Source: Nitrospira sp. (GTDB lineage: Bacteria; Nitrospirota; Nitrospiria; Nitrospirales; Nitrospiraceae). Taken from it: a DNA stretch of 64,000 nt. The DNA lies in the NCBI GenBank assembly GCA_035968315.1, contig JAVYIN010000005.1, positions 186,001-250,000 on the forward strand, read 5' to 3'. The number at the start of each line of letters is the position of its first letter. Position 1 is the stretch's first letter. The notes under the pieces were generated by a model that saw nothing but the letters and a program-made list of their open reading frames with translations, was not told the DNA's origin and searched no databases. Made by a program: the position numbers and the translations under genes. Positions 1 through 64,000 of this stretch are shown piece after piece.

Positions 1-347
1 GGCATCATATCCGTGGCTATGGCGATAGCCAGAAGCCTGATACTGAAATTGAGTTGCTTCCTGATGCGGCGAAAGAAGCTGACTTATACCTGAGCCAGCA
101 TCCCTTGCCGATCGCCCGAGTGAACCGTGTGAGTAACCTTATTCAAGGATTTGAGACTCCCTACGGCATGGAGCTCCTTTCTTCCGTCCACTGGGTGTGC
201 ACTCATAGCAAGCCAAAGGCAACTACACCAGAGGCAGCTATAGAGTCAGTGCATGGGTGGAACGAGAGAAAACAAAAGATGTTCCGTTCCGAGCATATCC
301 GTGTAGCCTATCAGCGTCTCCGTGAGCTTGCTTGGATAGCCAAGTGA
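1..347 (+). CDS. DarG-like antitoxin, C-terminal fragment (5' end outside window)
   Basis: The reading frame is open from base 3 to the TGA at 345-347 and has no start inside the window, so only about 114 C-terminal residues are visible. The segment with GFETPYGMELLSSVHWV, then a WNERK stretch and a HIRVAYQRLRELAW ending, resembles the region after the macrodomain in DarG, the DNA ADP-ribosyl glycohydrolase antitoxin of DarTG systems. This is recognised from memory of the family; the macrodomain itself would lie upstream. The stop codon overlaps by 4 bp (GTGA) the start of a truncated hsdM copy, so darG and hsdM were probably translationally coupled. The darT toxin gene would be expected just outside the window. 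Confidence 0.6.
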   Translation, partial: HHIRGYGDSQKPDTEIELLPDAAKEADLYLSQHPLPIARVNRVSNLIQGFETPYGMELLSSVHWVCTHSKPKATTPEAAIESVHGWNERKQKMFRSEHIRVAYQRLRELAWIAK

Positions 348-502
348 GTCCCTCTACCCAAATCGTCCAAAAACTCTGGAATTACTGCAACGTCCTCCGT
401 GGCGACGGGATGAGCTATGGCGACTACGTCGAGCAGTTGACGTATCTGCTGTTCCTCAAGATGGCGGGCGAGTGTTATTCACCGCTTGAATTGATAGTGT
501 GA
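344..502 (+). pseudogene. Truncated duplicate of the hsdM 5' end
   Basis: A GTG at 344 opens a 52-codon frame. Its first 43 codons (344-472) match the start of the intact hsdM at 1143-1268 at roughly 87 percent nucleotide identity by eye, including the QKLWNYCNVLR and GMSYGDYVEQLTYLLFLKMA segments, with one extra codon near the start. After MAGE the match ends abruptly and the frame stops at TGA 500-502. It encodes only part of the HsdM N-terminal helical domain, so it cannot be a working methyltransferase. The TGA overlaps the ATG of the next gene. It is the left arm of a direct repeat around the DUF6883/DUF4926 pair. Confidence 0.85.
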
Positions 503-849
503 TGAAGCTGCCCCATGCTGATCGCTTAGAGGTTCCTCAGGCCAAAGTGGTCCAGTATATGCTGTCTTCGACCCATCGCGCAGGCAGAGGAAAGGCCGCG
601 TTCTTTTCTGCATTCGGGTTTCAGGTGTCCGCATGGGAAGCGCTGGCAGACGCCTTGCGGCAACAGGCGAGGGGCAACGCTGTGACCCTCTCGGAGGACA
701 CTCCATTTGGCACTCGGTATATCATCGAAGGCCCGCTTGTCGCGCCACATGGCCGGCAATTGCAAGTGCGGACGGTCTGGTTTATAGATAAAGGCGGTCA
801 GATACCGAGATTTGTGACCGCCTATCCCCTGAAACGGAGGACGCGATGA
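502..849 (+). CDS. DUF6883 family protein, candidate TA partner
   Basis: This 115-residue soluble protein begins MKLPHADRLEVPQAKVVQYM and has a GRGKAAFFSAFGF segment, which together are typical of DUF6883 proteins. The ATG at 502 is preferred over the GTG one codon earlier because family members begin MKLP. Its TGA (847-849) overlaps the ATG of the DUF4926 gene (846), the close coupling usual for two-gene toxin-antitoxin modules. The biochemical role of DUF6883 is unknown to me; calling it a TA component is inference from size, coupling and setting. The pair lies between two copies of the hsdM 5' end, as if inserted there. Confidence 0.7.
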   Translation: MKLPHADRLEVPQAKVVQYMLSSTHRAGRGKAAFFSAFGFQVSAWEALADALRQQARGNAVTLSEDTPFGTRYIIEGPLVAPHGRQLQVRTVWFIDKGGQIPRFVTAYPLKRRTR

Positions 850-1085
850 TTCAGGAATTGGAAGACGTGATTCTGGAATGCGACCTTCCTAAGCACGGTT
901 TGAGGCGTGGCGATATCGGTACGGTGGTCCTCATTCATCGGGGTGGCGAAGGGTACGAGGTTGAGTTTACGACGTTGGATGGTGAGACGGTGGCTGTGGT
1001 GACACTGTTGGCCGCTCAGGTTCGTCCGGCGCACAAGCGTGAGATTGCCCATGCACGCGAACTCGCTGGGTCGGCGTCGTCGTAG
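846..1085 (+). CDS. DUF4926 family protein, partner of the DUF6883 gene
   Basis: This 79-residue protein matches the DUF4926 pattern: an opening with two acidic stretches (LEDVILECDLP), a GLRRGDIGTVV turn, YEVEFTTLDGETVAVVTL strands and a QVRP ending. The fold is probably a small SH3-like beta barrel. It is translationally coupled to the upstream DUF6883 gene by an ATGA overlap. A second DUF4926 gene without a partner occurs at 5564, so the family recurs within 5 kb. Its function is not established; an antitoxin-like or accessory role is a guess from context. Confidence 0.75.
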   Translation: MIQELEDVILECDLPKHGLRRGDIGTVVLIHRGGEGYEVEFTTLDGETVAVVTLLAAQVRPAHKREIAHARELAGSASS

Positions 1086-1142
1086 TGGTTTCTGCGCCAG
1101 GGCCTTTCCCCCTTTTTCGGTGAGTAGTCTAGCCATCACTCT

Positions 1143-2666
1143 ATGAGCCCCTCTGCCATCGTCCAAAAACTCTGGAACTACTGCAACGTTCTGCGCGACG
1201 ACGGGATGAGCTATGGCGATTACGTCGAACAGTTGACGTATTTGCTGTTCCTCAAGATGGCCGACGAGCGCACGAAGCCGCCGTACAACCAGCCCAGCCA
1301 GATTCCTGACAAGTACAGTTGGCCCAGCCTGCTCAAGAAGGACGGTGACGACCTATTTGACCACTACCGTCATCTCCTGGAAGAGCTCGGCAAAGGGAAG
1401 GGGATGCTCGGTCTCATCTTTACCAAGGCCCAGAATAAGTTTCAGGACCCGGTGAAGCTTCGGCGGCTGATTGTAGATCTCATCGACAAAGAAGACTGGT
1501 CCACGATGAGCGCCGATGTGAAAGGGGATGCCTACGAGGGCTTACTCGAAAAGAACGCACAAGATACCAAGTCCGGCGCTGGCCAGTACTTCACTCCCAG
1601 GCCGCTGATTGTCGCAATGGTAGAGGCCATCGCCCCGAAGTCCAGCGAGACGATCTGCGACCCGGCCTGCGGGACCGGCGGGTTTTTCCTGGCCGCCCAC
1701 GACTACATCGTGAAGCACTATCCCACCCTGACCAAGGACGAGAAGCGACAACTCAAGCAGGGCACGTTCAAGGGATGGGAATTGGTCCAAAGCACAGCCC
1801 GGCTTTGCGCGATGAATCTGATGCTGCACGGGATCGGAAGCGATAAAGACCTGCCCATTGTCGTATCCGACTCCTTGGCCGCTGATCCCGGCGATCGGTT
1901 CGACATCGTGATGACCAATCCGCCGTTCGGAAAGAAGAGTAGCACGACCATCGTCGGCGAAGAGGGGCAGGTCTCCAAGGAACGGGACATCGTCGAGCGT
2001 GATGACTTCTGGGCGACGACTTCCAACAAGCAACTCAACTTCGTCCAGCACGTCAAAACCTTGCTCAAGCAAAATGGCCGCGCCGCAGTCGTGGTGCCGG
2101 ACAACGTCCTCTTCGAAGGTGGGGCAGGGGAAACTGTCCGGCGCAAGCTCTTGCATGAGTGCGACGTGCATACGCTCCTGCGTCTGCCGACCGGACTCTT
2201 TTATGCCCAAGGCGTGAAAGCCAATGTCCTCTTCTTCGACAAAAAGTCTGCAAGCGAGACGCCCTGGACCAAGAAGCTCTGGATCTACGACCTGCGCACC
2301 AACAAGCACTTCACCCTCAAGACCGATCCGCTCAAACGCGAAGACCTCGACGAGTTCGTGACATGCTACAACGGCAATCTCGACCGGCCTGACAAGCAGG
2401 CCGGAGGCAATCGCCACACCCGCCAAGCGACCTGGTCTGACAAGAAACCAGATGGCCGCTGGCGGTCGTACGATTACGACGAATTAGTGGCCCGCGACAA
2501 AGCTAGCCTGGATATCTTCTGGCTCAAAGACGACAGCCTCGAAGACAGCGCCAACCTTCCTAACCCCGACATCATCGCCCAAGAAATCGTGGACGACCTC
2601 GAAGCGGCGTTAGAACAGTTCCGGCTGATTGCGAATGATTTAGGAAATGATGCAGAGAAAGGCTGA
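1143..2666 (+). CDS. hsdM: Type I restriction-modification DNA methyltransferase subunit HsdM
   Basis: The 507-residue protein has the HsdM layout. An N-terminal helical domain (residues about 1-130) precedes an N6-adenine methyltransferase domain with the SAM-binding motif DPACGTGGFF near residue 178 and the catalytic motif NPPF near residue 260. The product would methylate adenine in the recognition site set by a specificity subunit. The ATG at 1143 starts a protein that aligns from its first residue with the truncated copy at 344. The next gene, 4 bp downstream, encodes an Mrr-type nuclease rather than HsdS or HsdR, which is unusual. Neither specificity nor translocase subunit is visible in the window. 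Confidence 0.93.
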   Translation: MSPSAIVQKLWNYCNVLRDDGMSYGDYVEQLTYLLFLKMADERTKPPYNQPSQIPDKYSWPSLLKKDGDDLFDHYRHLLEELGKGKGMLGLIFTKAQNKFQDPVKLRRLIVDLIDKEDWSTMSADVKGDAYEGLLEKNAQDTKSGAGQYFTPRPLIVAMVEAIAPKSSETICDPACGTGGFFLAAHDYIVKHYPTLTKDEKRQLKQGTFKGWELVQSTARLCAMNLMLHGIGSDKDLPIVVSDSLAADPGDRFDIVMTNPPFGKKSSTTIVGEEGQVSKERDIVERDDFWATTSNKQLNFVQHVKTLLKQNGRAAVVVPDNVLFEGGAGETVRRKLLHECDVHTLLRLPTGLFYAQGVKANVLFFDKKSASETPWTKKLWIYDLRTNKHFTLKTDPLKREDLDEFVTCYNGNLDRPDKQAGGNRHTRQATWSDKKPDGRWRSYDYDELVARDKASLDIFWLKDDSLEDSANLPNPDIIAQEIVDDLEAALEQFRLIANDLGNDAEKG

Positions 2667-2670
2667 TCTC

Positions 2671-3567
2671 ATGAGCAAGGAACCCTCGCCTCGCCCGCCT
2701 CAATATACCGACTACATCAATCCTGTTCTTGAGAGTTTAAAAAAGCTGGGAGGGTCAGCACGTCCAGCCGAAGTCTGTCCAGCCATTGCAAAAGAGCTTT
2801 CGTTGTCGGATTCGATTCTTGAGGAGCGCCTTGCAAATGGCGTTTCACGGTTTGAAAACCAAGTCCATTGGGCCCGCTTCTATCTAGTGAAGGATGGTTA
2901 TATCGACTCGTCTCGACGAGGTGTCTGGTCCTTAACGGAAAAGGGGCGAAATGCGGCCCGGCTCTCTGAAGCAGATATTCGAGAGATGACGAGACGTGTT
3001 CAGGAAACTACCGCACGTCCTGAAGCTGTGGAGCCTCCAACGGCTCCCGCTGGGGCAGCAACGCCGATTGCGATCGAAGAGCTCACTTTGCCAGGGATGC
3101 CTGATGCGACCTATCGGGAACAGCTGCTGGCCACGATGAAATCCCTGTCGCCTGGAGGGTTTGAAAGATTATGTCAGCGTCTCTTGCGGGAGTCTGGGTT
3201 TGAAGAAGTGATCGTTACCGGGCGTTCTGGTGATGGTGGGATTGATGGACATGGCGTACTTGAACTCAATCCATTTGTTAGCTTTCGCGTGTACTTCCAA
3301 TGTAAGAGGTATGACGGTTCAGTTGGGTCTGGGGCAGTTCGAGATTTTCGTGGAGCGATGATGGGTAGGGCAGATAAGGGCCTTATTCTGACCACTGGCA
3401 CATTTACTAGTGATGCCAAGAGAGAAGCGGTTCGAGATGGAGTGCCCCCAATCGAACTAGTAGATGGGGAGCGATTAATAGGAATGTTTGAGGAGCTCGA
3501 ACTTGGGCTTACCCCTCGCAAGACCTATGACGTGGATCTCGAATTCTTCAAGTCGTTTAAGGAATGA
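2671..3567 (+). CDS. mrr: Mrr-type restriction endonuclease
   Basis: This 298-residue protein starts at ATG 2671, 4 bp after hsdM; an upstream in-frame ATG at 2647 lies inside hsdM and is less likely. Residues about 10-105 form an Mrr-type winged-helix domain (NPVLESLKKLGG to GVWSLTEKGR), followed by a variable linker. The C-terminal half is the Mrr catalytic domain: FERLCQRLLRESGF, then GDGGIDG and YFQCKRYD, which supply the D and QxK residues of the PD-(D/E)xK nuclease core. Mrr enzymes cut modified DNA, so pairing with a methyltransferase subunit is notable. Coupling to hsdM implies a shared transcript. Confidence 0.88.
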   Translation: MSKEPSPRPPQYTDYINPVLESLKKLGGSARPAEVCPAIAKELSLSDSILEERLANGVSRFENQVHWARFYLVKDGYIDSSRRGVWSLTEKGRNAARLSEADIREMTRRVQETTARPEAVEPPTAPAGAATPIAIEELTLPGMPDATYREQLLATMKSLSPGGFERLCQRLLRESGFEEVIVTGRSGDGGIDGHGVLELNPFVSFRVYFQCKRYDGSVGSGAVRDFRGAMMGRADKGLILTTGTFTSDAKREAVRDGVPPIELVDGERLIGMFEELELGLTPRKTYDVDLEFFKSFKE

Positions 3568-3631
3568 ATTCGAAGAGAAGAAAATGAGCCTGGCTGCTTA
3601 ATCCGAAGCTGCCCCGTCAGTCACGCCGACT

Positions 3632-3774
3632 CACGCCTCGCCCGCCGCTGAGTGTCCGCCCCCACCACGCCGCCGATGGCGAAACAGTGAGCTGGGTTCT
3701 GAGTGCCGCGCCTCCGTTGACCTGCCCTTACCTTGATCAGCGCTGTGAAAAGTCTCTACGTCTTTGGCCTGCGG
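3632..3774. repeat. Dispersed GC-rich intergenic repeat, copy R1
   Basis: This copy opens with CCTCGCCCGCCGCTGAGTGT, continues through a C-rich run to ACGCCGCCGATGGCG and then a tail with CAGTGAGCT, GAGTGCCG, CCTCCGTTGACC and GGCCTGCGG. Copy R2 at 4589-4740 matches it almost end to end; R3, R4 and R5 match parts. It sits between the mrr gene and mazEF. I see no ORF or terminal inverted repeats in it; CGCC-GAT-GGCG is a small internal hairpin. Confidence 0.8.
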
Positions 3775-3850
3775 ATCGAAGGGGCGTGATGACATCTCGC
3801 CTTGCCTGAGACGGCTATCCCTGAATTCCTGCGGGCCCGCTGTGTGGAGG

Positions 3851-4174
3851 TTATGGGGCGAAGAGTTCGGCGAGGAGGGCGAGGACTTGGGTGCGTGTCA
3901 TGTCGTCGATTTTTCCCACGCGCTTCACCAGCCGGCTTTTATCCACCGTCCTGATCTGATCCAACACGATCTGCCCCGACTTGCCTTTGAACCGCACCGG
4001 GACGCGGGTGGGATAGGGGCGGCCTTTCGTCGTCATGGGGGCGATGATCACCGTCTCGATATGCTGGTTCATTTCGTCCGGGGAGATGATGAGGCACGGG
4101 CGGGTTTTGCGGATTTCACGGCCTTGGGTGGGATCGAGGCGGATGAGGTAGACGTCGAAGCGGGACACTACCAT
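3851..4174 (-). CDS. mazF: MazF/PemK-family mRNA interferase toxin
   Basis: The 107-residue protein begins MVVSRFDVYLIRLDPTQG, the usual MazF/PemK opening, then has GREIRKTRPCLIISPDEMN and later APMTTKGRPYP and IVLDQIRTVDKSRL, which cover the conserved strands of this RNase fold. MazF toxins cleave mRNA at short sites and are neutralised by MazE. The start at 4174 is chosen because the longer upstream frame only reads through the antitoxin gene. The ATG overlaps the 3' end of mazE by 7 bp, with antitoxin first. The module lies between repeat copies R1 and R2. Confidence 0.9.
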   Translation of the reverse strand: MVVSRFDVYLIRLDPTQGREIRKTRPCLIISPDEMNQHIETVIIAPMTTKGRPYPTRVPVRFKGKSGQIVLDQIRTVDKSRLVKRVGKIDDMTRTQVLALLAELFAP

Positions 4175-4422
4175 GTCCACTCGCTCCGGTCCCACGTGGA
4201 TGGGGCGGCTGATTCCTGATCCTTCAGGCGATCGTCTCCGTGGCGATGCATGTCCTCGAAGGCCTTGCCCCAGCCCGCCCGCGGCTTGGCTGCCGAGCGA
4301 ATGACCAGTTGCCCATCCTGGATTTCCAGATCGACGGCGCCGTGCAGGTGGCACTGCTCAATGACGGATTTCGGAATCCGGATGCCTTGCGAATTGCCGA
4401 TTCGTACGATGCGTGCTTTCAT
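4168..4422 (-). CDS. mazE: MazE-like AbrB-family antitoxin
   Basis: The 84-residue protein starts MKARIVRIGNSQGIRIPKSV, the signature swapped-hairpin AbrB/MazE DNA-binding domain, followed by an acidic, probably disordered tail that would bind and cover MazF. It precedes mazF on the minus strand and overlaps it by 7 bp. Proteins of this kind normally bind their own promoter with the toxin, so autoregulation is likely, though no operator was identified in the sequence upstream of 4422. Confidence 0.9.
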   Translation of the reverse strand: MKARIVRIGNSQGIRIPKSVIEQCHLHGAVDLEIQDGQLVIRSAAKPRAGWGKAFEDMHRHGDDRLKDQESAAPSTWDRSEWTW

Positions 4423-4588
4423 CCGCTCTCCTATCGCTATCTGACGAGTGTACGTTCTGTAATTACATTGGAGCTACAGGCCTTGTCAAGTCAGCGAGCT
4501 GGTCTCGCGTCCTTGGGGGAGGGATGTGTTGCGCGTGGAAGCCTGACGCGCCCGCGTAACCGGAGCCGTCCTCTTTGCCGCACCGGCT
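4423..4588. other. Intergenic stretch upstream of mazEF
   Basis: No convincing gene on either strand. This stretch should hold the mazEF promoter (minus strand) but I could not pick out a clear -35/-10 pair. It runs directly into repeat copy R2. Confidence 0.5.
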
Positions 4589-4740
4589 CACACCTCGCCC
4601 GCCGCTGAGTGTCCGCCCCCACCACGCCGCCGCTCGTGAAACAGTGAGCTGAGGGCTGGGTTTTGAGTGCCGTGCTGCCTCCGTTGACCGCCTCTTACTC
4701 TGACCAGCGCTGCGTGCATTCCCTACGATCCCGGCCTGCA
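4589..4740. repeat. Dispersed GC-rich intergenic repeat, copy R2
   Basis: Matches R1 (3632-3774) through the CTCGCCCGCCGCTGAGTGTC opening, the CCACCACGCCGCCG block, the GAAACAGTGAGCT segment and the CCTCCGTTGACC tail, with small insertions and substitutions. It replaces GATGGCG of R1 by CTCGTG, the variant shared with R3. It separates mazEF from the DUF4258/DUF2283 pair. Confidence 0.8.
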
Positions 4741-4890
4741 CATCGATGTGCGAGAGGGCAGTGCTCCTCGGTACACCCTCTGAAAAAACCGTATCTTCCC
4801 AACCGTATCATCTCGATGTATTCTGCCGCAGTGAAGGCCCGTGGTGGTTCTCCGGCTTATTGGCCTTGTGGTGTGTAGCCTCTTGGAACA

Positions 4891-5178
4891 TTGCTTGTGA
4901 GTGCGTTGCCCATTACAGATTATGTGTTCACTGAACACGCCCGGTTTGAACTATTACGGCGAGGCTTGAGCGAGGAGGCCGTCCGTGCGATACTTCTTTC
5001 ACCGGAACAACGCATTGAGGTTCGACCTGGCCGTGTCGTTCTTCAATCGAAGGTGGTGGTAGAGCCGCCTGGAACAGTGTTTCTGCTTCGTGTCTTCGTG
5101 GATGTCGATCGGTGCCCGGCAGAGGTGGTGACGGCCTATCGGACCAGCAAGGTCGAGAAGTATTGGAGGAACCGATGA
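4891..5178 (+). CDS. DUF4258 family protein, candidate toxin
   Basis: This protein of up to 95 residues has the DUF4258 pattern: YVFTEHARFELLRRGLSEEA near the N-terminus, then RPGRVVLQSK, and a closing VVTAYRTSKVEKYW strand-helix. The fold is expected to be RelE-like. The start is uncertain: a TTG at 4891 gives the full length, but the conserved region begins about 9 residues later. Its TGA overlaps the ATG of the following DUF2283 gene (ATGA), and DUF4258/DUF2283 pairs are commonly regarded as TA-like. Toxicity is inferred, not shown. Confidence 0.75.
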   Translation: MLVSALPITDYVFTEHARFELLRRGLSEEAVRAILLSPEQRIEVRPGRVVLQSKVVVEPPGTVFLLRVFVDVDRCPAEVVTAYRTSKVEKYWRNR

Positions 5179-5375
5179 AGGTGTCGTACGACAAGACGAG
5201 CGATACGTTGAGCATGATTCTGAAGGACAATACGCCGATTGCGGAAAGTGACGAGGATAAGCCCGGCGTGATTTTGGATTATGATGCAGCAGGCAATCTT
5301 GTCTCCATTGAGATTCTGGATGCGTCTAAACGGGTGACGGAGGCCAGGAAGGTCGAGTTCCAAACCACCGGATAG
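5175..5375 (+). CDS. DUF2283 family protein, candidate antitoxin
   Basis: The 66-residue protein begins MKVSYDKTSDTLSMILKDN and has the DUF2283 signature PGVILDYDAAGNLVSIEILDAS. ATG 5175 is chosen because it gives the family's usual start and overlaps the TGA of the DUF4258 gene by 4 bp, with GGAGG 8 bp upstream of the ATG. It is the probable antitoxin or chaperone partner of the upstream DUF4258 protein; this follows from gene pairing in other genomes rather than from residues seen here. Confidence 0.8.
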   Translation: MKVSYDKTSDTLSMILKDNTPIAESDEDKPGVILDYDAAGNLVSIEILDASKRVTEARKVEFQTTG

Positions 5376-5487
5376 AGCCCTCCTGCCTTCGGCGACGGCG
5401 TCCTCTTCTTTTCGTTTCTGTCGAGCGCTGAAAATTGTGAATAGGCTATGTAATTGGGAAAGCTTTACCGCCTGTCCCACCGTCTTA

Positions 5488-5535
5488 TGCCTCGCCCGCC
5501 TCTGAGTGTTTGCTCCCCCCACGCCGCCGCTCGTG
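5488..5535. repeat. Dispersed GC-rich intergenic repeat, copy R3 (short)
   Basis: A short copy: CCTCGCCCGCC, TCTGAGTGT, a C-rich run, then ACGCCGCCGCTCGTG, matching the 5' part of R2. The tail found in R1 and R2 is absent. It lies just upstream of the orphan DUF4926 gene. Confidence 0.7.
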
Positions 5536-5563
5536 TTATGTGCTGTAGCAAGGAGCCTGCATC

Positions 5564-5773
5564 ATGACTCAAGACATTCATGTGCTCGATGTGGTGGCGC
5601 TTACAGAAGATGTGTCTGATCGGGGCTTGCTGCGCGGGCAAGTGGGCACGGTGGTGGAATTGCTTGGTCCTGGTGTGTTCGAAGTTGAGTTTGTGGATAA
5701 TGATGGCCGAACTTATGCCCTGCTTCCTCTTAAATCCAGCCAGCTCCTTGTTCTGCACTATCAGCCTGCATGA
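5564..5773 (+). CDS. Orphan DUF4926 family protein
   Basis: A 69-residue protein (MTQDIHVLDVVALTED opening, GLLRGQVGTVVELL turn, FEVEFVDNDGRTYALLPL strands) paralogous to the DUF4926 protein at 846-1085. ATG 5564 follows an AAGGAG motif 9 bp upstream. Unlike the first copy it has no DUF6883 partner: the upstream sequence is repeat R3 and the downstream is repeat R4. It may be a leftover of a module or act alone; nothing in the sequence decides this. Confidence 0.75.
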   Translation: MTQDIHVLDVVALTEDVSDRGLLRGQVGTVVELLGPGVFEVEFVDNDGRTYALLPLKSSQLLVLHYQPA

Positions 5774-5863
5774 TAGGTCTGAGAGAGTGATCCGGTCAAA
5801 GACTTAGCGGGCTGGTGTCTCTTGTTCTTGTGAACCCTACGCTTCGTGTTTTCGCTTTATTCG

Positions 5864-5915
5864 TCGTCAGTCACGCCTGCTCCCACCCCACCACGCCGCC
5901 GATGGCGAAGCCCAG
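5864..5915. repeat. Dispersed GC-rich intergenic repeat, copy R4
   Basis: Contains CGTCAGTCACGCC (also just before R1 at 3615), a C-rich stretch, then CCACCACGCCGCCGATGGCG as in R1, followed by AAGCCCAGTG. It lies between the orphan DUF4926 gene and hflX. Confidence 0.7.
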
Positions 5916-6025
5916 TGCTGATCCATTCATTAATGCTGAAGGGTTCTACGCGAGCTGCCCTGAACGGACCATTTCCTGTTAAGATGCACGACCCTCATGA
6001 AGAGGGGAGTAAGGAACTGTCTACG

Positions 6026-7420
6026 ATGTCGAATCCCTCGCAATCGAATGCCGTGCTTGTGGCGATCCACACCCCTCGTGTGACCGGGGAGGAGCTGGGG
6101 AGTTCTCTCCAAGAGCTCACTCGTCTGGTGAAGACCCTCGGCTACACGGTCGTTGGCCAGGTGACGCAAAAACGGAGTTCCGACCAATATGCGACGGTCC
6201 TGGGGCAGGGGAAGCTCGCCGAATTGGCGCGGTGGACCGGCGGTTCCGGGAAAATCGAATCGGCGTTTGAACGGCCGAAGCACAAAGCGGCTTCGAAGTT
6301 CGAGGCTGCGGCATCGGACGAACCGGAGGAATCGGAAGAGGGCGAAGCGGATGACGCCACCGAGGCCTCCTCCGGTCCTCGCGAACAGGCGCAGATCGTC
6401 ATTGTGGACTGTGATCTGTCGCCGTCACAATTGAGCAATCTGGAACGTGCCACCGGTGTTCTGGTGCTCGACCGGACCGGTGTCATTATTGAGATTTTCA
6501 GCCGGCATGCCCGGACCAGAGCGGCTCGGCTCCAGGTGGAGATCGCGCGGCTCAATTATTTGGCGCCTCGGTTGCGTGAGGCCAGCGGCGCGCGAGAGCG
6601 GCAAAGCGGGGGGATCGGCGGCAAAGGGGCCGGAGAGACGAGCGTGGAGCTCGATAAGCGCCGAATTCGTGATCGTATGAAGGAACTCAGGACGGAATTG
6701 GCGGCGATCGGGGACGAGCATCTCACGCGCCGCGCGAGACGGGAAAACGAATTGACGGTCGCGCTCGTCGGGTACACCAATGCCGGCAAATCTTCGCTGA
6801 TGCGCGCGATGACGGGCAGCGAGGTGCTCGTGGCCGACAAGCTGTTTGCCACGCTCGATACGACGATCCGGCCACTGTCGCCTGAAACACGCCCGAAAGT
6901 GCTTATGACGGATACGGTGGGATTCATCAAGAAGCTCCCACATGATCTGGTGGCCTCGTTCAAATCGACGCTGGATGAAGCGGCCGGCGCTTCGCTGCTG
7001 CTGTTTGTCGTCGATGCTTCAGATCCGTCTTTTCGCTCCCAGCTCGATGTGACGCGGAAGGTGTTGGCCGAAGTCGGCGCCACGGAGGTTCCCAGCCTGT
7101 TGGTCTTGAATAAACGGGATCGCCTCAGCCCGGAAGAGCTCGCGTCGCTGAAGGCGGAATTTCCCGACGCCGTATGTCTATCCACGAGAAACAAAGACGA
7201 TCTGCAGGCGTTACGTGAGCGCATCATGGGGTACTTTGAGCGCGAGATGCTCGACGAGGACTTACGGATTCCGTTTACGGCGCAAGGGGTGGTGGCGGAG
7301 ATCCGCGCCCGGATGCGGATCTTGTCCGAAGCCTATGATGCCGAGGGCCTCACGCTGCGGGTGCGGTCGACTCCTGAGAACCTGGCGGTGATTAAAAAAA
7401 AGCTCGCGCAACGTTGCTAG
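6026..7420 (+). CDS. hflX: GTPase HflX
   Basis: A 464-residue ribosome-associated GTPase. The N-terminal HflX domain has the QVTQKRSSDQYATVLGQGK region and, after an acidic insert near residues 95-120, VIVDCDLSPSQLSNLE and VLDRTGVIIEIFSRHA, then the GGIGGKGAGET glycine loop. The G domain follows with GYTNAGKSSL (G1, near residue 248), DTVGFI (G3) and NKRD (G4). HflX splits stalled or heat-damaged 70S ribosomes. ATG 6026 is chosen because the family starts near there and GGGGAGTAAGGA lies upstream; the frame is open to 5846, and ATG 5984 is an alternative. The acidic insert is longer than in many homologues. Confidence 0.95.
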   Translation: MSNPSQSNAVLVAIHTPRVTGEELGSSLQELTRLVKTLGYTVVGQVTQKRSSDQYATVLGQGKLAELARWTGGSGKIESAFERPKHKAASKFEAAASDEPEESEEGEADDATEASSGPREQAQIVIVDCDLSPSQLSNLERATGVLVLDRTGVIIEIFSRHARTRAARLQVEIARLNYLAPRLREASGARERQSGGIGGKGAGETSVELDKRRIRDRMKELRTELAAIGDEHLTRRARRENELTVALVGYTNAGKSSLMRAMTGSEVLVADKLFATLDTTIRPLSPETRPKVLMTDTVGFIKKLPHDLVASFKSTLDEAAGASLLLFVVDASDPSFRSQLDVTRKVLAEVGATEVPSLLVLNKRDRLSPEELASLKAEFPDAVCLSTRNKDDLQALRERIMGYFEREMLDEDLRIPFTAQGVVAEIRARMRILSEAYDAEGLTLRVRSTPENLAVIKKKLAQRC

Positions 7421-7790
7421 CCTGTTACCACTCCGACAAGCCCGCGCGCCGTTTATCCGACCCTTGTTCCGGTCCATCCTCCTTGCTTCAATGTGTGGAG
7501 AACGACACCGTCATGCGACGGGCGAGTGTGGTGCGCGTGCGTGCCGGAGTTGGCCGAATTATTGTGCCTGGCTATTTATGTGCATGCGTGCTAGAGTGCC
7601 GATGTGTCACGCGGCGGGCCTCGCGGGGCATATCACATTGAACGGCCCATTTCGGATGTTGTTGTTACCGAGAATCTGATCGGAAGTCTGACCTAGGTCG
7701 CCTTGTTCTTTGCGTCTTTGGCCCTCTCCTTCCCCTCGTGAAGCTCTTCTCGTGTTCTCTACAATGTCACTTTTTGGAAGGAGGACCCCC
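7421..7790. other. Intergenic region between hflX and the RRM gene
   Basis: No supported gene: the short frames here are without family features. The last 40 bases are pyrimidine-rich and end in the strong ribosome binding site GGAAGGAGG ahead of 7791. The region may contain the promoter and leader of the RRM protein gene, but no consensus promoter is clear to me. Confidence 0.4.
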
Positions 7791-8078
7791 ATGGGTTCAA
7801 AGCTTTATGTTGGCGGATTGCCCTATGCGGCAACGGAATCGCAATTAACCACCTTGTTTGCCGCACACGGGACTGTCGAGTCCGCGCGTGTGATCACGGA
7901 CAAGTTCACGGGACAATCGCGAGGCTTCGGCTTCGTCGAGATGGCCTCGCAGGAAGAAGGCCAGGCGGCGATTTCCGCCCTGAACGGCACGCAGATGGAC
8001 GGACGTGCGTTGACGGTGAACGAAGCCAAGCCGCAAGAACCCCGCACGGGTGGTGGCGGCGGCCGCAGCCGGTTCTAA
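7791..8078 (+). CDS. RRM-domain RNA-binding protein
   Basis: The 95-residue protein is a single RNA recognition motif: RNP2 is KLYVGGL at residues 4-10 and RNP1 is RGFGFVEM near residue 43, with the usual beta-alpha-beta-beta-alpha-beta order, ending in a short glycine-rich tail (GGGGGRSRF). Such bacterial glycine-rich RNA-binding proteins bind single-stranded RNA and are often cold or stress induced; the substrate here is unknown. ATG 7791 sits 6 bp after a strong GGAAGGAGG ribosome binding site. An intrinsic terminator follows at 8100-8123, so the gene is probably monocistronic. Confidence 0.93.
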   Translation: MGSKLYVGGLPYAATESQLTTLFAAHGTVESARVITDKFTGQSRGFGFVEMASQEEGQAAISALNGTQMDGRALTVNEAKPQEPRTGGGGGRSRF

Positions 8079-8099
8079 GCTCTCCGTTATGCGACGAGC

Positions 8100-8123
8100 G
8101 GGGCGTCTCAGTCGAGGCGCCCC
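8100..8123 (+). terminator. Hairpin terminator after the RRM gene
   Basis: GGGGCGTCTC, loop AGTC, GAGGCGCCCC form a 10-bp stem with one G-T pair, 21 bp after the stop codon, followed by the pyrimidine-rich ACCTTTCCTCTC. Confidence 0.8.
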
Positions 8124-8139
8124 ACCTTTCCTCTCATCG

Positions 8140-8451
8140 ATGATGAACCGTTCTACGCAAATGTTGCCGCATTCCGTCAGGAGTGCGTCTGCGGACTGTT
8201 TGGTCACGTCCCAACCGGGAAAGACCAGGACTGCTGGATGGCACTGCTGGCACGCGCCAGGGTTTTCGCCCGTGCGACATATCATGGATGTGGTCCTCTT
8301 CAGTGGCTGAGATTGTGGATTGTAAAATCTTGGCTCTTCGCGCCAACTCGCTCTGAATCAGCCCGTGCAGATCACGAAGGATCCGAATGGATTCTCCTGC
8401 CGAAACGGCCACCCGCGATTTTCCCAGACGTATGTCGTTGTTCTTCGTCAT
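8140..8451 (-). pseudogene. Decayed XRE-family antitoxin gene
   Basis: The frame from ATG 8451 encodes GESIRILRDLHGL and QSELARRAKILQSTISA, a helix-turn-helix of the XRE antitoxin type. It then loses the expected sequence: AKTLARA and CHPAVLVFPGWDV, which normally follow in this family, occur in two other minus-strand frames at about 8208-8275. At least two frameshifts are therefore needed to rebuild the protein, so the gene is inactive. Its ATG overlaps the TGA of the equally decayed toxin gene upstream, showing that the original order was toxin then antitoxin. Confidence 0.75.
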
Positions 8452-8720
8452 GGCTCCGATACGCGTGAGCGGGCGCGTCCATTCATGACCAGCACCACTA
8501 TGCGCTGTTCTTCAACTTTGTCGATGACTCGAGATCGGGCGCGCAGCCTGGACGAGCAATGTCCTTCCCATTCTTCTTGAAGCCGTTCTCATAAAATCTT
8601 TTGATCAGGCGTAGGCCTGCAGGGCCGGAGATTCGCACGAGCTCTTTCCATTTCTCGTAGCGCTTCAGCATCTCGGTCGGAAGGCGATCAAGGCGTTTGC
8701 TTGCCAGACGGAACGGGTGG
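8448..8720 (-). pseudogene. Decayed RelE-family toxin gene
   Basis: Minus-strand frames give KRLDRLPTEMLKRYEKWKEL then ISGPAGLRLIKRFYENGF in one frame and EWEGHCSSRLRA followed by VIDKVEEQRIVVLVMN in another. Together they rebuild the usual RelE/ParE-type toxin order (helices, then GEWxGHRSSRL and YRVIYKV strands), interrupted by a single-base frameshift near 8567. The N-terminus is lost where repeat copy R5 begins (8718). The TGA at 8448-8450 overlaps the start of the XRE remnant. Identification rests on recognising these family motifs by eye. Confidence 0.7.
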
Positions 8721-8758
8721 CTCCCCTGCTGCGCCGCCGATGGCGAAGCCGCAGGCGT
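8718..8758. repeat. Dispersed GC-rich intergenic repeat, copy R5 (head)
   Basis: Contains GGCTCCCCTGCTGCGCCGCCGATGGCGAAGC, matching the central CGCCGCCGATGGCGAA block of R1 and R4. It truncates the RelE remnant. A separate match to the R1 tail occurs at 8972-9022. Confidence 0.6.
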
Positions 8759-8971
8759 GAGACCTCACATGTGAAAAGTGGAACGGGCGGGGTCTTGCCG
8801 CGTCGTTGTGAACTGGATATTCTCGTGGTCGTGGTCCGATGAGGGGCCGTGGCTGCAATGGTGTCGCCTGGAAATCTGGCATCGTTGTGAGGGGGGGCTT
8901 AGTCCGTCTAATTTTGCCTCTTTTCTCCCTCCGGGCCGGGGCTTCTGCTACGCTAGAAGTTGTTGTGATCG

Positions 8972-9022
8972 AAGTGCGCCTCCCCGTTGACTGTGGATCA
9001 AGGCTGTGAGCCTGGTCTGCGG
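8972..9022. repeat. Repeat tail related to R1, directly upstream of prsK
   Basis: GTGCGCCTCCCCGTTGAC, then GATCAAGGCTGTGA and CTGGTCTGCGG parallel the R1 tail (GCGCCTCCGTTGACC, TTGATCAGCGCTGTGA, TGGCCTGCGG). It runs into the ribosome binding site of prsK. The 8759-8971 stretch between the two R5 parts holds no gene I can support. Confidence 0.55.
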
Positions 9023-9033
9023 AAAGGTTCTCA

Positions 9034-11127
9034 ATGCTCTCGGTTCCCTTCTGGGCGGCTAATATCAATTATCTGGCCGCGCTCGGTTCCGGCGGGGTTG
9101 CTGTTTGGCTGTGGGGGTATTATCGCGCGCAGCGTTTCTATCAGAGCGTCATCGGAGTGTTGGTGGCGACCTGTCTTGTGAGCCTGGCCAGCGGGTTCAT
9201 GCTTTCCGACGGTACGCACATGGCCTTCTGGGTTCGGGTGCTCATGATGGGAGAGTTGGGCCAGGCGGCGATGGTCTGGGCCGCCTCCGCGTCCCTCAGG
9301 GATTCAGGGAAAGGCCGGAGCGGCGTGGCCGGCGTATGGGGCGTGGCCGGCGTGGCGATGGCCGCACTATGGACGACCTTCGTGATACCGGTGGGGCCGT
9401 TTCAGGAGGCGGTTTCGATTCTTGAGCTTGGTCCGCTCGGCAAAGTGATCTATGCGCTGATATCGATTGCCATGATGATCGGGGTCGCTCAAATGGAAGT
9501 GGTGTTGCGGACGGCGCCCGACCCGATGCGCTATCAGATCAAATATGTGCTGATCGGCTTGAGCGGGCTGGCTGCGTTTCAGGTGTATTTCACCACGCAG
9601 ATTTTGCTGCTGCCGGTGTGGGAAAGCGATCTATTATTGGTCGGCGGCACGTTGAACATTTTTGCCGTGGCTCTTGTGATGTTCGGTGTTGTTCGCGGCG
9701 GTGTTTTGGCGATCACGAGCCGGTTGTATGTGTCTCCTCAGGCACTGGTTGGATCGGGTACCTTTCTCGTGGTTGGCGCCTATCTGCTCGCCGTTGGCTC
9801 TTTGGCCGAATGGTTTCGCCAAATGGGCCGCGACATTGGTCCGGTCATCAGCCTGCTCTTTGTATTCGGTGGGATACTGGCGTTGGCCGTGCTGCTCGCG
9901 TCCCGCTCGGTGCGCATCGCGATACGCGATACGGTCTTGCGCCATTTCTACCGGTCGAAATATGACTATCGTGTGAAGTGGCTGGAAGTCACCGAGTATT
10001 TTCAGGGGGCGGAGACCGTTGATATTATTCTGGACCGATTCCGCGACTTGCTGGCGCGAACGTTTAGCGCCGGGACGATGTCCCTGTGGCTGTATATGGA
10101 CGCAGACGGACGGTTTCATCAGGTGCGTTCCGTCAACGTGACTGTCTTGCCGGCGCTCGCCCCTGATGCTCCCGTGATTTGCCGCTTGAAGCAGAGCTCG
10201 GAGCCCATCGTGTTGGATTCCGCAGGGCGAGAAGCCGGACTTCAGCCGGATCAAGCGCTCTACGTGCCCGTGCATCGGAGCGACAAAGAGCTCATTGCCT
10301 TTGCGTCGTTGAGCCGCGGACTGGACGGACGAGCCTACGAGCGGGACGACTACGATTTATTGCGAGCTATTGCCTGCCACGTGGGGTTGTTGCTTACGAG
10401 CGCACAGATGGCCGAAGATCGGACGTCGGCTGCCGAACTGGATGCGTTCCATCGGTTTGCGGCGTTTTGTATGCACGATTTGAAAAATTTGGCCGGCAAG
10501 CTTTCGCTGGTCGTCCAGAATGCGCAGGTGCACGGAGAGAGTCCTCAGTTTCAGCAGGCGGCTATGAGGACGGTGTCTTCGACGGCCCAACAGATGATGG
10601 ATTTGATCAGAAAGCTTTCGCCGAGATCTGGGCAGGGGCAACTGGCAGAATTGCTTGATATCAATATGGTAATTCGCGAGGTCACAGGCCAGTTGTCTGC
10701 TGCCTCCCGGCCTCCGATTGATTTGGATTTGTGCGAGGTTCCGCCCGTGGCGGGCGTTCGAGCGGCCTTCCGGCAGGTGATATACAACCTGTTGGATAAT
10801 GCGCAACAGGCGGGCGGGTATGCCAATCGCGTAACCGTGCGGACATTCGCCCAGGGCGCGACGATTCGAGTGCTGGTTCAAGATCGAGGGGCAGGCATGG
10901 CGCACGACCGTCTCCGCACAATCTTCAGGCCCTTCATGACGACGAAGGAGCACGGGACCGGGATTGGCCTCTATCAATGTAAGACGTTGATAGAAGCCCA
11001 TGGCGGAACGATCCGGATCGAAAGTCAACTCGGCGAAGGAACGTCGGTTTGGCTGGAGTTGCCGGCCGCGGTCATTGGACAAGCTGGGGACACGATGCGT
11101 ATTGGCGGGGAGGGGGGGCGGTTATGA
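9034..11127 (+). CDS. prsK: PEP-CTERM system sensor histidine kinase PrsK
   Basis: A 697-residue membrane kinase. The first ~300 residues hold about eight hydrophobic segments, then a GAF-like region (about 320-460), a phosphoacceptor helix with FCMHDLKNLAGKLSLVVQNA (His near residue 485), and an ATPase domain with VIYNLLDNAQQAGG (N box), DRGAGM (G1) and HGTGIGLYQC (G2). This layout is that of PrsK, which with PrsR controls PEP-CTERM and exosortase genes. ATG 9034 follows GGAAAGG at the end of a repeat. Its TGA overlaps the prsR ATG by 4 bp. The signal it senses is unknown. Confidence 0.9.
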   Translation: MLSVPFWAANINYLAALGSGGVAVWLWGYYRAQRFYQSVIGVLVATCLVSLASGFMLSDGTHMAFWVRVLMMGELGQAAMVWAASASLRDSGKGRSGVAGVWGVAGVAMAALWTTFVIPVGPFQEAVSILELGPLGKVIYALISIAMMIGVAQMEVVLRTAPDPMRYQIKYVLIGLSGLAAFQVYFTTQILLLPVWESDLLLVGGTLNIFAVALVMFGVVRGGVLAITSRLYVSPQALVGSGTFLVVGAYLLAVGSLAEWFRQMGRDIGPVISLLFVFGGILALAVLLASRSVRIAIRDTVLRHFYRSKYDYRVKWLEVTEYFQGAETVDIILDRFRDLLARTFSAGTMSLWLYMDADGRFHQVRSVNVTVLPALAPDAPVICRLKQSSEPIVLDSAGREAGLQPDQALYVPVHRSDKELIAFASLSRGLDGRAYERDDYDLLRAIACHVGLLLTSAQMAEDRTSAAELDAFHRFAAFCMHDLKNLAGKLSLVVQNAQVHGESPQFQQAAMRTVSSTAQQMMDLIRKLSPRSGQGQLAELLDINMVIREVTGQLSAASRPPIDLDLCEVPPVAGVRAAFRQVIYNLLDNAQQAGGYANRVTVRTFAQGATIRVLVQDRGAGMAHDRLRTIFRPFMTTKEHGTGIGLYQCKTLIEAHGGTIRIESQLGEGTSVWLELPAAVIGQAGDTMRIGGEGGRL

Positions 11128-12488
11128 ACAAGGTACCGGCGTCTAGGCCGCGGCTGCTCATTGTCGATGACGATGCGGATATGAGAGAGCAGATGAGATG
11201 GGCGCTGCTTGGCGAATATGAGATTGTCGAGGCCGGAGACCGTGACACCGCGGTGGAGTTGGTGCGCCGCGAATCGCCCGATCTTGTGACCTTGGATCTC
11301 GGCTTGCCTCCTCATCAAGATGGGGTATCGGAAGGGTTGCAGGCGCTTGAGCAGATTGTCGCGGTGCAGCCGCATGCCAAGATCGTGGTGATTACCGGAA
11401 ATAGCGATCATGCCCATGCGCTGCAGGCCGTGCGGAGCGGAGCTTACGATTTCATGCAGAAGCCGGTGGCGCTGGATACGTTACAGGTTGTCTTGGCGCG
11501 GGCGGCCTATTTGGTCGGGCTTGAGCGGGAGAATCGCATGCTCGCCGCAACGGCGGCGACCACGACTCCGGAAATTATCGGAACAAGTCCGGCGATGCAG
11601 AAAGTGCTGGATACGATTCGCCGGGTGGCGGGTGCGGAGATTCCCGTGCTGATTCTTGGCGAGAGTGGAACGGGAAAGGAATTGGTCGCGCGCGCGATTC
11701 ATCGGCACAGTTCGCGGCGGGCGGGCCCCTTTATCGCAATTAATTGCGGTGCGATCCCCGAAGCATTGCTGGAAAGTGAATTGTTTGGCCATGAAAAGGG
11801 ATCGTTTACCGGGGCTCATGCTCAGCGAAAGGGCCGTGTTGAGACCGCAGAGGGCGGGACGCTGTTTCTCGACGAGGTCGGGGAATTGCCGTTGGGGTTG
11901 CAGGTCAAGTTGCTTCGGTTCCTTCAGGAGAGAACGATTGAGAGAATTGGAGGGCGCGGGGTAATCGAGGTGGATGCCAGAATCGTGTCGGCAACGAATC
12001 GTGATCTCCTTCAGGCCCAAGCCGAAGGCCGGTTCCGTGAAGACTTGTACTATCGGCTGTGCACCTTGACTATTCCGCTTCCCCCCTTACGGGAGCGGGA
12101 GGGCGACATTCCGTTACTGGCCAATCAGCTGTTGGCTCGCTATGCCGATGAGTGCAAGAGAAAGATACGAGGATTTTCGCCAGGAGCTATCACTGCTATG
12201 GCTCAGCATAGTTGGCCGGGCAACGTCCGTGAGCTTGAAAATAGAATCCGGCGTGCGGTTGTTATGGCTCAAGGGGGGCACATTACGCCTGAAGATCTCG
12301 AACTCTCGCCATCCAATGATAAGAGCCGCCCTCAAACTCTTAAAGAGGCCAGGGAATTGGTTGAGCGGGATCTGATTCGGCGTACCTTAATGAGGAACCA
12401 TGGGAATATTAGTAAAAGCGCAATGGATTTAGGGATAAGCCGTCCCACCTTGCATGATTTAATCAATAAATATGAAGTCACGCCGTAA
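11124..12488 (+). CDS. prsR: PEP-CTERM system sigma-54 response regulator PrsR
   Basis: A 454-residue NtrC-type regulator. Residues about 9-125 form a receiver domain (LLIVDDDADMREQM, phospho-Asp in LVTLDLGLP, KPVAL lysine). The AAA+ domain has GESGTGKEL (Walker A), the sigma-54 contact loop GSFTGA (Ser instead of the usual Ala), GGTLFLDEVGELP (Walker B) and the arginine-finger region. The C-terminal Fis-type helix-turn-helix ends SKSAMDLGISRPTLHDLINK. Start ATG 11124 overlaps the prsK stop. A consensus sigma-54 promoter 215 bp downstream of its stop is the obvious target. Confidence 0.93.
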   Translation: MNKVPASRPRLLIVDDDADMREQMRWALLGEYEIVEAGDRDTAVELVRRESPDLVTLDLGLPPHQDGVSEGLQALEQIVAVQPHAKIVVITGNSDHAHALQAVRSGAYDFMQKPVALDTLQVVLARAAYLVGLERENRMLAATAATTTPEIIGTSPAMQKVLDTIRRVAGAEIPVLILGESGTGKELVARAIHRHSSRRAGPFIAINCGAIPEALLESELFGHEKGSFTGAHAQRKGRVETAEGGTLFLDEVGELPLGLQVKLLRFLQERTIERIGGRGVIEVDARIVSATNRDLLQAQAEGRFREDLYYRLCTLTIPLPPLREREGDIPLLANQLLARYADECKRKIRGFSPGAITAMAQHSWPGNVRELENRIRRAVVMAQGGHITPEDLELSPSNDKSRPQTLKEARELVERDLIRRTLMRNHGNISKSAMDLGISRPTLHDLINKYEVTP

Positions 12489-12702
12489 TTACTTGAAAGT
12501 ATAGGGATTGTGAAAATAAGTGGTGTCGAAGAATTTTACGGGCACGTCGATCGTAAGTTGTTGAAATATAATAACCATATACTTTCGTAGTGTCGTTATT
12601 TTTTACAAGTAGGCCGTTTGGTGAAGTGCAGTATGAAGGGTGATTGGAAAAATATTGTTATATTTCAAATGCTTAGTTGGCAAATCTTTTGTTTGAAATT
12701 TT

Positions 12703-12716
12703 GGCCTATCTGTTGC
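12703..12716 (+). promoter_or_regulatory. Sigma-54 promoter of the PEP-CTERM protein gene
   Basis: TTGGCC-N6-TTGCA has GG at 12703-12704 and GC at 12715-12716, exactly 10 bp apart as RpoN needs. Transcription should start near 12728, leaving a leader of about 54 bp. The AT-rich 12489-12700 stretch upstream has no gene and is a plausible place for PrsR activator sites. Confidence 0.85.
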
Positions 12717-12781
12717 AATAGACCTCAACCAAGCATCGGTACATAGTGGTCGAAGTAATAAATTATGAGGGGGAATCATAG

Positions 12782-13462
12782 ATGAATTATCTTAAACAGG
12801 GCTTGGCGATTTTAGCTGTGTCAAGCGCGTTGCTCCTCGGAGCGGCTATGCAGTCAGCCGAGGCTGCAAGTTATACGGTGAATAGCCTTGGCGATTCCTT
12901 TAGCCTTAGCTGGTACAAGGATATCAGCGGCATCAATGGCGCTCCAACCGGCACGCAGTTAAGCGCGAATGCCACGTTTACCGTGGCGAGTTTCTCGTCG
13001 AGCCTGGTGGAGTTTTCCGTTTCCATGACGAATACCTCCTCGAATAATCCGGAGGCGGGCCGCGTCAACAGTTTTGGATTTAATACGACGCCGAACCTCA
13101 TCGGTGGCTATATTACAGGTGGAACGGTATTCGATGGAATTTCTATCTCGGCTACTGGACAGAGTTTTCCCGGTGGTTTTAAAGTTGAGGCCTGCGCGTA
13201 TGCTTCGAATAATTGCTCCGGTGGCGCCTACGGTGACCTGTTGAAGGTCGGGCAGACGGACAACTTTACGTTTGGGTTGATGAGCAACGGCCTGTTTACC
13301 AACGGCCTAACGATTGAGGGGGCGGTTCCGATAAAGTTTCAGGGAACGTATGGTTCTTTTGAAGTGGGCTGCTGCAACGGCAATCTTCCGATTCCCTCCT
13401 CCATGGCAGTGATGGGCGCTGGAATGTTGGCCTGGGGTGCTGCTCGTCGCTATAAAGTCTGA
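12782..13462 (+). CDS. PEP-CTERM-like exported protein (exosortase substrate)
   Basis: A 226-residue exported protein: signal peptide at residues 1-28 (KQGLAILAVSSALLLGAA, cleavage after AEA), a Ser/Thr/Asn-rich low-complexity body probably of beta structure, and a C-terminal sorting-like tail: LPIPSS, hydrophobic MAVMGAGMLAWGAA, then RRYKV. The order PxPS-helix-basic end is that of PEP-CTERM domains, but the Glu of Pro-Glu-Pro is Ile, as in P-x-P variants. ATG 12782 follows a GAGGGGG ribosome binding site. It sits between prsR and the exosortase gene, behind a sigma-54 promoter and before a strong terminator, so it is a single-gene unit likely activated by PrsR. Confidence 0.85.
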   Translation: MNYLKQGLAILAVSSALLLGAAMQSAEAASYTVNSLGDSFSLSWYKDISGINGAPTGTQLSANATFTVASFSSSLVEFSVSMTNTSSNNPEAGRVNSFGFNTTPNLIGGYITGGTVFDGISISATGQSFPGGFKVEACAYASNNCSGGAYGDLLKVGQTDNFTFGLMSNGLFTNGLTIEGAVPIKFQGTYGSFEVGCCNGNLPIPSSMAVMGAGMLAWGAARRYKV

Positions 13463-13492
13463 CGGTCCGCCTATCAAGGCTTGCGACCTTCC

Positions 13493-13528
13493 AACGGGCC
13501 GGCCTCGAGAAATCGAGGCCGGCCCGTT
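13493..13528 (+). terminator. Strong intrinsic terminator after the PEP-CTERM gene
   Basis: Perfect 16-bp stem (AACGGGCCGGCCTCGA and its complement) with a GAAA loop, followed by CTATTTC, 30 bp after the stop codon. It separates the sigma-54 unit from the exosortase operon. Confidence 0.9.
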
Positions 13529-13700
13529 CTATTTCACGTGGGGGCCTCCTCCTCGGAATTCTTTCCTGCATAAAGTCGTTGGTTCTTCGTCTTTCCTGTC
13601 CAAGTCCGGTAAGATTACCTGCGGACCGTTCTGATATTTCTCGTTTCAGTGCAAGACCTTCAGGATCTTATTCTAAGTATTAGTTGTTGGGGTTGGTCGT

Positions 13701-15368
13701 ATGGCTAAGGCTTCTGCAGTAATGCCACGGGAAGAGTCGATCGACTTGGCGAAGGACGGGGGATTGAAGGGAAAGGGTGTTCTGTTGCCGGAACCATGGG
13801 GCAGGACGCTGGTGGCTCTTCTCTCGGCGTTGGCGGTCGTCGTTGCCGTCTATTGGGATACGATTCGAGATCTTGTTCAGTCATGGGCAGCAAATGATAC
13901 GTTCAATCATTGTTTCTTGGTCGTGCCTGGTACGGTGCTATTGCTCTGGAGACGCCGGGCTCTAATAGAAGGGTGTGAACCTCAGCCGACTTTCTTGGGG
14001 GGGGCTGCAATCTTTCTTGCCGGAGCTGTATGGGCAGTCTTTGCGTCGATTTCTGTTGCGGTCGGTCAGCAGATCGCTCTGGTATCGTTGATTCTCTCGC
14101 TGGTGTGGCTCTTCCTCGGTACGAATGCGTTCCGCCTTGTGCTCTTTCCGCTCGGTCTGTTGTATTTTGCCGTTCCCGTTGGAGAAGGGCTCATTCCGTG
14201 GCTTCAAGACATGACGGCGATGGGGACCGTGACCGGACTTCGACTTATAGGTGTGCCGGTCTTTCTGGACGGTCGAGTGTTGCACGTGCCGGGAGGCAGT
14301 TGGGAGGTGGCTGAGTCGTGTGCCGGTATCCGGTATGTGATTCCTGCGCTCATGTTGGGGTATTTGTTTGCCGGAATGACCTATCGGTTTTGGCCGAAGC
14401 GGGTGGCCTTTCTCGTCGCGTCTTTCCTGGTTCCGATCGCAGGAAATTCTGTGCGGGCGATTGTCATCGTTGTCCTCGCGCTTGTCAGCGGATACAAGCT
14501 GGCGATGGATGTGGATCACTTGGTGTATGGCTGGGTGATCTTCGGACTCATTGAGTTTCCGCTTTTTTGGGTGGGGTTTCGCTGGCGGGACGATTTATCG
14601 CGAGCAAGGCCCGCTGCAAGCCCGGCGGAATCCGGTGATTCCGCAGTTCCTGTTGGCGCGGAGAGACAGCTCAAGAAGGCGGGGCCTTCCTTCACTCGAT
14701 TGGCGGTTCTATGTATGTATGGCGCCGGCCTTTCAGCTGCTCCTGCTGTGGTTATGCAAGGAGCCGATTATCAGCGTGTGTCAATCGGAATAGGTGCTCC
14801 CTCCTGGCCGGTCGTGTCCGCCCCGTTTGTGGCGCACAACGGGGATCTGGAAGAGTGGCGGCCGTTCCATCAAGGGGCATTGGCAGAAGCGACGCGGACC
14901 TTTGAGTTGGATGGCCAAAGGGTGCATCTGTTCACCGCGTATTACGGGGCGCCTCGGTCTGGGGCCCGGCTGATGCAATTTGAGAATCGAATCGTCGGGA
15001 CGAATGATGGCCATGTGCTTGCTGAAAAACGGAAGGTGGTCGTGCTTGATCGCCTGTCCATATCGGTGAAGACGTATCGTATTGAAATGAAAACAGGCCG
15101 TCGGTTTTTGGTCTGGCGATGGTACTGGGTCGATGGCGAGTTTACTGCGGACCCATATCGTGTGATTGCTCGTGAACTCGTCGCCAGATTAACGGGCCAT
15201 CCTCCTGCCAATGCCATCTTTGAGGCGGGTACGATCTGCCTTGAGCGTTGTGAGGACGCAGAGGGGGTTCTGCAGGCGTTCTTCGATCATACCCATGGGT
15301 GGCAGGAGGCGGTGGCTCTGACCTTTGGCGATGCCGCAAATCCGATCGGCGGCCGAGAAACGAGATGA
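13701..15368 (+). CDS. xrtA: Exosortase A fused to an EpsI domain
   Basis: A 555-residue protein. The first ~310 residues are a multi-spanning exosortase with the catalytic Cys in VAESCAGIRYVIPAL (near residue 211), the Arg in NSVRAIVIVV and the His in DVDHLVYGW, the three invariant residues of the family. Residues about 340-555 form a periplasmic EpsI-type domain (VHLFTAYYGA region, closing ERCEDAEGVLQAF). Exosortases remove the PEP-CTERM tail and transfer the protein to the envelope or to exopolysaccharide. XrtA-EpsI fusions are known in this family. Its TGA overlaps the ATG of the protease gene, implying co-translation. Confidence 0.92.
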   Translation: MAKASAVMPREESIDLAKDGGLKGKGVLLPEPWGRTLVALLSALAVVVAVYWDTIRDLVQSWAANDTFNHCFLVVPGTVLLLWRRRALIEGCEPQPTFLGGAAIFLAGAVWAVFASISVAVGQQIALVSLILSLVWLFLGTNAFRLVLFPLGLLYFAVPVGEGLIPWLQDMTAMGTVTGLRLIGVPVFLDGRVLHVPGGSWEVAESCAGIRYVIPALMLGYLFAGMTYRFWPKRVAFLVASFLVPIAGNSVRAIVIVVLALVSGYKLAMDVDHLVYGWVIFGLIEFPLFWVGFRWRDDLSRARPAASPAESGDSAVPVGAERQLKKAGPSFTRLAVLCMYGAGLSAAPAVVMQGADYQRVSIGIGAPSWPVVSAPFVAHNGDLEEWRPFHQGALAEATRTFELDGQRVHLFTAYYGAPRSGARLMQFENRIVGTNDGHVLAEKRKVVVLDRLSISVKTYRIEMKTGRRFLVWRWYWVDGEFTADPYRVIARELVARLTGHPPANAIFEAGTICLERCEDAEGVLQAFFDHTHGWQEAVALTFGDAANPIGGRETR

Positions 15369-16321
15369 GGTGCGCCGGCGTAATTTTTGCGTGCATGGCG
15401 GTCGTTGCGGGGCTGTCAGGCTGCGCGAGTCCAAGGTTCTCGCACATGGGCAGCCTCCAGGAGCGGTGGCTGGCAGATGAAATGAAGGTCGTGGAGATTG
15501 TGTGGCCATTGCTCGTGGCGGCAACGGAGTTTTGCCCGCTGGAGACGGAGCCGACGTATGGGTTTTTGCTGGATAGCGCCAGGCGCGATGCCGAGGAGGG
15601 GCATTCGAATGGCGAAACACCGGTGGTGCGGTATGTCCATCCATTGCTCCCGGCTGGACAAGCCGGCTTGCGCTCAGGTTCGAAGCTGTTAGCGCTTAAT
15701 GGGGAAGATGCAACACAGTGGACCCCAAGTGAGGTGATGAGGCGAGCTTCAGTGGCGGCGCTGGCCAGAATTCAGCCATTGATGGTTCGGGTGAGTCTGC
15801 GTGGCCGGATTGAGGAGGTGCCGATCACGGCGGTGTCTTCCTGCCGGTATCGGCTGGTTGTGATTCAGGATGAGGCCGTCAATGCTTTTGCAGATGGGAA
15901 AGCCATTGCCGTGACCCGCGGACTCTTGCGCATGGTCAGGTCCGATGCTGAGTTGGCCTTGGTGATTGCTCATGAAATTGCCCATAATGCCTTGGCTCAC
16001 AGCCAGACGGCTCAGCTGGATCAGGCGCTCAGGGCCGTACTGTCGGCTCATGTGGTGAAAGGGGTGGATGTGGGGCCGCCGAAGTCGAGGCATGAGTTTG
16101 AATTGGCGGCCGACCGGATCGGGTTGTATATTGTGGCCCGCGCCGGATATGAGCCACAGAGGGCGATCGATTTCTGGCGACGAATGGCTCTGCTGCCTTC
16201 TCATGCGGATGATGCCTATGGGCGTGACCATCCGTCGACGGAGGAGCGCTTGGAGTCGCTTGAACAGGCAGCGGAGGTCCTCGCGGTGAAGCAAGTAAAG
16301 GGAGATCCCCTTCGTCCTTAA
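15365..16321 (+). CDS. M48-family metalloprotease lipoprotein with PDZ-like domain
   Basis: A 318-residue protein with a lipoprotein signal (VVAGLSGC, Cys near residue 20), a PDZ-like segment at about residues 78-150 (PLLPAGQAGLRSGSKLLALNG) and an M48 peptidase domain with the zinc motif HEIAHNALAH near residue 202 and the third-ligand region ELAADRIGLYI. Start ATG 15365 overlaps the exosortase stop; the longer upstream frame is inside the exosortase gene. The coupling to the exosortase suggests a role in processing or quality control of PEP-CTERM proteins or the linked polysaccharide; that is inference from position. Confidence 0.88.
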   Translation: MRCAGVIFACMAVVAGLSGCASPRFSHMGSLQERWLADEMKVVEIVWPLLVAATEFCPLETEPTYGFLLDSARRDAEEGHSNGETPVVRYVHPLLPAGQAGLRSGSKLLALNGEDATQWTPSEVMRRASVAALARIQPLMVRVSLRGRIEEVPITAVSSCRYRLVVIQDEAVNAFADGKAIAVTRGLLRMVRSDAELALVIAHEIAHNALAHSQTAQLDQALRAVLSAHVVKGVDVGPPKSRHEFELAADRIGLYIVARAGYEPQRAIDFWRRMALLPSHADDAYGRDHPSTEERLESLEQAAEVLAVKQVKGDPLRP

Positions 16322-16395
16322 GCTGGATGGTTCACTCTTGTGGAGTGGAGGTGGGGCGTCTTCGCTGAAGACTCAGCGGCAAGCTGCGGGGAGGT

Positions 16396-18696
16396 TCATT
16401 TGCGCAGCTCTTCAAGCGTTTTTCTGGCGTCATCGGATCCCGGAAATGTTGGATTGAGTTGTAATGCCGTCTGGAGTGCTTTGGTCGCTTTGGCAGGCTC
16501 TCCTCTTTTATAGAGGGTCATGCCGTAGTGGTATTGGACGACGGGGTTGGTGTGAAGTTTGGCCGCAGCTTCCCTCAGAAGGCTGTCAGCCGTGAGGAAA
16601 ACGCCTTTTTTATAGTAGATCCACCCAAGGGTGTCAGCAATGATGGGATCTTGGGGCCAGACCTCCCTTGCAGTTTTTGCATAGGTCAGCGCCTGTTCAG
16701 GATTTCCTCCGTTTTCAATAAGGTACCAGGCTAAATTATTGGCGGCCGGTGCAAATCGAGGGTTGGTCTTCAGTGCCTCCTCATAGAAAGCGGATGCCTT
16801 TTCCGGTTGATTTTTAGCTTCGAGCACCAGTCCAAGCAACATCAAAGCCTGAACATTTCCGGGCGTTTTGCGCACGGCGGATTCCAGCTCCTGGATGGCT
16901 TGATCGAGTTTGCCGATACGGGCATACAACTCGGCCAGGCTGGTATAGGCTGTCAGGGGAGCGTCTTTGCTCTGAATGGCGGCCTTAAATGCACCTTCAG
17001 CATTGGAGGTGTCCTTCTCCACCATGAACAGCCGTCCGAGCAGCACATGGGCAAGAGGATTGTCAGGGGCGATCTTCATCTGGCGCGTGACACGTTCGCG
17101 GGCTTGTTGGGTTTTCCCCTGGGCGGTCAAGATCGCAGCGATTTGATCGAGAGAGTCGAAAAACTGCGGAGAGGCGGACAAGGCCTTCTCGAAATGTTCA
17201 AGGGCGTCTGCATACTGTTTGTCTCCGCGGGCGAGAAGGCCGAGCGCATGATGGATGGTCGGATCGTGAGGGATAATTTCTGCCAGTGCGTCGTAGACTT
17301 GCTTGCTTTTCGCGTGGTCTCCACGCCGTAGGTAGGCTTCGCCAAGGACCAAAGCCGCATCAATATTCCGGGGATTGTACTGGAGGGCGGCAAGCCCTTC
17401 ATCAATCGCCAGCTCGACATTTCCTTTTTTGAGCAAGACTTTGGCCAGTGTGCCACGGGTTTCCGAAGCCTGCGGAGTGAGCGTCTTGGCCTCGATCAGT
17501 TCTGTGGCCGCACGTTCGAGGTCGCCTGTTAAGGCATAGGCGATACCCAAAAAATGATGCGCCGGTGCTGATTTCGGATAATCCTTCAGCATGTCCTGAA
17601 AGAGGGGAATGGCATCGGCGGCGGCCCCTCGCGCGAGCTTCAACCGTCCCTCGAAAAAACGTCCCGCAGGATCTTTCTGATTTGCGGCGAGGATGGCTTT
17701 GATCCGACGGTCTGCCTCGTCGAGTTTATTTTGATCGATGTAGGCGGAGATCACGGTGTCCCGAGCCAGCATCGAAGAGGGGTTGATTCCAACGGCCTGT
17801 GTATAGGCGGCTAGCGCTTGATCGAGCTTTCCGTTGGCGCGGTACATGTCACCCAGGGCAATGACGGGTTTCTCATCGGTTGGCTTAATTTTCGACCACT
17901 GAATCAGGATGGATTCGGCATCGCTGGCGCGATTCCGATCTTGATAGTATCGTGCCAGCTTGTAGTAGAGCCCGTCATCATTCGGATTTAATTCCAGGGC
18001 TTTTTTGTACTCCGGTTCCGCCAGGTCTGGAGCGCCTTGGATCATGCGGATATCTCCCAGTGCAACTCTCAATTCAGCGGCATTGGGATTGCTCTGGAGT
18101 GCTTCTTGAAGAGTACGCTCAGCGGATTGGAGGTTGCGGGCTTGTACATAGGCGCGGGCAAGGTCCAGCGCGACCTGTGCATTGTTCGGATCCAACTCGA
18201 GTGATTTGGTCAGTTCGGCGATGCCCTCCTTGAGCTTCTTGTTTCCGACCAGGCTTTGCCCCAGAAGAATATGGCCTTCCTTTTGTTCCGGGGCCGAAGC
18301 CAGAACGCTTTGGGCTCGCTCCAGAGCTTTCTCCGGTTGATTGGCCATCAAATAAAGTTGGCCCAACCGAAGGTGAGCATCATAATTGGAACTATTCAGA
18401 TTGACGGTTGTGGTTAATTCCTGAAACGCTTTTTCCAAATTGGGGCCTCCGCCGACTTTCAAGTAAGTAAGCGCAAGCCGGTAATGGCCATCGGCGTCTT
18501 CGGGATCGATTTGAACGACATTTTTATACTCGATCAGTGCTTCCTGATACTGTGCTTTTTCGAAGTAGGCGAGGGCGCGCTCCTTATGCCTGGCTTTCTT
18601 TGCGTCCGGTGATTCTTGGGCGCAATGAGGCAAGATGGCTAAAAAGAGGATAACCGCGAAGTGCCGAAATAACGGCGAGGGTCCTTGTGAGAGCAT
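16396..18696 (-). CDS. prsT: PEP-CTERM system TPR-repeat lipoprotein PrsT
   Basis: A 766-residue protein made almost entirely of about 20 tetratricopeptide repeats (for example ALAYFEKAQYQEALIEYKNV and the repeated LDPNNAQ/NPNDDG turns), after an N-terminal hydrophobic signal ending in a lipobox-like LPHC. Length and position next to an exosortase locus fit PrsT, a TPR protein found with XrtA systems and thought to act in polysaccharide assembly or export. Start ATG 18696 is chosen because it gives a clean signal peptide; the frame is open to 18909 without signal features. It converges with the M48 gene, 74 bp away. Confidence 0.85.
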   Translation of the reverse strand: MLSQGPSPLFRHFAVILFLAILPHCAQESPDAKKARHKERALAYFEKAQYQEALIEYKNVVQIDPEDADGHYRLALTYLKVGGGPNLEKAFQELTTTVNLNSSNYDAHLRLGQLYLMANQPEKALERAQSVLASAPEQKEGHILLGQSLVGNKKLKEGIAELTKSLELDPNNAQVALDLARAYVQARNLQSAERTLQEALQSNPNAAELRVALGDIRMIQGAPDLAEPEYKKALELNPNDDGLYYKLARYYQDRNRASDAESILIQWSKIKPTDEKPVIALGDMYRANGKLDQALAAYTQAVGINPSSMLARDTVISAYIDQNKLDEADRRIKAILAANQKDPAGRFFEGRLKLARGAAADAIPLFQDMLKDYPKSAPAHHFLGIAYALTGDLERAATELIEAKTLTPQASETRGTLAKVLLKKGNVELAIDEGLAALQYNPRNIDAALVLGEAYLRRGDHAKSKQVYDALAEIIPHDPTIHHALGLLARGDKQYADALEHFEKALSASPQFFDSLDQIAAILTAQGKTQQARERVTRQMKIAPDNPLAHVLLGRLFMVEKDTSNAEGAFKAAIQSKDAPLTAYTSLAELYARIGKLDQAIQELESAVRKTPGNVQALMLLGLVLEAKNQPEKASAFYEEALKTNPRFAPAANNLAWYLIENGGNPEQALTYAKTAREVWPQDPIIADTLGWIYYKKGVFLTADSLLREAAAKLHTNPVVQYHYGMTLYKRGEPAKATKALQTALQLNPTFPGSDDARKTLEELRK

Positions 18697-18953
18697 AGAG
18701 CTAGTCCTCAGGGCATAAAGGGGACAGGGTTTTACCTTAGCAGTAAATAAAGTGCGGGGCAATGAAACAACACTCTTTAGGTCAATTCTAATCGTTCCAG
18801 GAGTAGAGGTGTGCATTGACTTACTGCAGAGCCGAGTAAACCCGTTGTTTCTCGTGTGAGAGCGGCTGCGATACGGAATGGCCGTCCTGTTGTTCACCGT
18901 GTTGAACACGGACCGTTGCCGAGAGCGGGGATTTAATCGGCGCGCGCGGAGAA

Positions 18954-20369
18954 TTAGGCGGCGGCGGCCGTGTCGCGCTTGGCGGCCTGGCCGAGGATGT
19001 CCAGCGCGGCGACGCGATAGGCTTCGGCGTAGGTGGGGAAGTTGAACACGCTATCGATAAACGATTCGATCATCGCGCCTTGCTGCAGCGCCATTTGCCC
19101 CAAGTGAATCAGTTCGGTGGCGGATTCTCCCACGATCTGAATGCCGAGCAGCCGCTCGCCTCGGGGGTCGGCAATCATCTTTAAGAGGCCGTCGCTGGAG
19201 CCGGAGATTTGCGCCCGCGCAATTTCTTCGAACTTGGCCCGTCCGACGATCGGGTTGCGATAGCGTTCGCTGGCCGCCTTTTCATCCATGCCGATGCTCG
19301 CCATTTCCGGAATCGTGTAGATGCCCAGGGGAATGGTGGAGAGGGCGTCGCCGATCGGGAGGTTCAGCGCGTGGCGAACGGACCGGCGGCCCTGTTCCAT
19401 GGCTTTGGACGCGAGGGCCGGGGCGCCCACCATGTCGCCGGCCGCGTAGATGTGGGGCACGTCCGTTTGGCAATACTGATTGACGGACAGGCTGCCTTTG
19501 GCGTTGATTTGAAGCCCGGCCGCGGCCAGGTTGAGGTCTTCCACGTTGGCCTGGCGGCCCAGCGCCACAAGGAGCTTCTCGCTCTTGATGATCTGGCCGT
19601 CGCCCAGGATGGTGACGACCTGGGTGGCGCCGTCCCATGCCATGCTGTTGATCGTTTGTCCTCCGAGATATTGGCCCCCGCGCTGCTCAAAGCTGGTGAC
19701 GAACTGGGCCACGAGTTCTTGATCCATGAACTGCAGCGGCGCGGTGGCCCGATCGATCAAGGTCACCTGCACGCCCAGCAAGGCAAAGATCGAGGCGTAT
19801 TCGCATCCGATGACGCCGCCGCCGATGATCGCGAGGGAGCGCGGCAGATAGATCATGGACAGCAGGGAGTCGCTGTCGAGGATATGTTCGTGATCGACGG
19901 GAAATTCCGGCGGATTCCGGGGGCGCGAGCCGGTGGCAATGACAAAATGCTCGGCGGTGAATTGCTGGCGCGCGCCATCGACGGACTGCATTTCGATGGT
20001 GCGGTCATTGAGGAAGCGCGCGCGGCCGTGAAAGAGCGAGATGCCGTTCCGCCGGAGTTGCTTGCTCATGAAGGTGTCGTGCGTTTGCACGACTTCTTCC
20101 AGGCGGCTGAGGAGCGCGGAGATTTCCGCGTCGGGCTTAATGCGGAATTCAAACGCTTCGCTGGCGCGCCGCAACCGGTTGATGTGCAGGGCGCTTTCGC
20201 GGAGGGTTTTGCTCGGAATCGTGCCGCGATAGACGCAACTGCCCCCGATGCCGCGCTCGCGTTCGATGAGGGCCACGCGCTTGCCCGCTTTGGCGCCCTG
20301 GATGGCGGCTTTCTGACCGGCCGGGCCGGCTCCGATGATGACAATGTCGTAGGCGGTTGGTGTGCTCAT
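18954..20369 (-). CDS. sthA: Soluble pyridine nucleotide transhydrogenase (Si-specific)
   Basis: A 471-residue flavoprotein. FAD binding: YDIVIIGAGPAGQKAA at residues 7-22. The region GGSCVYRGTIPSKTLRE keeps the first Cys of the disulfide-reductase motif but has Thr where the second Cys would be, as in SthA rather than lipoamide dehydrogenase. The NAD(P) domain has IIGGGVIGCEYASIFALLG, then IYAAGDMVGAPALASKAMEQGR and a C-terminal dimer domain. The enzyme moves reducing equivalents between NADPH and NAD+. Start ATG 20369 fits the family; upstream codons have no homologous sequence. It overlaps the 3' end of the HDOD gene by 4 bp. Confidence 0.92.
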   Translation of the reverse strand: MSTPTAYDIVIIGAGPAGQKAAIQGAKAGKRVALIERERGIGGSCVYRGTIPSKTLRESALHINRLRRASEAFEFRIKPDAEISALLSRLEEVVQTHDTFMSKQLRRNGISLFHGRARFLNDRTIEMQSVDGARQQFTAEHFVIATGSRPRNPPEFPVDHEHILDSDSLLSMIYLPRSLAIIGGGVIGCEYASIFALLGVQVTLIDRATAPLQFMDQELVAQFVTSFEQRGGQYLGGQTINSMAWDGATQVVTILGDGQIIKSEKLLVALGRQANVEDLNLAAAGLQINAKGSLSVNQYCQTDVPHIYAAGDMVGAPALASKAMEQGRRSVRHALNLPIGDALSTIPLGIYTIPEMASIGMDEKAASERYRNPIVGRAKFEEIARAQISGSSDGLLKMIADPRGERLLGIQIVGESATELIHLGQMALQQGAMIESFIDSVFNFPTYAEAYRVAALDILGQAAKRDTAAAA

Positions 20370-21229
20370 AGGTTCATCGAATTGACGACGGTCAGAATTT
20401 TCTCTTTGCCTGCCAGCAGTTGATCGATGTCGTTCGGGTACAGATTCAGATCGGCGAAGACGGGATGTTCGCGCAACTCTTCTTCCGGCAGTTCTTCGGG
20501 CGACAGGATGTGGGTGGAGAGGAGGTCCGCTACGCAGGTCAGGAGGCATTCTTGCCGGAAAGCCGTGGCGTGATCGTAGTCGTGATAATACGAAATGGCT
20601 TCGGCGACCTGTTTGGGCAGCCCCCATTTGTCGGCAATCAATGTGCCCACGCGTGCGTGGTAGCCATTGATGAGGGGTTGCAGGGTCTCAGGATCCACGT
20701 TGATTTTCAGTTCTTTGGCGAGCGTGGTGACGGCTCGGAGGATCACGGGCTTCCCGATTCCGTGCAGCAGGCCGCAGAGATAGGCTGTTTCCACGTTGAC
20801 GCGCCGCATCCTTGCGACTTCTTTGCCATAGGATCCGCTGGCTAATGAGTGGCGCCAGAGCAGTTTGACCTGGTCTTCATGACCGGGCACCTGAAAGGCC
20901 CCGTTTTTCAAGGAGGCGGTAAAGGCGATTTCGGAGAGTAAGTTGATGCCCAGCATGGCGACGGCATGTTGCAGTGAGACGACCGGGCTCCGCGGCATGT
21001 AGGCCGGCGAATTCGCGATGCGCAGGACGTGTGCGGCGAGTGCCTGGTCTTGGTGAATGAGTCCTGAGAGCTTGGCCGCGTCGGCATCCGCATCGGAGGC
21101 CAAGGCCATGACTTTGCTGGCGACATGAGGCAGCAGCGGGAGCTCAACGTCTCCCTGCTCGATCTTCTGAAGGAGCGCCTGTTCCAGTTTGTCTATAGCG
21201 GCTGCCGGCGTTTGGATATCGGGGGCCAT
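20366..21229 (-). CDS. HDOD-domain protein
   Basis: A 287-residue protein that is a single HDOD domain: VELPLLPHVASKVMALASD, IHQDQALAAHVLRIANSPAY, LQHAVAMLGINLLSEIA, then YLCGLLHGIGKPVILR and later ADKWGLPKQVAEAISYYHDY. HDOD proteins resemble HD phosphohydrolases but usually lack activity and act in signalling or stress control. The gene comes first in a two-gene minus-strand unit with sthA (ATGA overlap). No output domain is attached, so its target cannot be read from the sequence. Confidence 0.9.
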   Translation of the reverse strand: MAPDIQTPAAAIDKLEQALLQKIEQGDVELPLLPHVASKVMALASDADADAAKLSGLIHQDQALAAHVLRIANSPAYMPRSPVVSLQHAVAMLGINLLSEIAFTASLKNGAFQVPGHEDQVKLLWRHSLASGSYGKEVARMRRVNVETAYLCGLLHGIGKPVILRAVTTLAKELKINVDPETLQPLINGYHARVGTLIADKWGLPKQVAEAISYYHDYDHATAFRQECLLTCVADLLSTHILSPEELPEEELREHPVFADLNLYPNDIDQLLAGKEKILTVVNSMNL

Positions 21230-21378
21230 GGGTCTTGTGGCGCTCCTGTTCGTTGTGGTCGGTGTATTCTTGTGACGTGTCTTTGTCGGTTGATATGGGG
21301 CAAAAGTTTAGTGGGCTGATGACAAGCTCCGGAGGGCTGACTATACTGCGGGAATCTATGGGGAAGAAGGGGGACGTG

Positions 21379-21810
21379 ATGCACGCGCGATTGATGGCCG
21401 GGATAATGGTCTGGGGAATGGGCCTGTTGCCGGTTGGGGGGTACGGAGCCGAACCAGCGGTGACCGCGGAGACGATCAGGAAGGATGCGCGGGAGACGCT
21501 GGAGGCCACCAGGCAGTACACGGCTCAGCAAAAAGAGGCGTTTCAACAGGCGGCGCGGGAAGAACTGGAGGTGATTCAGCGGCAGATTCTCCAGCTTCAG
21601 TCCAAGGTCGGGCAGGCCTCGGCGTCGGCGCGGGCCGAGTTGCAGCAGTCGATCAATGACTTGGAGGTCAAGAAAGATGCCACGAGAAAAACGCTTGAGG
21701 AGCTGAAGTCGGCCACGGATGCTCAATGGGATGGCGTCAAATCAGGCATCCATAGGGCTATTGACGAACTGAAACAGTTGTCTCGTGAGGCGCTGTCCAG
21801 AATTCCTTAG
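21379..21810 (+). CDS. Secreted coiled-coil protein, hypothetical
   Basis: A 143-residue protein with a signal peptide (residues 1-24, ending VGGYGA) and a long alpha-helical, heptad-like region rich in Glu, Gln, Lys and Ala (about 30-140). No catalytic motif. ATG 21379 has GAAGAAGGGGG upstream and yields a proper signal peptide; the frame is open to 21235 and ATG 21358 is an alternative. It is divergent from the HDOD gene and lies 11 bp before the HdrB-like gene, so they may share a transcript. It resembles small periplasmic or apolipoprotein-like coiled coils; function unknown. Confidence 0.7.
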   Translation: MHARLMAGIMVWGMGLLPVGGYGAEPAVTAETIRKDARETLEATRQYTAQQKEAFQQAAREELEVIQRQILQLQSKVGQASASARAELQQSINDLEVKKDATRKTLEELKSATDAQWDGVKSGIHRAIDELKQLSREALSRIP

Positions 21811-21821
21811 GAGTCAATCAG

Positions 21822-22718
21822 ATGGCGTTGAGATTTGCGCTCTATCCTGGTTGCGCGGCCAAAGGGGCCACGCCGGAACTCTATCAGTCCACTATGGCGA
21901 TTGTGGGGCGGCTGGGCCTGGAGGTGGTCGAACTGGCGGCGGCCTCCTGCTGCGGGGCCGGTGTGGTGACCGAAGCTGAGCCGGATGTGGCGCTGGCCTT
22001 GAATGCGCGGACGTTTGCGCAGGCTGAGGGCCTGGGGCTCGATATCATGACGATCTGCGGCACCTGCCAGGGCGTGATGGGGGCGGCCAACAGGCGCTTG
22101 AAGACTGAGCCGGGGTTGCTGGAGCGAATCAACCGTCTGTTGGAGCCGGAGGGCATCACCTATCGAGGGACGGTACAGGTCAAGCATCTGCTCTGGATTG
22201 TCGTGCGCGAGATTGGGGTCAGACGGCTCAGTGAGCTGGTGAAGGCGCCGTTGAGAGAGTTGCGCATTGCCCCCTTCTATGGCTGCTATATGCTCCGTCC
22301 CTCGTGGGATCTTGGATTTGACGATCCGGAAAACCCCACGTCGCTGGAACAGGTGATCCGCGCACTGGGAGGGGAGTCGGTGGTCTACACCGGCCGGACG
22401 AAGTGTTGCGGGTTTCCGGTGATGCTCGAAAAGGAAGCCATCGCGGTGGCGATGGCCGGGGCGAACATGAAGGAGGCCAAGGATAAGGGGGCCGAGTGCA
22501 TGGTGACGCCTTGTCCGTTGTGCCATATGAGTTTGGATATTTACCAGGAGCGAGCCGGGCAGGCTGTGAAGACTTCGCTCGATCTCCCGATTCTTCACTT
22601 GCCGCAATTGCTCGGGCTTGCGATGGGCATTGCGTCACAAGACTTGGGCCTGTCCCGCCATTTGGTCCCGGTGGATTCGATCGTGAGACGAATCGCGTCA
22701 TCCGTTCATCATTCATAG
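21822..22718 (+). CDS. Heterodisulfide reductase subunit B-like (CCG domain) protein
   Basis: A 298-residue protein with two cysteine-rich CCG domains. The first has YPGCAAKG, ASCCGAG and CGTCQGV; the second has PFYGCYMLRPS, TKCCGFPVML and TPCPLCHMSL. This is the HdrB/GlpC/SdhE pattern, which holds non-cubane iron-sulfur clusters and takes part in electron or disulfide transfer. No HdrA, HdrC or succinate dehydrogenase flavoprotein gene is adjacent, so the partner is not known. A short cupin gene follows after 20 bp on the same strand. Confidence 0.88.
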   Translation: MALRFALYPGCAAKGATPELYQSTMAIVGRLGLEVVELAAASCCGAGVVTEAEPDVALALNARTFAQAEGLGLDIMTICGTCQGVMGAANRRLKTEPGLLERINRLLEPEGITYRGTVQVKHLLWIVVREIGVRRLSELVKAPLRELRIAPFYGCYMLRPSWDLGFDDPENPTSLEQVIRALGGESVVYTGRTKCCGFPVMLEKEAIAVAMAGANMKEAKDKGAECMVTPCPLCHMSLDIYQERAGQAVKTSLDLPILHLPQLLGLAMGIASQDLGLSRHLVPVDSIVRRIASSVHHS

Positions 22719-22738
22719 TTACAGAGGAGCGCATTGCG

Positions 22739-23056
22739 ATGAAAGTCGTAAAATTGTCGGATTATCAGCAGTTTAGTCCTGAGAAGATGAAGAAGAACAA
22801 TATGTTTCAAACGGAGCGATTCTTCTGCGACATCTATTGTTTCGAGCCGGGGCAGGAGCAGAAGGGCCACATTCATGGAGAGCAGGATAAGGTCTATCTT
22901 GTGCTGGAAGGTCAGGGCACGTTTCAGGTCGGATCAGTGAAGCAGGTGCTCGGCCCTGGAGAGGGCACCATGGCTCCGGCCGGGGAAGAGCATGGCGTCA
23001 AGAATCATACGGACCAGCGTTTGAAGGTTCTGGTATTTGTCGCGCCGAATCCATAG
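22739..23056 (+). CDS. Cupin-domain protein
   Basis: A 105-residue single-domain cupin. Motif 1 is GHIHGEQDKVYLVLEGQG, with metal-ligand His, His and Glu-like residues, and motif 2 is PGEGTMAPAGEEHGVKNH with the closing His. Small cupins of this type bind a metal and may act as isomerases, dioxygenases or sensors; the substrate cannot be told. ATG 22739 has AGAGGAG 9 bp upstream and the family's MKVVKLSDY opening. It follows the HdrB-like gene closely. Confidence 0.85.
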   Translation: MKVVKLSDYQQFSPEKMKKNNMFQTERFFCDIYCFEPGQEQKGHIHGEQDKVYLVLEGQGTFQVGSVKQVLGPGEGTMAPAGEEHGVKNHTDQRLKVLVFVAPNP

Positions 23057-23087
23057 ATGCGCGGCGCAGGGGGCGGAGCTGGGCGCC

Positions 23088-23852
23088 TCATTCCGCTCGC
23101 AAGGGAATTTTGACGCTGATGGCGCCGGCGAGGTCTCCTTCCTGAGCGCCCTCTTTGGGGTAGCCTGAGATATCCCATTCCCCCTTGGGTCCGCCGTGGC
23201 AGGCGAGGCACTCCCGCTGGTAATAAATCGGCATCATGACGCGCAGGGTGTTGCCTGATTCGGTCAACTCGCTGACATAGGCCTCGCCGTTGGGCCGTCC
23301 CGACAGCCACTGGAGGACGGAGGCTTCATATTCGTCCGGCTCGTTCTTGGGATTGCGCGGTTGTATCGCGGTCTGTTTCAGCTGGACGCGGGACTGTTTG
23401 GAAAACCGCGCGGATGCTTGGCTGCCGAAGGTGGCCGGGATGAAATTCTTATATCCGATCCCGCGCTGATTGATGACGACCTGCGCGTCGCGGACGACGT
23501 CCTTGCTGGCCTCGATCAGGGCCGGCAGGAGGGTGCGGGCCTGAGACGGCACCGCGAACGGCGCCTGTTTCACGGCCAGCGTGCTCAGGTCGATCCCGGT
23601 CCGTTGCCGAAAGATCTCGCTCATCTGCCGTTCAAAGACCTCCGGTGTAAAACCTTTGTCTCCTCTGTGGACATCGTCGATCAAGGCCTGATTCTGTTCA
23701 ATCGCCAGGCGCCCGGCTTGGAAGAGTTTGGCCAGCAGCCGGGCGGTTTCTTCCGCTTCGGCGCGAAGCTGTTCGGGCGGCGATGCCTGGGCAGGAGTGA
23801 GGCCAAGCGCCATTGCCAGGGTGATGAGGGCGAGCCATGGGCGGCGGATCAT
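23088..23852 (-). CDS. Periplasmic c-type heme protein with DUF3365 (Tll0287-like) domain
   Basis: A 254-residue exported protein: signal peptide at residues 1-23 (ending PAQAS), a helical sensor-like region with the DUF3365/Tll0287 pattern (ETARLLAKLFQAGR, YKNFIPATFG), and a heme c motif CLACHGG near residue 215 with GYPKEGAQEGDLAGAISV after it. Such domains are c-heme gas or redox sensors in the periplasm. Start ATG 23852 gives the signal peptide; the longer frame overlaps the neighbour. It is the last gene of the minus-strand run that follows nirK, 19 bp after the solute-binding lipoprotein gene. Confidence 0.85.
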   Translation of the reverse strand: MIRRPWLALITLAMALGLTPAQASPPEQLRAEAEETARLLAKLFQAGRLAIEQNQALIDDVHRGDKGFTPEVFERQMSEIFRQRTGIDLSTLAVKQAPFAVPSQARTLLPALIEASKDVVRDAQVVINQRGIGYKNFIPATFGSQASARFSKQSRVQLKQTAIQPRNPKNEPDEYEASVLQWLSGRPNGEAYVSELTESGNTLRVMMPIYYQRECLACHGGPKGEWDISGYPKEGAQEGDLAGAISVKIPLRAE

Positions 23853-23871
23853 AGAACCTCCTGTGTCGCGG

Positions 23872-24924
23872 TCAGCGCGACGATGATTCCCGGCAGGCGC
23901 CTTGGGCATAGTGCGCCGGCATCTTTTGTACATCGAACGGCAGCCCTTCCGTCGCGGCCCGGCGCGGGTAGGCATAGGATTCGTCGATCCAGCGATGCCG
24001 CATCTGCTCCAGTCGGCCCGAATCCTGGAGCTGGAAAATGACATCGTTGATAAACCAGCGCAACGCATAGCTTTCTTCCGCCATGGCGACGGCATAATCG
24101 GCCTGCGTGAATTGCAGCGGGGTACGCTCGTCCTTCATCAAGAGCTGCCAGTCCCGGCGCGTGGTCTTGATCATGAAGTTCAGAACCGGGTGTGCGCCGA
24201 CGATCACATCGATTGCCGGCGAGAGTCCGGCGGCGGCATGCTCGAAGGCGGCGGGCAGCGAGTCGCACACGAGCAGCCTGGCATTGGTGAGCCTGGCTTC
24301 AGCATAGAGGTGTGCGGCCGTACTGTCTTGAACGGCGACCGTCATTCCGTTCAGGAGCTGTTCCCGCGCCGTGGGGCGGCCGGTCGTTCTGAAGCGCGAT
24401 TGGATCTGGTCGATGATCTCTTTGCGTGTGGCGATGGCGCCGAGGCCGCCTTGTGAAAAGTAGGGCGTGGAGTAGGCGAATCCGGATCGGCCCGGAGAGG
24501 GCGTTCCGGCGGCCACGGCCGAGACAAAGAAGTCCAATTGCCCCTCGTTCAAGAGCAGAAAGAGATCCCGGAATCGAACCAGGTGCAAGACCGGGGTCAC
24601 GGGGGTGCCGCAATGGACCGCAAGCGCCTCACTGATGGTTCGCGCCAGTTCGGTGTCGAGTCCGGTGACTCGGGCGCCTTCGTCGGTCCAGATGGCGGGA
24701 AATACGAATGGCCGAAAAGGCTCGACCGCCATCCCGACCTGGACTTGCTGCCGCCGGCAGATCTTATCCAGTTCGTTGGTCGTGATGGGATAGATCTGGT
24801 GCATCGCATCGAAGATCAGGCCACAGCCCTGCACCATCGGGAGGAGGCAGAGTAGGACGCCGATGGCGAGCGCCGACCGGCGTCTGAGGCAAGCCGGAAC
24901 CATGGCGCAGCCAAGACGATTCAT
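23872..24924 (-). CDS. Extracellular solute-binding (family 3) lipoprotein
   Basis: A protein of about 350 residues with a lipoprotein signal ending LPMVQGC and a family-3 periplasmic-binding domain: VQVGMAVEPFRPFVFP, VTGLDTELARTISEAL, FRDLFLLLNEGQLDFFVSA, STPYFSQGG, and the closing WFINDVIFQLQDSGRLEQM. These proteins bind amino acids or related small molecules for ABC transport or sensing; no permease or ATPase gene is adjacent, so a sensor or chaperone role is possible. ATG 24924 is a choice among several close starts (24993, 24936, 24903). The longest overlaps the preceding outer-membrane gene. Confidence 0.8.
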   Translation of the reverse strand: MNRLGCAMVPACLRRRSALAIGVLLCLLPMVQGCGLIFDAMHQIYPITTNELDKICRRQQVQVGMAVEPFRPFVFPAIWTDEGARVTGLDTELARTISEALAVHCGTPVTPVLHLVRFRDLFLLLNEGQLDFFVSAVAAGTPSPGRSGFAYSTPYFSQGGLGAIATRKEIIDQIQSRFRTTGRPTAREQLLNGMTVAVQDSTAAHLYAEARLTNARLLVCDSLPAAFEHAAAGLSPAIDVIVGAHPVLNFMIKTTRRDWQLLMKDERTPLQFTQADYAVAMAEESYALRWFINDVIFQLQDSGRLEQMRHRWIDESYAYPRRAATEGLPFDVQKMPAHYAQGACRESSSR

Positions 24925-24962
24925 CGTCCCGATCATCGGACGCAGCAGTCGCAGACATTCGC

Positions 24963-25595
24963 TTAATATCGGAATCCGGTTAGAAACAGCCATTGCTGTG
25001 ATTGCCCCGATTCTCCACGGAAATTAACATCGTACTGCGTATATTGCAGACTCAGGTCGAGTGAAATCCCGCGGGCCACCGGAAAACGCACGCCGGTTTG
25101 GCCGCCATAGAGCAGCCCGGGCGCAGTGCGGCCTTGTCCGGAGATGACGGTGCCCAGCAAGGCGCCGACGTAGGGCACCGCGCGGTCTTCCAGCGGACCG
25201 AAAAAAAGATGCTTGAGGATGCGGCCGATTGGCATGGACGCCGGAAACTCGAGAAGGTCCAGGACATTGTTCCAGCGAGGGTTGAGAAACAGCGCATGTT
25301 GATCGGTGTGAAAGTCGTCGGTGTGAATGCTGAAATATTGATAGCCCACCCGCACCTCCCCATCGCCATACCGCAGCGCCGTTAGTCCGGCCTGCAAGGT
25401 GACCTCCCGATCGTTGGGTGCGAATGATTGTTGGCGCAGGGCGACGTCGAAGTTAAACGGCCGCAAGGGCAACACTTCCAGCAGCGCTTCTTGCGCCTGG
25501 GCAGGGAGGGGCAGGAGCAGCGTCAGGGTGATGGCGCATAGGCTGAGCCGAAACGCAGCGGCAGGCCATGCAGGCTCTCGATGGCTGATCGGCAT
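24963..25595 (-). CDS. Outer-membrane beta-barrel-like protein
   Basis: A 210-residue exported protein: signal peptide at residues 1-34 (LTLLLPLPAQAQ), then alternating strands such as DVALRQQSFAPN, EVRVGYQYFSIHTDDFHTD, YVGALLGTVISGQGR and LDLSLQYTQYDVNFRG, ending LFLTGFRY. The terminal aromatic residue is the usual outer-membrane barrel signal. The size suggests an eight-stranded barrel. It lies 9 bp after the HMA-like gene in the nirK-linked run. Function unknown; a distant resemblance to lipid A 3-O-deacylase-like barrels is possible but I see no catalytic motif. Confidence 0.7.
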   Translation of the reverse strand: MPISHREPAWPAAAFRLSLCAITLTLLLPLPAQAQEALLEVLPLRPFNFDVALRQQSFAPNDREVTLQAGLTALRYGDGEVRVGYQYFSIHTDDFHTDQHALFLNPRWNNVLDLLEFPASMPIGRILKHLFFGPLEDRAVPYVGALLGTVISGQGRTAPGLLYGGQTGVRFPVARGISLDLSLQYTQYDVNFRGESGQSQQWLFLTGFRY

Positions 25596-25604
25596 GGCTG
25601 TCCG

Positions 25605-25985
25605 TCAATGCGGCTGGGCCGCTCCATCGGCCGGTTGAGATGAATCGGCGTGGCGGCTGGCGGGTTCCGCCGTGATGCAGGATCGCATAATCTCTGCCCG
25701 GCACCGGCTTCCGCCGATGGCGGCATTGGCGGTGGCCGCGAATGTTTCCTCGGAGAGCGAGGGCCGAGAGATATCGATGAGCACATGGTCTGGCAGTAAG
25801 TCCGGGTCCACATGGAGCACGCCGGTTTGTTGCTGAAGAGTGGTGGTGATCGCGTGCCGGACTGAGAGGCAGTCCGGGCCGCTGAGCATGAGGGCGACAC
25901 GGTCATGCGCCGATTCCGCTCGAGCGGGTTCGTGCCATGCGAGGCAGACACTGAGACCGATGAAGAGGAGGATATGTTGTTTCAG
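25605..25985 (-). CDS. Small exported HMA-like protein, probable CTG start
   Basis: Translation from a CTG at 25985 gives 126 residues: a signal peptide (KQHILLFIGLSVCLAW, cleavage near ARAE), then a beta-alpha-beta pattern (ALMLSGPDCLSVRHAITTTL, GVLHVDPDLLPDHVLIDI, LSEETFAATANA) resembling a heavy-metal-associated domain with one Cys instead of CxxC, and two more Cys near the end. An AAGAGA motif lies 6 bp upstream. No ATG, GTG or TTG precedes the signal peptide in this frame; the first ATG (25889) would remove it. Position between nirK and an outer-membrane protein suggests a copper or redox accessory role, which is inference. Confidence 0.6.
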   Translation of the reverse strand: MKQHILLFIGLSVCLAWHEPARAESAHDRVALMLSGPDCLSVRHAITTTLQQQTGVLHVDPDLLPDHVLIDISRPSLSEETFAATANAAIGGSRCRAEIMRSCITAEPASRHADSSQPADGAAQPH

Positions 25986-26023
25986 AATGTGTCTCTTGTG
26001 AATACGTGGGACGGGACTGATGC

Positions 26024-26053
26024 GCTCCGGCTGATCATATGATCAGCCGGAGC
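26024..26053. promoter_or_regulatory. Perfect 30-bp palindrome between nirK and the HMA-like gene
   Basis: GCTCCGGCTGATCAT and its exact complement meet with no spacer. As RNA it would form a hairpin with a 13-bp stem and an ATAT loop, 13 bp after the nirK stop. No T-run follows on the minus strand, so it looks like an mRNA-stabilising or attenuating hairpin, or a dimeric operator, rather than a standard terminator. Confidence 0.8.
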
Positions 26054-26065
26054 AGGAAATCAACG

Positions 26066-27031
26066 CTACTTCGTTTTTGCCGGCAGTTCCCACGGCACCA
26101 TGGGCATCAAGTTCGTCGAAGGCTTGGCATCGGGGGAGGCCAAGAGGACGGCGATCGCGCCACGGAGGGCCCCGGTCAGGGAGTGGGTCACCAGCGGATA
26201 GGCGCCGGCTGATTCGACGACCACGTCGAAGGTGGCCGCGCTGCCCGGTCCGACGACATAGGTCTGCACGCCCTTGAGATTGTTGGCCGGGTTGCCGCTC
26301 TCGTAGACGTTGTCCCAGATCTCGCCGATCGGGTGGAAGGCGGAGAATTCATTCGGCCCGGCATTCACGAAATAGACGCGCACCCGCTCTCCCGGCTTCG
26401 CATCGAGCTTTCCGCCGCCCGTGACAAACGGGTGATACTTGAAGATGCCGCCGTTGAACATGACGCCATCGAACTTCCGGTCGAACATCGCCTGCACATC
26501 GTTGGGGTTCTTGAAGAACTCTGATTGCACCAACACATATTCCCGATCCGCCTTGGGCCAAACGGACGCATCCTTCGGATCGACGATGATGGCGCCGAAC
26601 ATGCCTCGGGCGATGTGCTGGATCATGGGCGGCGCGCCGCAGTGATAGAAGAAGATGCCGGGTTTCTTGGCCACGAAGGTGTAGCTGATGGTTTCGCCGG
26701 CATTGATGGCCTTGTAATTCTTCAAGAAGTCGATTTCCGCCGCATGGAAGTCCATGGCATGCGGATTCTTGTTCGTGGCCGGGTTGGTCAGGGTAAAGTT
26801 AATCGTATCGCCTTCGGTCACGCGGACGACCGGCCCTGGCATGGTGCCGTTAAACGTCCAGGCCGCATACTTCTCCCCTCCGCCATCGATGACGATGTCG
26901 GATTCGACGGCAGTCATGTGAATGTCATGGGTTTTGGCCAGAGCGGCGGATGACAGTCCCAACGTGCCGGCCAGGGCGATGGCGATCGCTCCCGTCATGG
27001 CGACGAACTGCTGTGATCTATGCCTGTTCAT
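26066..27031 (-). CDS. nirK: Copper-containing nitrite reductase NirK (two-domain)
   Basis: A 321-residue periplasmic enzyme reducing nitrite to nitric oxide. A signal peptide (residues 1-33, ending AALA) precedes two cupredoxin domains. All copper ligands are visible: type 1 copper H91, C131, H139 and M144 (HAMDF, FFYHCGAPP, QHIARGM); type 2 copper H96, H130 and H283; catalytic D94 and H233 (FHPIGE). The short loop between C131 and H139 sets it apart from classical NirK and fits the Nitrospira type. Start ATG 27031 gives the signal peptide. A Crp/Fnr box lies at -41.5 of the inferred promoter. Confidence 0.93.
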   Translation of the reverse strand: MNRHRSQQFVAMTGAIAIALAGTLGLSSAALAKTHDIHMTAVESDIVIDGGGEKYAAWTFNGTMPGPVVRVTEGDTINFTLTNPATNKNPHAMDFHAAEIDFLKNYKAINAGETISYTFVAKKPGIFFYHCGAPPMIQHIARGMFGAIIVDPKDASVWPKADREYVLVQSEFFKNPNDVQAMFDRKFDGVMFNGGIFKYHPFVTGGGKLDAKPGERVRVYFVNAGPNEFSAFHPIGEIWDNVYESGNPANNLKGVQTYVVGPGSAATFDVVVESAGAYPLVTHSLTGALRGAIAVLLASPDAKPSTNLMPMVPWELPAKTK

Positions 27032-27128
27032 GGTGTACTCCTCTCGGTATGGTTGAAAGAACGACTTATGCGTCCGGTGAACGTCTGCGGGCTTTAATGC
27101 CCAATCCAAGCGCCAGCTTGTATGGGAG

Positions 27129-27173
27129 AGGATACGGAGGTTATTGGGAAAGTAATATGACGCAGGTCATATT
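27129..27173 (-). promoter_or_regulatory. Class II Crp/Fnr-type promoter of nirK
   Basis: AATATGAC-GCAG-GTCATATT (27154-27173) is a perfect inverted repeat with TGAC/GTCA half sites, as bound by NnrR/DNR/Fnr proteins. On the minus strand a TATCCT -10 element (27134-27129) follows, implying a start near 27122 and placing the box centre at exactly -41.5, the class II activator position. Confidence 0.8.
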
Positions 27174-27207
27174 TTTGAATATTCGTGAGTATAATATTTT
27201 CAATTGG

Positions 27208-27936
27208 TTAGGAGGAGGCAAGCGCTTTTAAGCGGTCAAGATTCAGGATGATGAGGCGGGTTGCAGTGCCGGAGACGAGGCGGTCGCGCTTGAATCGGCT
27301 CATGATGCGAATGGCGGTTTCAGTGGTTGTGCCCACCATATTGGCCATGTCCTGTCTGGTGAGGCGCATCGGGAGCATGAGGCCTTGGGGGGACTGGATG
27401 CCATTGCGAGTGGCGAGGTCTACCAGCAACGACGCGAGCCGCTGGTCGGCTCGGTCGAGTGCGAGGACTTTGGCCTTCTCTTGGGCTTCGTTCAGGCGAT
27501 TCCCCAAATGTTTAATGACTTCGATGGCGGCTTCCGGATTCCGCCGCAGCATGTCGAAGTACGCTTTCTTGTTCATGCGGAGGATGCTGACATCGCCCAT
27601 GGGCTGAGCCGTGCCGGGGTGTGCGGTGCCTTCGAACGCGGCGGCGTCACAACAAAAGAGGTCGCCCGGCATGAGCATTTTGAGGGTGCATTCTTTTCCA
27701 TCCGGCGACGATTTTACGCATTTCACCGTGCCTTCCTTCACGATATGAAAGTATTCTGTCGGATCGCCTTCCCGGAAGATCACGTCCTTTTTGGTGTAGC
27801 GTTGCTCGGTTAAGTCTTGCAGTACACGCTGGCGGTCTGCGCTGGAGAGAATGTTCAGCAGCGGGATATGCGCGAGTTCATCCGGGGGCGATGAACTCGC
27901 GCGGTTACTTGACGATGTGTGTGGCCGCTTCGACAA
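27208..27936 (-). CDS. Crp/Fnr-family transcriptional regulator
   Basis: About 242 residues: a cyclic-nucleotide-binding-like sensor domain (LTEQRYTKKDVIFREGDP, YFHIVKEGTVKCVK, MLMPGDLFCCDAAAF), a long dimer helix (EVIKHLGNRLNEAQ) and a winged helix-turn-helix (RLTRQDMANMVGTTTETAIRIMSRFK). The N-terminal Fe-S cysteine motif of Fnr is absent, so a DNR/NnrR-like heme or NO sensor is more likely. No ATG, GTG or TTG lies between the transketolase stop and the conserved start; a TTG at 27936, 9 bp after GGAG, is the best start and overlaps tkt by 32 bp. It probably controls the adjacent nirK. Confidence 0.82.
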   Translation of the reverse strand: MSKRPHTSSSNRASSSPPDELAHIPLLNILSSADRQRVLQDLTEQRYTKKDVIFREGDPTEYFHIVKEGTVKCVKSSPDGKECTLKMLMPGDLFCCDAAAFEGTAHPGTAQPMGDVSILRMNKKAYFDMLRRNPEAAIEVIKHLGNRLNEAQEKAKVLALDRADQRLASLLVDLATRNGIQSPQGLMLPMRLTRQDMANMVGTTTETAIRIMSRFKRDRLVSGTATRLIILNLDRLKALASS

Positions 27937-29770
27937 TGGACCGTGCTCCGATGCCAAAGTGATCGACGAGTTCGTCGGGTTTGCCGCTGTGGGGAATGGT
28001 GCGGACGGCCAGCTTGTGGACCTTGATGCCTTCCGTCCCGACGGCACTGAGGACCGCGTCGCCCAGGCCGCCGTGCGCATAATGGTCTTCGACGGTGAGC
28101 AGGCGCCCCTGTGTGGCGCGTGCGCTTTCAAGGAGCGTGGCGCGGTCGATGGGGGCGATGCTGTAGAGATCGACCACGCGCACGGCGATGCCCGCCGCTT
28201 TCAATTGATCGTGCGCCTTGAGGGCTTCGAAGAGGGTGACGCCCGCTGCGACGATCGTCAACGCGTCGTTCGCGCTTTTCCTGAGCACCTTGCTGCCGCC
28301 GATGAGAAATGTTTCGTCTGCGCCATAGAGGACCGGCGATTTCGGACGTCCGGCGCGGATGTACACCATCCCGCGATGGTTGGCGGCCGCTTCGACGAGG
28401 CGATAGGTGCAGGTGGCGTCCGAGGGATAGAGGACAACCACGCCCGGCTGGGCCGCCATCATCGCAATATCTTCCAGCCCCATCTGCGACGGGCCGTCTT
28501 CGCCGATGCTGACGCCGACGTGCGTGCCCACCAGTTTGATGTTGGATTGGCTGATGGCGGCCATGCGAATGAAGTCGTAGGCGCGCGTGAAAAAGGCCGC
28601 AAAGGTGGCGACGAAAGGCACCTTGCCGCAGGCCGCCAGGCCGGCCGCTGCGCCAAGCATATTTTGTTCGGCGATGAAGTTTTCAAAGAAGCGGTTGGGA
28701 AATTTCTTGCCGAACTTGTCGGTGTAGGTCGAGTTTTTCACATCGGCATCCAGGCCGACCACCGAGGAGTTCACGCCGCCCAAGGCTTCGAGGGCTGCCC
28801 CAAAGGCCTCGCGCGTGGCTGCGGCATCGCCCGGTTTGTAGGGAGAGGGGGGGAGCGCGGTGACTGTAGGCGCGGCTATTGTTGTGGCCGCCGGTTTCGT
28901 GATCTGGAGAGTCCCGGTCGCCGGCTTCAGTTGCTTGGTCAATTCATCGATGGCCTTTTGGGTCTCTTCTCCTTTGGGGACTGGCTTGCCATGCCAGCTT
29001 GGGCTGTCTGCCATGAATGAAATGCCGTGGCCCTTGAACGTTTTGGCGAGCAGGACGGTAGGTTTGCCTTTGGTGCGCGCGGCTTCATCGAACGCGGCAA
29101 GGAGGGCGGCCATATCGTGTCCATCGACCACGATCGCGTGCCAGCCGAACCCAGACCAGCGGGCGCGGTACCCCTCCATATTATGCTGCAGCATCGTCGG
29201 ATCACTCTGTCCCAGCCGGTTCACATCGACGATGGCGCAGAGATTATCCAGGCCGTGATGGCGCGCGACTTCCGCCGCTTCCCAGACGGATCCCTCGACG
29301 GATTCTCCGTCGCCCATGAGGACGTAGGTGCGATGGTCGAGTTTATCGACGGACTTGGCATTCAACGCGATGCCGATTCCCACGGGGAGCCCCTGGCCCA
29401 GCGAACCCGTTGCCATGTCAACAAAGGGCAGGCGCGGCGTGGGGTGTCCTTCCAGATCGGATGCCAGGGTCCGTAGTTTTAAGAGCTCGCTCTTGGGGAA
29501 GAGTCCCGCTTCCGCCCAGGCTGCGTATAAGAGTGGCGCGGCGTGGCCCTTTGAAAGGACAAACCGGTCGCTGTTTGGTGCCTTGGGATTCTTGGGGTCA
29601 TAGCGCATGACGGAGAAGAAGAGTGCCGCCACGATGTCGGCGGCGGAGCAACAGCTGGAGGGATGGCCGCTGCCTGACTCAGAGGTTGCCCGAACGCTCT
29701 CAATGCGGAGGTGGGTCGCCTTGTTGTGCAGCGCATTGAGCGTGTCGGGTGAAACGGCTGAACTGGCCAT
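27905..29770 (-). CDS. tkt: Transketolase
   Basis: A 621-residue full-length transketolase with thiamine diphosphate binding (VLMGDGESVEGSVWEAAEVA near residue 150), the N-terminal SESGSGHPSSCCSAADIV and LSKGHAAPLLYA segments, and a pyrimidine domain (FVATFAAFFTRAYDFIRM, VGIGEDGPSQMGLED-like region). It transfers two-carbon units in the pentose phosphate pathway. There is an Ala/Pro-rich linker near residues 300-320 between the two halves. It heads the minus-strand run that continues into the Crp/Fnr regulator, whose start lies within its 3' end. Confidence 0.95.
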   Translation of the reverse strand: MASSAVSPDTLNALHNKATHLRIESVRATSESGSGHPSSCCSAADIVAALFFSVMRYDPKNPKAPNSDRFVLSKGHAAPLLYAAWAEAGLFPKSELLKLRTLASDLEGHPTPRLPFVDMATGSLGQGLPVGIGIALNAKSVDKLDHRTYVLMGDGESVEGSVWEAAEVARHHGLDNLCAIVDVNRLGQSDPTMLQHNMEGYRARWSGFGWHAIVVDGHDMAALLAAFDEAARTKGKPTVLLAKTFKGHGISFMADSPSWHGKPVPKGEETQKAIDELTKQLKPATGTLQITKPAATTIAAPTVTALPPSPYKPGDAAATREAFGAALEALGGVNSSVVGLDADVKNSTYTDKFGKKFPNRFFENFIAEQNMLGAAAGLAACGKVPFVATFAAFFTRAYDFIRMAAISQSNIKLVGTHVGVSIGEDGPSQMGLEDIAMMAAQPGVVVLYPSDATCTYRLVEAAANHRGMVYIRAGRPKSPVLYGADETFLIGGSKVLRKSANDALTIVAAGVTLFEALKAHDQLKAAGIAVRVVDLYSIAPIDRATLLESARATQGRLLTVEDHYAHGGLGDAVLSAVGTEGIKVHKLAVRTIPHSGKPDELVDHFGIGARSIVEAATHIVK

Positions 29771-30004
29771 CGGAACTCCTTTCAGGAATTGAATATCACG
29801 GATGCCGGCGCATGCATCTCTGTTTCAGAGATTGGCAGGAAGGCCGCGGAGCATGAGGCTAACAAAACGAATTCCGGGAGTCAATGAAGGGATCATTCAG
29901 CATTGGGGAGTTGGGGCCTCGACGGCGTACAGGATAGGTTCAAAGAGGCGGATCTAGGTTGAGCAAGGACACTGGATCATTGGAAGGAGGTAATGGAGAC
30001 TGGC

Positions 30005-30484
30005 TTAGATCGGAGTCGTCGTCGCCACTTCGGTGGAGCAGGCGCTTTCCAATCCGTTGTAGGCGCTGACGGCAAAATAGTAGGTGGTATTGCGGGAAAG
30101 ATTGGCCACTGTCGCAGTCGGCGAGGAGACAAACTGTGAGTACTGGTAGGAGCAGGACCCCGATTGCCCGGGCGATTGCGTTCCGTAGTGCACGTAATAG
30201 CCGGACACGGTTGGGTCTGCGACGGGATCCCACGCAAGGGTAGCGGTGGCTCCTGCAACGCTTGAAGTGCCAGGGGTGCTGGAAATAGAAGGGGCTCCCT
30301 CGCCACCTCCCGCACAGCCTGTCAAAAGGGTGGCGGTGATAATGACTAGGCAGGCAGCAACTGATTGGAGCAGGAGCTGGCATCCTGCTGCTGGATGATG
30401 CTTTCCAAGAGAAAAACGGCTGAGGGTGCTGTCTCTTTTTGAAGAAGAGAGAGCGGCTCTTAAGTGCGTGATATGAGCTCCCAT
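30005..30484 (-). CDS. Fibronectin type III lipoprotein
   Basis: A 159-residue protein: long N-terminal region, lipoprotein signal (VIITATLLTGC, Cys near residue 57), then a single fibronectin type III domain with TATLAWDPVADPTVSGYYVH and NTTYYFAVSAYNGLESA. Such domains bind proteins or polysaccharides at the cell surface. ATG 30484 has AGAGGTG 6 bp upstream, supporting this start despite the long pre-lipobox segment. A sigma-54 promoter lies 75 bp upstream, which links it to the PrsK/PrsR regulon of the PEP-CTERM locus; that link is inference. Confidence 0.82.
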   Translation of the reverse strand: MGAHITHLRAALSSSKRDSTLSRFSLGKHHPAAGCQLLLQSVAACLVIITATLLTGCAGGGEGAPSISSTPGTSSVAGATATLAWDPVADPTVSGYYVHYGTQSPGQSGSCSYQYSQFVSSPTATVANLSRNTTYYFAVSAYNGLESACSTEVATTTPI

Positions 30485-30558
30485 GTATTCACCTCTTAGA
30501 AATGACCGGGCCTAATCGGATGTCATGGCCCTGCATCGTGAACTAGACCTAGTCTTGA

Positions 30559-30572
30559 GCAACTTATGTGCC
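30559..30572 (-). promoter_or_regulatory. Sigma-54 promoter of the Fn3 lipoprotein gene
   Basis: On the minus strand CGGCACATAAGTTGCT has GG at 30572-30571 and GC at 30560-30559, 10 bp apart, with GGCAC and TTGCT close to the RpoN consensus. The predicted start near 30547 gives a 63-bp leader to the ATG at 30484. Confidence 0.8.
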
Positions 30573-31039
30573 GATCGTGACGTATTGTTTTTATTGAAGA
30601 TTTAGTTTTGGCGAGCGGTAAAAATTGTACGGGGTGGGTGTTTGTGAAGGGAAATCCCTACGCTATGTGGGGATGTAATTATCTGCGGGCTGAACCTCTA
30701 ACTATCGGTAAAATTGGTGGTCTTATCGCATGAGGCCATCCGCGCGCTTGATCGTGCGCGGTTAAGAGAACGTGTTACGGACAGAACGGAAGGGTGTTGA
30801 ATGGCTAAGGATGAGTGCCATGATGCAGAGACGTTCTAGAGAGAGAGGATGAGTGTACGAAATGGGAGCGGGTGCGGATCTCACGCAAAGTCCGCATCTG
30901 TTCTCAGGTGTGTGTTGGTGAAGGTTGGAGGAGATGGTTTATGCAGTGGTTCTAAGGGCTGGGTGGTTCGGTCGAATCTGCCGTGTTCCGGCGAAAATCG
31001 ATGGGCCTCCCAGCCAAATAGCGTGATGTTTGAACAATG
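30573..31039. other. Long intergenic region upstream of the Fn3 lipoprotein gene
   Basis: No supported gene on either strand. It is relatively AT-rich next to the sigma-54 promoter, where activator sites would be expected. CCGCGC (30740-30745) and GCGCGG (30756-30761) form a short hairpin. The frame 30849-31043 lacks family features and a clear ribosome binding site. Confidence 0.5.
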
Positions 31040-31282
31040 CTAGGGTGAACTGGTGGGTGGCGTGATCCGGCCCCACCGGATTTTGTGCCAGACGCGCTCA
31101 TGGGCCCAGAAGAGGAAGATTTTGGTCATTGCTTCCGATGATCCGATCAGGGTCGCGGTCTTGATGCTGCCGGTCCACAGATAGCTCAGAATCATCGTAT
31201 CGATGGTTCCCAGCACACGCCAGCTGATTCCCTTGATCACGCTCCGTAGGTGGGATTCCGTTCCCTGGATTTCGTCAGCCAT
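31040..31282 (-). CDS. DUF2061 membrane protein
   Basis: An 80-residue protein with the DUF2061 pattern: SVIKGISWRVLGTIDTMILSYLWTG, then ATLIGSSEAMTKIFLFWAHERVWHKIRWG. Two hydrophobic segments suggest a small inner-membrane protein. DUF2061 domains occur alone or attached to sulfate-assimilation kinases; the role is unknown. ATG 31282 lies 9 bp after AAGGAG; ATG 31288 is only 3 bp from it. It follows the Rrf2 regulator gene by 50 bp on the same strand. Confidence 0.85.
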   Translation of the reverse strand: MADEIQGTESHLRSVIKGISWRVLGTIDTMILSYLWTGSIKTATLIGSSEAMTKIFLFWAHERVWHKIRWGRITPPTSSP

Positions 31283-31332
31283 GGTCATGCACTCCTTGCA
31301 TTGCCCTGCGCGTCTGGCGCAGGAGAAACTGG

Positions 31333-31773
31333 TTACGGTTCTTCCTGCGGTCGTCCCTGGGCAAAATCCTTCAATGTATAGTGGTCTAAAATATCGGCGA
31401 TCGCATTGCGTACATTGCCCATCACGTGCTGAAGCGGACAGGATGCCGTTGAGGCATACGGACAATCACTGCATTTCTGATAGGCCGTTTTGCTGACGCA
31501 GGGTATGGGGGCGAGAGGCCCGTCGAGCATGCGAATGACTTGTCCCAGGGTGATCGATTCGGGAGGTTTGATCAGCTGGTAGCCGCCTTTGATCCCGCGC
31601 CGGCTGGCCAGAAGGCCCATACGTTTGAGCACGAGAAGAATCTGCTCTAAGAATTCGGCGGGAATATGCTGCCGCTCCGCGATTTCGTGACGCTGGAGGG
31701 TGGTGCGATTGTAGGCCAGCGTCAGCTCGATCAGCGCGCGGAGCCCGTATTCGCTTTTCTTCGAAAGCTTCAT
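31333..31773 (-). CDS. Rrf2-family transcriptional regulator
   Basis: A 146-residue winged-helix regulator starting MKLSKKSEYGLRALIELTLA, with EIAERQHIPAEFLEQILLVLKRMGL and SRRGIKGGYQLIKPPESITLG. Four cysteines in PCVSKTAYQKCSDCPYASTASC-type spacing (C-x8-C-x2-C-x7-C) could bind an iron-sulfur cluster, as in IscR, NsrR and RsrR relatives. It may therefore respond to iron-sulfur status, NO or redox. Start ATG 31773 matches the family; the frame is open upstream. DUF2061 follows it. It is divergent from glyQ. Confidence 0.9.
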   Translation of the reverse strand: MKLSKKSEYGLRALIELTLAYNRTTLQRHEIAERQHIPAEFLEQILLVLKRMGLLASRRGIKGGYQLIKPPESITLGQVIRMLDGPLAPIPCVSKTAYQKCSDCPYASTASCPLQHVMGNVRNAIADILDHYTLKDFAQGRPQEEP

Positions 31774-31961
31774 AATGAAGAGATGGTGATCGATTGCCAA
31801 CTGACTTTGTCAAGTTTTCAGACATTAGTGTAGTTTCATGATCTCCGTCAAGGTATGAGTTTGTGGGGAGAGCGGGCAGACGCGAATTGCTGTGCGGAGA
31901 TTTCAACTGGTGCAATCGGGAAAATCGCGCTGCAACTCTTTGATCCATGAGGGAATGTTTC

Positions 31962-31991
31962 TTGACAGGGCGAAACTATTCTTGTTAGCTT
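31962..31991 (+). promoter_or_regulatory. Sigma-70 promoter of glyQS
   Basis: TTGACA at 31962-31967, an 18-bp spacer and TAGCTT at 31986-31991, about 60 bp before the GTG start of glyQ. No T-box-like leader is visible. Confidence 0.6.
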
Positions 31992-32058
31992 GGCGCTCCG
32001 TTTTTGAATGGCCGACTGAGTTGATGCACACTTCTTTTTTACGACGACGGGATCTTCT

Positions 32059-32988
32059 GTGACCTATCAGGATCTCATCCTTTCACTAAGCCGGTTTTGG
32101 GCTGATCGGGGCTGTGTGATCCATCAGCCCTACGATATGGAAATGGGAGCGGGTACCTTCCATCCTGCGACCTTTCTGCGTTCACTGGGCCCCGAGCCCT
32201 GGCGTGCCGCCTATCCGCAGCCCTGCCGCCGGCCGACCGATGGCCGGTATGGGGAAAATCCCAACCGCATGCAGCATTACTATCAGTATCAGGTGGTGCT
32301 GAAGCCTGCGCCGGACAACATTCAGGAATTGTATTTGGAAAGTCTGGCCCAGCTCGGCATCAATCCCAAACAGCACGACATTCGATTTATTCAAGATGAC
32401 TGGGAATCGCCCACGCTTGGCGCCTGGGGGTTGGGATGGGAAGTGCGCCTCGATGGCATGGAAATCACTCAATTCACGTATTTTCAGGAAATCGGCGGGA
32501 TCGAACTGAGCCCTATTACCGGCGAAATCACGTATGGCACGGAACGGATCGCGATGTACCTGCAGCAGGTCAACAATGTGTTCGACCTGGCCTGGACCGA
32601 CTCAATTAAGTATGGCGATATTCACCATGAGACGGAAGTACAGGGCTCGCGCTATAACTTTGAAGAAGGCGATGTGCAGATGCTGATGCAGGCCTTCCAG
32701 TCGTATGAGGCGGAATGCAAGCGGCTGCTGGTCCAAACAGACAAGCGGCTGACCTTGCCGGCCTACGACTATTGCATCAAGTCCTCGCATGTCTTCAATT
32801 TGCTCGATGCCCGCGGGGCGATCAGCGTGGCCGAACGAACGGGCTACATCGCGCGAGTCAGAGCGTTGGCCAGACAATGCGCCGAACGGTATATCGAGGA
32901 ACGGGCTGCGATGGGGCATCCGCTCTTGAATCGCAGCGGGCATAAGGCCGGCAGTGCGCGATCAGTGTCCAGATCCACCAAATCCTAA
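32059..32988 (+). CDS. glyQ: Glycyl-tRNA synthetase alpha subunit
   Basis: A 309-residue catalytic subunit of the heterotetrameric glycyl-tRNA synthetase, beginning with GTG 32059: [20 protein letters not shown], then [40 protein letters not shown] and the [13 protein letters not shown] motif, all typical. It activates glycine and charges tRNA-Gly together with GlyS. The last ~15 residues ([16 protein letters not shown] region) are a short basic tail beyond the conserved core. glyS follows after 18 bp. Confidence 0.97.
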
Positions 32989-33006
32989 CCGTCCAAAGAC
33001 TCACCC

Positions 33007-35190
33007 ATGCCGAAGACCAAGAAGATGTCTCGTGCGAAGGCCGCTCCCAAGAAAACTGTGAGACGGGCTGCGCCATCCACGGCGGAGTTGTTGTTGGAGA
33101 TCGGGGTTGAAGAGCTGCCCTATCAGTTCATCAGTCCCGCGTTGGCCAGCCTGAAAGACTCTGCCGAACGGCTGCTCGCCGAACAGCGATTGACCTTCTC
33201 GGGGGTCCGCACTCTGGGCACTCCGCGGCGCTTGACGCTGGTGGTGGAAGGGCTGGCCACGCAGCAGGCCTCGGTTATGAAAGAGGCCATGGGGCCGTCA
33301 AAGACGGTGGCCTTCGATCAGGCGGGGCAGCCGACCAAAGCAGCTATGGGGTTCGCGACCGGGCAGGGGGTGGCCGTGCAGGACCTCCAGGTCCGCCAGA
33401 CGCCGAAGGGCGAGTATCTCTTCGCCGTCAAGCGGGAAGAGGGGCGCCCTGCGAAAGTCGTGTTGACGGAACTCGTGCCGCAGTTGGTGGCCAAGCTGTC
33501 GTTCCCGAAAGCGATGAAATGGAATGAGGCGGGGGTGCGCTTTGCGCGTCCGGTGCGCTGGCTGGTCGTCCTCTATGGAGGAGCCGTGCTGCCCGTTGAA
33601 GCCGCCGGGATCAAGGCCGGGAATCGGACGAGGGGCCATCGGGTGCTCGGCGGGAAGCCAGGCGTGGCCGTGCGGGATTGCGCGACCTACGTGAAGGCGC
33701 TTGAAAAGCAGGGCGTGATTCCCGACCCGGCGCGCCGGCGCGCCATGATTCAGGAGCAGATCGCCACGCTCTGCAAGAAGACGGGCTTTGTCCTCAATCA
33801 GGATGAGGCGCTGCTCGATCAGGCGGTCTCCACCACAGAGTGGCCCAATGCGATCATTGGTTCGTTCAAAGACATGTATCTTGATGTGCCGGAAGAAATT
33901 CTGATCACCTCGATGAAGGAGCATCAGGGGTTCTTCTCGTTGCGGGACAAGAAAAGCGGCAAGCTGGCGGCTCATTTCATCGCGGTCACCAACAATCGCG
34001 TGAAGGATATGGGGTTGATCCGCGAAGGGAACGAACGGGTGCTCGCGGCGCGATTGGCGGATGCCAAATTTTTCTATGACGATGACCGGACGTCGCCACT
34101 GCAGGATCGTGTCGGCAAACTCGCCGGGGTGACGTTCCATCAAAAGATCGGAACGATGGGGCAGAAGCAGGAGCGGGTGGCTGCCATTGCGGCAATGCTG
34201 GCCAGGTCGGCCGGGCTCAAGGACTCCGTCGTTCAGGTGTGTGAGCGGGCCGGAACCTTGTGCAAAGCGGACCTGTTGACCGGGATTGTCGGAGAATTCC
34301 CGGAATTGCAGGGGATCATGGGCGGCTACTACGCCCGGCATGACGGAGAAGATCCGGCGGTCTGTGAGGCGATTCTTCAGCACTATCGGCCGCACTCAAT
34401 GGAAGGGCCGATTCCTGAATCGATCGAAGCCCAAGTGTTGTCTCTCGCCGATCGGCTGGATAGTCTCGCCTCATTTTTTCATGTTGGAATGGTGCCGACA
34501 GGATCGGAAGATCCCTTCGCCTTGCGCCGCCATGCGACGGCGATCGTGCGCATTCTGCTGGAGGGGCTTGTGCGGGTGGACCTCGGCCGGGCGCTCGGTG
34601 AGGCCAGAGCGATTGTCGCGGCGGCGGGCTTCAAGCCTGGGGCGAACCAAGGCGATGGCCAGCAACGCCTGGTTGAATTTGTGTTCGAGCGGGTCCGGCA
34701 CTATGCCCGCACGATGCACGGGTTGCGGGACGATGTGGTGAATGCCGTCGTCGGTGCGGCGGACCGCCAGTCGTTCGATCTGCGGGATCTGCTGGCCAAG
34801 ATGCAGGCGTTGCACGCGGTCACCACCCGGGCCGAGTTCGATCCCTTGATCGTCGGATTCAAGCGCGCCCATCGGCTGGTGGAGAAAGAGCAGTGGGAGC
34901 GCCGTCCGGTGGACCCCTCCGTGTTTCAAGACCCTGCCGAGTCCGCGCTGCACAAGGCGGTGTCGGATGAGCGGGACAACATGGGGGCGTCGATGCGGGC
35001 GAGTGAGTATGGCAAAGCCTTGGAATCGCTGGTCCGGCTCAAGCCGGCCATCGATGCCTTCTTTGCCGCGGTGATGGTGAATGCCGAGGACCAGGCGGTG
35101 CGCAGCAACCGCCTCTCGCTGCTGAAAGCGGTGGACGAGTTCTTCATGTCGTTCGCGGACTTCTCCCAGATTGTGGTACAAGGGAGCTAG
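33007..35190 (+). CDS. glyS: Glycyl-tRNA synthetase beta subunit
   Basis: A 727-residue tRNA-binding subunit. After a Lys/Ala/Arg-rich N-terminal extension of about 25 residues (KTKKMSRAKAAPKKTVRRAA) the usual start ELLLEIGVEELPYQFI appears, followed by the central region (LTGIVGEFPELQGIMGGYYA, near residue 425) and the C-terminal anticodon-binding domain. The extension is not part of the standard family and resembles the basic tail on the neighbouring PpdK. The gene is downstream of glyQ on the same strand. Confidence 0.96.
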   Translation: MPKTKKMSRAKAAPKKTVRRAAPSTAELLLEIGVEELPYQFISPALASLKDSAERLLAEQRLTFSGVRTLGTPRRLTLVVEGLATQQASVMKEAMGPSKTVAFDQAGQPTKAAMGFATGQGVAVQDLQVRQTPKGEYLFAVKREEGRPAKVVLTELVPQLVAKLSFPKAMKWNEAGVRFARPVRWLVVLYGGAVLPVEAAGIKAGNRTRGHRVLGGKPGVAVRDCATYVKALEKQGVIPDPARRRAMIQEQIATLCKKTGFVLNQDEALLDQAVSTTEWPNAIIGSFKDMYLDVPEEILITSMKEHQGFFSLRDKKSGKLAAHFIAVTNNRVKDMGLIREGNERVLAARLADAKFFYDDDRTSPLQDRVGKLAGVTFHQKIGTMGQKQERVAAIAAMLARSAGLKDSVVQVCERAGTLCKADLLTGIVGEFPELQGIMGGYYARHDGEDPAVCEAILQHYRPHSMEGPIPESIEAQVLSLADRLDSLASFFHVGMVPTGSEDPFALRRHATAIVRILLEGLVRVDLGRALGEARAIVAAAGFKPGANQGDGQQRLVEFVFERVRHYARTMHGLRDDVVNAVVGAADRQSFDLRDLLAKMQALHAVTTRAEFDPLIVGFKRAHRLVEKEQWERRPVDPSVFQDPAESALHKAVSDERDNMGASMRASEYGKALESLVRLKPAIDAFFAAVMVNAEDQAVRSNRLSLLKAVDEFFMSFADFSQIVVQGS

Positions 35191-35205
35191 GCAGGGCATG
35201 AAGGC

Positions 35206-35715
35206 ATGGCGCAGGATTCCCCTTCCACAGTTGGGGGTATGGCGGCAGGTGACGAGGCGTCTCGCCAGGCACGGGTGCGGCGGTTTACGATCGGCGTGAC
35301 CGTCGTTCTGATTCTGGTGTGCAACGGCCTGTTCCTGTTGGGCATGCGGGTGAGCGGCGTCAATCTGGATGAGTTAGTGCGGACGCCGGATCAGTTCAAT
35401 CCGCAAGCGGATGTCTGTCTGCGGTTGAGTTGGCAGCGTCTTGCGGGTGCAACTGAACCGATCCGTCTCTGTTCCGAGTGGATCAACTTGTCGGATCCGA
35501 CAGGCACACCCCATGTCCTCGATACACATACAACAGTGCGTCAAGGCCCCGATGGCCGTTATTACATGGACCACGGCATCCGGGCCGACTATCGCTTGGT
35601 CTGGTGGGTGGGATTTGTGGCCGCGATCATCCTGTTTGGCATGCTGACGCGCCGCTATCTTGTCAATCGGTACCGGCTGCACCTGGAATTAGCCGCAACC
35701 AGACCATCAGTCTAG
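35206..35715 (+). CDS. Two-pass membrane protein, hypothetical
   Basis: A 169-residue protein with two transmembrane segments (FTIGVTVVLILVCNGLFLLG near residues 28-47 and LVWWVGFVAAIILFGMLTR near 130-148) separated by a ~80-residue, probably periplasmic, loop containing two cysteines (CLRL and LCSEW) that could form a disulfide. No family recognised. It sits 15 bp after glyS and 33 bp before ppdK, so it is likely cotranscribed with them. Confidence 0.7.
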   Translation: MAQDSPSTVGGMAAGDEASRQARVRRFTIGVTVVLILVCNGLFLLGMRVSGVNLDELVRTPDQFNPQADVCLRLSWQRLAGATEPIRLCSEWINLSDPTGTPHVLDTHTTVRQGPDGRYYMDHGIRADYRLVWWVGFVAAIILFGMLTRRYLVNRYRLHLELAATRPSV

Positions 35716-35748
35716 ATCTCGTCAGTCGATCGCAAAGGAGAGTCAGGC

Positions 35749-38589
35749 GTGGCAAAGAAATACGTGTACTACTTCGGTGACGGCAAGGCGGAAGGCACCT
35801 CGAACATGAAAGAGCTGCTGGGCGGCAAGGGTGCCGGCCTGGCGGAGATGACCAACCTCGGCATTTCGGTTCCCCCTGGATTCACGATCACGACCGAAGC
35901 CTGCGTGGAATATTACAAGCTGGGGAAGAAGTATCCGCCCGGCATGTGGGAAGCGGCGCTGGCGTCACTGAAGCGGGTCGAGCGGTCGATGGGCATGGGG
36001 TTCGGCGATCCCGAGAAGCCGCTGCTCGTGTCTGTGCGGTCCGGCGCGCGCGCCTCGATGCCCGGCATGATGGATACCGTCTTAAACGTCGGCCTGACGC
36101 TGAAAACGGTCGAGGGGCTGGCCGCCAAGACGCGCAATGAACGGTTTGCCCAGGACAGCTACCGCCGGTTCATCACGATGTTCGGCAGCATCGTGATGGG
36201 CGTGCCGCGCGAACATTTCGAAGCCATTCTGAATCACAAAAAAGAAGAAATGGGTGTCGCGCACGAAACGCAATTGGACGCGGGCGCCTTGCGCGATCTC
36301 GTGGCGCGGTTCAAATCCCTCGTGAAAGAGGAGACGGGCAAAGACTTCCCGGACGATCCCAACGAGCAGCTGCGGATGGCGATCAACGCCGTGTTCTCCT
36401 CCTGGAACGGTGCACGCGCCATTACCTATCGCCGGTTGAACGGCATTCCGGACCACTGGGGGACCGCGATCAATGTGGTGGCGATGGTGTTCGGCAATAT
36501 GGGCGACACCAGCGGCACCGGCGTGGCCTTCACGCGCGATCCCAACAGCGGCGAACGGAAGTTTTTCGGCGAATGTTTGATGAACGCCCAAGGTGAAGAC
36601 GTGGTGGCGGGCATTCGCACGCCGCTGCCGGTGACCGAACTCGCTCGCACCGTGCCGGCCGCCTATAAAGATCTTGAGGCGACCTATAAGAAACTGGAAA
36701 AACACTACCGCGACATGCTCGACCTGGAATTCACCATCCAGGAGGGCAAGCTCTACATGCTGCAAACGCGCGTTGGGAAGCGGACCGGCATTTCGGCGGT
36801 GCGCATCGCCGTCGAGATGGTCAAGGAAGGTCTGATCTCGAAACGTGAAGCGGTGCAGCGCGTCGGGCCGGAGCAATTGTCGCAATATCTCTATCCTATT
36901 TTTGACACGGACTCAGTCTCCCGCGCGACGCCGTTGGGCAAAGGGTTGCCGGCGGGGCCCGGGGCCGCAGCAGGAAAGATTGCGTTGACGCCGGATCGTG
37001 CCGTGGAGATGAAGGCGGCTGGGGATCGCGTGGTGCTGGTCCGGGATGAAACCAGTCCCGATGATATACATGGGATGAACGCCGCGACCGGGTTTGTCAC
37101 GGCGCGCGGCGGCATGACGTCGCATGCGGCGGTGGTGGCCAGGCAGATGGGCAAAGTCTGCGTGGCGGGCTGCGAGGCGGTGGAAGTCATCGATTCGCAG
37201 TCGGTCCGGATCGGCGCGAAGGTGTTTCATGAAGGCGACTATATTTCGGTGAATGGTTCGACGGGAAACGTCTATGACGGGGATATTCCCGTCATGGAGT
37301 CCGAGATCATTCAGGTGGTGCAGGGCAAGCTGGACGCGAAGAAGTCGGAGAAGTACCAGTTGTTTGCCACGATCCTGTCGTGGGCGGACAGCATGCGGAC
37401 GCTCCGGGTTCGTTCCAACGCGGATGTGCCGGATCAGGCGAAGATTGCGCGGGGCTTCGGCGCCGAGGGCATCGGCCTCTGCCGCACGGAGCACATGTTC
37501 TTTGCCGAAGACCGGATTCCGATCATGCAGAAAATGATTCTGGCGCGGACCAAGGAGGAGCGGGAAAAGTTTCTCGATCAGCTCTTGCCGCTGCAGAAGG
37601 CCGACTTTATCGGGCTGTATCGTGAAATGCAGGGGTATCCGGTCACGATCCGCCTGCTCGATCCGCCGCTGCACGAGTTCCTGCCGAAGCGCGAGGATTT
37701 GATGGTCGAGATCGCGCAATTGGAATTGACGGGGAAGGATGGGGCGAAGCTGGAAGAGCAGCGCCGTCTGCTCGAGCGGGTTGAGGAGTTGCATGAATTC
37801 AATCCCATGCTGGGGCTGCGCGGATGCCGGTTGGGGATCACGATGCCGGAGATCACCAAGATGCAGGCGCGGGCCATCATCGAAGCGGCGTGCGAACTGG
37901 CGAAGGAAGGCAAGAAGATCGTGCCGGAGATCATGATCCCCCTCGTGGGCATGGTCTCCGAGATGAAATCGCAGAAGGATCTCATTCGCGAAGTGGCCCA
38001 GGAGACCATGAAGCGCTACAACGTGAAACTCTCCTATCTGGTGGGGACGATGATCGAGCTGCCGCGCGCGGCGGTGACCGCGGATCGCATCGCGCAGGAA
38101 GCGGAGTTCTTCTCGTTCGGGACCAATGACCTCACGCAAACCACGTTCGGATTCTCCCGTGACGATGCCGCCAAGTTCATCGACCATTATCGGACGGTCA
38201 AGATTATGGAGTCCGATCCTTTTGCCGTACTGGATCGCGAGGGGGTGGGGTCGTTGATGAAAATGGCCATCGCCGGCGGACGCCAGACCAGGCCCGGCAT
38301 CAAGCTGGGGATTTGCGGTGAGCATGGCGGCGATCCGAGCTCCGTCGAATTCTGCCACCAGCTGGGATTGGACTATGTGAGCTGTTCGCCATTCCGTGTG
38401 GCGATTGCGCGATTGGCCGCGGCGCAGGCCGCGATTGCCGAAGGTGACGCCAAGCCGGCGGCAGCCAAGAAAGCCGCGCCGGCCCGTGCCAAGGCCACGA
38501 AATCCGTGAAGGCGGCGAAGCCTGCCAAGTCCGCGAAGCGGGCCAAGCCGGCGCCCAAGAAGTCATCTGTCAGCCGTAAGAAACGGTGA
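35749..38589 (+). CDS. ppdK: Pyruvate, phosphate dikinase
   Basis: A 946-residue enzyme interconverting pyruvate and phosphoenolpyruvate with ATP and phosphate. It starts at GTG 35749 after AAAGGAG with the ATP-grasp domain (YVYYFGDGKAEGTSNMKELL, GKGAGLAEM), the swivel domain with the phosphorylated His in GGMTSHAAVVARQMGK (near residue 458), and the PEP/pyruvate barrel ending with the catalytic Cys in YVSCSPFRVAIARLAAAQ (near residue 879). The last ~45 residues form a Lys/Ala/Pro tail (repeats of AKKAAPARAKA type) not normal for the family. The stop overlaps the GTG of ribD. Confidence 0.97.
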   Translation: MAKKYVYYFGDGKAEGTSNMKELLGGKGAGLAEMTNLGISVPPGFTITTEACVEYYKLGKKYPPGMWEAALASLKRVERSMGMGFGDPEKPLLVSVRSGARASMPGMMDTVLNVGLTLKTVEGLAAKTRNERFAQDSYRRFITMFGSIVMGVPREHFEAILNHKKEEMGVAHETQLDAGALRDLVARFKSLVKEETGKDFPDDPNEQLRMAINAVFSSWNGARAITYRRLNGIPDHWGTAINVVAMVFGNMGDTSGTGVAFTRDPNSGERKFFGECLMNAQGEDVVAGIRTPLPVTELARTVPAAYKDLEATYKKLEKHYRDMLDLEFTIQEGKLYMLQTRVGKRTGISAVRIAVEMVKEGLISKREAVQRVGPEQLSQYLYPIFDTDSVSRATPLGKGLPAGPGAAAGKIALTPDRAVEMKAAGDRVVLVRDETSPDDIHGMNAATGFVTARGGMTSHAAVVARQMGKVCVAGCEAVEVIDSQSVRIGAKVFHEGDYISVNGSTGNVYDGDIPVMESEIIQVVQGKLDAKKSEKYQLFATILSWADSMRTLRVRSNADVPDQAKIARGFGAEGIGLCRTEHMFFAEDRIPIMQKMILARTKEEREKFLDQLLPLQKADFIGLYREMQGYPVTIRLLDPPLHEFLPKREDLMVEIAQLELTGKDGAKLEEQRRLLERVEELHEFNPMLGLRGCRLGITMPEITKMQARAIIEAACELAKEGKKIVPEIMIPLVGMVSEMKSQKDLIREVAQETMKRYNVKLSYLVGTMIELPRAAVTADRIAQEAEFFSFGTNDLTQTTFGFSRDDAAKFIDHYRTVKIMESDPFAVLDREGVGSLMKMAIAGGRQTRPGIKLGICGEHGGDPSSVEFCHQLGLDYVSCSPFRVAIARLAAAQAAIAEGDAKPAAAKKAAPARAKATKSVKAAKPAKSAKRAKPAPKKSSVSRKKR

Positions 38590-39704
38590 CTGAGCGTACA
38601 CACGATCAGCAGTACATGATGCAGGCTCTTCGGCTTGCCGAGAAGGGCCAAGGTAAGACCAGCCCCAACCCGATGGTTGGGGCTGTTGTCGTTTCGAAGG
38701 GCCGCGTCGTCGGCCAGGCCTATCACCATGCCGCGGGCCAAGCCCATGCCGAAGTGCTGGCCCTCCGCCAGGCCGGGAGTCGCGCCACAGGCGCCACGCT
38801 GTACGTCACCCTCGAGCCCTGCAGCCATCTCAAGAAGCGCACGCCGCCCTGTGTGCCGGCGGTGATTCAATCCGGCGTGCGCCGCGTGGTCGTCGCGATG
38901 GTCGATCCCAATCCACTGGTGCGCGGCAAGGGGGTCGCGCAGTTGCGCCGTGCAGGGTTGGCCGTGACGGTCGGAGTGGCCAGGCGGGAGGCGGAGACGC
39001 TCAATCGAGCCTATGGGCATTGGGTGCGCACCACACGGCCGTACGTCATCGTCAAAGCCGGGATGACCCTGGATGGACAGATTGCGACGGCCGGCGGCGA
39101 GTCGAAGTGGATTACGGGACTGCAATCGCGGCGGGAAGTCCATCAACTGCGGAGCGCCGTCGATGGGGTGATCGTGGGCATCGGCACGGTGCTGCACGAT
39201 GATCCTTCGCTGACTGCGCGCAGGCCGCCCCGGTTGACCGTCCTGGCAGCCACACAACCGTGCCGCATTGTGATCGACAGCCGTCTGCGCATCCCTCGTT
39301 CGGCAAAGATCCTTACACAACAGCGTCAGGCAAAGACTATCATCGCGACCACTGACGCCGCGCCAAAGGCTCGCCTGCGGGCGCTGGAGCAATTGGGGAT
39401 TGAGGTGCTGGTGCTTCCTGGCGAGCGAGGACGCGTCTCGCTGAAACAGTTTCTTGCCCTCCTCGGTCAACGCGGGATGACCTCCGTGATGGTGGAGGGA
39501 GGCGGAGAGCTGAATGCCGCGTTCCTCAACGCCAAGCTGGTGAACCATGTGCGCTTGTATGTCGCGCCGACGCTTCTGGGCGGGGCGCAATCCAAGGGCG
39601 TCATCGGCGGAGCGAGCCCGCGCCGCCTGGCCGATGCGTGGAAATTGAAACAGGTGCAAACCAGATTGTTGGGAAAGGATGTCGTCGTCGAGGGCGACCT
39701 ATAA
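38586..39704 (+). CDS. ribD: Bifunctional riboflavin biosynthesis deaminase/reductase RibD
   Basis: A 372-residue two-domain enzyme of riboflavin synthesis. The deaminase domain has the zinc motif GQAHAEVLAL (near residue 53) and EPCSHLKKRTPPC; the reductase domain has VKAGMTLDGQIATAGGESKWI and MVEGGGELNAAFL. It converts the GTP-derived pyrimidine by deamination and then ribosyl reduction with NADPH. The GTG start at 38586 overlaps the ppdK stop by 4 bp (GTGA), an uncommon translational link between central carbon and cofactor genes. Confidence 0.96.
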   Translation: MTERTHDQQYMMQALRLAEKGQGKTSPNPMVGAVVVSKGRVVGQAYHHAAGQAHAEVLALRQAGSRATGATLYVTLEPCSHLKKRTPPCVPAVIQSGVRRVVVAMVDPNPLVRGKGVAQLRRAGLAVTVGVARREAETLNRAYGHWVRTTRPYVIVKAGMTLDGQIATAGGESKWITGLQSRREVHQLRSAVDGVIVGIGTVLHDDPSLTARRPPRLTVLAATQPCRIVIDSRLRIPRSAKILTQQRQAKTIIATTDAAPKARLRALEQLGIEVLVLPGERGRVSLKQFLALLGQRGMTSVMVEGGGELNAAFLNAKLVNHVRLYVAPTLLGGAQSKGVIGGASPRRLADAWKLKQVQTRLLGKDVVVEGDL

Positions 39705-39710
39705 TATTCC

Positions 39711-41027
39711 ATGCCCAGGCAATCGAAGCGCGATCCTGTAGGACGGTGGCGGTGCGGCCTGCTCCTGCTCTGTATCCTCTGCCTGGCTGGTGAAGCGGTG
39801 CAGGCGGAAGAGCCTGCCCCGCAGGCCACGGATTTGGCCGCCGAGATCTTCTCGTACCTCGATGAGCCGGATGGCGCGAAGGCTGAGGCCACGCTGCAGC
39901 GTCTGCTCGCCAATCCGGATGCGACAACCGGCCTGATTACGCGCACCATTCAGACCAGCCGCGTCTATGATCCGCAGCCGGTTGGCATCATGCCGGATGA
40001 ACAGGTCGTCGTTCGCGAACGGACCTATCATTATGCGTTTTCCGTCCCCCTGACCTATGAGCCGTCGAAGGCCTATGGGCTGGTGGTGTGTCTGCACGGA
40101 GCAGGCTTCACCGGAGAGGCCTATCTCGAACGGTGGCAGAGCCGGTTAGGCAACGACTATCTTCTGGTCTGCCCGACCTTCCCCGCCGGGGCCTGGTTCA
40201 CCCGGCGCGCGGAGGAGCTGGTGCTCACGCTCATGCAACTGGTGCAGGCCAAGTACCACGTCGATCCGGATCGCGTCTTTCTCACCGGCATGTCGAACGG
40301 CGGCATCGGCACCTGGCTGATCGGGATGCACCATGCGCCGCGCTTCGCCGGCCTCGCGCCGATGGCGAGCGGGCTTGACGACGTGCTCATGCCGTTTCTC
40401 GCCAATCTCCGGACGACGCCGGTGTATATCATTCACGGGGCCAAGGATCAGGTGATGCCGGTCGAATTGAGCCGGACGATCTCGCGCGAGCTGGCGGCGA
40501 TCGGCTATCCGCATGTGTATCGGGAGCACCAGCGCGAACATCCCATGGCCGGCGGCCATTTCTTCCCCCGAGAAGAATTGCCCGATCTCATCGCGTGGTT
40601 CAACGCCCAGCGGAGAAATCCGGTGCCCGCCACGATCACGGTGGTGCGGGAAGCCAGTCACTTTCAATCCTTCGGCTGGGGCAGGATCGACGCGACCGAT
40701 GCGATCGCCGCATTTTCCGACGATCTGGTCTCCAAGCACGACGAGCTGACGAAGAAAAAGCGCTATGCCAGACTGGACGCCTCAGTGACGGCGCCCAATC
40801 GCATCGAAGTCGAAACGGGCCTGGTCCGGCGCTATACGTTGTTCTTGAACGACCAACTCGTCGATTTCTCCAAGCCGGTGACCGTGGTTACCAATAAACA
40901 GGTGTCGTTCGAGGGCATGCTCACGCCGGCGGTCGAGACGCTGCTGCGGCAGGCGCGTGCGCGCCACGATGCCCGCCAGCTCTTTCCGGTGCAGCTGGCC
41001 ATTCAGGTGCCGAAGCCGGCGCCATGA
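39711..41027 (+). CDS. Exported alpha/beta hydrolase (esterase/depolymerase-like)
   Basis: A 438-residue protein with a signal peptide (residues 1-33, GLLLLCILCLAGEAVQA) and an alpha/beta-hydrolase domain at about 95-305: nucleophile in LTGMSNGGIGTW (Ser near residue 198), acid in IHGAKDQVMP, and His in GGHFFPREELPDL. The order resembles PHB-depolymerase/feruloyl-esterase-like hydrolases. A C-terminal ~120-residue domain (RNPVPATITVVREASHFQSF onward) is of unknown fold. It lies 6 bp after ribD, apparently in the same operon; the substrate is unknown. Confidence 0.82.
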   Translation: MPRQSKRDPVGRWRCGLLLLCILCLAGEAVQAEEPAPQATDLAAEIFSYLDEPDGAKAEATLQRLLANPDATTGLITRTIQTSRVYDPQPVGIMPDEQVVVRERTYHYAFSVPLTYEPSKAYGLVVCLHGAGFTGEAYLERWQSRLGNDYLLVCPTFPAGAWFTRRAEELVLTLMQLVQAKYHVDPDRVFLTGMSNGGIGTWLIGMHHAPRFAGLAPMASGLDDVLMPFLANLRTTPVYIIHGAKDQVMPVELSRTISRELAAIGYPHVYREHQREHPMAGGHFFPREELPDLIAWFNAQRRNPVPATITVVREASHFQSFGWGRIDATDAIAAFSDDLVSKHDELTKKKRYARLDASVTAPNRIEVETGLVRRYTLFLNDQLVDFSKPVTVVTNKQVSFEGMLTPAVETLLRQARARHDARQLFPVQLAIQVPKPAP

Positions 41028-41103
41028 TCGACGCGGCCATCATGCGTTCAAGGCGAGGCGCGCCGGACTTCTGCGGCACAAGCCGAAGGAGGCGAACGTT
41101 CCC

Positions 41104-42273
41104 ATGATCGCGTCACGCAGCTTTCTCTTGATCTGCACCGTCGGAATCTTCTGCTTCATCAGCTACAACATGGTGCGGATGCCGGTGCTGGCTTTGTTTG
41201 CCGAATCGCTGGGGGCCGGCCCGGAGCGCATCGGCTTGATCGTATCGGTTTCGACCTTGACCGGTGTGTTGCTCAAGCTCCCGTCCGGGGCCCTGTCCGA
41301 TATCTATGGCCGCCGCTTTCTCTTACGGATCGGCGTCGTGGCCTTCGGCCTGCCGCCGTTTTTGTATCCTTTCATCACGGATCTGAATACCCTCACTGCG
41401 TTGCGGTTCGTGCATGGATTGGCGACAGCAATTTTCGCCCCCAGCGCGCTGGCGACCGTGGCGGAACTCTATCGCGAGCGGCGCGGGGCCGCGCTCGGCA
41501 CCTATACGGCCTGCACCCAGTCAGGGGCGCTGCTCGGTCCCTTCATCGGTGGGTATCTCGTCTATGCGGCAGGATTCAATTGGTCGTTTATCACGGCCGG
41601 CGTCTTCGGCTGCGTGGCGATCGTGCTGTTTTACAGTCTGCATCTGGATGTGGCGACGCCGCGAGTGCAACAGAAGGGGATGCAGCCGCTTCTGGCCGAG
41701 ATGTGGAAGGGCTTCGTCGTGGTGGCCAGGAATCGCAAAGTGCTCATCACGAGCTCCACGGACGGCGCGAAGATGATTGCCAATGGCGCGTTGATGGCCT
41801 TTCTGCCGCTCTATGGTGTGGCGGCGGGGTTGAATCCCGGCGAGGTGGGGCTCTTGTTCACCGTCCAAGCGGCGACATCGTTCTTCTCAAAGCCAATTAT
41901 GGGACGGGTGTCAGACCGAATGGGGCGGCAGCCGCTGATCGTGATCGGGCTGCTGATTTGCGCGGCCACGTTCGTCTTGATGCCGCATGTTGCGCTCTTT
42001 CCCGTCTTGCTCCTGCTGTCGGCTGGGTTTGGATTCGGTGAAGCCGTGGTCTCCTCGTCTTCGTCGGCGCTGGTGGCGGATAGCTCCGAGTTCAAGACGC
42101 TGGGGGCGGGGATGGGCATGCAGGGGACGATTATGGATATCGGCCACGCGAGCGGGCCACTGTTGGCCGGTGTGCTCATCGAGCGCATGAGCTATTCCAG
42201 CGCCTTTGCGATCATCGCGGGCATCCAATTGCTGGCGGCAGCGTCGTTCTGGATCACGATGAGGAATAAATAG
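41104..42273 (+). CDS. Major facilitator superfamily transporter
   Basis: A 389-residue MFS protein with about 12 transmembrane helices. The motif between helices 2 and 3 reads LPSGALSDIYGRRFLLRIG, and its second-half counterpart is GRVSDRMGRQPLIVIGLL. ATG 41104 is chosen because the first helix starts immediately after it; the longer frame lies in the hydrolase gene. Its position between ribD and ribE hints at flavin or precursor transport, but the sequence does not identify the substrate. Drug/proton antiport is equally possible. Confidence 0.88.
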   Translation: MIASRSFLLICTVGIFCFISYNMVRMPVLALFAESLGAGPERIGLIVSVSTLTGVLLKLPSGALSDIYGRRFLLRIGVVAFGLPPFLYPFITDLNTLTALRFVHGLATAIFAPSALATVAELYRERRGAALGTYTACTQSGALLGPFIGGYLVYAAGFNWSFITAGVFGCVAIVLFYSLHLDVATPRVQQKGMQPLLAEMWKGFVVVARNRKVLITSSTDGAKMIANGALMAFLPLYGVAAGLNPGEVGLLFTVQAATSFFSKPIMGRVSDRMGRQPLIVIGLLICAATFVLMPHVALFPVLLLLSAGFGFGEAVVSSSSSALVADSSEFKTLGAGMGMQGTIMDIGHASGPLLAGVLIERMSYSSAFAIIAGIQLLAAASFWITMRNK

Positions 42274-42348
42274 GCCGATGCTATAATGGCGCGGGAAATG
42301 ATATGCAGGCTGTGATGGCCCTAATCCTATCGTTATGAGGAACACCTG

Positions 42349-43002
42349 ATGTTCACCGGCATTGTGGAAGAAATGGGCGCGGTTATTTCACTGGAAAAGA
42401 CGCTGGCCGGGACGAAGATGACCATTCTGGCGTCACTCGTCATGAGCGATCTCAAGATCGGCGACAGTGTGAGTGTGAGCGGGGTCTGTCTGACGGCGAT
42501 CTCGAAGGGGGAAAACAATTTTACCGTCGAAGTCTCGCCGGAAACGCTCTCGGTCACGACGCTCGGCCAGTTCACCGCCGGGGCCCCGGTGAATCTCGAA
42601 CGGGCGATGAAGCTCAACGAGCGCATCGGCGGCCATCTGGTGGCGGGGCACGTCGATGGTGTCGGCACGATTCGGAGCCGGCATCAGGAAGGGAACGCGA
42701 TTTTCTTTACGATCGAAGCCCAACCGGAAGTGCTGCGCTACTGCGTGGTGAAAGGCTCCATCACCGTCGATGGCATCAGCCTGACGATCAACGACGTATC
42801 CGCTCACGGGTTCTCGGTCGCCATCATCCCCCATACCGCCAAAGTCACCACGCTCGGCCTCAAACAGGTCAACGATCCTGTCAATCTCGAATCCGACCTC
42901 ATCGGCAAATACGTCGAACGCCTCCTCCAAGAACGCAGCCAGCTTCCGAAAACCACGCCGATCATCGATAAGGACTATCTGCAAAAGCGGGGATTGATCT
43001 GA
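42349..43002 (+). CDS. ribE: Riboflavin synthase alpha chain
   Basis: A 217-residue protein starting MFTGIVEEMGAVISLEK with two lumazine-binding repeats: LKIGDSVSVSGVCLTAI in the first and VVKGSITVDGISLTINDV in the second, with the substrate-binding GHVDGVG segment. It joins two lumazine molecules into riboflavin. A TATAAT-like -10 at 42282-42287 may give it its own promoter. Lumazine synthase (ribH) would be expected nearby but is not downstream here. The gene is followed by a hairpin at 43073-43093. Confidence 0.96.
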   Translation: MFTGIVEEMGAVISLEKTLAGTKMTILASLVMSDLKIGDSVSVSGVCLTAISKGENNFTVEVSPETLSVTTLGQFTAGAPVNLERAMKLNERIGGHLVAGHVDGVGTIRSRHQEGNAIFFTIEAQPEVLRYCVVKGSITVDGISLTINDVSAHGFSVAIIPHTAKVTTLGLKQVNDPVNLESDLIGKYVERLLQERSQLPKTTPIIDKDYLQKRGLI

Positions 43003-43072
43003 TGTCTTCAGCGGTTCTGCGTACGCTCCACGGTCACATTCTTCGGCGGCCCCTGTAATATCCATATTGTTC

Positions 43073-43093
43073 CCCCTCCTTCGTAAGGAGGGG
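43073..43093. repeat. GC-rich hairpin after ribE
   Basis: CCCCTCCTT-CGT-AAGGAGGGG is a 9-bp stem with a 3-base loop, flanked by GAGGGGAGGTTGAGG. It resembles a small palindromic repeat found between genes in many bacteria. There is no U-tract, so a terminator role is uncertain. Confidence 0.6.
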
Positions 43094-43183
43094 CGAGGGG
43101 AGGTTGAGGTTTTGCCTGGAACGCAGGGTCAACGCGAGTGCGTGGCTTGACCTATGCCGTGTCGCGGAATAGACTGATGCCCC

Positions 43184-43462
43184 ATGATACGGTCCTTCCG
43201 CTCAAAGGCGGCCGAGTCATTGTTTGCCGATGAAGACGTGCCGCGCTTTCGTGCGTTTGAGCGGATAGCCAGAAGGAAACTTTTAGTGTTGCACCGGGCG
43301 AAATCGCTCGATGATCTGCGTGTCCCGCCTGGAAATCGTTTGGAAGCGTTGAGCGGGAACCGAAAGGGGCAACACAGCATTCGAATCAACGACCAGTGGC
43401 GGATTTGTTTTGTGTGGGATCAGGGCGATGCCTGTGACGTTGAGATCGTGGATTATCATTGA
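43184..43462 (+). CDS. higB: HigB-family toxin (first higBA module)
   Basis: A 92-residue RelE/ParE-fold toxin of the HigB type: MIRSFRSKAAESLFADED start, ARRKLLVLHRAKSLDDLRVP, NRLEALSGNRKGQHSIRIN and DQWRICFVWDQGDACDVEIVDYH. HigB toxins cleave mRNA on the ribosome. The toxin-first order with higA 8 bp downstream is standard for this family. It marks the left edge of a low-GC accessory segment. Confidence 0.92.
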   Translation: MIRSFRSKAAESLFADEDVPRFRAFERIARRKLLVLHRAKSLDDLRVPPGNRLEALSGNRKGQHSIRINDQWRICFVWDQGDACDVEIVDYH

Positions 43463-43470
43463 GGTGCAGC

Positions 43471-43773
43471 ATGGCGCGCAAACGGGTGCTTGAGCCGATT
43501 CATCCGGGAGAGATTTTGTTCGAAGATTTCATGAAGCCGATGGAGATCAGCATCAACCGGCTTGCCCGCGAGATCCACGTGTCGCCTGGGCGGATCAGCG
43601 CGATCGTCAACGGAAAGCGCGCTATCACGGCTGATACGGCGCTTCGGTTGAGCCGCTATTTGGGAACGTCGTCGGATCTCTGGATGGGGCTTCAAAGTGA
43701 GTTCGATCTGCGTGTGGCGAAGCGGGCCGTCGGGGAAGAAATCGAGCGGTGCATTCAGCAGCACGTGGCATGA
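43471..43773 (+). CDS. higA: HigA-family antitoxin (first higBA module)
   Basis: A 100-residue XRE helix-turn-helix antitoxin: PIHPGEILFEDFMKPMEIS, NRLAREIHVSPGRISAIVNG and the closing SSDLWMGLQSEFDLRVAK, the HigA pattern. ATG 43471 is chosen for its GAGG motif 7 bp upstream and the family start; an in-frame upstream start at 43459 is less likely. It should neutralise HigB and repress its own operon. Confidence 0.92.
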   Translation: MARKRVLEPIHPGEILFEDFMKPMEISINRLAREIHVSPGRISAIVNGKRAITADTALRLSRYLGTSSDLWMGLQSEFDLRVAKRAVGEEIERCIQQHVA

Positions 43774-43825
43774 TTGGCTCCCTGTGGGGCGTCGTGAGGT
43801 TTCACGGCGTGTTGTACGGGCAGCA

Positions 43826-45034
43826 ATGGCGGATCCGGCTCTTATGCGGATTGGCCTAAACTCTTTTGGACAACTAGCCCCATTTGGGGAGATGGAATCT
43901 GTAATGTTTTACTCGCGAAGAATCAACTCAGAAACACAGAAGGTTGAAGTCTGGGAATGTGAGTGGTCAAACAAGGGTACCGGAATGGCAAAGAAAGATT
44001 TTCTTCGCAAGATCGGTGACGAAGAGGATTTCGACTTTCATCAAGATGCCTATGGTGCTGCTGATGCTGTGTGCTGGGCTCCTGGCAGAACAATAGGCAA
44101 TATAGCTGTTAGTTCAGAAGAAGCCTTCGGGATGTTTGTGGAAAAGGCTGGAAATGACGCGGTGCTCCCTTGCCAAATAATTCCGTCTGGAAAGTTCCGA
44201 AACGGCGCCAAACGCTGGTACTGCAAAACACATCAAATTCACTGGGGCGTAAAGGCAGATTACGCGGCCGCCTCAGAATCTGGAGAAGTTTTATGCAGCA
44301 ACCATCTTGCAAAGATGAGCTACGTTATCGATCCGCTCGAGATTGAGTTCAAGGATTTCGAAGAGATTGGCATTTGGTGCTCTCTCCCTCCGGCACTATC
44401 AAGTGAAAGCATATCCAAGAGAGCTCCGAAGATTCATGTTCACAAGAGATTCAGCAGTAACTCCAATAAAGTTTTAGACAAGGACTTTGATGCTATCGTT
44501 TGTTCTTATAACGAAGACATGGGGCTGTTTGACAATCCTGAAATCACGAAGATTCAAGTTACGCCACCCGCGGCATTTGAATTCGTTCGCTCCCTTGAGG
44601 AGGGACGTGAAATGTCTTGTGTCACTTGCAAGAAATGTGGCTACCCGCACTTAGATTTAGGCGACTTCGCCATAAGCCCACACAAGAAACACTTCTGTGG
44701 CAACTGCGGTAACGATAGTATTTGGACTCCAGAACCGATTGTCTCCACGCCACTGAAACCACTGCATGATCGGTTTAGTAACAGCAACACCTATGTTGTC
44801 CCGGATCGAGCGTTCAACCTTGATGACTATGCAGGATTTGAGTATGAACTGTGGTCGTCAACACCGGCCGTGCTATGGACAGCCAATCGGCCCCAGGAAA
44901 AAGGAATTCATGTGCATGTGTATGAGAAGGGGCGTCGAGTTGTCGATGACACATTTGGCACGGTGGTCTATCATGGTAAGCCACTCGATCGGGATTCAAT
45001 GTGGCAAAACATGGTTCAAAACACGTTGTACTGA
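43826..45034 (+). CDS. Hypothetical protein with zinc ribbon, cassette-borne
   Basis: About 402 residues, no family recognised with certainty. The first two thirds hold conserved-looking segments (WECEWSNKGTGMAKKDFLRK, ADAVCWAPGRTIG). A four-cysteine zinc ribbon lies near residue 295 (CVTCKKCGYPHLDLG, then HKKHFCGNCGND). Base composition is clearly more AT-rich than the neighbours. ATG 43826 is tentative; 43847 and 43892 are alternatives. The gene ends 4 bp before an attC-like site, as expected for an integron cassette ORF. A phage-defence role is possible from context only. Confidence 0.6.
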   Translation: MADPALMRIGLNSFGQLAPFGEMESVMFYSRRINSETQKVEVWECEWSNKGTGMAKKDFLRKIGDEEDFDFHQDAYGAADAVCWAPGRTIGNIAVSSEEAFGMFVEKAGNDAVLPCQIIPSGKFRNGAKRWYCKTHQIHWGVKADYAAASESGEVLCSNHLAKMSYVIDPLEIEFKDFEEIGIWCSLPPALSSESISKRAPKIHVHKRFSSNSNKVLDKDFDAIVCSYNEDMGLFDNPEITKIQVTPPAAFEFVRSLEEGREMSCVTCKKCGYPHLDLGDFAISPHKKHFCGNCGNDSIWTPEPIVSTPLKPLHDRFSNSNTYVVPDRAFNLDDYAGFEYELWSSTPAVLWTANRPQEKGIHVHVYEKGRRVVDDTFGTVVYHGKPLDRDSMWQNMVQNTLY

Positions 45035-45038
45035 AGTT

Positions 45039-45099
45039 GCCTAACAATACAGTGTATCCGGCGCCCGCAATCGAGTGTGGCTGATTGTGAACGTTAGGC
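45039..45099 (+). repeat. attC-like integron recombination site
   Basis: GCCTAAC (45039-45045) and GTTAGGC (45093-45099) are perfect inverted core sites 61 bp apart end to end, around an imperfectly symmetric interior. The site sits 4 bp after one ORF and 22 bp before the next, as in gene cassettes. The next ORF ends with its TAA inside GCCTAAC at 46119-46125. Confidence 0.6.
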
Positions 45100-45121
45100 C
45101 ACATCCAGGCATGGTGACTCG

Positions 45122-46123
45122 ATGGCTCAGATAACACGGTCTCAGAGATTCCTCCAGAAGGCTGAGGCTGCCTTGGTCGCAGCCATTGAGATCTACAACA
45201 AACCTGACTTTCGTTACCGTGAAGAGTCCTTCGCCATTCTGGTCCTCAATGCATGGGAGCTCCTACTCAAAGCCAAGCTTCTCACTGAACACTCCAATGA
45301 TCCCAAGTGCCTTTACGTCTATGAGGCGCGGGCAAGCAAGAAGGGAAAGCCGACGAAGAAGCGCTACAAGAAGCGCAACAGGGCCGGTAACTGCCAAACC
45401 TTGGGTCTGGGGCAATGCGTCGTTGCACTGGAGAAACGCGGCACAGCACTAGCCCCTGGTGTCAAAAAGAATCTCGACGCAATCTCAGAGGTTCGCGATA
45501 ATGCCGTCCACTTCATCGCCGCCGGGCCTCTTCTAGCCAAGCAGGTCTTTGAGTTCGGTACTGCGGCTGTCGCAAACTTCCTTCGTCTAGCGCGCGAGTG
45601 GTTTGCCTACGATTTGTCCAAATATCACCTCTATCTCATGCCCATCGGGTTTGTTGCGCCACCTCGCGATGCGGAGAGCATTGTTGTCAGTAGCGATGAA
45701 GCCCTATTGATTCGATACCTTTCGGCCTTGGCAGCAGCCACCGAGGTCGCTGATGACGATCCATATCAAATTGCACTCACCCTGAATCTTCGGATGAAGC
45801 GCACCAACGCCACTACTGGGCTTAGAGTGGCGATTACCGACGACCCTGACGCTCCGAAAGTCTTCCTGAAGGACGAGGTGTTTAAGGCCCGCTATCCCTG
45901 GACATACAACCAGCTTACTGCGAAGCTTCGGAAGCGCTATTCCGACTTCAAGGTTACGAACAAGTATCATGTCGCCCGCAGGGCTCTGATGGCCGATGCT
46001 AAGTACTGCATGTCTCGCTTCTTGGACCCAGACAATCCAAAGAGCGCACGACAAGACTTCTTCAGCCCTCATGTGTTTGAGGAGTTTGACAAACGCTACA
46101 CTCTTCGCAAAGGTGTGGCCTAA
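45122..46123 (+). CDS. DUF3644 protein with HEPN-like RxxxxH motif
   Basis: A 333-residue protein of the DUF3644 type: SQRFLQKAEAALVAAIEIYNKPDFRYREESFAILVLNAWELLLKA-like N-terminal helices (residues 5-50), then ISEVRDNAVHFI, where R-D-N-A-V-H is the Rx4H signature of HEPN RNases, and a C-terminal TYNQLTAKLRKRYSDFKVTNKY region. HEPN proteins with this motif are often RNases in TA or antiviral systems; activity here is inferred. The stop TAA lies within GCCTAAC, the 5' core of a second, truncated attC-like site. Confidence 0.75.
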   Translation: MAQITRSQRFLQKAEAALVAAIEIYNKPDFRYREESFAILVLNAWELLLKAKLLTEHSNDPKCLYVYEARASKKGKPTKKRYKKRNRAGNCQTLGLGQCVVALEKRGTALAPGVKKNLDAISEVRDNAVHFIAAGPLLAKQVFEFGTAAVANFLRLAREWFAYDLSKYHLYLMPIGFVAPPRDAESIVVSSDEALLIRYLSALAAATEVADDDPYQIALTLNLRMKRTNATTGLRVAITDDPDAPKVFLKDEVFKARYPWTYNQLTAKLRKRYSDFKVTNKYHVARRALMADAKYCMSRFLDPDNPKSARQDFFSPHVFEEFDKRYTLRKGVA

Positions 46124-46174
46124 CCTGCGCATGATGGCAGGAAATGGAAGCCCGGTTTCAGGCTAGAAAAGAAA

Positions 46175-46378
46175 ATGTACCGGGAGTCTTTTCTTGGCGT
46201 CACGGCCTTGGATACGGCGCTGTCCATTGAGGATATGGATGTTCCAGGATTCAGACTGCATCCCTTGAAAGGCTTGGAGCGCGGCCGATGGTCTGTATGG
46301 GTAAATGGAAACTGGCGTGTAACATTCAAGTTCAAAGACGGACACGCCTACATCTTGGATTATGAGGACTACCACTAA
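46175..46378 (+). CDS. higB: HigB-family toxin, N-terminally truncated (second higBA module)
   Basis: 67 residues covering only the C-terminal part of HigB: GVTALDTALSIEDMDVPGFR, then HPLKGLERGRWSVWVNGNWR and DGHAYILDYEDYH. The expected opening (MIKSFRHKGLE-type, about 25 residues) is missing: upstream, the frame holds unrelated sequence and reaches a stop at the cassette boundary (46121). The toxin may be inactive. The ATG at 46175 has AGAAAAGA upstream. The stop overlaps the ATG of higA. Confidence 0.8.
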   Translation: MYRESFLGVTALDTALSIEDMDVPGFRLHPLKGLERGRWSVWVNGNWRVTFKFKDGHAYILDYEDYH

Positions 46379-46671
46379 TGGCTATGCACAATCCTCCCCA
46401 TCCCGGTGAGTTCATTGTCCAGGTCTATCTGGAACCCAATAACCTGAGCGGGCGCGAACTGGCCGGGAAGCTCAGTGTGGCTGCTTCAACGCTGAATCGC
46501 ATTCTTACTGGTGCGAGCCGTATCAGCCCTGACATGGCGTTACGCCTTTCCAAGGCTCTTGGCCGTTCTCCGGAGAGTTGGCTCGCCATGCAGTCCAACT
46601 ATGATCTTTGGCAAGCCATGCAGCATGTGAAACTCGGCAAAGTTGAGAAAGTCCGGCTCACAGCGGCCTAA
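46378..46671 (+). CDS. higA: HigA-family antitoxin (second higBA module)
   Basis: A 97-residue XRE antitoxin: NPPHPGEFIVQVYLEP, GRELAGKLSVAASTLNRILTG, SRISPDMALRLSKALGRSPESWLAMQSNYDLW. Complete and well conserved. Its ATG shares one base with the TAA of the truncated higB. With a broken toxin it may persist as a solitary antitoxin, possibly able to cross-protect against related toxins. Confidence 0.92.
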   Translation: MAMHNPPHPGEFIVQVYLEPNNLSGRELAGKLSVAASTLNRILTGASRISPDMALRLSKALGRSPESWLAMQSNYDLWQAMQHVKLGKVEKVRLTAA

Positions 46672-46787
46672 TCGGATAATGGGGAGTCTCTCTTGGGTGT
46701 GTAATTCTGAAACGATTCCTGCCTCTTTGTGTTCTCCCTGTTCTTAGCGCGGTGTTCGGCTAAGAACAGGGCTCCAGATTTAAGCAG

Positions 46788-47246
46788 TTATTTCACTAAG
46801 AACGGTTTCGAGTCTTCGCCGGACGCGGTTGTGACCGTGAGGATGGCCATCCCTTTCCGTCCGCCGCTTGGAACGGTGGTCGTAATCGTGTTGGCGTTTT
46901 CCAGTTTGAATGTGGCGGTGCGACCGGGGCCGAAGGAGACGGTGCGCACACATTCCGCGACGCCGAAGTTGGTACCGGTCAAGGTCACCTTGTCTCCGGC
47001 CTTTCCTTCATCCGGACTGACGATGGTGATTGTCGGGGCGATTCCGAAACAGGCAGGAGCCTTTCCGGCGGTTTCGGCGCTCTGGTAGGTGGGTTTTCCG
47101 GCTGAGCCTTTCGGGGCTCCCGTCGCCGTCTTGCTCTTTCCGGATGATTTCTTGGATTCCGCGAAGGCGCTGGTTCCGCTTACGATGACGAGCAGTCCCA
47201 GGATGAGGCTCAGGCATAGGACTCTCCCATCAGTGCGATTCTTCAT
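46788..47246 (-). CDS. Secreted IPT/TIG-domain protein
   Basis: A 152-residue exported protein: signal peptide at residues 1-29 (LSLILGLLVIVSGTSAFAE), a Lys/Ser/Gly-rich linker (about 30-60), then one IPT/TIG immunoglobulin-like domain (PTITIVSPDEGKAGDKVTLTG, NFGVAECVRTVSFGPG, ITTTVPSGGRKG). TIG domains are surface or polysaccharide-binding modules. Two Cys could form a disulfide. A 7-bp inverted repeat (47270-47276 with 47283-47289) lies upstream, between this gene and the TPR gene. Confidence 0.85.
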   Translation of the reverse strand: MKNRTDGRVLCLSLILGLLVIVSGTSAFAESKKSSGKSKTATGAPKGSAGKPTYQSAETAGKAPACFGIAPTITIVSPDEGKAGDKVTLTGTNFGVAECVRTVSFGPGRTATFKLENANTITTTVPSGGRKGMAILTVTTASGEDSKPFLVK

Positions 47247-47340
47247 GTCGATCTCCTCATGTGTGTGACGGCTGATACTCGTCAGCCGCCGGTGCAGGTC
47301 ACGGAGTGATGGCCGCGCTTGTGGCGGCGGGACGGAACGG

Positions 47341-48294
47341 CTAAGGCACCAGTTGTTTCAACTGGTGTTCGATGCGGGCTTGGAGTGCTGACTGATGGCC
47401 TGTCTGCGGGACGAGGGCGAGGGCTTCTCGATAGACGTGGGCCGCCTCGGTCGTTCGCCCGCTGGCCTGGAGTGTCTCAGCATACTCGACATGGAGGGTT
47501 GGGTCCATATTTTGTGAGCGCAGCGCCTCTTGGTATTCGGCGATCGCTCCGGGAAGGTCGCCGGATCGTTTCAGTGCCAGGGCGAGGTTGCGGCGCGCGC
47601 GCAGGTGTCCCGGTTCGGTGGTCAGCGCGGCGCGATATTCGGTGATGGCCTGGGTGAGGGCGCCTTGCTCGTAGTAGATGTTGCCCAAGGTGGTATGGGC
47701 TCCGGCATGGCCGGGGTCCTGCTTGAGGAGCAGTTCGAAGTGGCGCTTGGCCCAGTCCTGGTCGCCGGTTTTGCGAAAGGCCAGGCCGATGTTGAAGCGG
47801 GCCGCGATATGGTTGGGGTTGAGGCTCAAGACCGCGTACAAGGCCCGAATGGCGGCACTGTAATTGTTGAGCTGGCCGTAGAGAATGCCGAGGCGAAAAT
47901 GGCTTTCGAGATGGGCAGGAGACTGTTTGACGATGGTCTCATACTCTTGAATGGCACCATCACGATCGTGGGTTTCTTCGAGCGTCGTCGCCAGGAGGTA
48001 GCGCGCCTCCGTCAGGCTGGGTTGGCGTTCGAGCACCTGCCGTACCGTTGCAATCACGCCGTTCAGATCTCCTTGCGCCCGCAGGGCTTGCGCCTGGCGC
48101 AGCAATGTGGCGGCGGCTTCCTGTGGTGTGGGTTGGTGTATCTGGGCTGATTGTTTGGCGGCGAGCTGGTTCCCCGCCAGAACATCGGTGGCGGACAAGG
48201 CGCAGAGCCCGGTCAGGAGCAGGCAGACAGTCGGGAGACGCCGGTTGTGTGTAGGGCAATGAGGTAGACGCGACATGGGTCGAATGAGAGACAT
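47341..48294 (-). CDS. Exported TPR-repeat protein
   Basis: About 317 residues: a signal peptide (TVCLLLTGLCALSATDVLAG), then six to seven tetratricopeptide repeats (for example DGAIQEYETIVKQSPAHLES, YSAAIRALYAVLSLNPNHIA, LTQAITEYRAALTTEPGHLR). TPRs mediate protein contacts; the partner is unknown. ATG 48294 or 48276 both give a signal peptide; the longer frame runs back through the acs terminator and is rejected. It is downstream of acs but separated by a terminator. Confidence 0.85.
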   Translation of the reverse strand: MSLIRPMSRLPHCPTHNRRLPTVCLLLTGLCALSATDVLAGNQLAAKQSAQIHQPTPQEAAATLLRQAQALRAQGDLNGVIATVRQVLERQPSLTEARYLLATTLEETHDRDGAIQEYETIVKQSPAHLESHFRLGILYGQLNNYSAAIRALYAVLSLNPNHIAARFNIGLAFRKTGDQDWAKRHFELLLKQDPGHAGAHTTLGNIYYEQGALTQAITEYRAALTTEPGHLRARRNLALALKRSGDLPGAIAEYQEALRSQNMDPTLHVEYAETLQASGRTTEAAHVYREALALVPQTGHQSALQARIEHQLKQLVP

Positions 48295-48343
48295 GAAGAC
48301 CTTGATGGGGTGGTGTTCTTGCGGCTGAGTGATGAGTGAAACA

Positions 48344-48370
48344 GGAGCCGGCCCGAGGCGGGCCGGCTCC
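48344..48370 (-). terminator. Intrinsic terminator of acs
   Basis: A perfect 12-bp GC-rich stem (GGAGCCGGCCCG and complement) with a 3-base loop, 35 bp past the acs stop on the minus strand, followed by TGTTTCACTC. Confidence 0.85.
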
Positions 48371-48404
48371 GATGCACTGACACGTGGCTGGTGGCAAGAC
48401 GCGG

Positions 48405-50294
48405 TTATTCTTCGATGGTCGAAATATCTCCGGGGTCCTGGCCCAATTCTTTGGCCTTGAGCACGCGCCGCATGATCTTGCCGGAGCGGGTTTTGGGCAG
48501 GGATTGGACGATGTCGATTTCCGAGGGGACGCCGATTTTCCCCAGCTCGGCCTTGACCTGATCCTTGATTGCCTGGATCAGTTCCGGGCTCTCGGTCTCG
48601 CCCTGCTTCAGGATGATGAAGGCCTTGATGGACTCGCCGACGGTCTTGTGCGGCTTGCCGATCACGGCTGCTTCGGCCACGGCATGGTGGCTGACCAGGG
48701 CGCTCTCGACTTCCGCCGTGCCCAGCCGGTTTCCCGCGACTTTGATCACGTCGTCGGCGCGGCCCATGAACCACATGTAGCCATCGGCATCCTTGTGGCA
48801 CACGTCGCCGGCGGTGTAGCAGTTGGGGATGGTATTCCAGTAGGTCTTGTATCGTTCCGGATCCTTGTAAATGGTCCGCATCATGGAGGGCCAGGGCTTC
48901 TTAATGACGGCGAATCCGCCGACGTTGGCCGGGAGGCTGTGGCCTTCGCGATCCACCACATCGGCTTCAATGCCGAGGAACGGGCGCGTGGCCGAGCCGG
49001 GCTTCAGCGGGACGGTCGGCAGAGGGGTGATGAGAATGGATCCGGTTTCTGTCTGCCACCAGGTGTCCATGATCGGCTTGTCCCCGCCGGTGACACGATG
49101 GAACCATTCCCAGGCTTCGGGATTGATCGGCTCGCCGACGCTGCCAAGAATGCGCAGGGTCGAGAGGTCGAACTTCTTCGGCCAGTCTTCTCCGTAGCGC
49201 ATGAGGAGGCGAATGGCGGTGGGGGTGGTATAGAAAATCGAGACGCCGTAGCGCTCGATCAAATCCCACCAGCGGCCGGGATTGGGATAGTCCGGCTTGC
49301 CTTCCGCGGTCAGGATCGTCGCGCCGTTCAAGAGCGGGCCATAGACGATATAGCTGTGGCCGGTGACCCAGCCCGGATCGGCGACGCAGAAATACACATC
49401 ATCGTCCTTCAGATCGAAGACATACTTTGCGGTGATGTAGGTGCCCACCATGTAGCCGCCGTGGACGTGCACGACGCCTTTGGGTTTTCCGGTGGTGCCG
49501 GAGGTGTAGAGGATGTAGAGCGGATCTTCGGCGTCTAGCTTGGCGGCCTCACATTCCGGTTTTTCATTTTTGAGCCAGTCGTGCCAATCGATTTCCTTGG
49601 GGGAGGCCAGCGCGATCTCCGGTTTCTGCCGGCGGACGACGACAACGCGCTCGACGGTGGGGCAGGTCTTCAGGGCTTCATCGACCACCGGCTTGAGCGG
49701 GATGACCTTGCCCCGGTCGTAGCCCACATCGGCGGTGATGACGAGATGCGCTTCGGCATCGCGAATCCGGCTGGCCAACGCCGGGGCGCTGAAGCCGGAG
49801 TACACGACGCTATGGATGGCGCCGATGCGCGCGCAGGCCAGCATGGCAACGATCTGCTCGGGAATTTTCGGGAGATAGATGGTGACGCGATCGCCTTTTT
49901 TCAGTCCCATCTTTTTCAGGGCATTGGCGCAGCGGCAGACTTCGCGATAGAGCTGTCCGTAGGTGAACACGCGTTCGGTGTCGTTTTCGCCGACCCAGAT
50001 GACGGCCACTTTGTTTTTGCGGCCGCCCTTCACGTGGCGATCGAGACAGTTGTAGGAAATGTTGCAGGTCGCCCCGACAAACCACTTGGCCAGCGGGTAG
50101 TTCCATTCCAGAACCCTGCTCCAGGGTGTGAACCAGTCGAGCTCTTTCGCCACACCGCTCCAGAAGGCTTCCGGATCGGCGATCGACTGTTTGTAGGCGG
50201 CTTCGTAGTCTTGAATATGGGCGGCGGCTTTGGTCTTGTCGGTCGGCTGGTAGGTCCGGCTTTCTTTTAAGAGGGTCTCGATGTCTTCACTCAT
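48405..50294 (-). CDS. acs: Acetyl-CoA synthetase (AMP-forming)
   Basis: A 629-residue ANL-superfamily enzyme making acetyl-CoA from acetate, ATP and CoA. Visible motifs: PLYILYTSGTTGKPKGVVH (P-loop-like AMP-binding, near residue 255), WWQTETGSI (near 405), FMGRADDVIKVAGNRLGTAE and the C-terminal PKTRSGKIMRRVL with the lysine that is acetylated in regulated homologues. The start at 50294 matches the family N-terminus (ETLLKESRTY). A strong terminator follows. No acetyltransferase or deacetylase gene is adjacent. Confidence 0.97.
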   Translation of the reverse strand: MSEDIETLLKESRTYQPTDKTKAAAHIQDYEAAYKQSIADPEAFWSGVAKELDWFTPWSRVLEWNYPLAKWFVGATCNISYNCLDRHVKGGRKNKVAVIWVGENDTERVFTYGQLYREVCRCANALKKMGLKKGDRVTIYLPKIPEQIVAMLACARIGAIHSVVYSGFSAPALASRIRDAEAHLVITADVGYDRGKVIPLKPVVDEALKTCPTVERVVVVRRQKPEIALASPKEIDWHDWLKNEKPECEAAKLDAEDPLYILYTSGTTGKPKGVVHVHGGYMVGTYITAKYVFDLKDDDVYFCVADPGWVTGHSYIVYGPLLNGATILTAEGKPDYPNPGRWWDLIERYGVSIFYTTPTAIRLLMRYGEDWPKKFDLSTLRILGSVGEPINPEAWEWFHRVTGGDKPIMDTWWQTETGSILITPLPTVPLKPGSATRPFLGIEADVVDREGHSLPANVGGFAVIKKPWPSMMRTIYKDPERYKTYWNTIPNCYTAGDVCHKDADGYMWFMGRADDVIKVAGNRLGTAEVESALVSHHAVAEAAVIGKPHKTVGESIKAFIILKQGETESPELIQAIKDQVKAELGKIGVPSEIDIVQSLPKTRSGKIMRRVLKAKELGQDPGDISTIEE

Positions 50295-50409
50295 GACGCG
50301 TCTACCTCCTCAGTCGCGTGATACGAAAGGATCCGGCCAATTATGGAGAAAGGTGGGCGTCCCTGCAACCCTTCATCGCCGGTGGTTTCGCCGGGGCAGG
50401 GCTGATTTC

Positions 50410-50439
50410 TTGACAGCCGTAATCGCGGAGGGGTAGTCT
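50410..50439 (+). promoter_or_regulatory. Sigma-70 promoter of the caspase-like gene
   Basis: TTGACA (50410-50415), an 18-bp spacer and TAGTCT (50434-50439). The start codon at 50455 or 50461 follows closely, so the leader would be very short. Confidence 0.55.
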
Positions 50440-50454
50440 GACTCGGAGCCGGTC

Positions 50455-51846
50455 ATGTCAATGTCTCTTCGACTGATTTCACGTCTATCTCTGCGAATGG
50501 CACGCGCGATGGCGCTTGTGTTCGCATGGTCGTTTCTCACCGCCGCCGGTGTTGAGCCCGTCCATGCCCAATTGGGGAAGCCCGAGGGGCTCTATTACAA
50601 GTCTTGGGCGGTCGTCATCGGTGTTGAAAACTATCTCTTGGCTCCGCCGATTCCCGGTGTGGTGAACGATGCCAAGACCGTGGCTCAGGCGTTTCGCCAA
50701 ATGGGGTTTGACGATGTCCTTGAAGTGTATGACAAGGACGCCAGTTTCAGGCACCTTCAGCAGGTGTTCACGAATTTCCTTCCCCGGAAGGTCGGGCGGA
50801 TGGATCGGCTGGTGGTCTTTTTTGCCGGTCATGCCGGAGTCACGCTGGATGCCGACGGGAAAGAACTCGGCTATCTCGTGCCGTGGGATGCGCAGGTGAA
50901 TAATGTCGCCAAGTCGGTGACCTTCGAGCAGCTCAAGGAATTCACCCGCCGGTCGGCGTCCAAGCATACGTTGCTCATTATCGACGCGGGGGTCCGCGGG
51001 TGGGAAACCACCGCAGCGCAACAGCTCTCTCTGGAGGGCCGGTTATCGCCGGAGGCGGATACGGAACGGCGCGCGGCGCAAGTGATTACGGCGGGGGACA
51101 AAGGCGAGGTCTCGCTTCGTCCCGGGGGGAAGAGTCTCTTTACGGCGTCGGTGCTGGCTGGGTTGCAGGGGGCGGCCGATCTCAATAAGAACGGGTGGTT
51201 GATGGCCTCCGAGCTCGGGGCCTATCTGGAGAAGGAAGTTACGAGTGCCTCGCAAGGCCAGCAGCATCCGATCAGTGCCAGGCTCGATGGCGATGGGGAT
51301 ACAGTGCTGATCGAAGGACGCAAGGCGGCCTTTACTCTTGGCACGGGGCCCCAGACCCCAGCGGAGCGGCAGCAAGCCGCCAGGGCGCAGTATGAACAGG
51401 CCTTTGCGCTGCTTCAGGAAGGGAAGCGGACGGAGGAGGCGCTGGAGCGGTTGAATCGCGCGATTGAGTACAATCCGGCGTTTGGGAATGCCTATGTGCT
51501 CAAGAGCTATCTTCGGTTGGAGGTGCTCCCGAACCTGGATGAAGCGCTTGTCACCGGGCAGCTTGCCGTTCAACACGCGCCGGACAATCCGGATTCGCAC
51601 TACACGCTCGGGCTGATCTATGAAAAGCGGGGCAGCTTCGCGGAGGCGGAACAGGCGATGTTGCAGGCGCTCAAGGTGAATGCCGGGTATCAGGACGTCT
51701 ATTTCTCCCTCGGGACGCTGTACGCCGATCATCTCAAGGATCAGCCCAAAGCCGTCGAGGCGTTTCGCCGTTACCTGGAGTTGGGCGGAAGCGACTCACG
51801 TGCGAAATCAGTGGTCACTGAGGCCGATGCTGCCTCGAAACGCTAG
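50455..51846 (+). CDS. Exported caspase-fold (C14-like) protein with TPRs, catalytic Cys absent
   Basis: A 463-residue protein: signal peptide (ALVFAWSFLTAAGVEPVHAQ), a caspase/metacaspase-fold domain at about 45-280 (SWAVVIGVENYLLAPPIPGV; LVVFFAGHAGVTLD with the catalytic His; HTLLIIDAGVRGW), then C-terminal TPRs at about 300-455 (QYEQAFALLQEGKRTEEALE, SFAEAEQAMLQALKVN). Active members have D-A-C at the end of the fourth strand; here it is D-A-G, so the nucleophile is missing and it is probably a pseudo-enzyme acting as a scaffold. It sits just before the envelope lipoprotein genes. Confidence 0.85.
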   Translation: MSMSLRLISRLSLRMARAMALVFAWSFLTAAGVEPVHAQLGKPEGLYYKSWAVVIGVENYLLAPPIPGVVNDAKTVAQAFRQMGFDDVLEVYDKDASFRHLQQVFTNFLPRKVGRMDRLVVFFAGHAGVTLDADGKELGYLVPWDAQVNNVAKSVTFEQLKEFTRRSASKHTLLIIDAGVRGWETTAAQQLSLEGRLSPEADTERRAAQVITAGDKGEVSLRPGGKSLFTASVLAGLQGAADLNKNGWLMASELGAYLEKEVTSASQGQQHPISARLDGDGDTVLIEGRKAAFTLGTGPQTPAERQQAARAQYEQAFALLQEGKRTEEALERLNRAIEYNPAFGNAYVLKSYLRLEVLPNLDEALVTGQLAVQHAPDNPDSHYTLGLIYEKRGSFAEAEQAMLQALKVNAGYQDVYFSLGTLYADHLKDQPKAVEAFRRYLELGGSDSRAKSVVTEADAASKR

Positions 51847-52013
51847 TCCTTTCCTCCGCCCTTCAGATAGCCCAATCCAATCTTCAATGCGCGCCTGGTG
51901 ATCTCGGCCCAGCGGACTTGCGGGTATTCCGCGAGCACGGCGGCGGTCTTGGGATCTTGAATGTCGAGATTGGCGATCTTAATGATGCCGTCTTCTATCT
52001 GAACGTCTGCCAC
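51843..52013 (-). CDS. Small VapB-like protein (56 residues), hypothetical
   Basis: A minus-strand frame from GTG 52013 (ribosome binding site GGGGAGG 7 bp upstream) encodes VADVQIEDGIIKIANLDI, then VLAEYPQVRWAEITRRALKI and ends GYLKGGGKD. The EYPQVRWAEITRRALK helix resembles the C-terminal toxin-wrapping part of VapB-type antitoxins, where a xVxWSEVxRRA pattern is common. No PIN toxin follows on this strand: its stop overlaps the end of the caspase-like gene. It may be an orphan antitoxin or DNA-binding protein. The strong ribosome binding site supports it being a real gene. Confidence 0.6.
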   Translation of the reverse strand: MADVQIEDGIIKIANLDIQDPKTAAVLAEYPQVRWAEITRRALKIGLGYLKGGGKD

Positions 52014-52111
52014 GGTGAATGCCTCCCCTTGTGAGCGCCTGTCGTTGTGGATCTCGTCGTTGCGGCGCAGAGAAACGTCCTCTCTGCGTCAACCGTACCG
52101 GAGCCGTTGCG

Positions 52112-52140
52112 TTGACGGATCTGGAGACGCATGTTAGCAT
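52112..52140 (+). promoter_or_regulatory. Sigma-70 promoter of the lipoprotein operon
   Basis: TTGACG (52112-52117), a 17-bp spacer and TAGCAT (52135-52140), about 70 bp before the ATG of the first lipoprotein gene at 52210. Confidence 0.6.
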
Positions 52141-52209
52141 GAATTCACGTAAATTCTCGACTTGCTGACGTGCACGGATTCACTATCTTTCGTGACGAAG
52201 GAGGATCGG

Positions 52210-52776
52210 ATGGCTACAGCACAGGCACATGTGACGAGACTGGCCGGTATCGGATTGGCCATGGCGCTCTTGATGGGACTCGCCGCCTGTGGTGGTCCGC
52301 CAAACTGGGTGCAGAAAGGATCCGGCGCGTTCAATGAAAAGGACAGCAAGGCCTTCTATGGAGTCGGTTCGGTCGTCGGCGTGCGGAATGAGCCGCTGGC
52401 CTGGGATGCGGCGGAGAATCGCGCGCGCGCCGAGATCGCGAAGACCTTCGAAACCTACACGGGCTATCTGATGCGGGATTATGCCGCCTCAACCACGGCC
52501 GGTGATTTTACCCGCAACACGGAAGAGCAAAATGTCGAGCGGGCCATCAAGACCGTGACCACCGCGACGCTCAGCGGTGTGCGTCCGATCGATCGCTACA
52601 AGGACGAAAAGACGAACACCTACTACGTGCTGACCAAATTGAGCTTGGAAGATATGAAGAACAATCTGGAGCAGGCCAAGGAGCTCAACGCGCAGGTCCG
52701 CGATTTTGTCAGGAAGAATGCCGACAAGATGTTCGATCGGCTCGAGAAAGAAGAAGATAAGCGGATGAACCGGTAA
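52210..52776 (+). CDS. LPP20-family lipoprotein
   Basis: A 188-residue lipoprotein: lipobox MGLAAC (Cys near residue 27), then PNWVQKGSGAFNEKDSKAFY and GVGSVVGVRNEPLAWDAAENRARAEI, the LPP20 pattern also found in FlgP-like outer-membrane proteins, and a charged helical C-terminus (LEQAKELNAQVRDFVRK). It is the first of four consecutive envelope lipoprotein genes with its own promoter and a GAAGGAGG ribosome binding site region. Likely outer-membrane or periplasmic structural role; the partner structure is unknown. Confidence 0.85.
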   Translation: MATAQAHVTRLAGIGLAMALLMGLAACGGPPNWVQKGSGAFNEKDSKAFYGVGSVVGVRNEPLAWDAAENRARAEIAKTFETYTGYLMRDYAASTTAGDFTRNTEEQNVERAIKTVTTATLSGVRPIDRYKDEKTNTYYVLTKLSLEDMKNNLEQAKELNAQVRDFVRKNADKMFDRLEKEEDKRMNR

Positions 52777-52832
52777 CGCAGGCTCAGAAGGTCAAACGTG
52801 CGGGACGTGTGTTTCTTGGAGGGACAGGCGTG

Positions 52833-53441
52833 ATGGGAACGAGGCGCGGATGGCTGGGTGTCATGGCGGCGGTGGGGCTCATCCTGTCCGGATGCGGACA
52901 GGAAACGAAAATCACGCGAGTCGATGCCGGGGTCGTGACCGACTTGAGCGGGCGATGGAACGATACGGATTCCCGCATGGTGGCGGAAACCATGGTCAAG
53001 GAAGCGCTCGGCTATCCCTGGCTGGGCAACTTTACGCAAGGGAAGCATCGCCAGCCGGTGGTGGTGGTGGGGACTATCCTGAATAGCAGCCACGAGCACA
53101 TCAGCGTCCAGACCTTTGTGACGGATCTGGAGCGTGAATTGACCAACTCCCAGAAAGTGACCTTCGTGGCGGGGAAGGGCGAGCGGGACGAACTGCGCAC
53201 CGAGCGAAAAGAACAGGCGATGTATGCCCGCGAGGATACGCAAAAGGCTCCCGGCAAAGAGATCGGCGCCGATTACATGATGAAGGGCACGATCTCGACC
53301 ATTCTCGATGAAGCCGATGGCACCAAGGCGGTGTTTTACCAGATCGACTTGCAGATGGTGGATCTGGAAAGCAATGCCAAGGTCTGGTACGGACAAAAGA
53401 AGATCAAGAAAGTCATCGAGAAGAAACGCACGATATTCTAG
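52833..53441 (+). CDS. LpoB-like penicillin-binding protein activator lipoprotein
   Basis: A 202-residue lipoprotein (LILSGC lipobox, Cys near residue 21) with the LpoB fold region: DTDSRMVAETMVKEALG, RQPVVVVGTILNSSHEHIS, APGKEIGADYMMKGTISTIL and VFYQIDLQMVDLESNAKVWY. LpoB proteins reach the peptidoglycan synthase PBP1b; this distant relative may serve a different envelope machine. ATG 52833 follows GGAGGGAC; a GTG one codon upstream is possible. It is 56 bp after the LPP20 gene. Confidence 0.85.
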   Translation: MGTRRGWLGVMAAVGLILSGCGQETKITRVDAGVVTDLSGRWNDTDSRMVAETMVKEALGYPWLGNFTQGKHRQPVVVVGTILNSSHEHISVQTFVTDLERELTNSQKVTFVAGKGERDELRTERKEQAMYAREDTQKAPGKEIGADYMMKGTISTILDEADGTKAVFYQIDLQMVDLESNAKVWYGQKKIKKVIEKKRTIF

Positions 53442-53457
53442 GCACCCGCGGATTCCG

Positions 53458-54948
53458 TTGAGCTCTCTCCTCTCACGCTCTGCCCGCCACGCGCTTGTGC
53501 GGCGGAGCGTTGTCTCCTCACTCGCTCCTGTCAGTGTCGCCGCCGCCGTGCTGTTGCTGACGGCCTGCGGTCCCTCGATCAATCGGTACGCCCTCATCGA
53601 ACAGAGCCTCCTCGCGGGCAATGCGAAACAGGCCGACGCCATCGTGCAGCAGGGCGAGTCCTCCTATGGAAGCAAGAGCCGGGTGCTCTACGGGATGGAC
53701 CGGGGCATGACGCTCCAACTGGCCGGAGACTACCAGCAAAGCAACGCCGTCCTGGAGCAGGCGGAAGAAGACGTCGAGCGGCTCTATACCAGATCTATCC
53801 GTTCAGAGACCGCGGCCTTTCTGACGAACGACAATGCGCTGCCGTACGAAGGCGATGCCTATGAACAGGTCATGATCAACGTCGTGAAGGCCTTGAATTA
53901 TGCGGCGCAAGGACAGCTGCAGGAGTCGCTGGTCGAAGCGCGGCGCATCGATCACCGGCTCAATGTGCTGTCCGATAAGGCGAAAGAGAACACGGCCTAC
54001 AAGGACGATGGATTTGCGCGCTATCTGACGGGGATTCTCTATGAAGCCACGGGCGACGTGAACAATGCCTTTATCGCCTACCGGAAAGCCTACGAGGCCT
54101 ATGAGGCGATGAGCGGATGGGCACGCACGCCGGTGCCGGGCCAGTTGCGGGCCGACCTGCTGCGGACGAGCGAGGCCTTGCAGCTCACCGCGGAGTTCGA
54201 GGCGTACCGCCGGTTGTTTCCGGACGAGGCCTGGCAGTCGCGTGAGGCGGTTCAGAATCTCGCTCAGGTCGTGCTGGTCAGCTATAATGGCCGCGCACCG
54301 CGCAAGGAGGACCGGTTTCTCGACTTGCCGATCAGCCTGGATGCGCTGCAGCTCGTGCTCTTGAATCGCGGGCTCTCGCACCCGTCACGGCATCAGAACC
54401 GGGGCGTGGATACCGTGCTCTATGGCCTCAATGGACATGTGGTGCGCGTGGCCTTGCCGCAATTGATTCCTCAGAAGACGCGCGTGACCGGGGAGCAGCT
54501 GATGCTGAGGGATGACAGTGGCCGGCAAATCTCCGCCCGTTCAGAATTGGGGCAGAACATTACCGCCCTGGCCGAGAAGAGCCTGGCGGACCGGCTGCCG
54601 GGAATCACGGTGAAGGCGCTGGCTCGCGCGGCGGCCAAGTTCGCGATGGCGGAGGGGGCGACGCGAGGGGCGCAGCAGGCGGCGGGCAAAGATGCGGCCC
54701 CCTTGGTGGGATTGCTCGTCGGTCTTTTGACAAAAGGATTGGCGGTGGCTTCTGAGGAAGCGGATAAACGCAGTTGGCGGACGCTCCCGGACGAAATTCA
54801 TCTCACGCGGGCCTGGGTTGATCCCGGACAGTACCATATGTCGGTTCAGCTCGCCGGGGGAGGAGAGGGGCCGGCCAAGGAGACTGGGCGCACGCTTTCG
54901 CTGGCGCCTGGGCAAACCATTATGTTGATTCAGCGGGTGATGCAATGA
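53458..54948 (+). CDS. COG3014-like lipoprotein
   Basis: About 496 residues: a signal ending AAAVLLLTAC (lipobox), TPR-like helices (NAKQADAIVQQGESSYGSKS, LTGILYEATGDVNNAFIAYR) and a C-terminal beta-rich region (EIHLTRAWVDPGQYHMSVQL). The mixture and its position between LpoB-like and LPP20 genes match the COG3014 group, which often travels with them. Start is uncertain: TTG 53458 or GTG 53497; the frame is open into the previous gene. Function unknown, probably envelope-associated scaffold. It overlaps the next ATG by 4 bp (ATGA). Confidence 0.75.
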   Translation: MSSLLSRSARHALVRRSVVSSLAPVSVAAAVLLLTACGPSINRYALIEQSLLAGNAKQADAIVQQGESSYGSKSRVLYGMDRGMTLQLAGDYQQSNAVLEQAEEDVERLYTRSIRSETAAFLTNDNALPYEGDAYEQVMINVVKALNYAAQGQLQESLVEARRIDHRLNVLSDKAKENTAYKDDGFARYLTGILYEATGDVNNAFIAYRKAYEAYEAMSGWARTPVPGQLRADLLRTSEALQLTAEFEAYRRLFPDEAWQSREAVQNLAQVVLVSYNGRAPRKEDRFLDLPISLDALQLVLLNRGLSHPSRHQNRGVDTVLYGLNGHVVRVALPQLIPQKTRVTGEQLMLRDDSGRQISARSELGQNITALAEKSLADRLPGITVKALARAAAKFAMAEGATRGAQQAAGKDAAPLVGLLVGLLTKGLAVASEEADKRSWRTLPDEIHLTRAWVDPGQYHMSVQLAGGGEGPAKETGRTLSLAPGQTIMLIQRVMQ

Positions 54949-56105
54949 TCTTCATCGTCTCTTGTCCGCGCCGTGCTGCCCGCGCCCTTCTGATCTGTCT
55001 GCTCGGAGGGCTTGCGCTCAGCGGCTGTACCTGGTTCGGAAGCAAGGCCAAACCAGCCTGGGTGGACGGCGTGAGCGCCGAGTTTTCGTCCGCGCAATAC
55101 TTGCTTGGAGAAGGGCAGTCGGCGAGCAAGAGCGTGGCCACGGATCAAGCCTATGCGGCGGTCGCCAGGATTTTTAAAGCCGAGGTAGCGGCGCACGCCA
55201 AGGATTGGGAGTCCTACTTGTTGATTGAGAGCCGCGGCGCCGCGAATGCCGAACGGCGGTTGACGCTGGAAACGATCACAAACGTGTCCACCGATAAAGT
55301 GCTCGAAAACGTGAAGGTGCTCGATGCCTGGTATGACTTCTCGAAAGGGGTGCACTACGTGCTGGCCGGGATGCACCGTGGCCAGGGGGAAACCGCGCTG
55401 TTGGAGAAGATGCGTGAGCTTGACCGGACGATCGAATCCGATCTGACGGACGCGCGCCAGACGGCCGACAAGTTGACGAAGGTGCGCAATCTCCGGCGTG
55501 CCGCGAGAAGTGCGGTGATGCGCGACGCGTATAACGCGGATTTGCGGGTTGTCCGGCCATCGGGACAGGGCCATCCAGCCGCCTATCATGTCACTGATCT
55601 GACCAACGAACTGGATCAGTTCCTCGCCACCAATCTCATCCTGGCCATTGAGGTGGCCGGTGACCATGCGGAGCCGATTGAACGGGCGCTCACGGAGGGA
55701 TTGATCCGGGAGGGGCTGCACGTGGCCCATCGAGCGGCCAACGGCGATGGCGTGGCTCCCGAGCTGCTGGTTCGCGGGACGGTGCGGATGTGGCCCATTC
55801 AGGTGGGCGATCCGCAGTTCAAGTATGTCCGATGGTGCAGCGATTTTGAGGTGGTGGAGTCCGCCTCGCAACGGGTTGTCGGGGCGGTGTCGAGGGGCGG
55901 GAAGGAAGGCCACCTCTCCGAACGAGAAGCTACGGCAAAAGCCTTGAGGGTGATTCAGCAGGAATTTTCTTCAGACCTTGCCAAAGCTATCGCATCTCAT
56001 GTATTTGGAGAGGCGCCATTGCCGGATTCCACGGCTTCATCGGCCGGGTGTCCGCGAGAGACGCGTCCTGCTGCACCGGTGCCAGCCACGCCACGTTCAT
56101 TCTAA
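54945..56105 (+). CDS. LPP20-related lipoprotein with LpoB/CsgG-like C-terminus
   Basis: A 386-residue lipoprotein: lipobox LALSGC (Cys near residue 28), an LPP20-like segment (KPAWVDGVSAEFSSAQYLLG, QAYAAVARIFKAEVAAH), and a second domain (TNELDQFLATNLILAIEVAG onward to FKYVRWCSDFEVVESASQRV) with a GGxxG-free beta-alpha pattern. Last of the four linked lipoproteins; its start overlaps the COG3014-like gene. The Pro/Ser/Ala-rich tail is probably disordered. Confidence 0.75.
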   Translation: MIFIVSCPRRAARALLICLLGGLALSGCTWFGSKAKPAWVDGVSAEFSSAQYLLGEGQSASKSVATDQAYAAVARIFKAEVAAHAKDWESYLLIESRGAANAERRLTLETITNVSTDKVLENVKVLDAWYDFSKGVHYVLAGMHRGQGETALLEKMRELDRTIESDLTDARQTADKLTKVRNLRRAARSAVMRDAYNADLRVVRPSGQGHPAAYHVTDLTNELDQFLATNLILAIEVAGDHAEPIERALTEGLIREGLHVAHRAANGDGVAPELLVRGTVRMWPIQVGDPQFKYVRWCSDFEVVESASQRVVGAVSRGGKEGHLSEREATAKALRVIQQEFSSDLAKAIASHVFGEAPLPDSTASSAGCPRETRPAAPVPATPRSF

Positions 56106-56124
56106 CGAGGAGGGAATCACCACT

Positions 56125-56394
56125 GTGACACAGCCAACAGACAAATCCATCGGCCGCGCTCCGAAGAGCCGCGGACGCGGGTTGACCAAGCCAAGCCGCA
56201 AGCTCTCCAGCCGTTTGGCCAAGCGGCGCCTGGGGGACCGTTTGAAGGACGATACGGCCTCGTTCAATCAGGGCAATTTGGCCGAGACCTTGCGGAAGCA
56301 GGGGTATGAGGAAGTGCCGCTCGATGAACTGCAAGACCGGCTCTCCAAGCTCCAGGGACCGTTGGCCGCGGTGATTTTGAAGGGGAGGGTCTAG
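56125..56394 (+). CDS. Putative VapB-type antitoxin
   Basis: An 89-residue basic protein starting at GTG 56125 after GAGGAGGG. It has a Lys/Arg-rich first half (GRAPKSRGRGLTKPSRKLSS) and an acidic-hydrophobic end (LRKQGYEEVPLDELQDRLSK). It lies 3 bp before a PIN-domain gene, the layout of VapBC modules with antitoxin first, which is the main reason for the call; no DNA-binding fold could be assigned. The basic half may bind DNA or RNA. Confidence 0.6.
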   Translation: MTQPTDKSIGRAPKSRGRGLTKPSRKLSSRLAKRRLGDRLKDDTASFNQGNLAETLRKQGYEEVPLDELQDRLSKLQGPLAAVILKGRV

Positions 56395-56397
56395 CGG

Positions 56398-56841
56398 ATG
56401 CCGTACTATTATTTCGATTCGACTGCGCTCGTGAAACGGTACAGCATGGAACGGGGCACCCGCATCGTCAACAAGCTGATGGTCAAGCGGGGGAAGGTCG
56501 CCATTCTTCCGGCATGGACCGTCACCGAGTTCTACACCACGCTGGCGAATCGCGCCCAGCAGGGTGACATCACCCGCGATGACTGTTATTCGGTGATTCA
56601 TAAGTTCGAGATTGAATCGAAGGAGGGGCTCTATCAGTTTCTGGCCCCCACGATGGCCACCTATCTGGCCACCAAGGAATTGGCCATGGAGTATCCCTTC
56701 CTGCGGGCGCAACAGGTCATGCATCTGGCGCTGGCGTTGGAGCTGAAGCCGTTGCGGCTGACCGTCGTCAGTGCCGATACGCAGTTGCTGGCGGCCTCCA
56801 AAACGGCCGGACTGCACATCATCAATCCTGAAGAGGATTGA
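56398..56841 (+). CDS. PIN-domain RNase (VapC-like toxin)
   Basis: A 147-residue PIN-domain protein: YYYFDSTALVKRYSMERGTR with the first acidic residue, PAWTVTEFYTTLANR with the second, RAQQVMHLALALELKPLRLT and VSADTQLLAASKTAGLHIIN with the last acidic position. The set fits VapC-like endoribonucleases, though the third position (HLALAL, where an Asp is usual) is not acidic, so activity is uncertain. It follows its likely antitoxin gene by 3 bp. Confidence 0.82.
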   Translation: MPYYYFDSTALVKRYSMERGTRIVNKLMVKRGKVAILPAWTVTEFYTTLANRAQQGDITRDDCYSVIHKFEIESKEGLYQFLAPTMATYLATKELAMEYPFLRAQQVMHLALALELKPLRLTVVSADTQLLAASKTAGLHIINPEED

Positions 56842-56865
56842 GCCGGAGCGGGGCGCGACGCGGCT

Positions 56866-57393
56866 TCATGGACAGTGGTATTCGGCGATCACCGATTGGA
56901 TGACGCTATGCCACGTCTCGATCGTTCCCGTCAGTTGCGCCAGGTCTTCACGCAAGCGGGGAGCCGGAGGCGGTGAGGGAATGTCGCCAATGGGTTCCGC
57001 GGCTTGATGCAGGCTGGCCAGGGCCAAACTGAGGCTGCCGCAGACGCCGGACGACGCCGGCAGCTGATTGCCGGCCCGCCGAAAGAGGCCCATCGCCCGG
57101 TAGGTATGTTCCTGAGACCGGAAGAGCGACTCCATTCGGCGAGACACCATTCCAGCCATTCCCTCACGCTTTTTGGCCATTTGAGCTGACAGCAGCGCCG
57201 CCCGCCCCATGATCATGGCGGCTCCGTCAGGATCATCGCCAGCAATGGCATCCTCGGCTTTGGCCCGTAACCTCGAGAGTTCTGCGTCGTCGTTCATCAC
57301 CTGGGCGTCCGGTCTTTCCGGCATGGCCAGCAAGAGAGCGGTGAGGCCGCAGCTGAGCAGGCAGATCAGGGTCCTGTGACGGCGTATCGGCAT
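56866..57393 (-). CDS. Exported helical protein, hypothetical
   Basis: A 175-residue protein with a signal peptide (LICLLSCGLTALLLAMPERPDA) and a mainly alpha-helical body (ELSRLRAKAEDAIAGDDPDG, AAMIMGRAALLSAQMAKKRE). It has two Cys near the end. A proline-rich stretch (SPPPAPRL) lies near residue 143. No family recognised. It is convergent with the PIN-domain gene and has no close partner on its strand. Confidence 0.65.
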   Translation of the reverse strand: MPIRRHRTLICLLSCGLTALLLAMPERPDAQVMNDDAELSRLRAKAEDAIAGDDPDGAAMIMGRAALLSAQMAKKREGMAGMVSRRMESLFRSQEHTYRAMGLFRRAGNQLPASSGVCGSLSLALASLHQAAEPIGDIPSPPPAPRLREDLAQLTGTIETWHSVIQSVIAEYHCP

Positions 57394-57541
57394 AGAGATC
57401 GTCCAGAGATTGGCCAGTGCAACGGTACTCTACTGAAGTGCCTGTTTGGCTGGCAAGTTGCCAGGGTATAAAGGGGATCAGTATAATCGCGCGGTCTTTG
57501 GCGGGATTGGGGCTGTGGGCCTCTTGGGAAGGAGACTACTC

Positions 57542-57736
57542 GTGCAATACTGGGTCAAAGTGGTGTTTGTGGACAGCCAGGAGCTGCTCATCAAGGATGT
57601 GGTCAGCCATCGGCTGTCTGAAGATCAAGAATTTATTTACGTGGAGTCTCCGCGGGAAATGATCCTGGTGCCGATCAAGCAGATCAAGTATCTCTCCTGT
57701 GATGCCACGGTGTTTTCTGGAAAGAAAACATCGTGA
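57542..57736 (+). CDS. Small beta-rich protein, possible Sm-like fold
   Basis: A 64-residue protein from GTG 57542, with GGAAGGAG 8 bp upstream. The alternating pattern QYWVKVVFVDSQELLIKDVV, EFIYVESPREMILVPIKQIK, YLSCDATVF suggests a five-stranded Sm/SH3-like barrel. The frame is open to 57446, but the upstream part lacks a ribosome binding site. It stands alone before the convergent glucosylglycerate operon. Function unknown. Confidence 0.6.
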   Translation: MQYWVKVVFVDSQELLIKDVVSHRLSEDQEFIYVESPREMILVPIKQIKYLSCDATVFSGKKTS

Positions 57737-57767
57737 TCCGGCAGGCTGATCACACCCGTATTCTGCC

Positions 57768-58601
57768 TTAGACTGCCTGGGCCAGCAGATTGAGCATGGC
57801 GGCATTCCAGCCGTCTGGGCCGGATCCTGGTGCGAGTATGAGGTGCGGGAGGGTGATCGAAGGGTCGTACCTGCCGTCCGGCTTTTGGATCAGCACAGGA
57901 TGGTCTACCGCTTGGAGTAGGGAGAGGTCGTTGAGACTGTCTCCAATTCCCACCGTTTCCGCCATGGCACCCTGTTCTTCCAGCTGCCATTGTTGCCGGT
58001 AACAGTGGAGCAGACGCATCGCGGCCTGGCCTTTGTCGTGATGGCCGGTCAGATGGAAGAACCGCCCTCCTTTAGTCCATTGCAATCCGCGCGACGTAAT
58101 CTGGCGGCAGACTTCCTGTACCAAGGAAAGCGGCCCTTCCAGCAGATAGGGTTCGTCATATTCGCGCAGCTTGGCTCGCACGGCTGCATCGTGTCCGATG
58201 CCCGTTGCCTGCATAATTTCGTCGATGGAGAGGTCGCCGAATCCGGTCAAGCGAGTGCTCAAGGTCTCTTCGATCTGCTTGAGGACATCGCGCAGCATGG
58301 CATAGGGGATGCCGAGTTCGATGACGGAGTAGGCCGACCGCGGCCTGGCCCGTTCGAGCGGAAAATCGAAGGTGCCCACGGGCACAAAAATCCCGCCGCC
58401 GTTTTCCACAATGAACGGGCCATGGTGGCAGAGCTGTTCGCGCAGGGGCTCGATTTCCGCCCGTGTTTTGCTGGAGACCAGCACCATGGGAATGTTGCGG
58501 GCCTGAATCGCCTCCAGCGCGGGACGCGCGGCGTCGAAGGAATAGCTCTGACTGTCAAGCAGGCAGCCGTCAAGGTCCGTAAATATCAAGTATTGCGGCA
58601 T
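57768..58601 (-). CDS. mpgP: Glycosyl-3-phosphoglycerate phosphatase (HAD, MpgP-like)
   Basis: A 277-residue HAD phosphatase: FTDLDGCLLDSQSYSF (nucleophile Asp, near residue 8), MVLVSSKTRAEIEPL, VENGGGIFVP and GIGDSLNDLSLLQAVD (metal-binding Asp). This is the mannosyl-3-phosphoglycerate phosphatase pattern; with a GT81 enzyme in the same operon it would remove phosphate from glucosyl- or mannosyl-3-phosphoglycerate to give the free solute. Start ATG 58601 is at the family N-terminus, 10 bp after the previous gene. Confidence 0.88.
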   Translation of the reverse strand: MPQYLIFTDLDGCLLDSQSYSFDAARPALEAIQARNIPMVLVSSKTRAEIEPLREQLCHHGPFIVENGGGIFVPVGTFDFPLERARPRSAYSVIELGIPYAMLRDVLKQIEETLSTRLTGFGDLSIDEIMQATGIGHDAAVRAKLREYDEPYLLEGPLSLVQEVCRQITSRGLQWTKGGRFFHLTGHHDKGQAAMRLLHCYRQQWQLEEQGAMAETVGIGDSLNDLSLLQAVDHPVLIQKPDGRYDPSITLPHLILAPGSGPDGWNAAMLNLLAQAV

Positions 58602-58611
58602 GGTGCGATCC

Positions 58612-59322
58612 TTAGTAATGATGGAGGTCGTCGGCGCCCTGCTCGCGGGTGGAGCGTCCCAGATGACGCTCCAGAAACGTTTTGGCCAAGTCTCTTCCGC
58701 CCAGGCCGAAGGCCAGCGCGGCGGCGAAGACGATCCCGCCCCAGGTAATGCCGAATCCCACGGCGACGATGTGCTCCGCAATGCCGAGCTGTTCGAGGGC
58801 CATCGCGATGCTGAGCAGTTGTATGGTCCAGCGGGTACTTGTCGCGATCAGCCTGGCCGGCGGGAGGCCGGCGTTGACCGCCGCAATAAGCACTCCCTGG
58901 GCCACGAAGTTCGAGATGAGATAGCCCGCAACGCCGATGACCGTCGCGATGAGGAGATGCGGAATATAGGCAACGGTGGCATGCGTCAGTTTGCTGATCG
59001 ATTCAACGTGTAACGCTTCGAGCGATGCGATTGAGGCGAAGATCACGATCAGCCAGTAGGCCGTCCGTCCGATGAGATGGGAGGGGTCTGACTTGATCCC
59101 TCCGCGCAGGAGCGTGGAGGTCAGGCCCAGGCGATCGCTTGCGCGGTCGAGCCCGATCACTCGAAGAAACCGTTCTGCCGTGTGTCCGGCAGCCCAAGCG
59201 GTGCCGAGCCCTGCAAGCAAGAGCAGGCTCATGGCCAACAGATTAGGGAGAATGGCCAGCGCCTGCCGGCCAAGAATGGTCACTGGTTCGAGCAAGGTGT
59301 CTATCCATTGCGAGGTCATCAC
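58612..59322 (-). CDS. Small membrane protein of mechanosensitive-channel type
   Basis: A 236-residue protein with four to five transmembrane helices, including LAMSLLLLAGLGTAWAAG, AYWLIVIFASIASLEAL, LLIATVIGVAGYLISNFVAQ and a closing FAAALAFGLGGRDLAKTFLE. The conserved helix pattern resembles the MscS-related TM-helix (CmpX-like) family without the C-terminal cytoplasmic domain. In an operon that makes a compatible solute it could release solute on hypo-osmotic shock; that function is inferred from position. MTSQ (59319) is an alternative start. Confidence 0.75.
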   Translation of the reverse strand: MMTSQWIDTLLEPVTILGRQALAILPNLLAMSLLLLAGLGTAWAAGHTAERFLRVIGLDRASDRLGLTSTLLRGGIKSDPSHLIGRTAYWLIVIFASIASLEALHVESISKLTHATVAYIPHLLIATVIGVAGYLISNFVAQGVLIAAVNAGLPPARLIATSTRWTIQLLSIAMALEQLGIAEHIVAVGFGITWGGIVFAAALAFGLGGRDLAKTFLERHLGRSTREQGADDLHHY

Positions 59323-59329
59323 GCCCTCC

Positions 59330-60622
59330 TTAGTTCCGGGTGCCGGGCTCTGGCCACCGAGTCACCAGGTAGTCTTTGTGAGACTCAAACGCGCGGCACA
59401 GGGCTTCGATATGGTGTTCGGCTTCACGCGTGGTGAGCCCCTGTGTTTGCAGGACGAAGGATGCGGTTCTTCCGAGATACAACGGCGTCAGCGCTTTCAG
59501 AAGATGGTCTTGGGGGAGCATCCTGGCGTGATAGGCTAAGGCCGTGTCATAGAGGATGTGGACCCAGAGCGAATCCGGCATACGAAAGCCATCCGCCGGC
59601 ACTCCTTCCAGCGCGCGCAGTTGCGACAGGCTGTCGGTCGATAACATTCGGCTCCAAATCGGCTGCAGGTCGCGCAGCCCCTGCTGAAACACCTCCAGCA
59701 TCCTGGCGACGTTCACGTTGACCGGCTCCACGCCGGTTTCGTATTGAAATCCGAAGAGGGGAACAGGCTGAGAGTTTCTGATGGGGGCCCATGCCGATGG
59801 ATGGATCTCCATCAGGCTGAACAGGGCGCCGGTGACTTGAGCCAGCATGGCGGAGAGGTCGGCCGCAGGATCTTTGGGGTTATGAATTTTCGCCCCAAGG
59901 AAGCTTTGGCAGACGCGCGCGCCGCTGGTCAGCGCCTCTGTCGTCATCCAGATATCGATCCCGAATCGCGCCACGTCGGATTCCCAGACCTGCCTGTTCA
60001 GATAGTGTTGGGCGAGTGCGCCTGAAAATCCGAAATCCCCGCCGATAGGTTGCCGAACCTGATAGCCGTACAGCGCGCGGGTCAGCGGATAGGCAATACT
60101 ATTTGTGATAGTCCCATCGTATTTATGGCGTTGATAGTACGGCGCCACGTAGTCAAAGCCTTCTTGCACGATCGGGCGAAGGAGCAGCTCAATCCATTCG
60201 GGTGTGATGCTGCGGAGATCTGAGTCCACCACGGCGCAGGCCTGGACACGCAGGCGCCGGGCGATCTCGAAAATCGTGCGAAACGCGCTCCCCTTCCCGG
60301 GAATGCCGTGGTAGGGGGTGACGATGCGATGGAGCGGACTCTGGTGGTCGCCGATGAACAGCAGGTCGAGATCCACCAGGGTATTGGCGACGATCGAGGA
60401 GGTGCCGTCGGTGGATCCGCCATCGGCGTTGACCAGAACGGCTCGACGGTCTGGGAAGTACTTGGCAAGTCCAGCCCGAACGGCCCGCACCACGTGGCCG
60501 ACGGTGTCGGCATTGTTGAAGCTTGGGATGCCGATGAGCAGGTCTGCGGCGCCGATCTGCTCGACCGTGGACTCGGTCTGCGCGGCGAGTGGTGTCAGGG
60601 TGTCGTTCATCATGGGCGTCAT
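59330..60622 (-). CDS. Glycosyltransferase (GT-A fold, mannosyl/glucosylglycerate-synthase-like)
   Basis: A 430-residue retaining GT-A glycosyltransferase: LIGIPSFNNADTVGHVVRAV, VLVNADGGSTDGT, YHGIPGKGSAFRTIFEIA, the DxD-like motif VVDSDLRSITPEW (near residue 140), QPIGGDFGFSGA and DIWMTTEALTSGARV. The pattern resembles GT78/GT81-related enzymes that make glucosyl- or mannosylglycerate. With the GT81 gene upstream it may add a second sugar (as in glucosylglucosylglycerate) or make the solute in one step; the donor cannot be read from the sequence. It starts 9 bp after the GT81 gene. Confidence 0.75.
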   Translation of the reverse strand: MTPMMNDTLTPLAAQTESTVEQIGAADLLIGIPSFNNADTVGHVVRAVRAGLAKYFPDRRAVLVNADGGSTDGTSSIVANTLVDLDLLFIGDHQSPLHRIVTPYHGIPGKGSAFRTIFEIARRLRVQACAVVDSDLRSITPEWIELLLRPIVQEGFDYVAPYYQRHKYDGTITNSIAYPLTRALYGYQVRQPIGGDFGFSGALAQHYLNRQVWESDVARFGIDIWMTTEALTSGARVCQSFLGAKIHNPKDPAADLSAMLAQVTGALFSLMEIHPSAWAPIRNSQPVPLFGFQYETGVEPVNVNVARMLEVFQQGLRDLQPIWSRMLSTDSLSQLRALEGVPADGFRMPDSLWVHILYDTALAYHARMLPQDHLLKALTPLYLGRTASFVLQTQGLTTREAEHHIEALCRAFESHKDYLVTRWPEPGTRN

Positions 60623-60631
60623 GTGGCGCGG

Positions 60632-61900
60632 TTACGTGGTGCTCGCGAGGGGGGCGGTATCGTGGGCGCGACCGAGTGCGGTCGCCGGCTCCCACTCATG
60701 GTCGCTTTCAACCGCATCAATCAGGAGCCCGAAGACATCGGGGACGGCGGCGGCCACGCGGCTCCAATTGGAGATCATGGGGACCCCCAGGGGATCTTCG
60801 ATGAAGCTCTGTGTGGCGAGTTTCATGCCTTTCAGAAACACTTCGACGGCGGTGCGTTCCTGGTGTCGGTCGAATTGGAGCGAGTTGATCATCGCATCGT
60901 TTTCGTAGCGGCTGATCGCATCCTGCGCGGCTTGGAGGTACGTGGCCCGCAGAGTCTTGAGCAGGCCGTCGGAGAGAATGACGCCATCGCTGGCCAAGTT
61001 TCTGAAGAGGGCTTTGGTAATATCGGCCGACATCTTCAAGAGGCCGGTCTCGGGATTGTCGGGCGATAAATCCTGGTGTTTGTGTTCATAGGCATCCGCG
61101 ATATCCACCTGGCAGACTCGGCGTAATGCGCAATTGCGATAGACCTCGGCGAGCACGCCCACTTCGAGGCCCCAATCTCCGGGAATGCGGTTGACCCAGG
61201 CCAGATCGCTGACCATGGCGAATTCTCCGGCGAGCGGATAGCGGAAGCTGTCCAAAAAGGCCAGGAGCGGATGCGTGCCGACCAGCTGCTGGAGGCTGCG
61301 GAGGAGCGGGGTCATGAACAACCGGGTGACGCGGCCATGGAGCCGGTCCGTAATCCGGCTGTAATACCCTTTGGCAAACTCGTACCCGAGATTAGGGTTG
61401 GCGATCGGATAGCAGAGACGGGCGAGGTAGTGCCGGTCGTAACTCACGATGTCGCAATCGTGCAGGGCCAGCACCTTGCTCTGATGCCGGGCGAGCACAT
61501 AGCCGAAGGCGGTCCAGCAGCCGCGGCCTTTCCCGGGCAGACCGACATCGATGGCATTGTCGGTGAGGCGTTTTAAGAGCTGTTGAATCCGGCTCCCGTC
61601 ATTCCAGATCACCCGGACGCGCTGCGGAAGGATGGAGAAGTACTCCTTGGCGAGGCGGAACTCCAGGGCTGATGCCCGGTCTAAGGAAATGACAATCTCG
61701 TTGACGTAGCGGACCTCTGTCAGGGTCTCAACGATTTTCTTGAGCGCCGGCCGCTGCAGCTCTGAGTAGAGCGAGGGGAGGACCAGGGCGATCGGATTCG
61801 TCGAGGCATGGCGCTGAAGTTCCGCTTCCAGTTGTTCGAGGTTGGGGCGCCCCAGCCGATGGAGCACCGTCACGACGCCGTTTTGATGGAAGTCCGACAT
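60632..61900 (-). CDS. gpgS: Glucosyl-3-phosphoglycerate synthase (GT81)
   Basis: A 422-residue GT81-type enzyme: IALVLPSLYSELQRPALKKI, EIVISLDRASALEF, IWNDGSRIQQLL, GLPGKGRGCWTAFGYVLAR, the metal-binding ALHDCDIVSYDRHYLARL and GEFAMVSDLAWVNRIPGDWG. GT81 enzymes join NDP-glucose to 3-phosphoglycerate, the committed step to glucosylglycerate. It is first of the four-gene minus-strand operon; the phosphatase is last. Start 61900 is preceded by AGGGAGGA. Confidence 0.88.
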   Translation of the reverse strand: MSDFHQNGVVTVLHRLGRPNLEQLEAELQRHASTNPIALVLPSLYSELQRPALKKIVETLTEVRYVNEIVISLDRASALEFRLAKEYFSILPQRVRVIWNDGSRIQQLLKRLTDNAIDVGLPGKGRGCWTAFGYVLARHQSKVLALHDCDIVSYDRHYLARLCYPIANPNLGYEFAKGYYSRITDRLHGRVTRLFMTPLLRSLQQLVGTHPLLAFLDSFRYPLAGEFAMVSDLAWVNRIPGDWGLEVGVLAEVYRNCALRRVCQVDIADAYEHKHQDLSPDNPETGLLKMSADITKALFRNLASDGVILSDGLLKTLRATYLQAAQDAISRYENDAMINSLQFDRHQERTAVEVFLKGMKLATQSFIEDPLGVPMISNWSRVAAAVPDVFGLLIDAVESDHEWEPATALGRAHDTAPLASTT

Positions 61901-62361
61901 GTTGTCCTCCCTGATCTGACGCCGTGGTGGAGCTCTTCAAGGCCGGTCGCGGATGCCGGCTTGTTTCGGTCCGCTGTCGTCTGCCTGCCTGTGATATTCG
62001 GTTTCATCATGAGTGAAGCAATGCCTGTGCCCGCCTGTGATTCAGGCGAAAGTGCCAGTAGTGTGATGAGCTAAGGTCCCGATCTCTCAGCGGTCTTGAC
62101 GCGGGGCGCGGATTCTATGCGAGTGCTGCTGCGAGCAGTTCGATTGATTGACCGTAACGGAAGTGATGGCACAACCCTCCACTCCAGCGGGCGCCCGCAT
62201 TGCTTAATGTGACTGGGAGGTGCGCTGGAAACTCTTCCCCATGACAAGGCAAGGTTGGCAAATCATGTCATCGGGGCGGACGCTAGAATGCCGTCGGATT
62301 GCGGAAGCGGCCGTTTGGGGCACCATGTTGTGAATGTATGCCTCTCCCAGGTTCCATTGTA
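61901..62361. other. Intergenic region upstream of gpgS and after the RND gene
   Basis: No supported gene. It must hold the gpgS promoter (minus strand) and the 3' end signals of the RND gene, but I see no clear consensus for either. A short hairpin GCCTG-TGATT-CAGGC lies at 62033-62047. Confidence 0.45.
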
Positions 62362-64000
62362 CTAGGTGGATCCCGAGGCCGGTGGCATGAAATCCCTGGT
62401 GATCGTTTGGGGAGATGACGCGCCGGTATCGAGAACGGTGCCGGAGCTGTGCGCTACGGTGTTGCCGGTGGCAGTCCTGTGTTGAGCCGGGCTGTAACGA
62501 GACTCAAGCCATCGATACAAGACGGGCAACACGATGAGCGTGAGGGCAGTGGAGCTCACCAGGCCGCCGATGACGACGATGGCCAACGGCCGCTGCACCT
62601 CCGATCCGATTCCATGGGCGAAGGCCAGGGGGAGCAAGCCCAGCAACGCCACCAAGGCGGTCATCAGCACGGGACGCAGGCGGAGCAGCGCGCCGGACTG
62701 TACCGCCTCGTCCAACGTGGCCCCCTCTTCTCTGAGCGCATTCATGCAGGACACCAGCACGATGCCGTTTAAGACGGCCACCCCGAATAAATTGATGAAG
62801 CCGACAGAGGCTGGAACACTGAGGTATTCGCCCGTCAGCCAGAGTGCGATTATCCCGCCGATGAGCGCGAAGGGAAGGTTCAAAATAATGAGAGCTGCCT
62901 GGCGGAGCGAATTGAATGTGGAGTACAGCAGCAGGAAGATCAGGCCGATCGTCATGGGAACGATGAGGCGTAGCTTTGCCATCGCCCGCTCCATATTCTC
63001 GAAAGAGCCTCCCCAGGCAACGGTGTATCCGGCCGGAAGCGTCACATCCGCAGCGATCTTCTGCTGCGCTTCCGCCACCAGACTGCCGATGTCGCGCCCC
63101 AGTGTGTTGAACCCGATCGAGACATACCGCTGGAGCCGCTCTCGGCTGATCCGCCCCGGGCCTTCTTCAAGCCGCACCGTTCCCAGATCGGCCAGCGGGA
63201 TGAGGGCGCCGGATTTGTCGCTGAGCGGAATGTTGCTGATGGTTTCAACGCTGTTCCGGTACTGTTCCGGGAAGCGGACGACCAGGTCGAACCGCTGCTG
63301 GTTTTCGTACACTCGGGTGGCGGCTTCACCGCCGATCGCGGTGGTAATGATTTCCCGGACGTCGGCGACGTTGATCCCGTGGCGGGCGATGTTGCCGCGA
63401 TCGATGTCGATCGTGAGATAGGGCTGTCCGAACAGCTGTTCCACCTTGATGTCCCGCACGCCCCGCACGGTTCCCAGGACGCCGGCGATCTCCTCGGCTT
63501 TTGCCCGCAAGGTTTCCAGATCGTCGCCGAAGAGTTTCACGGTGGCTTCGGTCCGCACCCCTGAAATCAATTCATCGACCCGCTGCTGAATGGGCTGGCT
63601 GATGAGGAAGGTGGCGCCTGCCACCTGGGTGAGCCGTTCGCGAAACTTCTGCATCAACTCCGGCATCGTCCGGGCCGTCGTCCATTCGTCGAGCGGGCGC
63701 AGTCTGACCACGGGATCGCTCTCGTTCGCCTCTTGGGGGTCGTTTCCCAGCTCCGTGCGCCCGATCTTGGACACCACGGCCTCCACTTCAGGAAATTCCA
63801 TGATGGCCTGCTGCATGCGTTTTTCAATTTCGATGGAGGCCGGAAGGGAGATGCTCGGCAGCCGGATCGTTTGGGGGGCCACGGCTCCTTCGTTGAGGAT
63901 CGGGATGAACTCGCTGCCAAGCATCGGGAACAGCGCCAGGCTGCCGAGCAGCGCGCCACAGGCGATCATCAGAACCACCCTGGTGTGTTTCAACGCCCAC
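62362..64000 (-). CDS. CzcA/CusA-type heavy-metal RND efflux pump, C-terminal part (N-terminus outside window)
   Basis: About 546 C-terminal residues of an inner-membrane RND pump; the frame is open to the window end, so the start lies beyond 64000. It includes periplasmic porter domains (LGSEFIPILNEGAVAPQTIR, GVRTEATVKLFGDDLETL, LEEGPGRISRERLQRYVSIG) and the C-terminal transmembrane helices (VPMTIGLIFLLLYSTF, NLFGVAVLNGIVLVSCMNAL, RPVLMTALVALLGLLPLAF, GSEVQRPLAIVVIGGLVSST). These are CzcA/CusA features; the metal cannot be decided without the N-terminal half. A ~45-residue hydrophilic tail follows the last helix. Confidence 0.93.
   Translation of the reverse strand, partial: WALKHTRVVLMIACGALLGSLALFPMLGSEFIPILNEGAVAPQTIRLPSISLPASIEIEKRMQQAIMEFPEVEAVVSKIGRTELGNDPQEANESDPVVRLRPLDEWTTARTMPELMQKFRERLTQVAGATFLISQPIQQRVDELISGVRTEATVKLFGDDLETLRAKAEEIAGVLGTVRGVRDIKVEQLFGQPYLTIDIDRGNIARHGINVADVREIITTAIGGEAATRVYENQQRFDLVVRFPEQYRNSVETISNIPLSDKSGALIPLADLGTVRLEEGPGRISRERLQRYVSIGFNTLGRDIGSLVAEAQQKIAADVTLPAGYTVAWGGSFENMERAMAKLRLIVPMTIGLIFLLLYSTFNSLRQAALIILNLPFALIGGIIALWLTGEYLSVPASVGFINLFGVAVLNGIVLVSCMNALREEGATLDEAVQSGALLRLRPVLMTALVALLGLLPLAFAHGIGSEVQRPLAIVVIGGLVSSTALTLIVLPVLYRWLESRYSPAQHRTATGNTVAHSSGTVLDTGASSPQTITRDFMPPASGST

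Follow-up and report, generated by a model that had tools for sequence, protein, structure and literature searches.

A conserved nirK-linked envelope gene block in canonical nitrite-oxidizing Nitrospiraceae and its possible role in binding or sensing nitric oxide

The role of the copper nitrite reductase NirK in nitrite-oxidizing Nitrospira has been given as unknown (PMC8115632, PMC6606698). On nitrite, NO stayed below detection in N. moscoviensis, compared with about 45 nM in the comammox organism N. inopinata (PMC6478695). Among heme proteins of the sCache_heme family, a member carrying an axial Cys released NO quickly, while a member lacking it retained NO (koff of about 6e-4 per second); stand-alone domains of this family were assigned redox roles, and the stand-alone relative that was tested had redox-like properties (PMC12889525, a 2026 preprint). 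Here, we analyzed 64,000 nucleotides of a Nitrospira contig (the window), in which an earlier note had reported nirK followed by genes for an HMA-like exported protein, an outer-membrane barrel, a family-3 solute-binding protein (SBP) lipoprotein without a transporter, and a c-type heme DUF3365 protein. All five genes were recovered, and a literature search turned up no description of such a set, within an open-access library that misses most subscription journals.

Gene content of the block

The five genes occupy positions 23088 to 27031 on the minus strand, separated, from nirK to the heme protein gene, by gaps of about 80, 9, 26, and 19 bp. Upstream of nirK lie a Crp/Fnr-family regulator gene (27208 to 27930, minus strand, 5' end approximate; PF00027 and PF13545) and then transketolase (tkt), while cupin and HdrB-like genes converge on the other end of the block. 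The regulator gene, together with an operator at 27155 to 27172, had been left out of the first account. The nearest relatives of the genome are Nitrospira, with N. moscoviensis (L174) and "Ca. N. defluvii" (L191) among those that share nirK and its downstream genes. This arrangement is not due to chance, because it is kept across many genomes at roughly 51 to 94% protein identity.

The closest solved relative of NirK (26066 to 27031) is 4KNS, which we take to be the enzyme of Nitrosomonas europaea, with homology over nearly the full length (phmmer E value of 1e-104). The match to TIGR02376 (E value of 1e-57, 195.5 bits) fell under the curated equivalog cutoff of 296.3 bits, and the protein is therefore described as a divergent NirK. 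The HCGAPPMIQHIARGM and FHPIGEIWD segments, which carry the copper ligands of the type 1 and type 2 sites, align with 4KNS. The next gene (25605 to 25985, TTG start assumed) encodes a small exported protein with the HMA fold (beta-alpha-beta-beta-alpha-beta), in which only the first Cys of the metallochaperone CxxC metal site is conserved and two further Cys are invariant. The barrel protein (24963 to 25595) had no Pfam or NCBIfam match; its AlphaFold model, of moderate confidence (mean pLDDT of 73.6), has the eight antiparallel strands of OmpW/OmpA-type proteins, and Foldseek matched it to NspA (1.9e-6), OmpW (3e-4), and also OmpA.

The SBP lipoprotein (23872 to 24936) belongs to SBP_bac_3 (PF00497; E value of 2.5e-9, 37.4 bits, cutoff of 26.4), with the profile match covering nearly the whole protein. 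A Gly directly after the lipobox Cys usually marks an outer-membrane lipoprotein, and since this Gly at +2 follows the Cys in 75/75 SBP sequences, an outer-membrane location is predicted. The canonical Asp that binds amino acids occurs in 0/75, its column being occupied by Gly, Ser, Thr, or Ala, and no transporter gene was present in the run; in both respects the protein departs from amino acid ABC binding proteins. Moreover, SBPs encoded beside nirK (linked) and those encoded elsewhere (unlinked) differ cleanly at two pocket columns, and an Arg adjoining the position of the canonical ligand Arg is invariant in the linked ones (36/36).

The last gene (23088 to 23852) encodes a stand-alone Tll0287/DUF3365 (sCache_heme) protein (PF11845; E value of 2e-27, 96.8 bits, cutoff of 24.1) with the heme motif CLACH, the CxxCH pattern being present in 70/70 aligned sequences. 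The two Cys of this motif were the only ones in 69/72 sequences, and across the 72 aligned sequences neither a third Cys nor any His or Met outside the motif is conserved. The axial Cys of redox-type stand-alone members (Tll0287 and the Pseudomonas putida protein) is thus absent, as judged by column conservation alone, with a PDB profile search aligning only the C-terminal part to 5B82. Output fusions of the signaling type (HAMP, kinase, or MCP) are likewise absent from this single-domain protein of 254 amino acids. It therefore appears to join the stand-alone form to a ligand-free site, and NO binding is a prediction drawn from the relative without axial Cys that holds NO (PMC12889525). The gene for a second stand-alone DUF3365 protein, a paralog with 46% identity, opens an operon that also contains CheY-, CheW-, and MCP-type genes (L262:374-4080; G000 contig C5, about 860.4 to 864.1 kb), found in three genomes (this one, N. 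moscoviensis, and G022), which is a hint of signaling.

Linkage to nirK and its control region

The barrel, SBP lipoprotein, and stand-alone heme protein genes were defined as the cassette core, and their order was unvarying across about 80 Nitrospiraceae loci. In a sample of the phylum, the barrel family was detected in 62 of 295 genomes, every one of them Nitrospiraceae, and the 80 matches listed from a search of 84,980 species genomes were all Nitrospira-like records. Two contig sets among these bear the label Nitrosospira and look mislabeled. Records L193, L209, L217, and L234 are titled uncultured Nitrosospira yet carry Nitrospira-type cassettes and are probably mislabeled.

The whole block was kept among close relatives, and in canonical nitrite-oxidizing lineages, that is, those without amoA, including N. 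moscoviensis and "Ca. N. defluvii", the cassette lies downstream of tkt-crp-nirK. On the SBP tree, 36 sequences (window included) have the cassette with tkt/crp/nirK, while the remaining ones have it at polA/lgt, tadA, or other sites; two entries in the linked half come from contigs that break off within the block. The linkage state changed only once on this tree. The earlier note's proposal of a nirK-linked, envelope-spanning set was thus borne out as linkage through the canonical branch, and the differing downstream genes that might have spoken against it were confined to comammox-type genomes. For the genus, amoA was found in 0/11 linked versus 41/47 unlinked genomes (Fisher P value of 5e-8), an association that is descriptive and not independent evidence because linkage is a single evolutionary event. 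nirK itself is nearly universal (73/79 genus genomes) and was present in all 60 genus genomes with the cassette SBP.

Linkage to nirK persisted even where the downstream flank differed (L198, L203, L208, and L238). In addition, the sole cassette remnant 3' of nirK in G088 is a 77-codon tail of DUF3365 (L268:1456-1689), and in G021, an amoA-bearing genome without nirK, crp and the operator remain together with a short stretch that matches the end of DUF3365 (L267:4413-4745); these apparent relics support loss of the cassette from the nirK site. In G021, crp and the operator are followed by genes for a cytochrome c and a cupredoxin-plus-beta-propeller-like protein in place of nirK (L267:4846-6625). 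The small cupin gene (window positions 22739 to 23056) is retained by nearly all relatives that have the tkt locus, even at loci that lack nirK and the cassette (L131-L133 and L143).

The operator is a perfect inverted repeat of the Crp/Fnr type (ATATGAC-N4-GTCATAT), and its form AAACATGAYNNNNRTCATGTTT was found between crp and nirK in 31/31 linked loci with crp annotated, matching at 8 to 10 of 10 core positions. The core pattern occurred once per genome, 5' of nirK, in 9 of 10 genomes, and "Ca. N. defluvii" has two copies, the second preceding its second nirK. A close crp ortholog was detected in 15/79 genus genomes, all 15 of which have the operator; five other sites in four other genus genomes equal the rate of the reversed control. 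The operator was absent 5' of unlinked cassettes and 5' of nirK in genomes with unlinked cassettes. Thus, the Crp/Fnr gene, operator, nirK, and three-gene cassette form one conserved block in canonical nitrite-oxidizing Nitrospiraceae.

The palindrome 3' of nirK (26024 to 26053, minus strand), which the earlier note saw as a place where transcripts might end, is a real stem-loop (z of -4.8). Comparable hairpins were present 3' of nirK in 21/27 linked sequences, whereas none directly followed the 17 other nirK genes examined. The nirK transcript may end at this hairpin, although no U-run was found after it; cotranscription of nirK and the cassette is consequently regarded as putative.

In amoA-bearing (comammox-type) genomes, the cassette occurs at sites other than nirK and without the operator. 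There, nirK in the unlinked-cassette genomes examined is followed by an exported truncated globin gene (PF01152; L033, L034, L036, L038, L043, and L046), then in most of these loci by a single-heme cytochrome c gene and in some by a sigma-54-type regulator gene. Truncated globins are another NO-reactive heme family.

Possible functions of the cassette

The best reading of the block, to which we give a probability of about 0.4, is a NirK-coupled module anchored at the outer membrane that binds or senses NO. The Crp/Fnr protein would control nirK through the operator, and NirK would reduce periplasmic nitrite to NO. The three cassette proteins may assemble on the periplasmic side of the outer membrane, anchored there by the lipoprotein and barrel, which may also recognize another small ligand; within this complex, the NO would bind at the open distal site of the heme Cache protein. 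The module could then either buffer NO at the envelope or relay to another receptor, for example the chemosensory operon of the paralog, and the hairpin could set cassette expression below that of nirK or separate the transcripts. Of the roles that had been offered (copper supply, NO or nitrite sensing, and electron delivery), NO sensing or binding agrees best with the data, given that the axial Cys seen in redox-type members is missing from the heme Cache protein (PMC12889525), and electron delivery found no positive evidence.

In favor of an NO module, we count the fixed order in about 80 loci with one linkage change, the nearly unique operator, present wherever crp was annotated in a linked locus, and its second copy before the second nirK of "Ca. 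N. defluvii", the Cache protein without axial Cys and its paralog with chemosensory genes, the constant co-occurrence of the SBP with nirK (60/60), and the exported globin taking the place 3' of nirK in unlinked-cassette genomes. Against it, we count that the cassette has no transmembrane output partner, that stand-alone sCache_heme domains were given redox roles (PMC12889525), that in comammox-type genomes the cassette lies away from nirK and lacks the operator, that the hairpin may end the nirK transcript, and that linkage to a near-universal gene (73/79) arose in one event.

The strongest competitor, unlikely as it seems to us, is a neighborhood without functional meaning, in which an independent envelope module of the Nitrospiraceae came by chance to lie downstream of nirK in an ancestor and has been passed on in that place. 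The single event on the tree, the unlinked cassettes of most amoA-bearing genomes, and the strong hairpin between nirK and the cassette are consistent with this; however, the cassette was kept at nirK through deep divergence, even with a changed downstream flank, the SBP never occurs without nirK in the genus genomes, and the pocket residues of linked and unlinked SBPs differ cleanly. Electron transfer to or from NirK by the heme Cache protein is improbable: the exported protein does carry a c-type heme motif and the tested stand-alone relative is redox-like (PMC12889525), but the Cys/His ligation that marks redox-type members is absent, and it is in comammox-type genomes that a cytochrome c is encoded near nirK. 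In addition, we know of no barrel or SBP required for electron transfer. We also consider it quite improbable that the SBP-like lipoprotein senses nitrite or another small molecule with the heme protein as its partner, for which the SBP_bac_3 match over nearly the entire protein and the invariant Arg would speak, since the canonical Asp is missing from every sequence. Least probable of all is that the small HMA protein supplies NirK with copper and the other genes are incidental, a role that we reject as the main function: the fold is confirmed and the gene adjoins nirK, but this one protein carries the whole proposal, its CxxC is reduced to one Cys, and its gene lies at tkt/cupin without nirK and the cassette in L131-L133 and L143 and elsewhere in others, and it does not belong to the portable core.

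Returning to the NO module, the conserved set suggests that nitrite-oxidizing Nitrospira may sense or retain the NO that they make. Its fuller version, a dedicated NirK-coupled system for NO capture and signaling at the outer membrane, is rather improbable; if true, capture would explain the undetectable NO of N. moscoviensis compared with N. inopinata, and NirK of canonical Nitrospira would gain a signaling role. The difference in NO fits a cassette role without showing it, the N. inopinata genome lying outside the set compared here. Because the partner set is conserved and comes with a regulator and a nearly single-target operator, the role of NirK is directly testable in cultured strains.

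Comparison with known systems

Each component has a recognizable counterpart from which it departs. NirK is closest in sequence to 4KNS, whereas here nirK is preceded by a Crp/Fnr gene and operator and followed by an envelope cassette. The small protein shares its fold and the position of the first Cys with HMA copper chaperones (CopZ and ATP7 domains); unlike these, it lacks the second Cys and has a signal peptide and two invariant Cys in a C-terminal extension. The barrel shares strand number and fold with OmpW, NspA, and OmpA but falls outside Pfam and NCBIfam and is restricted to Nitrospiraceae in the samples searched. Family-3 amino acid-binding proteins (PF00497, e.g., 6SVF) share their profile with the SBP over nearly its whole length, whereas the protein here is a lipoprotein with a non-Asp residue at +2, no adjoining ABC genes, and Gly, Ser, Thr, or Ala in place of the ligand Asp. 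Finally, the heme protein has the Cache-type domain and CxxCH of sCache_heme (PF11845), a family in which the stand-alone architecture is common (PMC12889525); it differs from the redox-type stand-alone members in lacking the axial Cys and in being encoded together with a barrel, an SBP lipoprotein, and nirK.
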